Translations under genes and position numbers: made by a program
Notes under the pieces: generated by a model
Told to the model about the DNA's origin: nothing
Databases searched by the model: none
Seen by the model: the letters and a program-made list of their open reading frames with translations, nothing else
Shown here: piece by piece, positions 1 to 41,856 of the stretch
Layout of the letters: every line of letters begins with the position of its first letter
Position numbering within the stretch: the first letter of the stretch is position 1
From: an uncultured Bacteroidales bacterium
GTDB lineage: Bacteria; Bacteroidota; Bacteroidia; Bacteroidales; P3
Reading direction: 5' to 3'
NCBI GenBank assembly: GCA_905236645.1
Contig: CAJOMZ010000010.1
Span: 1 to 41,856 of the forward strand
Length of the DNA: 41,856 nucleotides

Positions 1-439
1 CCAAGCGTATCGAGGTGTGGAACGATGTGTCGGGCGGCAGGTACGACAGATGGCCGAATGTCTCGGGGTCGGTGCCCGGTCCTTTGATGACAAAGTTGTT
101 TGCGTGGTCAAGATTGTTGTGTATATCCCTTGATGTGGAACGCGTGCTGCTGTTGTCCAGAAGGATGTTGCAGGCACTGCTGCTTGGATTGTTCGAAGTG
201 CCCTCAAGGTTTGCTGCCTGTATGGTCTGGTTGTATGTTCCGCCTTCCGAATAACAGGTACTTGCCGCCTCGTTTCTCGAGCCTGTATATCCCGTCCATT
301 TCTCCCCGTGCGAACCGCTGAGGGTGAAGTTGGCAGGGTTCTTCAGGCCAATGCAATTGGGGTTTGTCTGCCCCGTGTATTGTGCATTAGCGCCAAGGCA
401 GCATACGAACATTGCCACATAAAAGATAAGTCTTCTCAT
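1..439 (-). CDS. Secreted/surface protein, N-terminal part (runs off window edge)
   Basis: Open frame on minus strand from ATG at 439 to window edge: MRRLIFYVAMFVCCLGANAQYTGQTNPNCIG...; clear signal peptide with ANAQ cleavage region; not in ORF track because it has no stop in the window. Confidence 0.7.
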   Translation of the reverse strand, partial: MRRLIFYVAMFVCCLGANAQYTGQTNPNCIGLKNPANFTLSGSHGEKWTGYTGSRNEAASTCYSEGGTYNQTIQAANLEGTSNNPSSSACNILLDNSSTRSTSRDIHNNLDHANNFVIKGPGTDPETFGHLSYLPPDTSFHTSIRL

Positions 440-868
440 TTTATTCGTTTTTGAGCGGGTTCAATATAATTCACTTTTAAGCTTCCGACAGGGGCAGAAC
501 CCTCAACCCCAAGCGTCCGCAATGTCTCTTTGACGGTGCAAAAGTACAAAAAAGTTTTGATTTGACAGTGATTATTATATATCTTTTCCCATCACCATTG
601 AAAGAGAAAATTAAGCATCTGATTCCAAGCACGTTTAAACACAACCCATTCCTACGTAAAACCGATGCATTCCGTTTCGGCGTATTGAAACCAAATGGGT
701 CAAAGACCGACTGATGGTAAAATAAACCCCGAACAATGTCTCTTGATGCCATCCTCGTATTTCTTTCAGCAGCCTGTCGACCATTCCAAGACCGACACAA
801 GGAAATGTTAAAATTTAACAATTCCAAGGCAAAATTTCCGCCAAGGCAACTACGTGATTTCCATATAC

Positions 869-934
869 CAAACTCCTACCAAAGTTTAGTCAAAGTCTTA
901 TCAAAGTTTTACCAAAGACTACTTCAGTGAACTT
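869..934. repeat. 11-bp tandem array, consensus CAAAGTYTWNT (about 5 units)
   Basis: caaactcctac|caaagtttagt|caaagtcttat|caaagttttac|caaagactact|tcagtgaactt, all 11 bp. Confidence 0.75.
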
Positions 935-1268
935 TAATAGGAATTTAATCAGGCTTTTATAAAGCCAACACATAGCGAAAGTATAGACCAATCAGCGTGT
1001 GTATTTTGCGGACACTGACAATCAGCAACTTACAAATGTTAAGAAAAGTTAAGAGATGTTAAGTTCTACGTACAACAAATGTTAATATTTAGTTAAATTT
1101 TAACATTTAGAGGCATTTCAATCTGATTTGCAGCGTTCAGGAAAGAGCGTGAAAAGTTTGATGAATTTTAAATGCGTAAATAAATATCATACAACACATT
1201 ATGCTTTCGCAGCACAGGGCGGACACACTATTTTCAGGGCAAAAGCATTAGAATTCAAATAAAATGCG

Positions 1269-1278
1269 TATATTTGCA
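1269..1278 (+). promoter_or_regulatory. Bacteroidetes -7 promoter element for mutB
   Basis: TATATTTGCA about 40 nt upstream of ATG at 1319. Confidence 0.5.
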
Positions 1279-1318
1279 TTTCATTCTACTCACCGAAAAA
1301 ACAACTAATATACTGATA

Positions 1319-3472
1319 ATGAGACCCAAGTTTTCAAATGTTGATTTCAAGGCCCGTAGCGATTCGCGTGAAAGCTTCGAGCAATGGGAAAAAGAGAACC
1401 ATATTGAGAAAAACTGGACTACGCCCGAGCAGATTGACGTCAAGCCCGTTTATGGCAAGGAAGATCTGGCCGGAATGGAGCATCTTAACTATGCTGCCGG
1501 CATAGCGCCGTTCCTTCGCGGTCCCTATTCCACGATGTATGTTATGCGTCCGTGGACGGTGCGCCAGTACGCCGGTTTCTCGACCGCCGAGGAGAGCAAC
1601 GCCTTCTACCGCCGCAACATCGCCGCCGGCCAGAAAGGTCTGTCGGTGGCCTTCGACCTGGCCACTCACCGTGGCTACGACTCTGACCACGAGCGCGTTG
1701 TGGGCGACGTCGGCAAGGCTGGCGTGGCCGTGGACAGCATCCTCGATATGAAAATTCTGTTCGACCAGATTCCGCTCGACAAGATGAGCGTGTCGATGAC
1801 TATGAACGGCGCCGTGCTGCCCGTTCTGGCTTTCTACATCATCGCCGCCGAGGAGCAGGGCGTGAAGCAGGAGCAGCTGCAGGGCACCATCCAGAACGAC
1901 ATCCTGAAGGAGTTTATGGTGCGCAACACCTACATCTACCCTCCCCTGCCGTCGATGAAGATTATCGCCGACATCTTCGAATACACGTCGAAGAATATGC
2001 CTAAGTTCAACAGCATTTCGATTTCGGGCTACCATATGCAGGAAGCCGGCGCCACTGCCGACATCGAGCTGGCCTACACTCTGGCCGACGGCCTCGAGTA
2101 TCTGCGCGCCGGCATCAACGCCGGTATGAGCGTCGACGACTTCGCGCCGCGCCTGTCGTTCTTCTGGGGCGTGGGTATGAACCATTTTATGGAGATTGCC
2201 AAGATGCGCGCCGCACGTATGCTGTGGGCCAAGCTCGTCAAGCAGTTCAACCCGCAGAACCCCAAATCGCTGGCTCTGCGCACCCACTGCCAGACGTCGG
2301 GCTGGTCGCTGACCGAGCAGGATCCTTTCAACAACGTGGCCCGCACCTGCATCGAGGCTATGGGCGCCGCCCTGGGACACACCCAGTCGCTGCACACCAA
2401 CGCCCTCGACGAGGCCATAGCCCTGCCCACCGACTTCAGCGCCCGCATTGCACGCAACACGCAGCTCTACATTCAGGAAGAGACCAACGTGTGCCGCGTG
2501 GTCGACCCCTGGGCCGGCAGCTACTACGTCGAGACCCTGACCCACGAGCTGGCACACCGTGCCTGGGCTCACATCCAGGAGGTTGAGAAGCTCGGCGGTA
2601 TGGCCAAGGCCATTGAGAGCGGCATCCCCAAGATGCGCATCGAAGAGGCTTCGGCACGCAAACAGAGCCGCATCGACTCGAATGTCGACACCATTGTGGG
2701 TATCAACAAATACCGTCTCGACCACGAGGATCCTATCGACACCCTCGAGGTGGACAACACCGCCGTTCGCGAGGCCCAGCTGAAACGCCTGGCCAAGCTG
2801 CGCGCCGAGCGCAACAACGAAGATGTGCAGGCCGCCCTCGACGCCCTGACACACTGCGCCGAGACAGGCAAGGGCAATCTGCTCGAGCTCTCTATAGACG
2901 CCGCACGCAAGCGCGCCTCGCTGGGTGAGATAAGCTATGCCCTCGAGAAAGTTTACGGCCGTTACAAAGCAAAAATCAATCTGATTACCAACGTGTACAG
3001 TTCACAAACCAAAGACAGCGAGCTTTTCAAGAAAGCTCAGGCCCTCACCGATGAATTTGCGAAACTCGAGGGTCGCCGCCCGCGTATTATGATTGCCAAG
3101 ATGGGCCAGGACGGTCACGACCGTGGCGCCAAAGTGGTTGCCACAGGCTATGCCGACCTCGGATTCGACGTTGATATGGGACCGCTGTTCCAGACCCCCG
3201 CAGAGGCCGCAAAACAGGCCGTGGAGAACGACGTACACATCCTGGGCGTCAGTTCGCTGGCCGCAGGCCACAAGACGCTGGTGCCACAAGTGATTGAAGA
3301 ACTCAAGAAACTTGGCCGCGAGGACATTATGGTCACCGTCGGTGGCGTTATCCCGCCGCAGGACTACGATTTCCTCTTCAAGGCCGGTGCCGCCGCCATC
3401 TTCGGCCCAGGCACAGTGATCAGCGTCAGCGCCATCAAGATGATGGAGCTGCTGCTCGCCGCACGAAAGTAA
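1319..3472 (+). CDS. mutB: Methylmalonyl-CoA mutase large (catalytic, B12-binding) subunit
   Basis: [10 protein letters not shown]...[25 protein letters not shown]-terminal cobalamin motif [10 protein letters not shown] (DxHxxG). Confidence 0.95.
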
Positions 3473-3499
3473 GGCTTATAAAAGCATCGTTTCATAATG

Positions 3500-3534
3500 A
3501 AGCCCCGTGCAGTGATGCACGGGGCTTTCTTTTT
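3500..3534. terminator. Rho-independent terminator between convergent genes
   Basis: aagccccgtgc-agtgat-gcacggggctt followed by T-rich tract. Confidence 0.85.
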
Positions 3535-3561
3535 GCTGTAAAGGACAGGGAAACGCGGCTG

Positions 3562-4296
3562 CTATTTCTTCAATGGCGGCTTGGAGTTCATTATCTCCTG
3601 CATCATCTCGACCGAGCGCTGGTTGCCGTTCTGCTCGAAACGAGGCATCGTGGAGACTATCATAAAAAACGCAAATCCGATAAGAACCAGGCCCACACAT
3701 TTGTTGAAAATCTTCAGGAACCTGTAGGTTATGATACTTTGCAGAAGCGACGCAAGCTTGCATTTAAGGACATCCATACTAAGAGTGGCCGACAAAACGC
3801 CGCCGAAGAAAAGGTAACGCTGGCCCAATGATATGTCGCTCTCGCCGCATATCAGTATTGTTACAAGAGTGGCCCAGTAAAGCCAGATGACAGGATTGAA
3901 GAAGTTGAGTGTCAGGCCGCGCAGGTAGAAGCTCAGGCGTGAGGGAGGCTGCACATTCCGGAAGTTTATCTTGTCCGTCTCGCTTGCCTCGGCAGCGTGG
4001 CGCGTCTTAAGAAACATCGTATAGAAGCCGAAACTGGCCACTACGCCAGCGCCCACATATACAAGCCAACGGTTGTTGAGCAACAGGATCATCTCCTCCA
4101 TAGGTATGTTTCTGGATATGAGAAGCAGTGTCGTCACAATAAGTATATCGCTCGCGCTGACGCCATAGGCAAAAGGGACGGCATTACGGAAACCGTAATG
4201 CAAACTTGCCTGTAGCTGAGAGAAAAAAGCAGGACCGAAGCTGAAGAACAGCGACAGCGCAATGCCTCCAAGTATGCCTAATAGAAACAGTCCCAT
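3562..4296 (-). CDS. LysE/RhtB-family exporter
   Basis: 244 aa, MGLFLLGILGGIALSLFFSFGPAFFSQLQASLHYG..., multiple TM helices, LysE-like. Confidence 0.75.
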   Translation of the reverse strand: MGLFLLGILGGIALSLFFSFGPAFFSQLQASLHYGFRNAVPFAYGVSASDILIVTTLLLISRNIPMEEMILLLNNRWLVYVGAGVVASFGFYTMFLKTRHAAEASETDKINFRNVQPPSRLSFYLRGLTLNFFNPVIWLYWATLVTILICGESDISLGQRYLFFGGVLSATLSMDVLKCKLASLLQSIITYRFLKIFNKCVGLVLIGFAFFMIVSTMPRFEQNGNQRSVEMMQEIMNSKPPLKK

Positions 4297-4400
4297 TTTT
4301 GGTTAAAATAATATAAAAAACGTCAATACCCATTAAATATTGCATTACAAGCAAAAAATAGCAACTTTTTTACGTCATACGGTTGAGGATGCCGTTTTTT

Positions 4401-4413
4401 TAGTACTTTTGCA
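4401..4413 (+). promoter_or_regulatory. Bacteroidetes -7 promoter element
   Basis: TAGTACTTTTGCA; identical 13-mer at 24552. Confidence 0.6.
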
Positions 4414-4448
4414 TAATAATTACCAACCCCGAAAACGAACAAAAAGCC

Positions 4449-5279
4449 TTGAACGAAAACGAAATAGTAAGCGAAGAGATACTTGAGGCAATGGGCATCA
4501 GCAGGCCTGCATACGAGGAGGTCCAGACCATTATAGGCCGGTTGCCCACCGTAGACGAGCTGAGCACGCTGCTGGCTATGTGGCAGTCGCAAGGCGAGCG
4601 TCAGGGACTGCTTTCGTGGTTGAAAGGGCAGCCGCACGCCGCCGAGCGCCACGAATACCTTGAGAACGACCTCGAGCCACAGAGCAAAGAGATCAAGGAG
4701 CCTCGCGTCAAGGAGTGCATCGCCATTGCAAAGGCAATGTTTGGAGGCCAAGAGCCTGCAGCTGACAACATCCACGCACACACGGAAGGAGAGCGGCAGA
4801 CAGGCGTGCACCGAGGCGACGCGCTTTATATGATTGGCGACGTGTCGGAATTCTTTGTCGACTCGGAATACGGACGCAAGTATCTGCATCTGGTCAGCGA
4901 CCCCATATCGATGGACAACGAGCAGGAAACCGCCGACTATCTGGCCCTGATACTCGACAGCCTCAAGGAAAACGGCACCCTATTCGACTTTCGGCGTATC
5001 ACGTCGGGTGGCCTGTTCGGGACCCTGCTCGACATCACCTCACCCGCAGCGTTGGGGTTCGACATCCTCACCTGCCGTGAGGTACGCCTCGACGCCTTTC
5101 TCTTCGGCGAACAAGGAGTGCGGTTCATAGCCACCACCGACGAGCCTAAGGAAGACTTCTTCCTGCAAAAACTTACCGAGGCGCGCGTCAACTGTTGCTT
5201 CCTTGGCCGCGCCACCAAAGGCCGTATCCTCGTCGACGGAATGGATTTCGGCAGCATCAACCGATACAACAAGCACTAA
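4449..5279 (+). CDS. PurL/AIR-synthase-like protein lacking the catalytic core domain (linker plus AIRS_C-like domain), TTG start
   Basis: GISRPAYEEVQTIIGRLPTVDELSTLLAMW resembles PurL linker; ITSGGLFGTLLDITS...LDAFLFGEQGVRFIATT resembles AIRS_C. Confidence 0.7.
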   Translation: MNENEIVSEEILEAMGISRPAYEEVQTIIGRLPTVDELSTLLAMWQSQGERQGLLSWLKGQPHAAERHEYLENDLEPQSKEIKEPRVKECIAIAKAMFGGQEPAADNIHAHTEGERQTGVHRGDALYMIGDVSEFFVDSEYGRKYLHLVSDPISMDNEQETADYLALILDSLKENGTLFDFRRITSGGLFGTLLDITSPAALGFDILTCREVRLDAFLFGEQGVRFIATTDEPKEDFFLQKLTEARVNCCFLGRATKGRILVDGMDFGSINRYNKH

Positions 5280-5280
5280 A

Positions 5281-5308
5281 CCCAAATCGGTCATTAGACC
5301 GATTTGGG
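5281..5308. terminator. Inverted repeat/terminator
   Basis: cccaaatcggtc-atta-gaccgatttggg, 12-bp perfect stem. Confidence 0.8.
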
Positions 5309-5310
5309 AT

Positions 5311-5346
5311 AAAAAGAGCGGCAATCTGTGCAGATTGCCGCTTTTT
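5311..5346. terminator. Bidirectional terminator
   Basis: aaaaag agcggcaatctg-tg-cagattgccgct ttttc between convergent genes. Confidence 0.85.
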
Positions 5347-5402
5347 CACACATAAATCTATCTTCAGGAGTTTTGCACACCAGCGGAGCGTGCGCTCCAG
5401 CC

Positions 5403-5756
5403 TTAGCGTCTTTTCTCCTTGATACGAGCTTTCTTACCTGTAAGATCGCGGAGATAGAAGATTCTGGCTCTGCGAACGGCACCACGCTTGTTGACATCGA
5501 TCTGCTCGATGAAAGGCGAAGCGATGGGGAATATTCTTTCAACTCCGACGCCGTTGGTAATCTTACGGACAGTAAAGGTTTCAGTAGAACCACTTCCGGA
5601 ACGCTGCAGAACGACACCCTGGAAATTCTGGATACGCTCTTTGTTGCCTTCCTTAATCTTGTAATGGACAGTGATGGTATCTCCAGCCTTAAATTCGGGG
5701 AACGACTTGCGCTCCACCAAATTCTCTACATATTGCATTATTTCTGTTTTTCCCAT
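5403..5756 (-). CDS. rplS: 50S ribosomal protein L19
   Basis: [38 protein letters not shown]. Confidence 0.97.
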
Positions 5757-5785
5757 TTCATTAAAGTTTTTACAGGTTCAACACA

Positions 5786-6133
5786 TTATTTCTTTACCAT
5801 CTTGACAACTGCACTGAAAGCCTCAGGGTTGTTCATAGCCAGGTCGGCCAGAACTTTACGGTTCAGCTCGATATTGTTCTTGTGCAATTCGCCCATAAAT
5901 ACGGAATAAGAGATACCGTTGATGCGGCAACCGGCATTGATACGGTTAATCCACAGTGCACGGAACTCTCTCTTTTTGTTTTTCCTGTCGCGATAAGCGT
6001 AGGTCTGACCTTTTTCCCATTTATTCTTGGCTACTGTCCAAACGTTTTTACCTCTGCCCCAGTAACCTTTGGTACGGTTGAGGATTTTCTTTCTGCGTGC
6101 TCTTGAAGCAACTGCATTTACTGATCTTGGCAT
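5786..6133 (-). CDS. rplT: 50S ribosomal protein L20
   Basis: [30 protein letters not shown]... Confidence 0.98.
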
Positions 6134-6269
6134 AAATACTAATTTTTTTTCATTTCAGCGGCGGAAGCGACATTGCGCCGATGCGTCTGTTGCCACATTC
6201 CAACAATATCTTTCCGCTCTTTGGTGCTGTAAATAATGGTTAATTACTCCGTTAATTCGGCGGGATGGA

Positions 6270-6473
6270 TTACATACCGCTACCTAAAAGCATTCTTTTC
6301 ACTCGCTGCTCGTCATCGCGGCTCACCAAAGTGGTGTGGTCGAGATTACGCTTCTGCGTTGTCTCCTTCTTGGTAAGAATGTGGCTGTGATAAGCGTGCT
6401 TTCTTTTAATCTTACCAGTGCCGGTGAAAGCGAAACGCTTTTTGGCACTTGCTTTAGTTTTTAATCTTGGCAT
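6270..6473 (-). CDS. rpmI: 50S ribosomal protein L35
   Basis: [36 protein letters not shown]. Confidence 0.98.
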
Positions 6474-6533
6474 TACTTTACTGTTTTTAAAGGTTTAAAA
6501 GATGATATAAAGATAGAAATATGTGTTTCTCTG

Positions 6534-7046
6534 TTACTTTTTGGGTGCTATGAGCATCATCATACGCTTGCCTTCGAGCTTAGGCATCTGCTCCGGCTTG
6601 CCGTACTCGAGCAAGGCCTCGGCGAACTTGAGCAGCTGCGCCTCGCCCTGCTCCTTGTAGAGGATTGAGCGTCCCTTGAAGAAGATGTCCACCTTCACCT
6701 TGTTGCCCTCCTTGAGGAAGCGGATGGCGTGGTTCAGCTTGAACTCGAAATCGTGGTCGTCGGTCTGTGGACTGAGGCGGATCTCCTTGATAACCACCTT
6801 GCTCGACTTGGCTTTCATCTCCTTCTGCTTCTTTTTCAGCTCGTAGGCGAACTTCTGGTAGTCGATAATCTTACAGACTGGCGGCTGGGCGTTGGGCGAT
6901 ATCTCCACGAGGTCAAGGCCCTGGTCGTAAGCCATTTTCAGTGCGTCGCGAGTGTCCATAATGGTAGGTTCCATACCTTCTCCGACGACGCGCACTACTG
7001 GAGCCGCGATATTGTCATTGATGTTGTGGTCGGGCTCCTTTTTCAC
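6534..7046 (-). CDS. infC: Translation initiation factor IF-3 (track start is GTG; in-frame AUA candidate start at 7100)
   Basis: [33 protein letters not shown]...[14 protein letters not shown]. Confidence 0.96.
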
Positions 7047-7163
7047 AGGGCCGCGGCTGCGCTGGCCCTTGTTTGGCTGAGGTTTTAATGGTGCTGCTAT
7101 AACTTGTTTCTCCTATTTTCTGCAGACTCTGAAGCCATCGGAATCTGCAATTTAATTAATTGT

Positions 7164-9095
7164 TTATAAGACTTTTTCTATTTCTTCACTAATCATTTTC
7201 GCGAAGGCCTCCGGGGTCATAGCGCCCATATCGCCGGCTCCCTGACGGCGCACCGACACGGTGCCCTCGCCCACTTCCTTCTCGCCCATAATGAGCATAA
7301 ACGGGTATTTGCCCAGCTCGGCGTCGCGTATCTTGCGGCCGATCTTCTCGCTGCGCTCATCGATGATGCCGCGAAGGTCCATATCCTCGAGCTTGGCAAG
7401 CATTGCGCGCGCGTCGTCCACGTACTTCTCGCTGACGGGCAGAATGATGAACTGCTCGGGGGTGAGCCACAGCGGGAACTTGCCACCGGTGTGCTCTATC
7501 AGCACAGCGCAGAAGCGCTCCATCGAGCCGAACGGCGCACGGTGGATCATCACCGGGCGGTGCTTCTGGTTGTCGCTGCCGATATACTCAAGCTCAAAGC
7601 GCTCGGGCAGGTTGTAGTCGACCTGGATGGTGCCCAGCTGCCAACGGCGGCCCAGGGCGTCCTTGACCATAAAGTCGAGCTTCGGACCGTAGAAGGCGGC
7701 CTCGCCGTATTCCACCTTGGCCGGCAGGTTCTTCTCCTTGCAGGCCTCCACGATGGCGGCCTCGGCCTTGGCCCAGTTCTCGTCGCTGCCCACATACTTG
7801 GCGGTGTCGTTGGGGTCGCGCAGCGAAATCTGTGCCTCGAAGTTCTCGAAGCTCAGCGCCTTGAATATTATCTCGATGATTTCCATCACCTTGATGAACT
7901 CATCCTTGACCTGGTCGGGGCGGCAGAAGATGTGGGCGTCGTCCTGCGTGAACGAGCGCACGCGGGTCAGTCCGTGCAGCTCGCCGCTCTGCTCATAGCG
8001 ATAAACCGTGCCGAACTCGGCCAGGCGCAGAGGCAGGTCCTTGTACGAGCGCGGCTCATTCTTGTATATCATACAGTGATGCGGGCAGTTCATCGGTTTC
8101 AGCAGGTACTCCTCGCCCTCTTCCGGAGTGGTGATGGGGCGGAAGCTGTCGGCGCCGTAGTGGTCCCAGTGGCCGCTGGTCACATAGAGCTGCTTGCCGC
8201 CGATGTGCGGAGTGATAACCTGCTTGTAGCCATATCGTTTCTGAATCTTCGACAGGAAAGCCTGGAGGCGCATCCTCAATTCAGTGCCCTTCGGCAGCCA
8301 GATGGGGAGGCCTTTGCCCACTATGTCGTTGAACATAAAGAGGTTCAGCTCCTTGCCCAGCTTGCGATGGTCGCGTTTCTTGGCTTCTTCAAGCATAACG
8401 AGATACTCGTCCAGTTCCTTCTTCTTGGGGAACGAGATGGCATAGACGCGCGTCAGCTGCGGACGGTGTTCGTCGCCGCGCCAGTAGGCGCCCGCCAGGT
8501 TGATAAGCTTGACAGCCTTGATGGGGCTGAAGTCGACCAGGTGCGGACCGCGGCAGAGGTCGGTGAACGTGCCGCTCTCGTAGAAGCTGATTTCGCCGTC
8601 GTTGAGTTCGCTGATGCGCTCCAGCTTGTACTGGTCGCCCTTCTTGGTGAAGAAGTCGATGGCCTCGGCCTTGCTCACCTCGCGGCGCGTGATGGGCGTC
8701 TTGGCCTGCACCAGCTCCATCATACGCTTCTCAATCTTGGGGAAATCTTCGCTCGACACCTGATAGTCCATAAAGTCGATGTCGTAGTAGAAACCGTTTT
8801 CGATGGCAGGTCCAAAGCCGAACTTGATGCCTGGATAAAGCTGCTCCAAAGCCGTAGCCAGAAGGTGGGCCGAAGTGTGCCAGAACGTGTCCTTGCCCTC
8901 CTCGTCGTTCCAAGTCAGCAGCTGCACGGTAGCATCCTCGTTGACAGGACGATAGAGTTCAACAACCTTGTCATTCACCTTTGCCGAGAGCACGTTGCGC
9001 GCCAGGCCCTCGCTAATGCTTTTGGCAATGTCGAGAGGTGTCACGCCTGCCTCATATTGGCGGACCGAGCCGTCAGGAAACGTTATATTTATCAT
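7164..9095 (-). CDS. thrS: Threonyl-tRNA synthetase
   Basis: 643 aa; TGS domain [17 protein letters not shown]; class II aaRS motifs; thrS-infC-rpmI-rplT order. Confidence 0.98.
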
Positions 9096-9386
9096 TTTCT
9101 AAATGTTTTCTATTAACAACAATCGTTCATAACAAACTCATACAAAAGAAGATACACCATCAAAAGGCCTTCATTTGCACACGTTTGCAAGATGCAAAGA
9201 TATACAAAACCAACATACTGGCAAAATTTATTTTTCGCTGCCGCATTATTTTGTCCTCCAAACCCTTTGCGCCGCCGCAGGCGCCGGCCTGCAACCGCCC
9301 CGAAGCGCAAGGCGCCGCTCCGCCCCTGCCCGGCCGCGTCGCCTCAGCGACGCTCACGCACTGTGAAAACAACGCTCCTCCTCCCT

Positions 9387-9503
9387 ACCAACACCGCTCG
9401 TTGTCCAGTCGTTGTCCAGTTGTTGTCCAGTTGTTGTCCAGTCATTGACTGGACAACCACTGGACAACAACTGGACAACGACTGGACAACGAGCGGTGTT
9501 GGT
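9387..9503. repeat. 117-bp near-perfect palindrome, 4 + 4 inverted 11-bp units (YGTTGTCCAGT)
   Basis: Left units 9399-9442, right units 9448-9491, outer arms accaacaccgct/agcggtgttggt; one mismatch (9432/9458) in 58-bp arms. Confidence 0.95.
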
Positions 9504-9548
9504 CCCTTCCAAAACGGGCCTTGAAACGGACAAAACACTATGAGGAAC

Positions 9549-9580
9549 GCCGCCGTTCCCATAGCGTCGGGAGCGGCGGC
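9549..9580. terminator. GC-rich hairpin downstream of nrdJ, possible terminator
   Basis: gccgccgttccc-atagcgtc-gggagcggcggc, 11/12 stem. Confidence 0.45.
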
Positions 9581-9624
9581 ATTCGCTTGATATTCTGGAT
9601 AATTATTGCCTAACCCATTGACAA

Positions 9625-12387
9625 TCAGCTACACTTCGACCATCCACAGTTGGTGCAGTGCTTGCAGCCGCTGCTGTAGACGACGGTTTTCTGGCCGCAG
9701 TCGGGGCACACCTCGTCGGTGGCAGTGCCGTCCTTGATGTAGCGTCGCAGGGCGCGGGCCACGCCGTTCTTCCAGGTGGTGATGGAGTCCTCGTCGAAGT
9801 TCAGCTTCTCAATAAGGTCAACCACATTGGGTATCGGCATACCGTGGCGCAGGATGCCCGAGATGAGCTTGGCGTAGTTCCAGTATTCCTGCTTGAAGGT
9901 GCGCGAGAGGCCCTCCATCGTCACCTTGTAGCCGTCCGAGTCGAGATACTGGAAGTCGTAGCGGGCGTGCTCATAGCCCTGTTCCTTGACGCGGATCACC
10001 CAGCCCTTTTCGACAAAGGGAGGCAGGTAGAAGTTGGTGGCGCGGCCGGTGAAGATTTCGTAGGGGCGGCCCTCATACATACCGACCACGGCAATCCAGT
10101 CTTCGCGGTTGTTCTTGAAACGGACAATCTCGGCCTCGAGCTTTTTGGGGCGCTTGGGGGCCTTGGTCTCGGCAAACTGCGGGGTGCTCTGCTCGTCGTT
10201 GCTTACCAGCACTCCGTGGCGGCTGCCGTCGCGGTAGATGGTGCAGCCTTTGCAGCCTGATTTCCAAGCGGTCTCGTAGATTTCACGGACAATCTCTTTC
10301 GAGGTCTCTTTGGGGATGTTGACGGTGACGCTGATGGAGTGGTCGACCCACTTTTGGATGGCGCCCTGCATCTTGACCTTGTTCACCCAGTCGATGTCGG
10401 CCGAGGTAGCCTTGTAGTAGGGCGACTGCTCAATTATCTTGTTGAGGTCGGCGTCCTTCATCGACATCACCTCATCGGCGTCGTAGCCGTTGACCTTCAG
10501 CCAGTCGATGAACTTGGGGTGGAACACGTTGTACTCCTCGAAATAGTCGCCGCTCTGGTCCTGGACAATCTTGTGCTTGGAGGTGTCCTTGTCGTTGGGG
10601 TTTATTTTCTTGCGGCGCTTGTACGACACAAGGAATACGGGCTCTATGCCCGATGTTGTCTGAGTGCAGATGCTCACGGTGCCCGTCGGGGCGATGGTGA
10701 GCAGGGCTATGTTGCGGCGGCCGTAGGTCAGCATATCGGTGTAGAGCTGGGGGTCGGCCTCGGCCAGGCGCTGGATGAAGGGGTTGAGCTTCTCGCGGTT
10801 TGCATCATAGATGGGGAAGCAGCCGCGCTCCTTGGCCATCGTGACCGATGAGCCGTAGGCGCTGCAGGCCAGTGCGCGCTGCACGCTGACCGCAAATTCC
10901 GTGGCCTCTTCGGTGCCGTAACGCAGGCCGAGAGCGGCCAGCATATCGCCTTCGGCGGTGATGCCGAAGCCCGTGCGACGACCTTCGAGGCACTTCATCT
11001 TTATGTTGAGCCAGAGGTTCTTCTCTACCGACTTTATCTCTTCGCTTTCCGGGTCGGTCTCTATCTTGGCGATTATAGCCTCGACCTTCTCAAGTTCAAG
11101 GTCGATAAGGTCGTCCATCAGGCGCTGGCCCATAGCCACGTGTTTCCTGAAGAGCTCGAAGTTGAACTTGGCTTGAGGCGTGAAGGGGTTTTCCACATAG
11201 CTGAAAAGGTTGATGGCCTGCAGCCTACAGCTGTCGTAAGGGCACAGCGGTATCTCGCCGCAGGGGTTGGTGCTGACGGTGCGGTAGCCGCAGTCGGCAT
11301 AGCAGTCGGGCACCGATTCGCGGAGGATGGTGTCCCAGAACAGGACGCCGGGCTCGGCGCTCGACCAGGCGTTGGCGATGATCTTGTTCCAGAGGGCCGA
11401 GGCGTCGATTTCCTTCTTGACAATGGGGTTGTCAGAATCGACGGGGTACTGCTGCACGAAGGGCTTGCCTTCCATAGCGCAGCGCATAAACTCATCGGTG
11501 ATTTTGACCGACACGTTGGCACCGGTAATCTTGCCTTGCTCGAGCTTGGCGTCAATGAACTTCTCGGAGTCGGGATGCTTTATCGATATCGAGAGCATCA
11601 GGGCGCCGCGGCGCCCGCCCTGCGCCACCTCGCGGGTGGTGTTGGAGTAGCGCTCCATAAAGGGCACGATGCCTGTCGACGTGAGGGCGCAGTTCTTGAC
11701 GGGGCTACCGCCAGGGCGTATGTGGCTGAGGTCGTGGCCCACGCCGCCGCGACGCTTCATAATCTGCACCTGCTCCTGGTCTATCTTCATTATGCCGCCA
11801 TACGAGTCGCTGTTGCCGCTGTTGCCGATGACAAAGCAGTTGGAAAGCGACACCACCTGGAAGTTGTTGCCTATGCCCGACATCGGGCTGCCCTGCGGGA
11901 TGATGTAGCGGAAGTCCTTGAGCAGGCCGTAGATCTCTTCCTCGCTCATCGGGTTGGGGTACTTGCGCTCAATGCGTGCAAACTCCGATGCAATGCGGCG
12001 ATGCATCATATCGGGGTTCTGCTCATAGATTTTGTTGACGTCACGCAGTGCGTACTTGTTCATCCATACATTGGCAGCCAACTCGTCGCCGCGGAAATAA
12101 TCCACCGACGACTTCATAATCTCATCCGTGGTGTACTGTTTGTACGTTTTCTTCTCTGTTTTGTCCATTTTCGGTGTGCTGACTTTCGTCTCTTTTGTTA
12201 CTTTTTTTAATGATGTATTTTCGGCAGGCTGACTGGCAGGGGCCTGGGCATTAACAGCCTCGGTATTATGCAACATACTGTCGGAATGCTTTTTATCCGA
12301 CTTGGAAGCGCGTGGTGTAGACTTGCCTTTCTTTGGCTCTGGAGCCGCAGAATCCCCAAAGTCCAAAATTAAATCATTCCCTTTCAT
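9625..12387 (-). CDS. nrdJ: Vitamin B12-dependent ribonucleotide reductase (class II)
   Basis: NPCGEIPL, FGITAEGDMLAALGLRYG, C-terminal CPDCGQKTVVYSSGCKHCTNCGWSKCS; internal ATG at 12387 preferred to track start 12447. Confidence 0.93.
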   Translation of the reverse strand: MKGNDLILDFGDSAAPEPKKGKSTPRASKSDKKHSDSMLHNTEAVNAQAPASQPAENTSLKKVTKETKVSTPKMDKTEKKTYKQYTTDEIMKSSVDYFRGDELAANVWMNKYALRDVNKIYEQNPDMMHRRIASEFARIERKYPNPMSEEEIYGLLKDFRYIIPQGSPMSGIGNNFQVVSLSNCFVIGNSGNSDSYGGIMKIDQEQVQIMKRRGGVGHDLSHIRPGGSPVKNCALTSTGIVPFMERYSNTTREVAQGGRRGALMLSISIKHPDSEKFIDAKLEQGKITGANVSVKITDEFMRCAMEGKPFVQQYPVDSDNPIVKKEIDASALWNKIIANAWSSAEPGVLFWDTILRESVPDCYADCGYRTVSTNPCGEIPLCPYDSCRLQAINLFSYVENPFTPQAKFNFELFRKHVAMGQRLMDDLIDLELEKVEAIIAKIETDPESEEIKSVEKNLWLNIKMKCLEGRRTGFGITAEGDMLAALGLRYGTEEATEFAVSVQRALACSAYGSSVTMAKERGCFPIYDANREKLNPFIQRLAEADPQLYTDMLTYGRRNIALLTIAPTGTVSICTQTTSGIEPVFLVSYKRRKKINPNDKDTSKHKIVQDQSGDYFEEYNVFHPKFIDWLKVNGYDADEVMSMKDADLNKIIEQSPYYKATSADIDWVNKVKMQGAIQKWVDHSISVTVNIPKETSKEIVREIYETAWKSGCKGCTIYRDGSRHGVLVSNDEQSTPQFAETKAPKRPKKLEAEIVRFKNNREDWIAVVGMYEGRPYEIFTGRATNFYLPPFVEKGWVIRVKEQGYEHARYDFQYLDSDGYKVTMEGLSRTFKQEYWNYAKLISGILRHGMPIPNVVDLIEKLNFDEDSITTWKNGVARALRRYIKDGTATDEVCPDCGQKTVVYSSGCKHCTNCGWSKCS

Positions 12388-12583
12388 ACAGAAAAGATTT
12401 TTAGTTGCACAAATACAAAATGTTATAACCTGTTGGGTCCTTGTCAATCAGATTGCTAAATTACAGAGAAGATTCCTTAAACACGCAAAAGGGATGATAT
12501 AATTATCAACATACATTTTAACAACGCCCGATAGTGCTGACTATCAGCCGTCAGCGCGGCACCGACGACTCGAGCAAAAAAGA

Positions 12584-12612
12584 AAGAGGATGCTCGCGGC
12601 GAGCATCCTCTT
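12584..12612. terminator. Rho-independent terminator
   Basis: aagaggatgctcgc-g-gcgagcatcctctt. Confidence 0.8.
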
Positions 12613-12634
12613 GGCATTTCTCTGTAATAAAAGG

Positions 12635-13342
12635 CTACTTCACGACAAGCTTTTTGATGCCGTAAACGTTTGCACGCGACTTGATGCCATACATATAGAC
12701 ACCTGCAGGCAAGCTACTGACATCCACCTGCATACAGCCTTCGCCGTCATTGAGGGGCACCTCGCGCACAACGGTGCCGGTCATATTGTAGACTACCAGC
12801 AGGCTGTTGGCATCGGCATTGCTGTAGCTGATGCTTACCGTCGACACGGCGGGGTTGGGGAAAGCATTAACGAGGCAGCTCTGGCTTGCCTCGGCAATGC
12901 CGGTGTTGTTCTTGTTGTAGACCCTGGTGTAGAATTCGAAGCGCACGCTGGTATTGTTGGTATCGTATACGCTGATTTTGAACAGGCCTGTAGGAGCGTC
13001 GGCGGGCACGGTGTAGTCGATGTGCACGTCGTCATAAACGCCGTTGCCTTCGATTGTGAACGGAGCCGATGTGGTGCCCGACACGCAAAGCAAGCCGGTG
13101 CATATCGACCAGATTTCGGTTGTGGTATTGTCAATCTTTTCTGCAGCAATGCGGCACACTCTGTTCGATGAGCCGTTGTTGTGGAATGCCGGCGTGAACT
13201 GGATTTCGTCGTTGGCACCTGCTTTCAGGTTGATGGTGTCGCCGTTCTGGAGATTGCTTTCGTTATACGAAACCGTAAGCACCTGCGCCTGTGCAAATGC
13301 TACGCAACCAATTAATAATGCGGATAATAAAATACGTTTCAT
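12635..13342 (-). CDS. Secreted protein with type IX secretion (Por) C-terminal sorting domain
   Basis: Signal peptide MKRILLSALLIGCVAFAQAQ; tail FPNPAVSTVSISYSN...LPAGVYMYGIKSRANVYGIKKLVVK. Confidence 0.85.
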   Translation of the reverse strand: MKRILLSALLIGCVAFAQAQVLTVSYNESNLQNGDTINLKAGANDEIQFTPAFHNNGSSNRVCRIAAEKIDNTTTEIWSICTGLLCVSGTTSAPFTIEGNGVYDDVHIDYTVPADAPTGLFKISVYDTNNTSVRFEFYTRVYNKNNTGIAEASQSCLVNAFPNPAVSTVSISYSNADANSLLVVYNMTGTVVREVPLNDGEGCMQVDVSSLPAGVYMYGIKSRANVYGIKKLVVK

Positions 13343-13399
13343 ACTATTAATAATTAAATTTTAGCGATGCAAAAATAGACAAATTTTCCAATACGGCAA

Positions 13400-14089
13400 T
13401 TATTTCTTTGCCAGCCCTATCAATTCGTCGACGACCTTCTTGACGCCCGTGCCTGCTTTTTCCTGTATCACAGTGATGTTGCGCGACACCGTCACCGCCT
13501 TGGGGTCGACAAGATAGCAGGGGCTGGTGCGTGGCACATAGTGAATCAACCCTGCTGCAGGATAGACATTCAACGATGTCCCTACGACAATGAAGTAGTC
13601 GCACACCTCGCACAGCTGCGCTGCAGGCTCGATGTTGGGCACCGCCTCGCCGAACCAGACAATATGCGGACGCAACTGGGTTCCGTCCGGAGCCTTGTCG
13701 CCCAGGTGGATGTCGTTGTAACCGATATCAACAATCAGGTTGCTGTCGCGCTCGCTGCGTGCCTTGGTCAGCTCGCCGTGCAGGTGCAGCACACTCTTCG
13801 AGCCGGCCTGCTCGTGCAGGTTGTCCACATTCTGTGTCACAATCTGCACGTCATAAAACTCTTCCAATCTCACCAGTTGCCGGTGCCCCTCATTGGGCTT
13901 GACGGCAGCCAGTTGGCGACGGCGCTGGTTGTAGAAATCCAGCACCAGGGCCTTGTCCTTGGCGTAGCCTTCTGGCGTAGCCACATCCTCAACGCGGTAC
14001 TGCTCCCACAGGCCGTCACTGTCGCGGAAGGTGCTGATTCCGCTCTCGGCACTGATGCCAGCGCCGGTAAGTACAACAATCTTTTTCAT
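13400..14089 (-). CDS. cobB: Sir2-family NAD-dependent protein deacylase
   Basis: VVLTGAGISAESGISTFRDSDGLWE; VTQNVDNLHEQAGSKSVLHLHGEL. Confidence 0.93.
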   Translation of the reverse strand: MKKIVVLTGAGISAESGISTFRDSDGLWEQYRVEDVATPEGYAKDKALVLDFYNQRRRQLAAVKPNEGHRQLVRLEEFYDVQIVTQNVDNLHEQAGSKSVLHLHGELTKARSERDSNLIVDIGYNDIHLGDKAPDGTQLRPHIVWFGEAVPNIEPAAQLCEVCDYFIVVGTSLNVYPAAGLIHYVPRTSPCYLVDPKAVTVSRNITVIQEKAGTGVKKVVDELIGLAKK

Positions 14090-14091
14090 TA

Positions 14092-16065
14092 CTATAATAC
14101 TTTTATTTCAGTTCTTCGGTTCTCGCCCCTGCCCTCTTCGGTGTCGTTGGTGGCAACGGGTTGCGTCTCGCCATAGCCCTTGTAGGCCAGTCGGCCGGCG
14201 GCGATGCCCTTGCCTACGATATAGTCATACACCGCCTTGGCGCGCTGCTCCGACAGCCGCAGGTTGTCTTCCGGACGGCCCACGTTGTCCGTATGGCCGC
14301 CAAGCTCTATTTTCAGTGCAGGATTCTTCTCAAGCAGCTCCACGACCTTGTTCAGCTCATATTCCGACTCTTTAAGGATCTGCCATCGTCCCGTTTCAAA
14401 GAAGACGTTGTTCAAGGCTATGCGCTCGCCACTCTCGATGGGATGCAGCGTTATGTCCACGACAACAGGCTTCCAATTGTCGTATCCGTCATCCTCACGC
14501 TCCCACACCTCGCTCTGCGAGTGCATCAGGTAGCCGTCGGCACTGACGTGGAAGGCATAGACGCCGTCGGCAGGCAGACTGACTATGTATTGCCCGCTTT
14601 GTGCATCGCTCGAAGTGTTGGCCACCACACGGCCTTCCGTGATATCGACCACCTTGATGTCTGCAGCCACCTTCTGCCCTGTCTTGGCATTGGTCACGGT
14701 GCCCTTGAAGCATATCGCCACCGTCGGACGCGCCTGCTCGGGCAGGTCGAAGCTATACAAGTCCATCTTGCCGTAGCCGCCATCGCGTTCGGAAGCATAG
14801 ATGGCAGTCCGGCCATCGGCACTGACTATAAGGTTGTTGTCATCTCTCTCGGTATTGATCGGGTAGCCAAGATTCACCGGATCACTCCAAGGGCCGCCGT
14901 CAAATTGCCTGAACGACACAAAGAGGTCGAAGCCGCCCATTCCCTCGGGCCTGTTGCTGGAGAAATATAGCGTCCTGTCGTCGAAATGGATGAACGGCGA
15001 CATCTCGTCCCACTCTGTGTTTATCGTGGGCCCGAGGTTTTCAGGTTCCGTCCAGCGTCCGCCGTCGAAGGTGGTCTTCCAGATGTCCATACCGCCGTAG
15101 CCGCCCTTGCGGTTGCTCACGAAATAGAGCGTCTTGCCGTCGATCGAGAACGTTGGCTGGCCCTCCCAGGCACCGCTGTTCACCGTCGAGCCGAGGTTGC
15201 GCGGCTTGCTCCATTTGCCGGTCTTGTTCACGCACATATAAAGGTCGCAACGGCCGCCGCCGTCATTGCGGTTGCAGGCGGTGAAAAACATTATGCGTCC
15301 GTCCTGCGATATGCACTGCGCGCCCTCGTTGTCGTTGCTGTTCACCGGTTCGGGCATCCTTGCTGCCTTGCCCCACTTGCCGTCGGCCAGGGTGCTCACA
15401 TACAGGTCCTCCTCCTCTTTGGTGTCGGCGGTGGTAGTGGCCTTGCGCGGGAAGCGGCGCGTGAAGACCAGCGTCTGTCCGTCGACCGTAAGCGACGGCA
15501 GATACTCATCGTCCTTGCTGTTCACCGCCGCACCGAGGTTATGCGGATTGAAAGGCACGGGGTTGGCCAAAGCCTCCTTGCGGAAGCGGGCCTTCTTCAG
15601 ACAATTCTGTGCATCCAGCAAGGTCTCGTTCTGCCTCTTGTCCAACTCCAAGTATGTCTCGAAGCACTTGATGGCCTCGTCGAAATGTCCGTCATACAGT
15701 TCCAGCTTGCCCAAACTGACCCAGGCCGGCGTGAAGAACTCCCTGTTCCTCTCCACCACGGCGCGGTAGTGGCGTTTCGCCCCGTCGCGATAGTTGCGTG
15801 CCGCCAAGCCTTGTTCCTCCATCGATATGCGGTCGATGTCAGCCATCAAGTCGGCCAAAATCAGATGGGCCTCCAAAAAGCCGTCGTCCTCCTTCAACGC
15901 CTGCTCAAAACCGTTCATTGCGGCTTCGTTCTTGCCCTGATAGAGCGTCTCCATTGCACGCTCATACAGCCTGATAGCCTTCTTGTTATCGGTCGAGTAG
16001 CTCTGCCCCTGCGCCACGGCAGCGAACAGGCAGAGCAATATCAGTATATGTTTCCTTATATTCAT
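14092..16065 (-). CDS. TPR-PD40 propeller-OmpA-family protein, PorE-like
   Basis: N-terminal TPRs, repeated propeller blades (LYFVSNRKGGYGGMDIW, LYFSSNRPEGMGGFDLF), OmpA tail IELGGHTDNVGRPEDNLRLSEQRAKAVYDYI. Confidence 0.85.
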   Translation of the reverse strand: MNIRKHILILLCLFAAVAQGQSYSTDNKKAIRLYERAMETLYQGKNEAAMNGFEQALKEDDGFLEAHLILADLMADIDRISMEEQGLAARNYRDGAKRHYRAVVERNREFFTPAWVSLGKLELYDGHFDEAIKCFETYLELDKRQNETLLDAQNCLKKARFRKEALANPVPFNPHNLGAAVNSKDDEYLPSLTVDGQTLVFTRRFPRKATTTADTKEEEDLYVSTLADGKWGKAARMPEPVNSNDNEGAQCISQDGRIMFFTACNRNDGGGRCDLYMCVNKTGKWSKPRNLGSTVNSGAWEGQPTFSIDGKTLYFVSNRKGGYGGMDIWKTTFDGGRWTEPENLGPTINTEWDEMSPFIHFDDRTLYFSSNRPEGMGGFDLFVSFRQFDGGPWSDPVNLGYPINTERDDNNLIVSADGRTAIYASERDGGYGKMDLYSFDLPEQARPTVAICFKGTVTNAKTGQKVAADIKVVDITEGRVVANTSSDAQSGQYIVSLPADGVYAFHVSADGYLMHSQSEVWEREDDGYDNWKPVVVDITLHPIESGERIALNNVFFETGRWQILKESEYELNKVVELLEKNPALKIELGGHTDNVGRPEDNLRLSEQRAKAVYDYIVGKGIAAGRLAYKGYGETQPVATNDTEEGRGENRRTEIKVL

Positions 16066-16105
16066 ACCCTCTATAACGGCCTATGCCTGCATTTATTGTG
16101 CAAAA

Positions 16106-16142
16106 AACGAGGGCGTCCTGCCATTGGCAGAGCGCCCTCGTT
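16106..16142. terminator. Terminator downstream of ackA
   Basis: aacgagggcg(t)...agcgccctcgtt inverted repeat. Confidence 0.7.
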
Positions 16143-16158
16143 GAATCGAAGTCAAGTC

Positions 16159-17358
16159 TTACTTGCCGTTGACCAGGCGGAAGGTGTCACTGGCGATGAC
16201 ATATTCCTCGTCGGTGGTGACGACCACGGTGGCCACCTTCGAGTCGGGAGTCGAGATGACGACATCTTCGCCCATCGTCTTGTCGTTCAGCTCCATATCG
16301 ACCTTGATGCCGAGGCATTCGAGACCTTCAAGGATTGGGTGGCGCATAAACCAGGCATTCTCGCCGATGCCGCCCGTGAAGAGCAGCAGGTCGCAGCCGC
16401 CCATCTCGGCCATATAGCCGCCGATGTAGCGCTTGACGCGCTGTGCAAACATATCGAAGGCGTAGGTGGCACGCTCGTCGCCGGCATCGCGACCAGCACG
16501 GATGTCGCGCATATCCTGCTTGTCGCCGCTGATGCCTATCAGACCGCTCTGCTTGTAGAGCAGCTTGGTCAGAGCCTTGCTGTCCATACCCTGGTCCATC
16601 AGATAGAGAAGCACGCCCGGGTCTACGTCACCGCAGCGGCTACCCATCAGCAGGCCTTCCAGCGCGGTCATACCCATAGTGGTGTCGAAGCTCTTGCCGT
16701 TCATAATGGCGGCAATGGAGGCGCCGCTGCCGAGGTGACAGCTGATGATCTTGAGGTCGTTCCAATCGCGACCAATCATCTTGGCGGCCTTCTCAGCGAC
16801 GAACTTGTGGCTGGTGCCGTGGAAGCCATAGCGACGGATGCCGTATTTCTCGTAATATTCGTAGGGCAGGCCGTAGAGATACGACTTAGGCGGCAGGGTG
16901 CTGTGGAATGCCGTGTCGAAGACCACTGCCTGAGGCACGCCGGGCAGCACCTCGCGCATAGCGTAGATGCCGGCCAGATTGCCGGGGGTGTGGAGCGGTG
17001 CCAAGTGCTCGAGGCTCTTGATCTGCTCTATCACCTTGTCGGTCACAAGGGCACTGTCCTTGAAAATCTCACCGCCGTGGGCAACGCGGTTGCCGACAGC
17101 GCCGATTTCCTTCAGATCCTTGATAACGCCTATCTTCGGGTCGGTCAGGGCCTTGAGGACAATCTTGATACCCTCTGTGTGGTTGGGGATAGGCAGCTGC
17201 TCATAGTGCTTCTCGCCGTTGAACTTGTGAGTGAACTCACCCATTTCGAGACCTATGCGCTCCAGCAGGCCCTTTGCCAATACAGCAGCATTGTTAGCCA
17301 TATCTACCAACTGATACTTGATAGACGAGCTACCGCAGTTAAGAACTAATATTTTCAT
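16159..17358 (-). CDS. ackA: Acetate kinase
   Basis: MKILVLNCGSSSIKYQLVDM; FDTAFHSTLPPKSYLYGLPYEYYEKYGIRRYGFHGTSH; LGSGASIAAI. Confidence 0.97.
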   Translation of the reverse strand: MKILVLNCGSSSIKYQLVDMANNAAVLAKGLLERIGLEMGEFTHKFNGEKHYEQLPIPNHTEGIKIVLKALTDPKIGVIKDLKEIGAVGNRVAHGGEIFKDSALVTDKVIEQIKSLEHLAPLHTPGNLAGIYAMREVLPGVPQAVVFDTAFHSTLPPKSYLYGLPYEYYEKYGIRRYGFHGTSHKFVAEKAAKMIGRDWNDLKIISCHLGSGASIAAIMNGKSFDTTMGMTALEGLLMGSRCGDVDPGVLLYLMDQGMDSKALTKLLYKQSGLIGISGDKQDMRDIRAGRDAGDERATYAFDMFAQRVKRYIGGYMAEMGGCDLLLFTGGIGENAWFMRHPILEGLECLGIKVDMELNDKTMGEDVVISTPDSKVATVVVTTDEEYVIASDTFRLVNGK

Positions 17359-17587
17359 TGTTTATATTTGTTTTTGATTATTATATTTGTTTGAATTTCT
17401 TTGTATTATATGGATATGTAGCCGATACTTCAGTTTCCAAAAATACGTTTTTTCTCCGAATTGTCAAATTTTTTAACAAAAGGAATGATACTCATATCTG
17501 TGAATAGTACTTTTTCCTCTGCGGACTACAAAGTCAAAGGCCTGCATTCCTGTCGTTGCCTTGTCGCTTTGCCAATGCTTGGAGGCG

Positions 17588-18043
17588 CTATTCCACTTTT
17601 GTCCAGTATACTGACTCGCTGATGCCAATCAGCGAACCCTTTACGCGCAGACGTCCGTCGCCGGTGAACTCAATGTGCAGATTTGCTCGCATTCCGCGTT
17701 GCGGGTCGTAAATCTTGGTGTCGTCCCAGCAGTGCTTTTTGGCGTTGTATTTCAGCCCTGTGAAGAGGACAACACGGTCGTATGGTGTCGTCCGAAGCTC
17801 TTTGTTGGGATTTTTCGTGTCCAGCAGTTTGTTGCCTTTGGCATCACGGTCTTTCTCCATCCAGATCATTTGTCCGCGATAAGTGCCGTTGGTCAGTTTC
17901 ACGATTTTGATTTTGTAACTGTTGTCACCCTGCTTTGCCTTGTAAACACCTATTATGTTGTCGGCATTGTCGTTACGGGTGTTTTGTGCCATTGCAGGAC
18001 CCAAGCCGAGCAATAGGACAAAAAGTAAAATTATACGTTTCAT
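17588..18043 (-). CDS. DUF2147-family exported protein
   Basis: Signal peptide; ADNIIGVYKAKQGDNSYKIKIVKLTNGTYRGQMIWMEK...DPQRGM. Confidence 0.65.
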   Translation of the reverse strand: MKRIILLFVLLLGLGPAMAQNTRNDNADNIIGVYKAKQGDNSYKIKIVKLTNGTYRGQMIWMEKDRDAKGNKLLDTKNPNKELRTTPYDRVVLFTGLKYNAKKHCWDDTKIYDPQRGMRANLHIEFTGDGRLRVKGSLIGISESVYWTKVE

Positions 18044-18086
18044 ATCTGTGAATTGTTGTTGGTGATTATACTTAGTGGACTGTATT

Positions 18087-19535
18087 TTAGTCGTTTGTTA
18101 GTTGTGTTCTGCGCAGGTCAAGCAGCCTTCGTCGTGCCACTATATAGGTGGTGTGACGGTCGGTGATTGCGTTTTGAGCCTGCAGAAGCAATGTGTGAGC
18201 CTGAAGCACTTCAGTCAGCGTTGCGGCTCCTGCCTGGTAGTTCAGCGTCGCCAAACGGTAGCTTTCTTTTGCCACTTCGAGTGCCGACGAGTCGGATTTT
18301 ATGAGCAGTGCTGCATCGACCATATCGCTGTAGGCCTTCTCTTCCTCAAGTGCCAACATTTTGTTCAGGTGGTTCTGTTGCAGGCGCGCCTCGGCGATGC
18401 GCATTTCGTGTTGCCGCATTTTGTGTGTCGTTTCGTTCCAGCCCGTTATGGGGATGGACAGCGACAGCAGTGCCACAGCGTTGCCTCTGGCATCGTTCTT
18501 AAGGGTGTTGCCGTAGTAGGCTGCGCCTATCAGTGTCAGTTGCGGAAGTGCCTCGCCAAGGGTAAGCCTTTTACGGAGCTCCTCGACTTCAATGTTCAGT
18601 TGCAGCAGGCGTGTCTCTGGGCGCAGCGTGTCTCCAGTGTCCGAATAGCAGAACGGCAACAGGGACGGCGTGTCGTCCTGTGGTTCCTCAAAGACCAGGC
18701 TATCGCTGTAGTCGATGCCTATTTGGTTGCACAGCAGCCGTTTCGACAGTCGTATGCCGCTGGCCAGCTGTTGCTGGCTGGCCAACATCTCGTTCCGCTT
18801 CAGCTCCACCTGTAGTGCATCGGAACGGGTTACCAGTCCGTTGGCCAGTGCCGTCTGCACGGTGCGGTCCAGCGAGTCGATGAGCGACAGCGCTGCACTT
18901 ATGGTGGCCTTTTTTTGCTGCAGGCCAGTGACAAGGTAATAGGACGATTCGATGTTCTCGATGACATCACGCATTTTCATTTCGGCTTGCAGTTCGGCGG
19001 CTTCTATGCCAAGGGTGGCCAGCCTGTTGCCTGTCGTTATGCGGCCTCCCGCGTAAAGTGGCTGCGCAGCGACAATCGAGCCGGCGGCACCTCTCTTCAT
19101 CAGCGACACCTCGTTTTGGACATCGTTTTCGCTGGAAACAAGGTCATAAATCTCCGTGAGCATCTCGCGCATATCGTTCGACTGGATGTCATCGATGCCG
19201 AATTGTATCAGTGGACTTGCCGCCAGGTAGCCAATGCCGTTCAGACTCACTTGCGGTAAAAACTTTGTGAACGCCTGTCGCTTCACCTCCTGAGCCTGTT
19301 CTATGTCCATCTGCGAGGTTCGTATTTCCACGTTGTTGCGTCGGGCTAATGCCAGGCAGCTGTCGAGGGTCATGGTCTGTGATTGTGCTGTGCCTGCCGC
19401 CATCAGCAGGCATACGGTTATGCTAACGCAAAACAGGGTTCTTCTCAAGGTGATGTCGCCCAGTCGCGCCAAAGCAGGCTTGCCCCTTTTCGCCAGGTTT
19501 GCCACAGACGTTCTCGATATGATGGTATGTTTCAT
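18087..19535 (-). CDS. TolC-family outer membrane efflux protein
   Basis: MTLDSCLALARRNNVEIRTSQMDIEQAQ...YQAGAATLTEVLQAHTLLLQAQN. Confidence 0.9.
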   Translation of the reverse strand: MKHTIISRTSVANLAKRGKPALARLGDITLRRTLFCVSITVCLLMAAGTAQSQTMTLDSCLALARRNNVEIRTSQMDIEQAQEVKRQAFTKFLPQVSLNGIGYLAASPLIQFGIDDIQSNDMREMLTEIYDLVSSENDVQNEVSLMKRGAAGSIVAAQPLYAGGRITTGNRLATLGIEAAELQAEMKMRDVIENIESSYYLVTGLQQKKATISAALSLIDSLDRTVQTALANGLVTRSDALQVELKRNEMLASQQQLASGIRLSKRLLCNQIGIDYSDSLVFEEPQDDTPSLLPFCYSDTGDTLRPETRLLQLNIEVEELRKRLTLGEALPQLTLIGAAYYGNTLKNDARGNAVALLSLSIPITGWNETTHKMRQHEMRIAEARLQQNHLNKMLALEEEKAYSDMVDAALLIKSDSSALEVAKESYRLATLNYQAGAATLTEVLQAHTLLLQAQNAITDRHTTYIVARRRLLDLRRTQLTND

Positions 19536-19543
19536 AACAACAG

Positions 19544-22500
19544 CTATTTTGAAAGTTTCAAGGGGCGGAAATTCATCCGCTTTTTGTTCTCAAAGGCCAC
19601 GCAGTAGGCCACGGGCAGTATGGTGATGATGAGGGGCAGCGTGAAGAGAGTGCCGAAGCAAATCACCACGCCCATTGGCATCCACAGCGTTGTCCCTGCC
19701 AGTATCATAGGCACCACGCCGATGGCAGTGGTGGCTGAAGTGAGGAAGATGGGACGCATACGGCGCAGGCCTGCCTGGTAGGCGGCCTCGGAGACCGACA
19801 TCATCTCCTTGGTGCGCAGCTCCGCCACATAGTCGTACATTATTATTGCGTTACGCACTATAATGCCCACCAGCGAAATGAGTCCCAGCACCGCGGAAAC
19901 CGACAAGTCGAGCCCGAACAGCCACAACCCGAACGAGGCACCGAAAATGCACAGGGCCGACATCGAGATGGCCAAGAGCGAAATGTTCAGCTTGCCGTAA
20001 TGGATTATCAGCACCAGGAACATTACGCCGATGGCTGCCAGTGTCGATGCAAGCAGGCCGGGTATCAGGCTGGCCGTCAATTCGTAGGTGCCGCCGGATT
20101 CCACCGTGACGCTTGCGGGCAAATCCATCTTGTCCAGTTGGCGCTTGATTTTATTATGCTCGCGAATCTGTCCTGCCCCGTTCATTACTTCGGCCGACAC
20201 GGTGACACAGCGCACACCGTTGCGATGGGGCATATTGTTGTGGTGGAAACGGGGCTGTATGTCGGCCACTTGGCGCAGCGGCACCCACGCCCCAGGATGG
20301 GCACAGGGCACCAGCAGGTCGCCGAGCGAACCGAAATCAATGTGCTGCTTGTCCTCCGAATAGATTGATATCGGTATGCTGTAGTCGCCTTCCCACATTG
20401 TCGACAGGTGGGTCCCCGAAAGGGCACTGCCCAGGTACAGCGACAACTCCGACTGGGTGATCCCCATTCGGTTGGCAACGTCGGTCTTCAATACTATGTC
20501 CACTATTTCCTCGGTCTCGTCATAGTCCGAGTGCACATAGAACAGGTTGGAATCTTGCTTCATCAGGCGCAGCAGCGAGTCGCGGACAATGGCTATGTCA
20601 CCATAGTTGTCGCTCTTCACATAGAACTCGATAGGCGACAGCACCGACTGATAGTCCATCTGTTTGAAGCGTATCTGTGCCTGGGGAAAGATATTCTCAT
20701 AGCGCTGCGCATATTCATCTATCATCTCTTTTGTAGCCTTTTCGCTCACGGTGTTTACGATGAACTGGGCGTAGTTGTCCGACGGCAGTTGCGGCGCATA
20801 TGTAAGGTGGAAACGCGGCGACGACATTCCCACAAACGAGGTGATGCTCTTCACCCGCTTGTCTTTCTGCAGCATCGCCGCCAGCGAGTCGGCCAGCAGG
20901 TCTGTCTCTTCTATCGACGAACCCGCGGCCAGGTGAATCTCCACTGCAAAGCTGTCGCGCTCTGCCTTGGACAGTATCTGTATATTGATTTGCGTGCACA
21001 GGAACGCTCCCACCAGCACAAATACCGCTCCCGTAATCAGCGTCAGCTTTTTGTGGCGGAAGCAGAAGCCCAGCGCTCTTTGGTACCGGCTCTGCATACG
21101 GTCGAAAAACCTGTTCTGGATTCTGTCCAGCCACGTGCTCTGCGCGTCGCTCTTGATGCCAATCAGACGCGCCGACAGAAACGGGATGGCCTGTATGGCA
21201 TACAGGTAGCTGCAGGCCAGTGCGATGAGCAGTGTCCACGGAAACAGATGCACAAAGTCGCCCATTACGTTGTCTTTCATAAGCACCAGCGACGGGAAGA
21301 ACATCATCGCCACCGATAATGTGGCAAATAGCATTGAGTTGGCCAGCTTGGTGGTCGAAACTGCCGCCGAATACCACCGCGAATATCCGCGGTGCAGCAG
21401 GTTGGTGTAGCCGTCTATCACCACCACCGAATCGTCCACGATCATTCCCAGAACGGTAATCAGTGCCGCAAGTGTCACCGTGTTAAGCTCTAAACCGAGG
21501 AAATACAATATACCCAAGGTCGCTGCAATGCAAATGGGCACCGATGTCGAACTCACCAGCGCCGTACGCAGCGGAAACAGCAGCAGCATCACCGCTATGA
21601 CAATCAATACGGCCTCTACCAGGTCTTTCAGGAACGACTTCACCGAGTGGTCCACAACCTGCGGCTGGTCGGTGATGCGGTGTATGTGTATGTCGGGTGT
21701 GATGCTCTGCTCGTAGTCGCCGATTATTTTCTCCACTTTCTTGCCGAATTCCACCACATTGTTCCCGGGCCTCATCTCTATCGACAGCATCACGCAGCGG
21801 TTGCCACTCACCTGATCGTCGCTGTATTTTATGTGCGGTTTCGATTTCTCGTATCTCGGCTCTATCGTCGCTATGTCGCGCAGACGCAGCGTCTGTCCCG
21901 TAGCAGGGTCGGAAAAGACCACCAGCTCGCTCAGGTCGTAGATGTTGCCGTAGGGTATGGTCACGTGCACCAGCGCGCTGCCCTCTTCGTTGCTCACTTT
22001 GCCCGACACGGTCCTGAACCCGTGGGCTGCCAGCTCGCTCGACACTATCGACGGCGAAATGGCGTACTGTGTCAGCTTCATCGGGTCCATATGCACCGCT
22101 ATCTCCTCCTTCTCGCTGCCCACAACGCTTATCCTTCCCATCTCCGGTATGTTGCGCAGGCGTGCCGACAGCTCTTTCGACACGCTCTCCAGCTCGCGCG
22201 GCGTGCGTTCGTCGCTCTCTATGGCCAGCAGCAGCGTCGACGCGTCGCCGAAGTCGTCGATCACCGCCGTCGCCACCACTCCCTGGGGCAGATCCGTCAT
22301 ACGGAATAACGACAGCCCCTCGCGGATACGCGACCAGGTGATTTTCGGGTCCTCGTCCGAACGCACCAGCGTGACGAAGGTGTACATCATACCGTTCTGG
22401 CTGTATGAATAGGTCTGGGTCTTGTCTACATCGGTGAACGTGAACAAATATTCCTCCACCTTGCTGGCCACCTGCTCCTCAATCTCCTCGGCGGTGGCAC

Positions 22501-22669
22501 CTGGATATACCACAGCCACCACACCCTGCTTGACTTTCACCGACGGAAACTCGTTCTTGTTCAGATGCGGCAACGCATAGATGCCCAGAATTATAATGAT
22601 GATTATAGTGAACGCGATAAGCGAAAAGCTCCTCATCGTGCCCTCTATAATATTTCTTCTCGCTGCCAT
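19544..22669 (-). CDS. RND-family efflux permease (AcrB-type)
   Basis: 1041 aa; KVKQGVVAVVYPGATAEEIEEQV; GMIVDDSVVVIDGY; GIIVRNAIIMYDY. Confidence 0.95.
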   Translation of the reverse strand: MAARRNIIEGTMRSFSLIAFTIIIIIILGIYALPHLNKNEFPSVKVKQGVVAVVYPGATAEEIEEQVASKVEEYLFTFTDVDKTQTYSYSQNGMMYTFVTLVRSDEDPKITWSRIREGLSLFRMTDLPQGVVATAVIDDFGDASTLLLAIESDERTPRELESVSKELSARLRNIPEMGRISVVGSEKEEIAVHMDPMKLTQYAISPSIVSSELAAHGFRTVSGKVSNEEGSALVHVTIPYGNIYDLSELVVFSDPATGQTLRLRDIATIEPRYEKSKPHIKYSDDQVSGNRCVMLSIEMRPGNNVVEFGKKVEKIIGDYEQSITPDIHIHRITDQPQVVDHSVKSFLKDLVEAVLIVIAVMLLLFPLRTALVSSTSVPICIAATLGILYFLGLELNTVTLAALITVLGMIVDDSVVVIDGYTNLLHRGYSRWYSAAVSTTKLANSMLFATLSVAMMFFPSLVLMKDNVMGDFVHLFPWTLLIALACSYLYAIQAIPFLSARLIGIKSDAQSTWLDRIQNRFFDRMQSRYQRALGFCFRHKKLTLITGAVFVLVGAFLCTQINIQILSKAERDSFAVEIHLAAGSSIEETDLLADSLAAMLQKDKRVKSITSFVGMSSPRFHLTYAPQLPSDNYAQFIVNTVSEKATKEMIDEYAQRYENIFPQAQIRFKQMDYQSVLSPIEFYVKSDNYGDIAIVRDSLLRLMKQDSNLFYVHSDYDETEEIVDIVLKTDVANRMGITQSELSLYLGSALSGTHLSTMWEGDYSIPISIYSEDKQHIDFGSLGDLLVPCAHPGAWVPLRQVADIQPRFHHNNMPHRNGVRCVTVSAEVMNGAGQIREHNKIKRQLDKMDLPASVTVESGGTYELTASLIPGLLASTLAAIGVMFLVLIIHYGKLNISLLAISMSALCIFGASFGLWLFGLDLSVSAVLGLISLVGIIVRNAIIMYDYVAELRTKEMMSVSEAAYQAGLRRMRPIFLTSATTAIGVVPMILAGTTLWMPMGVVICFGTLFTLPLIITILPVAYCVAFENKKRMNFRPLKLSK

Positions 22670-22671
22670 CC

Positions 22672-23712
22672 TTATGAATTGAGGTTTGTGGGTTTCGTTT
22701 TCACTTTCGCTCCGCTGTACAGTTTCTGATAGCCGGCTGTCACCACGGTGTCGCCATCGTCAAGGCCGCCAGTCACTACCACGCCGTTGCGGATAAAGTC
22801 GCCCACCACTATGCTGCGCTGGTGCGCGTGGCCGTTCTCCACAACCCATACCGCCGCACCGTCAGGCGTAGTCTGCACACAGTGTGACGGCACCACGATG
22901 CCGCCGGCACTGCTCAGGTGCGCTTTCACCGTGGCCACCATATCGGGCAGCAGGTTCTTCACATCGCCCGAAATTATGGTGGCATACACCTTGTAGGTAT
23001 GGCCCAATAGGTTGGCCGTCAAACTCTTGTCGCTTATACGGACGATCAGTTTCCTGTCGCCAAGAGCTGATATCGTTGCTGTGGCGGTGTCGCCAACAGC
23101 TATGAGCGATATTTCCTGTTCCGGCACCGAGAACTGCACCTGCATCTTGCGCATATCAAGCACACGGCAGAACACCTCGCCCGGCTTCATCTCCTGGCCC
23201 ACGTTTCGGCTGCCGCACGACACCACGCCGCTAAAGGGTGCCCGCAGCGTGCAGTCCTTCAGCTGCTTGCGTGCCGCAACCTCGGCTTGGCGCGCCTTCT
23301 CAAGGTCGGTCTCCATTTCAATCCACTTCACCTCGCTGATGCCCCCCTCGCGGTGCACAGCTTCGAGGCGGCGCCAGGCATCTTCGGCCTGCCGCAGCGT
23401 CGCCAGCGACGACGCGTGAAGGCTGGCGGCAGACGTGGCGTCGATTTCGGCCAGCAGCTGGTCCTTCGTTACGCGGTCGCCGTTCTTGACGGCAATTTTT
23501 GTCAGCATCCCGCCGAGGGGAAAGCTCATATCAATCTCCTGCTCCGAGCCGATGCTTCCCACATAGTTGCGCTCGGACGGCGTGCTGACATCGCTCACCA
23601 CGAGGGTTTCGATTTCTACCGCGTCGCTCCAGCCCCTGTCGGCATCCCTGCCCCCGCCGCAGCCCGCAAGGAGCAGTGCTGCAAGCAAAAACGTAGTCTG
23701 GTGTATTTTCAT
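22672..23712 (-). CDS. RND efflux periplasmic adaptor (membrane fusion protein)
   Basis: Lipoprotein signal LLLAGCGGG; VKNGDRVTKDQLLAEID; RAPFSGVVS. Confidence 0.93.
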   Translation of the reverse strand: MKIHQTTFLLAALLLAGCGGGRDADRGWSDAVEIETLVVSDVSTPSERNYVGSIGSEQEIDMSFPLGGMLTKIAVKNGDRVTKDQLLAEIDATSAASLHASSLATLRQAEDAWRRLEAVHREGGISEVKWIEMETDLEKARQAEVAARKQLKDCTLRAPFSGVVSCGSRNVGQEMKPGEVFCRVLDMRKMQVQFSVPEQEISLIAVGDTATATISALGDRKLIVRISDKSLTANLLGHTYKVYATIISGDVKNLLPDMVATVKAHLSSAGGIVVPSHCVQTTPDGAAVWVVENGHAHQRSIVVGDFIRNGVVVTGGLDDGDTVVTAGYQKLYSGAKVKTKPTNLNS

Positions 23713-24114
23713 ATCTTGTTATCAGTGTATTGTTTTAAAATTAACTTCAACCTCAAGATGTACCGTCTCGTTCCTTGTTCTCCGCTTTTCGCCCTCCGCA
23801 CGCATCTTGAAATTGGCTGCAAAAATACAACTATTTTTTGAATGACAAAAATTTTTTTTTACAGAGTGGAGGGAGAGGGCGTTTCCGCCTTTATCCTGCG
23901 CCCCGTCCTCTCTCTTTTTCCCCCTTTCTGTCTGCCCCCTTTGGTGTACTTTTTTGCCTGTTAGTATACAATTTTCATATATTGTTCATCTATCGTTCTT
24001 GTTTTTGCTTTGATGGGATTTGTGTTTGTGTAGAAATCAACAGAAAAAAAAAATATTCCCGACAAAGTCCGTCCAAAGGCGAAGATATGGTCGAACATAC
24101 GCACCAACAAGCAT

Positions 24115-24217
24115 CAGTTCCCTTTCAGGTCCCTACGAGATTCCTATCAGCTCCCCACAAAAAGTACTTTCTTGTGGGGAGCTGATAGGGACCTGACGGG
24201 AAACTGAAAGGGATTTG
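24115..24217. repeat. Imperfect palindrome built of 11-bp units (CAGNTCCCTNN)
   Basis: cagttcccttt|caggtccctac|gagattcctat|cagctccccac - loop - gtggggagctg|atagggacctg|acgggaaactg|aaaggga. Confidence 0.9.
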
Positions 24218-24551
24218 AAGCCAGTATGTGTAGAGCGAAGTGGTGCCGACAATGCTTCAATGCCGTCTTTAAATATGTGACGGTCACTGGAAAACAATGA
24301 TTCGAGGGCGCATTCCTCCGAAACGCGCTCTCAATTACTTGTTTTTAGAGGTTACATTTAAATAGTAAGAATGACGTTAAGTTTAACACAAAAATGAGTG
24401 AATGAGGTGGGTAGAATGGCTGGGAATGAGGCGGCCGAGCGGTGCTTTGTGCCATTGCGTGCCGCCGTGCCGCTTTAAGTATCAGACGATGTCGTTTTTT
24501 TAACAATTTTTCAATATTTTTTGCAATAAAGCCTTTTGTGTTTAAAAAAAA

Positions 24552-24564
24552 TAGTACTTTTGCA
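24552..24564 (+). promoter_or_regulatory. Bacteroidetes -7 promoter element
   Basis: TAGTACTTTTGCA, same 13-mer as at 4401. Confidence 0.6.
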
Positions 24565-24614
24565 CTTTGCAATCTGCAACCCCTTTTTTGTAAACAATTA
24601 AAAAGTAATAAAAT

Positions 24615-26690
24615 ATGGCGAAAAAAAGTATTATTCCCGGCAAGGCGGATTCCTATAACTGGACGTTTGCCTCAATCGGCGGGGTTACCCGCGTGACTAT
24701 CAATTCGGGCGAGGATATCGCCCACCTTGGCGAGTTGGACCAGAAGCTGTGGACTGTGCTCAGCTGCCCGGTCAAAGGGCTTGAGTTTGACGCGGAGACG
24801 CTTCGCCTGATGGATACCGACAACGACGGCAAGATACGTGTCAACGAGGTCGTTGCCGCCTCACAGTGGCTTTGCGGCGCGCTCAAGAACCCCGACCGCA
24901 TCCTTGACGGCGCCGACCGCATAGCGCTGGCCGACCTGAGCGAGGGCGACGACGGCGCCGCCTTGTGCAGCGCGGCACAGCGCATACTGCAGCGCAAGGG
25001 TGTCGAGGCCGCCGAGATTTCAATGGCCGAAGTCGCCGAGGCCAAGGCTGCCTTCGACGAGAAGGTGAAGGCCAAGGACGACACGACCGCAGCCATCGTC
25101 GACGAACGGCCCTACGGCGACAACACCGACGACGCCATCGCCGCCGTCGGCGCACTGAAAGAGAAAGTGGCCGACTACTTTATGCGCTGCAAGCTTATCG
25201 CCTTCGACGAGAACTGTGCCGAGGCCGTAGACGTGTCGGTAGAGAAGATACAGTCTATCAGCGAGATGAACCTGGCTACGTGCAGCGACAAGATTGCCGA
25301 CTATCCGCTGGCCCGCCCCAACAAGGAGATGCGCCTCACGATGGGCACAGGCATCAACCCGGCCTGGCAGGGAGCCTTCGACAAGGCTAAGACTCTGGCT
25401 CTCGCTGTCGACTATCCCGAGGCCGACAGCATCGACGAGGCACAGTGGAACGCCGTCTGCGCCAAGCTGGACGCCTACGTTGCAAGTCTGGCCGACGACA
25501 AGAGCGCCAAGGTGGAGAACTTCGACAAGGAGACCGCAGAAGAGGATGCCGACATCAAACTGGTCGACAAGTTCCTGCATCTGTACCGCGACTTCTACAA
25601 GTTGCTGAAGAACTATGTCACCTTCAGCGACTTCTATACGCGCGACAAGAGCAAGCTGGCCGTGTTCCAGTGCGGCAAGCTCTATATCGACCAGCGCTGC
25701 TTGGACCTCTGCGTCCGCGTGGAAGATATGGGCAAACAGACCGAATCGGCAAGCTTCAGCGGCCTGTTTCTGGTCTACTGCCACTGCAAGTCGAAAGTCA
25801 AGGCCGCCGAGATGGATATCGTGGCCGCTATGACCGACGGCGATGTCGAGGACCTGCGCGTGGGCAAGAACGCCGTGTTCTACGACCGCTCGGGCCAGGA
25901 CTGGGACGCCACCGTGACCAAGATTGTCGACAACCCCATCAGTGTGCGCCAGGCATTCTGGGCGCCCTACAAGAAACTGTGGAAGTTCATCACCGACAAG
26001 ATCAACAAGAACGCCGCCGAGAAGGAGGCCAAGCAGATGGACAACCTGACCGCCAAGGCCGACACCGCCACCAACAACATAGGCACCGTTCCACCAGCCG
26101 AAGACGCTGCAGCTCCCGCCGCCGACGCCGCCAAGAAGACGCCGTTCGACATAGCCAAATTTGCAGGCATCTTTGCCGCTATCGGCTTGGCTTTGGGAGC
26201 CCTGGCCGCCGCACTCGCCGGGCTGGGGGCTTTCCTCACGGCCAGATGGTACAATATCATCTTGTTGCTTGCCATCATAATCATCGTCATTTCGGGTCCG
26301 TCGATGTTCATCGCCTGGACCAAGCTGCGCCGCCGCAATCTGGGCCCCGTGCTCAACGCCAACGGCTGGGCTATCAACGCCCAGGTGCGCATCAACACCG
26401 CCTTTGGCGCCACGCTGACCAGCCTGGCCAAGTATCCGCTGGTAACGGTGCCCGACCCCTATGCCGACAAGAAAATGGCCTGGTGGAAGAAATGCCTCAT
26501 TTGGCTCGTCGTTCTCGGTGGCATCTTCTGCGCCCTCTATTTCACCAACACGCTGAAGTATGTGGGCCTGCCATTCAAGAAAGAGGTGCCTGAAGTTGTC
26601 CAGGAGCAACCTGCCGGACAGCCCGCCGAGGCCGCAGCCGCACCTGCCGCCGAAGCCCCCGTTGCCGAAGAACAGGCGCCGGCAGAGTGA
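24615..26690 (+). CDS. Membrane protein with EF-hand-like motif and C-terminal TM helices, function unknown
   Basis: DTDNDGKIRVNEVVAASQWL matches an EF-hand loop; hydrophobic segments about aa 520-575 and 625-645; Ala/Pro-rich tail. Confidence 0.7.
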   Translation: MAKKSIIPGKADSYNWTFASIGGVTRVTINSGEDIAHLGELDQKLWTVLSCPVKGLEFDAETLRLMDTDNDGKIRVNEVVAASQWLCGALKNPDRILDGADRIALADLSEGDDGAALCSAAQRILQRKGVEAAEISMAEVAEAKAAFDEKVKAKDDTTAAIVDERPYGDNTDDAIAAVGALKEKVADYFMRCKLIAFDENCAEAVDVSVEKIQSISEMNLATCSDKIADYPLARPNKEMRLTMGTGINPAWQGAFDKAKTLALAVDYPEADSIDEAQWNAVCAKLDAYVASLADDKSAKVENFDKETAEEDADIKLVDKFLHLYRDFYKLLKNYVTFSDFYTRDKSKLAVFQCGKLYIDQRCLDLCVRVEDMGKQTESASFSGLFLVYCHCKSKVKAAEMDIVAAMTDGDVEDLRVGKNAVFYDRSGQDWDATVTKIVDNPISVRQAFWAPYKKLWKFITDKINKNAAEKEAKQMDNLTAKADTATNNIGTVPPAEDAAAPAADAAKKTPFDIAKFAGIFAAIGLALGALAAALAGLGAFLTARWYNIILLLAIIIIVISGPSMFIAWTKLRRRNLGPVLNANGWAINAQVRINTAFGATLTSLAKYPLVTVPDPYADKKMAWWKKCLIWLVVLGGIFCALYFTNTLKYVGLPFKKEVPEVVQEQPAGQPAEAAAAPAAEAPVAEEQAPAE

Positions 26691-26707
26691 CAATAGCCTG
26701 ATTATTA

Positions 26708-26737
26708 TGGCAGACAGCGTCTTGAAACTGTCTGCCA
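26708..26737 (+). terminator. Intergenic hairpin
   Basis: tggcagaca-gcgtcttgaaac-tgtctgcca. Confidence 0.55.
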
Positions 26738-26783
26738 TTTAAGTTTAAACACAATATCCAATTTCTTTTTAAACCTTAATTTT

Positions 26784-29543
26784 ATGTCATCATTTGCAGA
26801 AATGTCATCGTGGGCGTGGCTGATACAGCTGTTTGTCATTATCGCCGCCCTGCTTGTAGCCAACCTTATCCGTTGCAATGTGCCTCTGTTCCGCCGCAGC
26901 CTGCTGCCGTCGGCGCTGTTGGCCGGCCTTCTAATACTGTGCCTCAAGCCGTTGGATTTCTTCAACGAGTTTGTCGACCGCCACGTGATGGAGATAATAA
27001 CCTATCACGCCTTGGGTCTGGGCTTTGTGGCTATGGCTCTTAAGAACAAGAAAATCAAGAGTTCCACCACCACAATGAAGGTCGTTGAGACCGGGGCTGT
27101 AACCGCCAGCACCTACATTATCCAGGGCTTGGCGGGACTGCTTATCACCATTCCGATGTTTATGTGGTGGAAAGGCTCCGATATGTTCTATGCCGGAGGC
27201 TTGCTGCTGCCTATGGGCTACGGCCAGGGACCCGGACAGGCGCTGAACTTCGGTGTGACGTTCAGCGACTGGTCGTCAAACCAGGGTATCACCTTCTACG
27301 GCAAGGACTTCGGCCTCAGCATCGCCGCTATGGGTTTCATTGTGGGCAGCCTTGTCGGAGTGTTTTATATGAACATCCTTCGTCGCAAAGGCAAACTGAA
27401 GGTGAGCGACGGCACATACGTTGAGAAACACACGCTTGAGGACTACGAGTCGGAAGGCGAGATACCGCATTCGGAATCAATCGACAAGATGACTGTCCAG
27501 CTGTGCTTGGTGCTGATGGTATACGGCTTCGTGTTCCTGCTGATGTTCGGCGTCCAGCAGCTCGAGCTCGGCACCTTTGGCGAAAAGACACTCAAGCCGT
27601 TAGTGTGGGGCTTCAACTTCCTGTGGGGTACGCTGTTCGGTGTGCTGGCGAAGTGGATTATAGGCTGTCTGCGCAGGAGCAACCTGATGCAGCGCGAGTA
27701 TATCAACAACTATACGCTCGACCGCATTGCCGGCACCTGCTTTGACTTTATGATTGTTGCCGGCACCGCCGCCATCGACTTCCAGAACCTGCGCGCCATC
27801 TGGCTGCCGTTGGTGCTGGTCTGCACGCTGGGTGCCATTGTGACCTTCTGGTATGTGCTGCGCTGCTGCCGCAAGCTTTACCCCGACTACACATACGAGG
27901 CCTTCTTCTCAATGTTCGGTATGCTGACCGGCACGGCCTCGAACGGTATGATTCTGCTGCGCGAGATAGACCCACGCTTCGAGACGCCGGCAGCCAACAA
28001 CCTGGTGCTGCAGACCATTCCGGCGCTGGTTTTCGGCTTCCCGGTACTGCTGCTGATGGGCTACGCTCCGCAGAGCCTGACCAGCACGTTCATTACCGTA
28101 GGTATTATGATTGTCGCTCTTGCCATATTCGCCCTCTTCATCTTCCGCAAGCCCAAAAAGCGGAAATCGGCGAGCGGAAAGCGGAAAGCCGCTGGTGTGG
28201 CAGTGTTGGCGCTGCTGCTTGCCACGTCCGCTACCGTTTCGGCGCAGGACACCACAAAGCACGTCCGCACGGGCTGGAGCTTCGGTGTTCTGCCCAGCGT
28301 GGCCTTCGACGCCGACCTGGGCTTCCAGTACGGCGCGTTGACCAACATCTACTACTTCGGCGACGGCTCGACCTATCCAGAATACCTGCATTCGTTCTAT
28401 GCCGAAGCAGCCTACACCACCAAGCATTTCGGCATCTTCCGCACGTCGTATGACTCGAAGTACCTGATTCCCAACCATCGCCTGAGTGTGGACCTGACCT
28501 ATCTGCCCGACCAGATGTGCGACTTCTACGGCTTCAACGGCTACCAGTCGAACTATAACGCAGCCTACTCGAACCAGGACGAGGCAGCCTACATCACACG
28601 CGCATACTACAAATACCGCCGCGACCTGTTCCGCTTCAGCGCCGACCTGCAGGGTGAAATCCACAAACCGTGGTACTGGAACGCCGGTATCGGCCTGCTG
28701 CACTTCGGCGTGGGGCCTGTCGATGTCGACCGCCTCAACAAGTTCACCAAGGACGAGGACAAACTGCTGCCCGACACAACGACCCTCTTCGACCGCTATG
28801 TGGCACAGGGCTACATCAAGCCCGGCGAAGCCACAGGCGGCGCCCATCCCTATCTGCACGCCGGCGTGACGTTCGACACGCGCGACCGCCAGCAGAACCC
28901 GCACCGCGGCATCCACGCCGACGCATTCCTGACCTACTATGCCGGCATCGGCTCGATGAGCGATTATAACAACGTGAAGCTCAACGCCGCCTGGCGCCAC
29001 TACCTGCCCATCGTCGAGAATCGTCTGACGCTGGCCTACCGCATCGGCACGCAACTGACGCTGGCCGGCGACTGCCCCTTCTACCTCAACACCTACCTCA
29101 ACCAGCTCTATATGCAGCGCGTGGTGTATGAGGGATTGGGCGGTGCCAACTCAGTGCGCGGCATTATGCGCAACCGCATCCTGGCTCCCGGCGTGGCCTT
29201 CGCCAACCTTGAGCTGCGCACCCAGCTGTTCTCGTTCAAGGTGGGCAAAAATATGTTCTACATCGGACTGAACCCCTTCGTCGATGCCGGTATGGTGGTG
29301 CAGCCGTACGATGATGTCGTCACCGACCCGATTCTGTATGAACAGGCAGACCCGGCCCAGAACGACCCGACACCGTTTGTTGACGACAGCCGTCTCTATG
29401 CCCCCCACCTGTCGGGCGGCTGCGGCCTGAAGGCAGCTATGAACGACAACTTCGTGCTCAGCATTGACTGGGCCACCGCCTTCGACAAGCAGGACAACGG
29501 CAAAATGAGCAACCTCTACATCAAGATGGGATATATGTTCTGA
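26784..29543 (+). CDS. Fusion: GltS-like sodium/glutamate symporter domain + internal signal peptide + Omp85-like outer-membrane barrel
   Basis: 919 aa single frame; GYGQGPGQALNFG and TGTASNGMILLREIDP (GltS-like); RKPKKRKSASGKRKAAGVAVLALLLATSATVSAQDTT; GGANSVRGIMRNRILAPGVAFANLELRTQ; terminal ...IKMGYMF. Confidence 0.85.
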   Translation: MSSFAEMSSWAWLIQLFVIIAALLVANLIRCNVPLFRRSLLPSALLAGLLILCLKPLDFFNEFVDRHVMEIITYHALGLGFVAMALKNKKIKSSTTTMKVVETGAVTASTYIIQGLAGLLITIPMFMWWKGSDMFYAGGLLLPMGYGQGPGQALNFGVTFSDWSSNQGITFYGKDFGLSIAAMGFIVGSLVGVFYMNILRRKGKLKVSDGTYVEKHTLEDYESEGEIPHSESIDKMTVQLCLVLMVYGFVFLLMFGVQQLELGTFGEKTLKPLVWGFNFLWGTLFGVLAKWIIGCLRRSNLMQREYINNYTLDRIAGTCFDFMIVAGTAAIDFQNLRAIWLPLVLVCTLGAIVTFWYVLRCCRKLYPDYTYEAFFSMFGMLTGTASNGMILLREIDPRFETPAANNLVLQTIPALVFGFPVLLLMGYAPQSLTSTFITVGIMIVALAIFALFIFRKPKKRKSASGKRKAAGVAVLALLLATSATVSAQDTTKHVRTGWSFGVLPSVAFDADLGFQYGALTNIYYFGDGSTYPEYLHSFYAEAAYTTKHFGIFRTSYDSKYLIPNHRLSVDLTYLPDQMCDFYGFNGYQSNYNAAYSNQDEAAYITRAYYKYRRDLFRFSADLQGEIHKPWYWNAGIGLLHFGVGPVDVDRLNKFTKDEDKLLPDTTTLFDRYVAQGYIKPGEATGGAHPYLHAGVTFDTRDRQQNPHRGIHADAFLTYYAGIGSMSDYNNVKLNAAWRHYLPIVENRLTLAYRIGTQLTLAGDCPFYLNTYLNQLYMQRVVYEGLGGANSVRGIMRNRILAPGVAFANLELRTQLFSFKVGKNMFYIGLNPFVDAGMVVQPYDDVVTDPILYEQADPAQNDPTPFVDDSRLYAPHLSGGCGLKAAMNDNFVLSIDWATAFDKQDNGKMSNLYIKMGYMF

Positions 29544-29578
29544 TGCCCATCCCGAATCCGACTGAGGATGCAGACATC

Positions 29579-29615
29579 AAGCCCCGTGCCGAGCTCTTCG
29601 CCCGGCACGGGGCTT
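29579..29615. terminator. Rho-independent terminator
   Basis: aagccccgtgccg...cggcacggggctt. Confidence 0.8.
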
Positions 29616-29821
29616 ATGATTATGGGGCCCATTGCCCCGGCCGACTGTGGCGGCGGCGTTGGGTTGCAGGACGGTCGGGGTGTCGCTGCAGCCACTGATG
29701 CCATTGCCGGAATTGCCACAATATTTTCCATCCTGTGGAAGCCGTGTCCCTGACGACAGCTTTCCGTTTCGACAGGATTCGGCACCCGAAAGCAGTTGGG
29801 GCCGGCCCCTGTTTTCGCCCT

Positions 29822-29926
29822 ACCAACTCCGGTCGTTGTACAATATATGTACAATACTTGTACAATATATGTACAATTGGTAAACGTACAAATATTGTAC
29901 AAGTATTGTACATATATTGAGTTGGT
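29822..29926. repeat. Large palindrome of 11-bp units (NTGTACAATAN)
   Basis: 4 left units 29836-29879, 3 right units 29885-29917; 33-bp arms 29842-29874/29886-29918 with one mismatch; outer arms accaactc/gagttggt. Confidence 0.93.
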
Positions 29927-30349
29927 CCCTTGAAGGCCTGGGAATGAGGCGGTTATGAAACGGAGGCAAAACGGGCGCATTTTTGAGCCAAAACACTGGT
30001 AATGACTACGTTCCCTATCGAAACGGCTTTGCAAGCCCGTGCAGGCCGCTGCGCGTTGACCACCGATCCCGCCCGTCTCCGAGGTCGCGAAACCGACCTG
30101 CCCCCAACGGCTGCCAGGCGTCAACCCTTGCCTGGGGCTTCCTGACCTGAACGGGCATTCTCGCTCTGTTTTTCAAAGGTCGGCAGCAAGGATTCGCAGT
30201 ATGAACCGGAATATCGGCAGGTTGCAAACAGCACAGAGTTGATAATGCGCGCCATTCGGCCTGCGATTATTTTGGAGGCAAATATGGCTCGGAATCGTAT
30301 TTTTTTCGTAATTTTGCAATCGCGAATGAAATGATAAAACAATATATCT

Positions 30350-32103
<1,754 letters not shown>

Positions 32104-32107
<4 letters not shown>

Positions 32108-32979
32108 ACGTTAAGGCATTGATAAAGTCTATGCGTCTCCGCACGCTGCCCCTGTCGCTGGCGGGCGTGGTGTGCGGAGGACTGCTTGCTGCCGGCCGTT
32201 ATGACGGCAACGACTGGGGGTTGGCACTGGTGATGCTCACAGCCTGCGCACTGCAGGTGCTCAGCAACCTCAGCAACGAGATGGGCGACCACCTGAGCGG
32301 CGTGGACGGAGAAGGCAGGGAGGGGCCCAACTACAGTATGGCCGACGACGGCCTGACAGTCGGGCAGATGTGGCACGCCATCAACGCGATGGTGGTGGTG
32401 TGCTGCGTGAGCGGTTTGGCAATGACTTGGGTAAGCGGCAGCCCGTGGTGGATTATTCTGGTGGGTGCCGCGGCAATCTGGGCGGCAACGCACTACACCC
32501 TCGGCAAGAACCCTTACGGCTACCGCGGACTTGGCGACCTGTTCGTTTTCATCTTCTTCGGCCTTGTCAGCGTGCTGGGCAGCTACTTTGTAATAGCCCA
32601 TACCGTCGACTTCAAGCCGTGGCTCATACTGCCTGCTGTGGGTATGGGGCTGTTGAGCGTGGCGGTGCTGAATGTGAACAACATCCGCGATATGGCTACC
32701 GACGAAGGCCTACGCCGCACCGTGCCCCTGCGCATCGGGGAACGGCGGGCCAAGTGGTACCAGACGGCTCTTGTCGTTGGCGGCGCTGCCTGTTTCCTCT
32801 TGCAGTTTATGCCCGTTGCTGTCCTGTTCTGGTTCGTGTTTGCCCTGCCTGTTGCCGGCTTGTGCCTGCACCTTGCTATGGTTTGGCGTTTCGAGGGCAG
32901 GAGGCTGGACCCCGCATTGCCGCTGCTTGTCTTTTCCTCTTTTCTGCTGGCTTTGTTTTATGCCACCATTCTGCATTGA
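32104..32979 (+). CDS. menA: 1,4-dihydroxy-2-naphthoate octaprenyltransferase
   Basis: [13 protein letters not shown]...[40 protein letters not shown]; overlaps aspS stop. Confidence 0.92.
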
Positions 32980-32985
32980 CCGCCT

Positions 32986-33654
32986 ATGGCATACGACTTC
33001 GATAAAATAGCTGCCAACTACGACCGTCTCAACCACCTGATGACCCTTGGTATGGACCGCCGCTGGCGTCGGCGCGGGGTCAGATGGCTCGTTGGCGGTG
33101 TGCGAAGCCCGCGGTGCCTTGACGTCGCTGCGGGTACAGGCGACTTGGCCCTCGAAATGTGCAGAGCGGATGGCGAAGTGCCCGTCACGTGCGTCGATTT
33201 GTCCGAAAAGATGCTCGAAAGAGCGAAAAGCAAATTGCCGCCCGAAACAGAGTGCATCGTTGCCGATGCCGAGCAGCTGCCGTTTGCGGACGCCGCTTTC
33301 GACTGCGTCGGCACCGCCTTCGGCATCCGTAATTTCGTCCACCTTGAGCAGGGCCTGTCCGAAATGGTCAGGGTGCTGAAACCCGGCGGAAGAATGCTAA
33401 TCCTTGAGATGTCCACGCCCGACAGCGCTCTTGTCAGGCCGTTCTACAACCTGTATGCCAACCACATAATCCCCTGGCTTGGCGAAAGGATAGCCCACAA
33501 CCGCGAGGCCTACACATACCTTCCCGCTTCGATAGAGCGCTTCCCAAAAGGCCAAGCGATGCTTTCGGTTCTGGAAAGCGTGGGCCTTGACGCCCGACAA
33601 CGCAAGTTTTTCTTCGGCGTTTGCCGTATGTATGTTTGTGTAAAGGAAAGTTAG
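32986..33654 (+). CDS. ubiE: Demethylmenaquinone/ubiquinone methyltransferase
   Basis: FDKIAANYDRLNHLMTLGMDRRWRRRGV; LDVAAGTGDLAL; GTAFGIRNFVHLEQGLSEMVRVLKPGG. Confidence 0.95.
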   Translation: MAYDFDKIAANYDRLNHLMTLGMDRRWRRRGVRWLVGGVRSPRCLDVAAGTGDLALEMCRADGEVPVTCVDLSEKMLERAKSKLPPETECIVADAEQLPFADAAFDCVGTAFGIRNFVHLEQGLSEMVRVLKPGGRMLILEMSTPDSALVRPFYNLYANHIIPWLGERIAHNREAYTYLPASIERFPKGQAMLSVLESVGLDARQRKFFFGVCRMYVCVKES

Positions 33655-33729
33655 GTGGAGTTAGAGTGAAGCCGTGGAACAATACGTATTGTCTATTCAC
33701 AATTCACTAATCACCAAATAGAATCTGAG

Positions 33730-33759
33730 GTTAAAGTTAAGGTTATAGTTAAAGTTAAA
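33730..33759 (+). repeat. Five tandem GTTAAA-type hexamers next to the nitroreductase start
   Basis: gttaaa gttaag gttata gttaaa gttaaa, ending 6 nt before ATG at 33766. Confidence 0.8.
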
Positions 33760-33765
33760 AATAAT

Positions 33766-34401
33766 ATGGCTGATAATTATTTGGAAAAGAGATACGACGA
33801 GGTTTTTGGAACCAAGAGGGTTACCAAACGCATCGGGCATACCCTCGACGAACTGCTTGTGAAAAACCGCTCGACACGCGGCTACCACAAGCCGTATATC
33901 GTTAAACGCGAGGAACTGGAGCAGATAGTTGCCGTCAACACCAAGATAGGCTCGGGCCGCAACCGCCAGGTGCTGCGGTTCCGTCTGGTCACGCAGGGCG
34001 AGGAGGCGCAGAAGGTTCTCGACAACATCAAGATGGGGGCCGCCTTGCCAGAGCTGCACCTACCTTTCCCAGGCACCGAGCCTGAAGCCTTCATTATTGT
34101 CTGCTCATTGAACGGCGACGACAAGCTGGCACTCATCGACCTCGGTATGTCGCTGGAAGCGATGTCGCTGAAAGCTGTCGAAATGGGTCTCAACACACTG
34201 ATTGTCGGCGCTTTCAACAAGGCAAAACTTAAAGAGGCCTTCTCGTTGCCCACCGACCCCGTTGCGATACTCTGCGTCGGCAAGGGCGCCGAAAAGATTG
34301 AACTCGTCCCCATCAAAGAAAGCGAAAGCCACGCCTACTACCGCAAGGACGGCATTCATTATATACCTAAAGTCATACTTGACGACCTGATTATCGGTTA
34401 G
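33766..34401 (+). CDS. Nitroreductase-family protein
   Basis: LLVKNRSTRGYHKPYIVKREELEQIVAVNTKIGSGRNRQVLRFRLV; C-terminal PVAILCVGKGAE. Confidence 0.75.
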   Translation: MADNYLEKRYDEVFGTKRVTKRIGHTLDELLVKNRSTRGYHKPYIVKREELEQIVAVNTKIGSGRNRQVLRFRLVTQGEEAQKVLDNIKMGAALPELHLPFPGTEPEAFIIVCSLNGDDKLALIDLGMSLEAMSLKAVEMGLNTLIVGAFNKAKLKEAFSLPTDPVAILCVGKGAEKIELVPIKESESHAYYRKDGIHYIPKVILDDLIIG

Positions 34402-34544
34402 TTGCCGACCTTTACTATGCGCGTTTAGCCGTATTCTTCTTTTTTCAATCCTGGTGCCGGGACAAAAGCCGTATTGCCTTTCCGTCGCGCTTGACGACGG
34501 ACATATAGACACCCGTGCCTGTCGGGGGCCTCGCTCCACTACCC

Positions 34545-34678
34545 TTTACCCCCCGTCCGAGAGCCACCCTCCTGCCCCGTTCTTATATTGTTTTATATTG
34601 TTCTTATATCGTTCTTATATTCCAAATATAAGAACGATATAAGAACGGGGCTACCAGGTGGCAGGGAAGGGGGTGAAA
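34545..34678. repeat. Palindrome with 11-bp units (YGTTCTTATAT), 4 left and 2 right
   Basis: Left units 34578-34620 (one is 10 bp), right units 34626-34647; outer arms gccacc/ggtggc and gcccc/ggggc. Confidence 0.9.
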
Positions 34679-34710
34679 AGGACAATTTGGGGCTAATCAG
34701 CGGGGTGTAA

Positions 34711-34891
34711 ACAGGGCAAACGCATCCGACAATTCATCCCGAAAGACACCGATTTCTCCACACTTTCAGACGACTACATCCTCTTTGTTCAGACCGAACT
34801 GAATCTCCGCCCAAGAAAACTTTTGAACTTCTCCTCACCGAAACATAAATTCTTCCTATCTTTGCACAACGGTGTTGCACTTCGAGGTTGA
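34711..34891 (+). pseudogene. IS30-family transposase C-terminal remnant
   Basis: QGKRIRQFIPKDTDFSTLSDDYILFVQTELNLRPRKLLNFSSPKHKFFLSLHNGVALRG*. Confidence 0.8.
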
Positions 34892-35077
34892 ATCTATATC
34901 CGTCTTCCCGACGAAGAGAAAACAATGCAGGAAGTACGTCCATTGATGCAGATTGGAGACAACTTTCAGAAAGTGGTTGTCGTCGGAGGGATGCAGCCCA
35001 CTTACCGCAACAAGGATGGCATACTCATATTGAATATATTTGATTTTCTGCTTAAACCGGATTCTCTTGAATTTTGA
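34892..35077 (+). pseudogene. C-terminal remnant of an ATP-binding (DUF4143-type) protein
   Basis: IYIRLPDEEKTMQEVRPLMQIGDNFQKVVVVGGMQPTYRNKDGILILNIFDFLLKPDSLEF*. Confidence 0.55.
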
Positions 35078-35138
35078 CAAGAATAACTGTTAATGACCTC
35101 TGCCGGCTGAGCCGATGGCACGTCACGGCAGTGGTTCG

Positions 35139-35222
35139 TTCGACGATAGTTCGGTGAAACCTGGTGTACTTTCACTAACGCATTCACACGTTAACACATT
35201 CTTAAAGCGCATTTACACATTC
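35139..35222. repeat. Accessory-region repeat, copy A
   Basis: ttcgacgatag|ttcggtgaaac ... cactaacgcattcacacgttaacacattcttaaagcgcatttacacattc. Confidence 0.8.
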
Positions 35223-35329
35223 CCACATTCTGCCTCGAAAGAGGCCTTGTGGCATGCCCGCGAGCACCTAAGAATAAAGTTGATATAGCGAGTCAGCACC
35301 ACTGAATAAAAATTAATCAAGCGAAAACT

Positions 35330-35348
35330 CATTCTTAAAACGCATTTA
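35330..35348. repeat. Short degenerate copy of the repeat core
   Basis: cattcttaaaacgcattta. Confidence 0.6.
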
Positions 35349-35453
35349 CTAACGCTGTCTGTGATCGTTTTGCCGGACTGCGAAATCTCCTCAACCAAGA
35401 TCTGTAAATGCAAATTTTTGTCAATTATTTTAATTTAGTGTCAAAAATTTGCG

Positions 35454-35463
35454 TATCTTTGCA
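35454..35463 (+). promoter_or_regulatory. Bacteroidetes -7 element for the AbiE module
   Basis: TATCTTTGCA, 19 nt before ATG at 35482. Confidence 0.6.
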
Positions 35464-35481
35464 CCGACAAATCATAGTGAA

Positions 35482-36192
35482 ATGTACGACACGTTACACA
35501 TAGATGAATTATATAACACGCTGGGATACAGAATTCAAATATCATCTAAAGATATTGCTGATTTCTACCGCAGTTATTCCCCGGATATGCCAATTTCTAC
35601 AATTAGATGGAAAATTTACTCTTTGGTTGCCAAAGGCATTATCTATCCGATAGGACGTGGTGTATATCAATTTGGTAGAAAAACTCTATTTGAACCCCAT
35701 ATTTACCGAAAGACAGAGGAAATTGCAAATATTATGCACCGACGGCTTCCTTTTGCAAGTTATTGCCAATGGGACCTTTCTGTGGCAAATGCCTTTGTGC
35801 ACCACCTACTCAACACACAGTTATTTTTTGTCGATGTGGAACGTGATGCTGCCGAGGCGGCATACTATGAAATAAGGGCTGCATATCGTCGCACCGTACT
35901 CTACCGTAATATGAGCGAGGAATTGCCTTATTATGATGGATACATTGTGATTCGAAATATGGCTATTGGGGCACCGACTATTAAAGTGTCTGATTTACCG
36001 ATGGCATCGTTGGAAAAGATACTGGTGGACTTTGCTATCGACCGGTTGTTTCCTTTCCAAAATACAGAGATTGTTGAAATCTATGCAAATGCCATAGCTT
36101 CCTATGCTGTCAATACCAGCCGGATGCTCCGCTATGCAGGCCGCAGGGGGCACCGTAATATAATAGAAGAAATCCTGGACGAAATAAACTAA
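35482..36192 (+). CDS. AbiEi-like antitoxin/regulator (DUF6577-like)
   Basis: 236 aa; helical N-terminus STIRWKIYSLVAKGIIYPIGRGVYQF; directly upstream of AbiEii. Confidence 0.65.
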   Translation: MYDTLHIDELYNTLGYRIQISSKDIADFYRSYSPDMPISTIRWKIYSLVAKGIIYPIGRGVYQFGRKTLFEPHIYRKTEEIANIMHRRLPFASYCQWDLSVANAFVHHLLNTQLFFVDVERDAAEAAYYEIRAAYRRTVLYRNMSEELPYYDGYIVIRNMAIGAPTIKVSDLPMASLEKILVDFAIDRLFPFQNTEIVEIYANAIASYAVNTSRMLRYAGRRGHRNIIEEILDEIN

Positions 36193-36195
36193 ACT

Positions 36196-37251
36196 ATGAT
36201 TACACAATACTCATTTACCGCCGAATGGATAAACCAGATATCCAGAAAATACAAAGCCGACAAAATCTTAGTTGAGAAATCCATCAAGGCCTTATCTCTG
36301 TTGGAAGGTCTTGCCGAATCCCCGATTCCTTTTGTTTTCAAAGGTGGCACCGCACTGATGCTTATATTCCAGGAGCCTCGCCGACTGTCTATCGATATCG
36401 ACATCATACTTCCTCCAGACACAACAGATTTGAATACAGCCCTTCAACAAGTTGCTTCGTGCAAAAACTTTTCCCGCATTGAAGAACAGTCCCGAGTGTC
36501 TGGATCGGTACCAAAGGGTCACTTTAAGTTTTACTATCCTTCCGCCGTTGAAAACAAAGAATCGTACATATTGTTAGACATTCTTTTCGAGCAAGTCCCT
36601 TACAGCCGAACAATTGAGCTGACCATTGACAACATCTTCCTCTCAACAGAAGGCGAGAACAGAGTGGTCAAAGTTCCGGATGTCAACAATCTTCTTGCAG
36701 ACAAACTGACAGCTTTTGCTCCACAAACAGTTGGCGTACCTTACCGCAAAGGAGACAACGAGTGTGGGATGGAAATAATAAAGCAGCTTTACGATATAGG
36801 AATATTGTTCGACAAAGCAGACAACATAAAGACACTCACTACAGTGTACCGTGCCATAGCCCAACAGGAAATAGGGTATCGAGACGAGCCATTTTTAGTG
36901 GACGACATCCTTCGTGACACGAAAGACCACGCTCTTTCCATCTGTTTTCGTCAAGGTCTAAATAATGTCGAGTACCCAGTGCTGACAAATGGTATCAAAC
37001 AGGCTTCCTCCCACATCTTCTCCGAAACATATCACCTGGAGAAGGCCATCCTGTCCGCAGCCAAAGTCGTCTATCTCGTATCGCTGATAGAATCCGAAAG
37101 TACCTCGATAGAGAAATACAACAATCGGCAATTGGAACGTATAAAGGACTGGCAGTTCATCGAATATGAATACACAAAACTCAACAAGTTAAAAAAGTCC
37201 AATCCAGAGGCATTCTTCTATCTGTATCAGGCATTACATAACAAATGTTGA
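36196..37251 (+). CDS. AbiEii/AbiGii-family nucleotidyltransferase toxin
   Basis: IPFVFKGGTALMLIFQEPRRLSIDIDIILP (nucleotidyltransferase motif); LLADKLTAFAPQTVG. Confidence 0.85.
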   Translation: MITQYSFTAEWINQISRKYKADKILVEKSIKALSLLEGLAESPIPFVFKGGTALMLIFQEPRRLSIDIDIILPPDTTDLNTALQQVASCKNFSRIEEQSRVSGSVPKGHFKFYYPSAVENKESYILLDILFEQVPYSRTIELTIDNIFLSTEGENRVVKVPDVNNLLADKLTAFAPQTVGVPYRKGDNECGMEIIKQLYDIGILFDKADNIKTLTTVYRAIAQQEIGYRDEPFLVDDILRDTKDHALSICFRQGLNNVEYPVLTNGIKQASSHIFSETYHLEKAILSAAKVVYLVSLIESESTSIEKYNNRQLERIKDWQFIEYEYTKLNKLKKSNPEAFFYLYQALHNKC

Positions 37252-37357
37252 CTCACCCCCAATGTACCTTGGCAATCCACGATCGGTGGCTATAGCACCG
37301 CAATGCCTCGGTAGAGTTTCGGAAAATACTAACACATTCACGCAGTTTCACATTCAC

Positions 37358-37417
37358 ACATTCTTAAAGCGCATTCACACATTCAAGCTTATTGTTTCTT
37401 CGGTGATCTTTCGGCGA
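37358..37417. repeat. Accessory-region repeat, copy B (60 bp)
   Basis: acattcttaaagcgcattcacacattcaagcttattgtttcttcggtgatctttcggcga; 59/60 identical to copy C. Confidence 0.95.
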
Positions 37418-37542
37418 CGGGTCGCTCGTCAGGTTTTTCGAGCCACAGCCGCCGGCCGATCTGTCCGCATACCTCGGCAGTCTTTTGCCATTTCGTATAC
37501 CTCTCCGAAAAAAAATAATTTTGTCACGTAGGAAATAATACG

Positions 37543-37552
37543 TATCTTTGCA
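37543..37552 (+). promoter_or_regulatory. Bacteroidetes -7 element for the ATPase gene
   Basis: TATCTTTGCA. Confidence 0.6.
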
Positions 37553-37576
37553 CTCGATTTTGATTGAAAATCGAGT
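37552..37576 (+). promoter_or_regulatory. 5'-UTR hairpin/operator candidate
   Basis: actcgatttt-gattg-aaaatcgagt, perfect 10-bp stem starting at the end of the -7 element. Confidence 0.6.
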
Positions 37577-37623
37577 TTATAAAACTATATTTTAAATGAA
37601 ATTTATACAATATTCATACAAAT

Positions 37624-38760
37624 ATGTTACCACGTATTCTTAACCTAAACAATGAAATAGATAGTAGCATCTTCCTGTTTGGTGCCCGACAGACTGGAAA
37701 GTCGACAATTTTGCGACAGCAATTCCAGCAGGCCGTCTATATCGACTTGCTCAACAACAGTGTCAAAGAAAGGTATCGCCGCAATCCGACGCTACTATAC
37801 GAAATGCTGAAGGACAACCAGGAGGGTACGTTGGTCATCATCGACGAGATACCCGAAGTGCCGGCGTTGCTCGATGAGGTGCACCGATTGATTGTCGAGA
37901 GCGGTCTCATCTTCATCTTGTGTGGCTCCAGTGCGAGGAAATTGAAACGCAAGGGAAATAATACCCTTGGAGGACGTGCCTTTCCCGTTTACCTCTATCC
38001 GTTTGTCAGCGCCGAGATACCTGATTTTGACATCGACCGGGCCGTCACTTTCGGAATGATTCCCCCACACTATCTTGCCAAGAATCCCACCCGTCTCCTT
38101 GCTGGATACATCAACGTTTACTTGAAAGAGGAAATAAAAGAAGAAGCCCTTGTCCGCAATCTCGATGCCTTCCAGCGTTTTCTGGAAGTGGCTGCTTTGA
38201 CCGACGGCGAGATTGTCAACAACGCCTACATCGCCCAGGATTGCGGAGTGCGAGCCACCACGGTAAACGCCTATTTCGACATCCTCGAGGACACCCTTAT
38301 GGGTTATCGCATACCAGCCTTCCGCAAGGTAACGAAACGAAGGCTGATGCAAGCCCCGAAGTTCTACTATTTCGATATCGGTGTCGCCAATCACCTTTTG
38401 CATCGAAAAGAGCTTGTCAGAGGCAGTGCCGACTACGGCCACGCCTTTGAGCATCTGGTGATTCAAGAGCTATATGCCTGGCTGCAGTACACGCATTCCG
38501 AAGAGACACTCTCCTATTGGCGCACCTATACCGGCATAGAGGTGGATGCCATTATCGGCGATGCCAGAGTTGCCATCGAAATAAAGTCAGCCGAAGAGAT
38601 ACAGCTCCGACACCTGAAAGGCCTAAAAGCCTTTGCCGACGAGCATCCCGAAAGCCGAAGGATACTCGTATCCCTCGACAAATTCAGCCGCACCATCGAC
38701 GATATAGAATGCCTGTATGTCCTCGACTTCTTCAGGCTGTTATGGGACAAAGGATTGTAA
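37624..38760 (+). CDS. ATP-binding protein (AAA + DUF4143 type)
   Basis: SIFLFGARQTGKSTILRQQF Walker A; TLVIIDEIPEVPALLDEVHRLI Walker B; C-terminal GIEVDAIIGDARVAIEIKSA. Confidence 0.9.
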   Translation: MLPRILNLNNEIDSSIFLFGARQTGKSTILRQQFQQAVYIDLLNNSVKERYRRNPTLLYEMLKDNQEGTLVIIDEIPEVPALLDEVHRLIVESGLIFILCGSSARKLKRKGNNTLGGRAFPVYLYPFVSAEIPDFDIDRAVTFGMIPPHYLAKNPTRLLAGYINVYLKEEIKEEALVRNLDAFQRFLEVAALTDGEIVNNAYIAQDCGVRATTVNAYFDILEDTLMGYRIPAFRKVTKRRLMQAPKFYYFDIGVANHLLHRKELVRGSADYGHAFEHLVIQELYAWLQYTHSEETLSYWRTYTGIEVDAIIGDARVAIEIKSAEEIQLRHLKGLKAFADEHPESRRILVSLDKFSRTIDDIECLYVLDFFRLLWDKGL

Positions 38761-38805
38761 GAGACAAACACCGCCTTTTACACATTTACGCATTCTCACG
38801 TTAAA

Positions 38806-38865
38806 ACATTCTTAAAGCGCATTCACACATTCAAGCTTATTGTTTCTTCGGTGATCCTTCGGCGA
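38806..38865. repeat. Accessory-region repeat, copy C (60 bp)
   Basis: 59/60 identical to copy B at 37358-37417. Confidence 0.95.
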
Positions 38866-38901
38866 TCTCTCGGCGATGGTCCGACGATAGTTCGGCGGAA
38901 C
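38847..38901. repeat. Five-unit 11-bp tandem array, TTCGGYGATNN
   Basis: ttcggtgatcc|ttcggcgatct|ctcggcgatgg|tccgacgatag|ttcggcggaac. Confidence 0.9.
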
Positions 38902-39100
38902 CTCTCACTAACGCATTCACGCATTCACACGTTAAAGCATTCTTTATGCCTTCTTCTCGGCTTCTTCGATCCTTGCCTCATCGAGCTCAGCAGCCATAGC
39001 ACTTTGTGGGGTTCTTTGTCCCTTCTTGGCAGGTTCTATGGAAAGAGTGGAAAACCATTAGATCTGCCGTTGGACCTTGTCGGTCGGGCCGACGGCAGAT

Positions 39101-39133
39101 TGCGGCGATCCTTCGGTGATTTTCCGGTGTTTT
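39101..39133. repeat. Three-unit 11-bp tandem array of the same family
   Basis: tgcggcgatcc|ttcggtgattt|tccggtgtttt. Confidence 0.65.
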
Positions 39134-39310
39134 GTGTATTTCAGTTAGGCGTTTCATCCGCGTTTTGATGGCAAAAATGGGAATAAACCTCAAAAGTTAT
39201 CAACAGCACTCTCGCGTGCGCACACGCGCTTTTAAAATTCGTGCACCTGTACGTGCAAGGGAATGCCAGGGTGTTAATAATTTAATTTGGACTCAATTAC
39301 AAAATAGTTG

Positions 39311-39320
39311 TATCTTTGCA
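39311..39320 (+). promoter_or_regulatory. Bacteroidetes -7 element for the DUF4417 operon
   Basis: TATCTTTGCA. Confidence 0.6.
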
Positions 39321-39368
39321 AAATAAACACAACAGGGTATTGTATTTAAACGACAAAATTTCTATAAT

Positions 39369-40169
39369 ATGAAATTTCAAATTAATTCCGAGCTACTGCT
39401 CAAACACTTATCGGCCTTTTCGGGCGCTTTAAGCCAAAGCACAAGCACCTCGGCGGTGATTGACTGTTTCAAATTCGAAACCCACTCAAGTGGACTCTCG
39501 CAAACGATGCCAGATATCGCAAGTAAGCCCACCTCTTCGCTCAAGATGCCGTCAATTGAGTTCTATGAAGGTCCTGCACCCACACGACTTGTCGGATTCA
39601 ACGCAGCACGGTGCGAAAAGAAACATCTTGGGACAATACATTTCTATATTGCAGACAGGCTCTTTGATTGCACGTGGTACAATCCGGACAAGTACATTCC
39701 GCTGTTGAAACAATATGATTCAGTCATAGGACCTGACTTTTCGCAATATGCGGATATGACCTACGACGAACGATATTACAATGCTTGGCGAAACAGGACA
39801 CTGACGGTTCATTGGCAGTCGTGTGGGGTCAATGTAATTCCTAATGTCACGTGGTCTCTTCCTGACAGTTACAGTTATAGTTTCGCGGGAATCCCCAAGC
39901 ATTCAATTATAGCAGTCAATTGCACCGCCATTCGTGGATATAACCTGTCCAAATACCTATGGTTGAAAGGATACGAAGAAATGTTGCGACAACTTGAACC
40001 AAGACAAATCATTCGCTATGGTGACAGAATGCCAAATGAGGACGAGACAATCAGCATCTATTTCCCCAATGAACGACTACAACGGTTTCGACGGCTGCCA
40101 CGGAAGCCACGTATACGCAAGTCAATATTGATGTCTAACCAATTAAATCTTTTCAACTATGGGTGGTAA
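39369..40169 (+). CDS. DUF4417-domain protein with a DnaN-like N-terminal segment
   Basis: MKFQINSELLLKHLSAFSGALSQSTSTSAVIDCFKFE resembles DnaN N-terminus; GTIHFYIADRLFDCTWYNPDKYIPLLKQYDSVIGPDFSQYADM...WQSCGVNVIPNVTWSLPDSYSYSFAGIPKHSIIAV is DUF4417-like. Confidence 0.8.
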   Translation: MKFQINSELLLKHLSAFSGALSQSTSTSAVIDCFKFETHSSGLSQTMPDIASKPTSSLKMPSIEFYEGPAPTRLVGFNAARCEKKHLGTIHFYIADRLFDCTWYNPDKYIPLLKQYDSVIGPDFSQYADMTYDERYYNAWRNRTLTVHWQSCGVNVIPNVTWSLPDSYSYSFAGIPKHSIIAVNCTAIRGYNLSKYLWLKGYEEMLRQLEPRQIIRYGDRMPNEDETISIYFPNERLQRFRRLPRKPRIRKSILMSNQLNLFNYGW

Positions 40170-40530
40170 CGGCAGTATTTCAAGTGGAATCCTCAACAGC
40201 GAGGCAGGAAGGGAATACAAAACCGTATTTCATATTGATGACAATACGCTTGTGTTGGAACAAAAGGATAAGCGCAAAGGTGTCAAATTGCCTGAAGAAA
40301 GTCACACTCCCAACAGATACTATGTGGCATTCCGAAAAGACGGCAAGGACGTGAAAAGTATTGCAAAATATGGATCCGACGGAAAGAAACTTTGGGAAAT
40401 CCATACTAACGAGCACAATGGCATCAAACCTCATTTCCATTATTGGAGCGGCAATGGACAAGAGGAGCAAGCGCATCCTTTGACTCAGGAGATGCGTGAC
40501 ATACTCAAACGAATAAGAAACCTCAAATAA
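40159..40530 (+). CDS. Small protein with PHFHYW motif (phage/polymorphic-toxin-like), function unknown
   Basis: KYGSDGKKLWEIHTNEHNGIKPHFHYWSGNGQEEQAHPLT; overlaps upstream CDS by 11 nt. Confidence 0.6.
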   Translation: MGGNGSISSGILNSEAGREYKTVFHIDDNTLVLEQKDKRKGVKLPEESHTPNRYYVAFRKDGKDVKSIAKYGSDGKKLWEIHTNEHNGIKPHFHYWSGNGQEEQAHPLTQEMRDILKRIRNLK

Positions 40531-40538
40531 TAAATACG

Positions 40539-40883
40539 ATGAAAGCAGACTATATTAAAACGGACTTGGCAGGATTCCCGTATAATGCTGCCTACCCGCC
40601 GTCACCGTCAGAGAATGGTGCTGTGTTTCACGGCTATCGTACATACAACGAAGAATCGTTTTTCTACGAGTTCTCAGTGCAAAATTACGATCTGTCGTTC
40701 CGGTACAAGAGCACATATTACTACATTATGCAACGAGATAACAAAGCATACCTTACAGATTCGGAATTCAAAGAAAAGTATGAAGAATTCAATGATGGCA
40801 ATGCGTTATTACGACAGCTGAAAATCGACGGGCAACCGTTAATCGGGATAATCAACGACGTTGATGACATCGATTTCTGGTAA
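40539..40883 (+). CDS. Small hypothetical protein, same operon
   Basis: 114 aa, 8 nt after upstream stop. Confidence 0.6.
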   Translation: MKADYIKTDLAGFPYNAAYPPSPSENGAVFHGYRTYNEESFFYEFSVQNYDLSFRYKSTYYYIMQRDNKAYLTDSEFKEKYEEFNDGNALLRQLKIDGQPLIGIINDVDDIDFW

Positions 40884-40886
40884 CAC

Positions 40887-40911
40887 GAGAGGGCGCTTCA
40901 AGCGCCCTCTA
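40887..40911. terminator. Terminator between convergent genes
   Basis: agagggcgctt-caagcgccctct near-perfect palindrome. Confidence 0.75.
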
Positions 40912-41856
40912 TTAGTATGATTTCTTCGGGAGTGAGGTTGTAGAGTTGGTAGACTAATTTGTCGATTTCATATTCTAATGATGAGGTGTCGGCATTGGGA
41001 TTGCATCGTTTCTTTTCAAGGATATTATCAACTAATTCTATTATTGGTTGTTGCTGTTCTATGGATGCTTTCGCAATAGGAAATTGTTTTGCATCATCAG
41101 GATAACAATGCAAACCCTCACTTTGGAATTGCAAGAAATACCAGTTCATAAGTTTAGAGTTTATTAGTCCAAGCACATATTTGGTGGAGTAGTTTTTTGC
41201 CAGAATAACATTTCCTTCTTTAATTGCTTTCTTTGCTGTTGGATGGGTTACTTTTGTGAGCTTTGATATATTCACGCAATTCACTACCGTATGACTGTTA
41301 TAATAGCCATCGTTATCGTATGCGAATCTTAGCCCTTTCGATACAACATTGATAAACATCAGTTTCTCATTTTCGAACAATTCTGGAAACATGGAATTAT
41401 AATGCTCATTCGGACAATAATTGAGCCATCCATATTGTGTAAAAGTATATCTATCTATGCATTTTCCCTCAGTAAATTTCTTATATTGCACCTGTGGGGA
41501 GTCATGAATATAATAGTTTTTGGGCTTGTTTTTATCATATTTGTTATTGACGCGTACTCCATATGCGACCAAATAGATTTTCCCTAGTCTTATTGATACT
41601 TTTTCTATGTTTTCTTTTATTCCCAATATGTTCTCGAATGGTTTTGTCTCTATTCGGCAATTCTTTAATTGAAGGAATGTTTTTGTGGACAGGTTCCTAT
41701 CTCCGAAATTTGCTTGCTCAAAACATTCTTTATTATCAGCAATTCTAATCAATGTAAAATCACCCTTTCTTTTCCTCAATCGAATGATAATGTTCTTTAC
41801 CACTGCATTGTCGAAAACATAGTAGTTGGAGGTATCAACAATTTCATCAATGGAAT
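40898..41856 (-). CDS. C-terminal part of a DNA methyltransferase / type II R-M protein (Eco57I/TaqI-like specificity domain), open at window edge
   Basis: Frame open beyond 41803 to window end (IDEIVDTSNYYVFDNAVVKN...); AKNYSTKYVLGLINSKLMNWYFLQFQSEGLHCYPDDAKQFPI...LEYEIDKLVYQLYNLTPEEIILIEGA typical of TaqI-like C-terminal domains. Confidence 0.75.
   Translation of the reverse strand, partial: SIDEIVDTSNYYVFDNAVVKNIIIRLRKRKGDFTLIRIADNKECFEQANFGDRNLSTKTFLQLKNCRIETKPFENILGIKENIEKVSIRLGKIYLVAYGVRVNNKYDKNKPKNYYIHDSPQVQYKKFTEGKCIDRYTFTQYGWLNYCPNEHYNSMFPELFENEKLMFINVVSKGLRFAYDNDGYYNSHTVVNCVNISKLTKVTHPTAKKAIKEGNVILAKNYSTKYVLGLINSKLMNWYFLQFQSEGLHCYPDDAKQFPIAKASIEQQQPIIELVDNILEKKRCNPNADTSSLEYEIDKLVYQLYNLTPEEIILIEGA

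Follow-up and report, generated by a model that had tools for sequence, protein, structure and literature searches.

In the rhizobium Bradyrhizobium japonicum, the single gene fbcH encodes a cytochrome b/c1 precursor that is matured by signal peptidase. The gene described here resembles fbcH in that a second protein comes after a polytopic inner-membrane protein, with an internal signal sequence between them, although maturation is in our case a proposal. Furthermore, both fbcH products reside in one inner-membrane complex, whereas the second protein here is an outer-membrane barrel, and relatives of the symporter-barrel gene keep separate genes. Transporters of the GltS family are also known to be coupled to, or fused with, a neighbouring exported protein, as in the TAXI-GltS systems (PMC12344293). 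The arrangement is alike in that a transporter of GltS-family type occurs both coupled and fused to its exported neighbour, but in TAXI-GltS the neighbour is a periplasmic binding protein and a functional partner of the transporter (PMC12344293), whereas the partner here is an outer-membrane barrel known only as a gene neighbour or fusion. In the open-licence literature searched, we found no account of the symporter-barrel fusion or of the RCGGARA repeat family discussed below.

The fused open reading frame occupies positions 26784–29543 (+) of the window, the 41,856-nt stretch of DNA analysed here, and runs from ATG to TGA through 919 residues with zero internal stops; a genome search found it once, again free of stops. 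The original prediction of an in-frame fusion between a symporter-like inner-membrane protein and an Omp85-type barrel, joined via an internal signal peptide, is supported by the present analysis, and its suggestion of a polyprotein that signal peptidase cuts is likewise favoured as the most likely reading; the fusion is conserved in four more species. The coordinates, the basic linker, the signal-like stretch and the C-terminal MGYMF are all borne out in the sequence. The locus would be a natural, conserved single gene with two products destined for two different membranes, and caution is warranted because gene callers annotate such products as one protein.

The two halves were folded separately; an alignment of the whole chain looked misaligned. 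For the transporter half (aa 1–455; 26784–28148, +), the AF2 model is of moderate confidence (pLDDT 71), and all 18 PDB matches to it at E≤0.001 are CitS (TM 0.33–0.52), with Na+/H+ antiporters as the next matches. Eleven TM helices and two re-entrant hairpins are counted in the model, in agreement with the CPA-reentrant fold, in which two such hairpins lie in inverted repeats; GltS and CitS (2HCT) both belong to the CPA-reentrant transporters (PMC8396727). The two-hairpin fold is shared with this group (PMC8396727), to which the best PDB match also belongs, but the window protein differs in lacking a profile match: no Pfam or NCBIfam transporter family is found even at E≤10, and PF03616, which is matched by 3 of 12 wider transporter homologues (best 1.8e-6), does not match it. 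Searches of the PDB with phmmer gave no matches for either half. The description of the transporter as GltS-like is thus sound with regard to fold, but does not extend to membership of a Pfam or NCBIfam family. The loop charges (20 K+R inside versus 6 outside) speak for an N-out/C-in topology. Helix number and orientation also set the protein apart, with 11 helices N-out/C-in compared with 10 N-out in Glt_symporter and 11 N-in in 2HCT. Since Glt_symporter is listed with ten helices and an outside N-terminus, the extra last helix in the window protein would place its tail in the cytoplasm.

The barrel half (mature form aa 488–919; 28245–29540, +) was originally assigned as an Omp85-like outer-membrane barrel, and this is supported by scores above the cut-off for PF01103 (45 bits, cut-off 24) and NF047779 (312 bits, curated cut-off 200), as well as by the AF2 model (pLDDT 80), which has 16 strands, no preceding domain, and ends with the aromatic MGYMF. 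The best PDB matches of this model are the BamA and TamA barrels. Identification as BamA itself was rejected, as TIGR03303 scores 27.8 bits against a cut-off of 297, and no POTRA domain is present by sequence or model. The 16 strands, the C-terminal aromatic residue and the NF047779 match are those of a POTRA-less Omp85 protein, and a 'noNterm' subfamily of Omp85 has been described in which the barrel carries neither POTRA nor any other N-terminal domain (PMC4104836). Unlike these proteins (PMC4104836), the barrel here is attached to a transporter, while its orthologues in most congeners are stand-alone; a stand-alone barrel is present in other families of the order as well.

Between the two halves, residues 456–487 read KPKKRKSASGKRKAAGVAVLALLLATSATVSA and are followed by QDTT. 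A basic linker (aa 456–469; 28149–28190, +) with seven K+R and no D+E would form both the cytoplasmic tail and the n-region of an internal signal peptide. It is followed by the h-region AGVAVLALLLA (aa 470–480; 28191–28223, +), with a mean Kyte-Doolittle hydropathy of 2.76, and by a predicted signal peptidase I site at A487/Q488 (VSA/QD; 28242–28247, +), assigned from the −3 and −1 residues and the SAQD motif. The five known fusions agree in these features: the n-region contains six or seven K/R, the mean hydropathy of the h-region is 2.6–3.0, position −3 is A or V, position −1 is A, and QD comes next. The SAQD cleavage motif is also found in unfused orthologues, which have ordinary N-terminal signal peptides. 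A tail on the cytoplasmic side and an A-x-A-type site, as expected of an internal signal peptide, are thus both predicted. With an N-out/C-in arrangement of 11 helices and hence a cytoplasmic tail, the basic n-region and the hydrophobic stretch behind it can act as a signal. According to AF2, the first barrel strand is at aa 498, about ten residues past the cleavage site, so that release would be needed for the barrel to reach the outer membrane. Because of the signal features, the topology and the short spacer, cleavage by signal peptidase I is the best reading of the junction. Overall, we consider it likely that a repeat joined two genes, that the repeat array supplied the n-region, and that signal peptidase I releases the barrel at A487/Q488.

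In the proposed pathway, the single chain would be inserted co-translationally, and the eleventh helix of the symporter would leave the tail in the cytoplasm, from where the next hydrophobic stretch would enter Sec as a signal sequence. Following cleavage at A487/Q488 by signal peptidase I, the freed barrel would proceed to BAM and the outer membrane, and the symporter would remain in the inner membrane with a 32-residue basic tail plus signal-peptide remnant. The original prediction had also offered a two-membrane conduit, that is, an uncut chain acting as a conduit or tether across both membranes, for which the single continuous frame can be cited. The periplasm is roughly 20 nm wide, however, and in the model the ten or so residues between the signal sequence and the first strand would span a few nanometres at most. 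All five fusions, moreover, have a good cleavage motif, and in sister species the same role is filled by split genes. We therefore regard such a conduit as exceedingly improbable.

The main rival to cleavage is separate translation of the barrel, starting at a GTG or TTG codon within the h-region (28197–28208), whether or not the long product is made as well. At least one GTG or TTG is present in this stretch in every fusion, and the unfused genes lie close together or overlap (gap −4 to +163 nt) in the manner of a coupled operon. On the other hand, there is no start codon common to all five fusions; the aligned codons are GTG/GTG/TTG in the window, GTC/GTG/TTG in L051, GTG/GTG/CTG in L053, and GTG/ATA/TTG in L050. 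A product initiated here would be without the basic n-region, although six or seven K/R are kept upstream in frame, and the preceding 30 nt are 40% AT compared with 63–80% in three unfused relatives. Internal initiation would not require an in-frame linker either, yet the linker stays in frame. This explanation is consequently judged unlikely, and signal peptidase I cleavage of one chain is retained as the preferred reading.

The same fusion is present in four other species-level assemblies, namely L050 (RUG13410, 916 aa), L051 (Tb.RUG.238, 912 aa), L053 (UBA3724, 924 aa) and L139 (G342, 912 aa). The first three were found fused among the closest relatives and correspond to G392, G339 and G335, respectively, by matching contig coordinates; G342 is the fifth fusion and came from a search of 120 congeners. 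The carriers of the symporter-barrel fusion are a small group of rumen bacteria. Transporter identity to the window among the fused relatives is 86–93%, and the linker, counted between the last FRK and the cleavage site, measures 31, 31, 31, 35 or 41 residues in the five fusions, with linker indels that are always multiples of three. Pairwise comparison of four fused sequences gave dN/dS ratios of 0.03–0.12 in the transporter and 0.07–0.10 in the barrel, values that indicate purifying selection on both halves in the fused forms. The low ratios and the exclusively in-frame indels show that the frame and both products have been kept. Since every genome was assembled from metagenomic data, and contigs frequently terminate at heptamer arrays, an assembly or binning artefact was considered, as was a decaying gene. 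Assembly error is ruled out by the four further fused genomes, and with five separate assemblies from different studies in agreement, with sequences that have diverged, and with low dN/dS, the wider explanation by artefact or decay has a negligible probability.

In about 50 other congeners, the transporter and barrel genes are adjacent and separate, and in a few they are unlinked. A first survey covered 13 congeners with adjacent separate genes at gaps of −4 to +141 nt, where a stop codon closes the transporter behind a short basic tail and the barrel starts from a separate ATG with a signal peptide of its own; in G003, G005 and G011 the two genes were on different contigs. In the wider set of unfused pairs, the gap reaches 163 nt, with a single case of 863 nt, and all three possible frames of the barrel with respect to the transporter occur. 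Two separate genes in relatives had been named at the outset as evidence against a true fusion, and this arrangement is indeed that of most relatives, but the artefact that it might have implied is excluded by conservation of the fusion in four further species. Within the flank covered, no such barrel accompanies the transporter homologues (39–63% identity) of other Bacteroidales and of Clostridia. Two additional loci should be mentioned. G351 was tried as a frameshifted fusion and rejected, the transporter being followed by an ordinary stop. G035 is a possible sixth fusion, with a transporter of 90% identity on a contig that stops inside the transporter.

A feature of the junction that the original prediction overlooked is that the linker is a member of a genome-wide heptanucleotide repeat family. 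TRF places a period-7 array with the unit AAAGCGG inside the linker (28157–28189, +; 4.7 copies, 76% matches), which makes the window array short and degenerate. Arrays of GCGGAAA, ACGGAGA and their mixtures are stop-free in six frames, and the translation is identical across the forward frames, AESGKRK or TENGERR, so that a GCGGAAA array is rich in Lys and Arg. The genome of the window has 288 matches to (RCGGARA)3 21-mers, compared with 0 for the reversed control. Such matches occur in 33 of 120 congeners, only about a dozen of which are rich in them, and in the order as a whole 4 of 295 genomes have any match. The repeat-rich species include G000, G342, G357, G335, G391 and G392. The genomes of all five fusions are heptamer-rich (71–451 matches). 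Among adjacent pairs with a visible junction, listed by hand from the congener search and the repeat counts, five of eight are fused in rich genomes and none of 53 in poor ones (Fisher p 9e-6, with relatedness ignored). L053 lacks the strict 14-mer, and a repeat origin of its junction is suggested by the common linker core.

In the proposed origin, an (RCGGARA)n array would have replaced the stop codon of the transporter and the start codon of the barrel, and its stop-free, Lys/Arg-rich translation would have given both an open linker and the positively charged n-region of the barrel signal peptide. We count in favour of this reading, together with release by signal peptidase I, the SAQD motif of the unfused orthologues, the occurrence of fusions only where the repeat is rich, and the in-frame inserts in RsgA and NqrF described below. 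A heptamer array that is free of stops and whose translation serves as a signal-peptide n-region would represent a simple route to gene fusion, testable in other repeat-rich genomes. As seven is not divisible by three, gain or loss of one unit would shift the barrel out of frame, and long, near-perfect heptamer arrays are found elsewhere in the genome of the window, which together raise the prospect of phase variation. Against such switching, the arrays at the junction are degenerate and short, only a few of their perfect units stand next to each other, and the in-frame state is found in all five species; we hold it to be very unlikely.

Sampling of arrays inside genes, by region of the genome, showed that the junction is one of several coding locations in the window's genome. 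In-frame arrays are present in genes whose names, read from the sequence, are RsgA (twice; L174:2037-3242), DnaG (L177:1667-3742), PolA (L175:2-1297), a P-type metal ATPase (L176:281-2515), NqrA (L182:1232-2605), NqrF (L182:5666-7024), a GH3 enzyme (L184:1608-2561) and a YgiQ-like radical SAM protein (L186:4159-5991), with coordinates in the order listed; a XerD-like recombinase and TerC, likewise named from sequence, carry arrays at their C-termini. Alignment of RsgA and NqrF with relatives shows that the inserts in these conserved genes are absent from repeat-poor congeners; one NqrF insert is common to G339, G342 and G392. Given these in-frame inserts in other genes, the junction array belongs to a repeat family that is demonstrably within coding sequence.

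Comparable elements are known from other bacteria. Rickettsia palindromic elements are palindromes of about 150 bp that lie in frame within unrelated core genes (PMC10969869). They are alike in being in-frame repeats in core genes that yield translational fusions, but the heptamer is repeated directly, with a unit of 7 nt and a variable number of copies, a few of which form inverted pairs in the genome, and here it would have merged two genes. The TAACTGA repeats are direct, genome-wide heptamers of patchy distribution and mostly intergenic (PMC4679880); the heptamer arrays described here are likewise direct, genome-wide and patchy, but TAACTGA has a stop in the forward frames, whereas RCGGARA has none in any. 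It is conceivable, if still short of an even chance, that the (RCGGARA)n arrays are a spreading family, able to enter coding sequence because they lack stops in all six frames and on one strand invariably code for a basic, hydrophilic peptide. In this clade the family would place linkers into RsgA, DnaG, PolA, NqrA and NqrF and create new polyproteins at stop/start junctions, which signal peptidase would resolve.

Some arrays occur as inverted pairs around a similar spacer of about 20 nt, TTGACGCG(T/G)CGGCC / GCAGCC, as at L182:6530-6610 in NqrF and L184:2175-2253 in GH3. In L173 (compare 130-160), TGACGCGTCAGC directly follows the array. The inverted pairs possibly represent a composite or mobile version of the repeat.

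With respect to the history of the fusion, DNA trees interleave the fused sequences with the unfused L052, L054, L143 and, above all, L142, and for both halves monophyly of the fused sequences is rejected by the AU test. Earlier ten-row trees, made before later genomes were added, were weaker (transporter p 0.14) and are superseded. Because of the AU rejection, a single gain is tenable only with splits or recombination, and repeated fusion is the alternative. The linker core KRK(A/T)AGVAVL, common to four of the five fusions, argues for one origin. In both trees, L142 (G358:C45) clusters with L053 and L139. Its two genes are separated by 863 nt that contain a small lipoprotein-like ORF, and its barrel starts from a separate ATG with a signal peptide of its own, yet retains ASAQDTAKHVR. 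Apparently, L142 is a fusion that has been split again. Between L050 and L051, identity falls from 96–97% to about 75% inside the barrel, while the transporters are 92–99% identical, which suggests recombination within the fused gene. From these sequence comparisons, we read the history as probably one gain followed by splitting and recombination, although more than one fusion event is possible. The occurrence of fused and split forms side by side in the trees fits equal mature products, and the unfused close relatives together with the one apparently re-split locus provide a before-and-after series for the origin and tolerance of a bacterial fusion gene.

Upstream of the fused gene in the window, a 691-aa ORF (24615–26690) has no Pfam or NCBIfam family match, and its orthologue in G342 (L139:6715-8808) carries an in-frame ERKAESGERKAEDVV heptamer insert that is absent from the window copy. 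The window also contains 11-nt tandem arrays at 9398–9492, 29836–29919 and 34579–34647, unrelated in sequence to the heptamer, some of which are inverted neighbours, with TCGTTGTCCAG followed by GACTGGACAAC.
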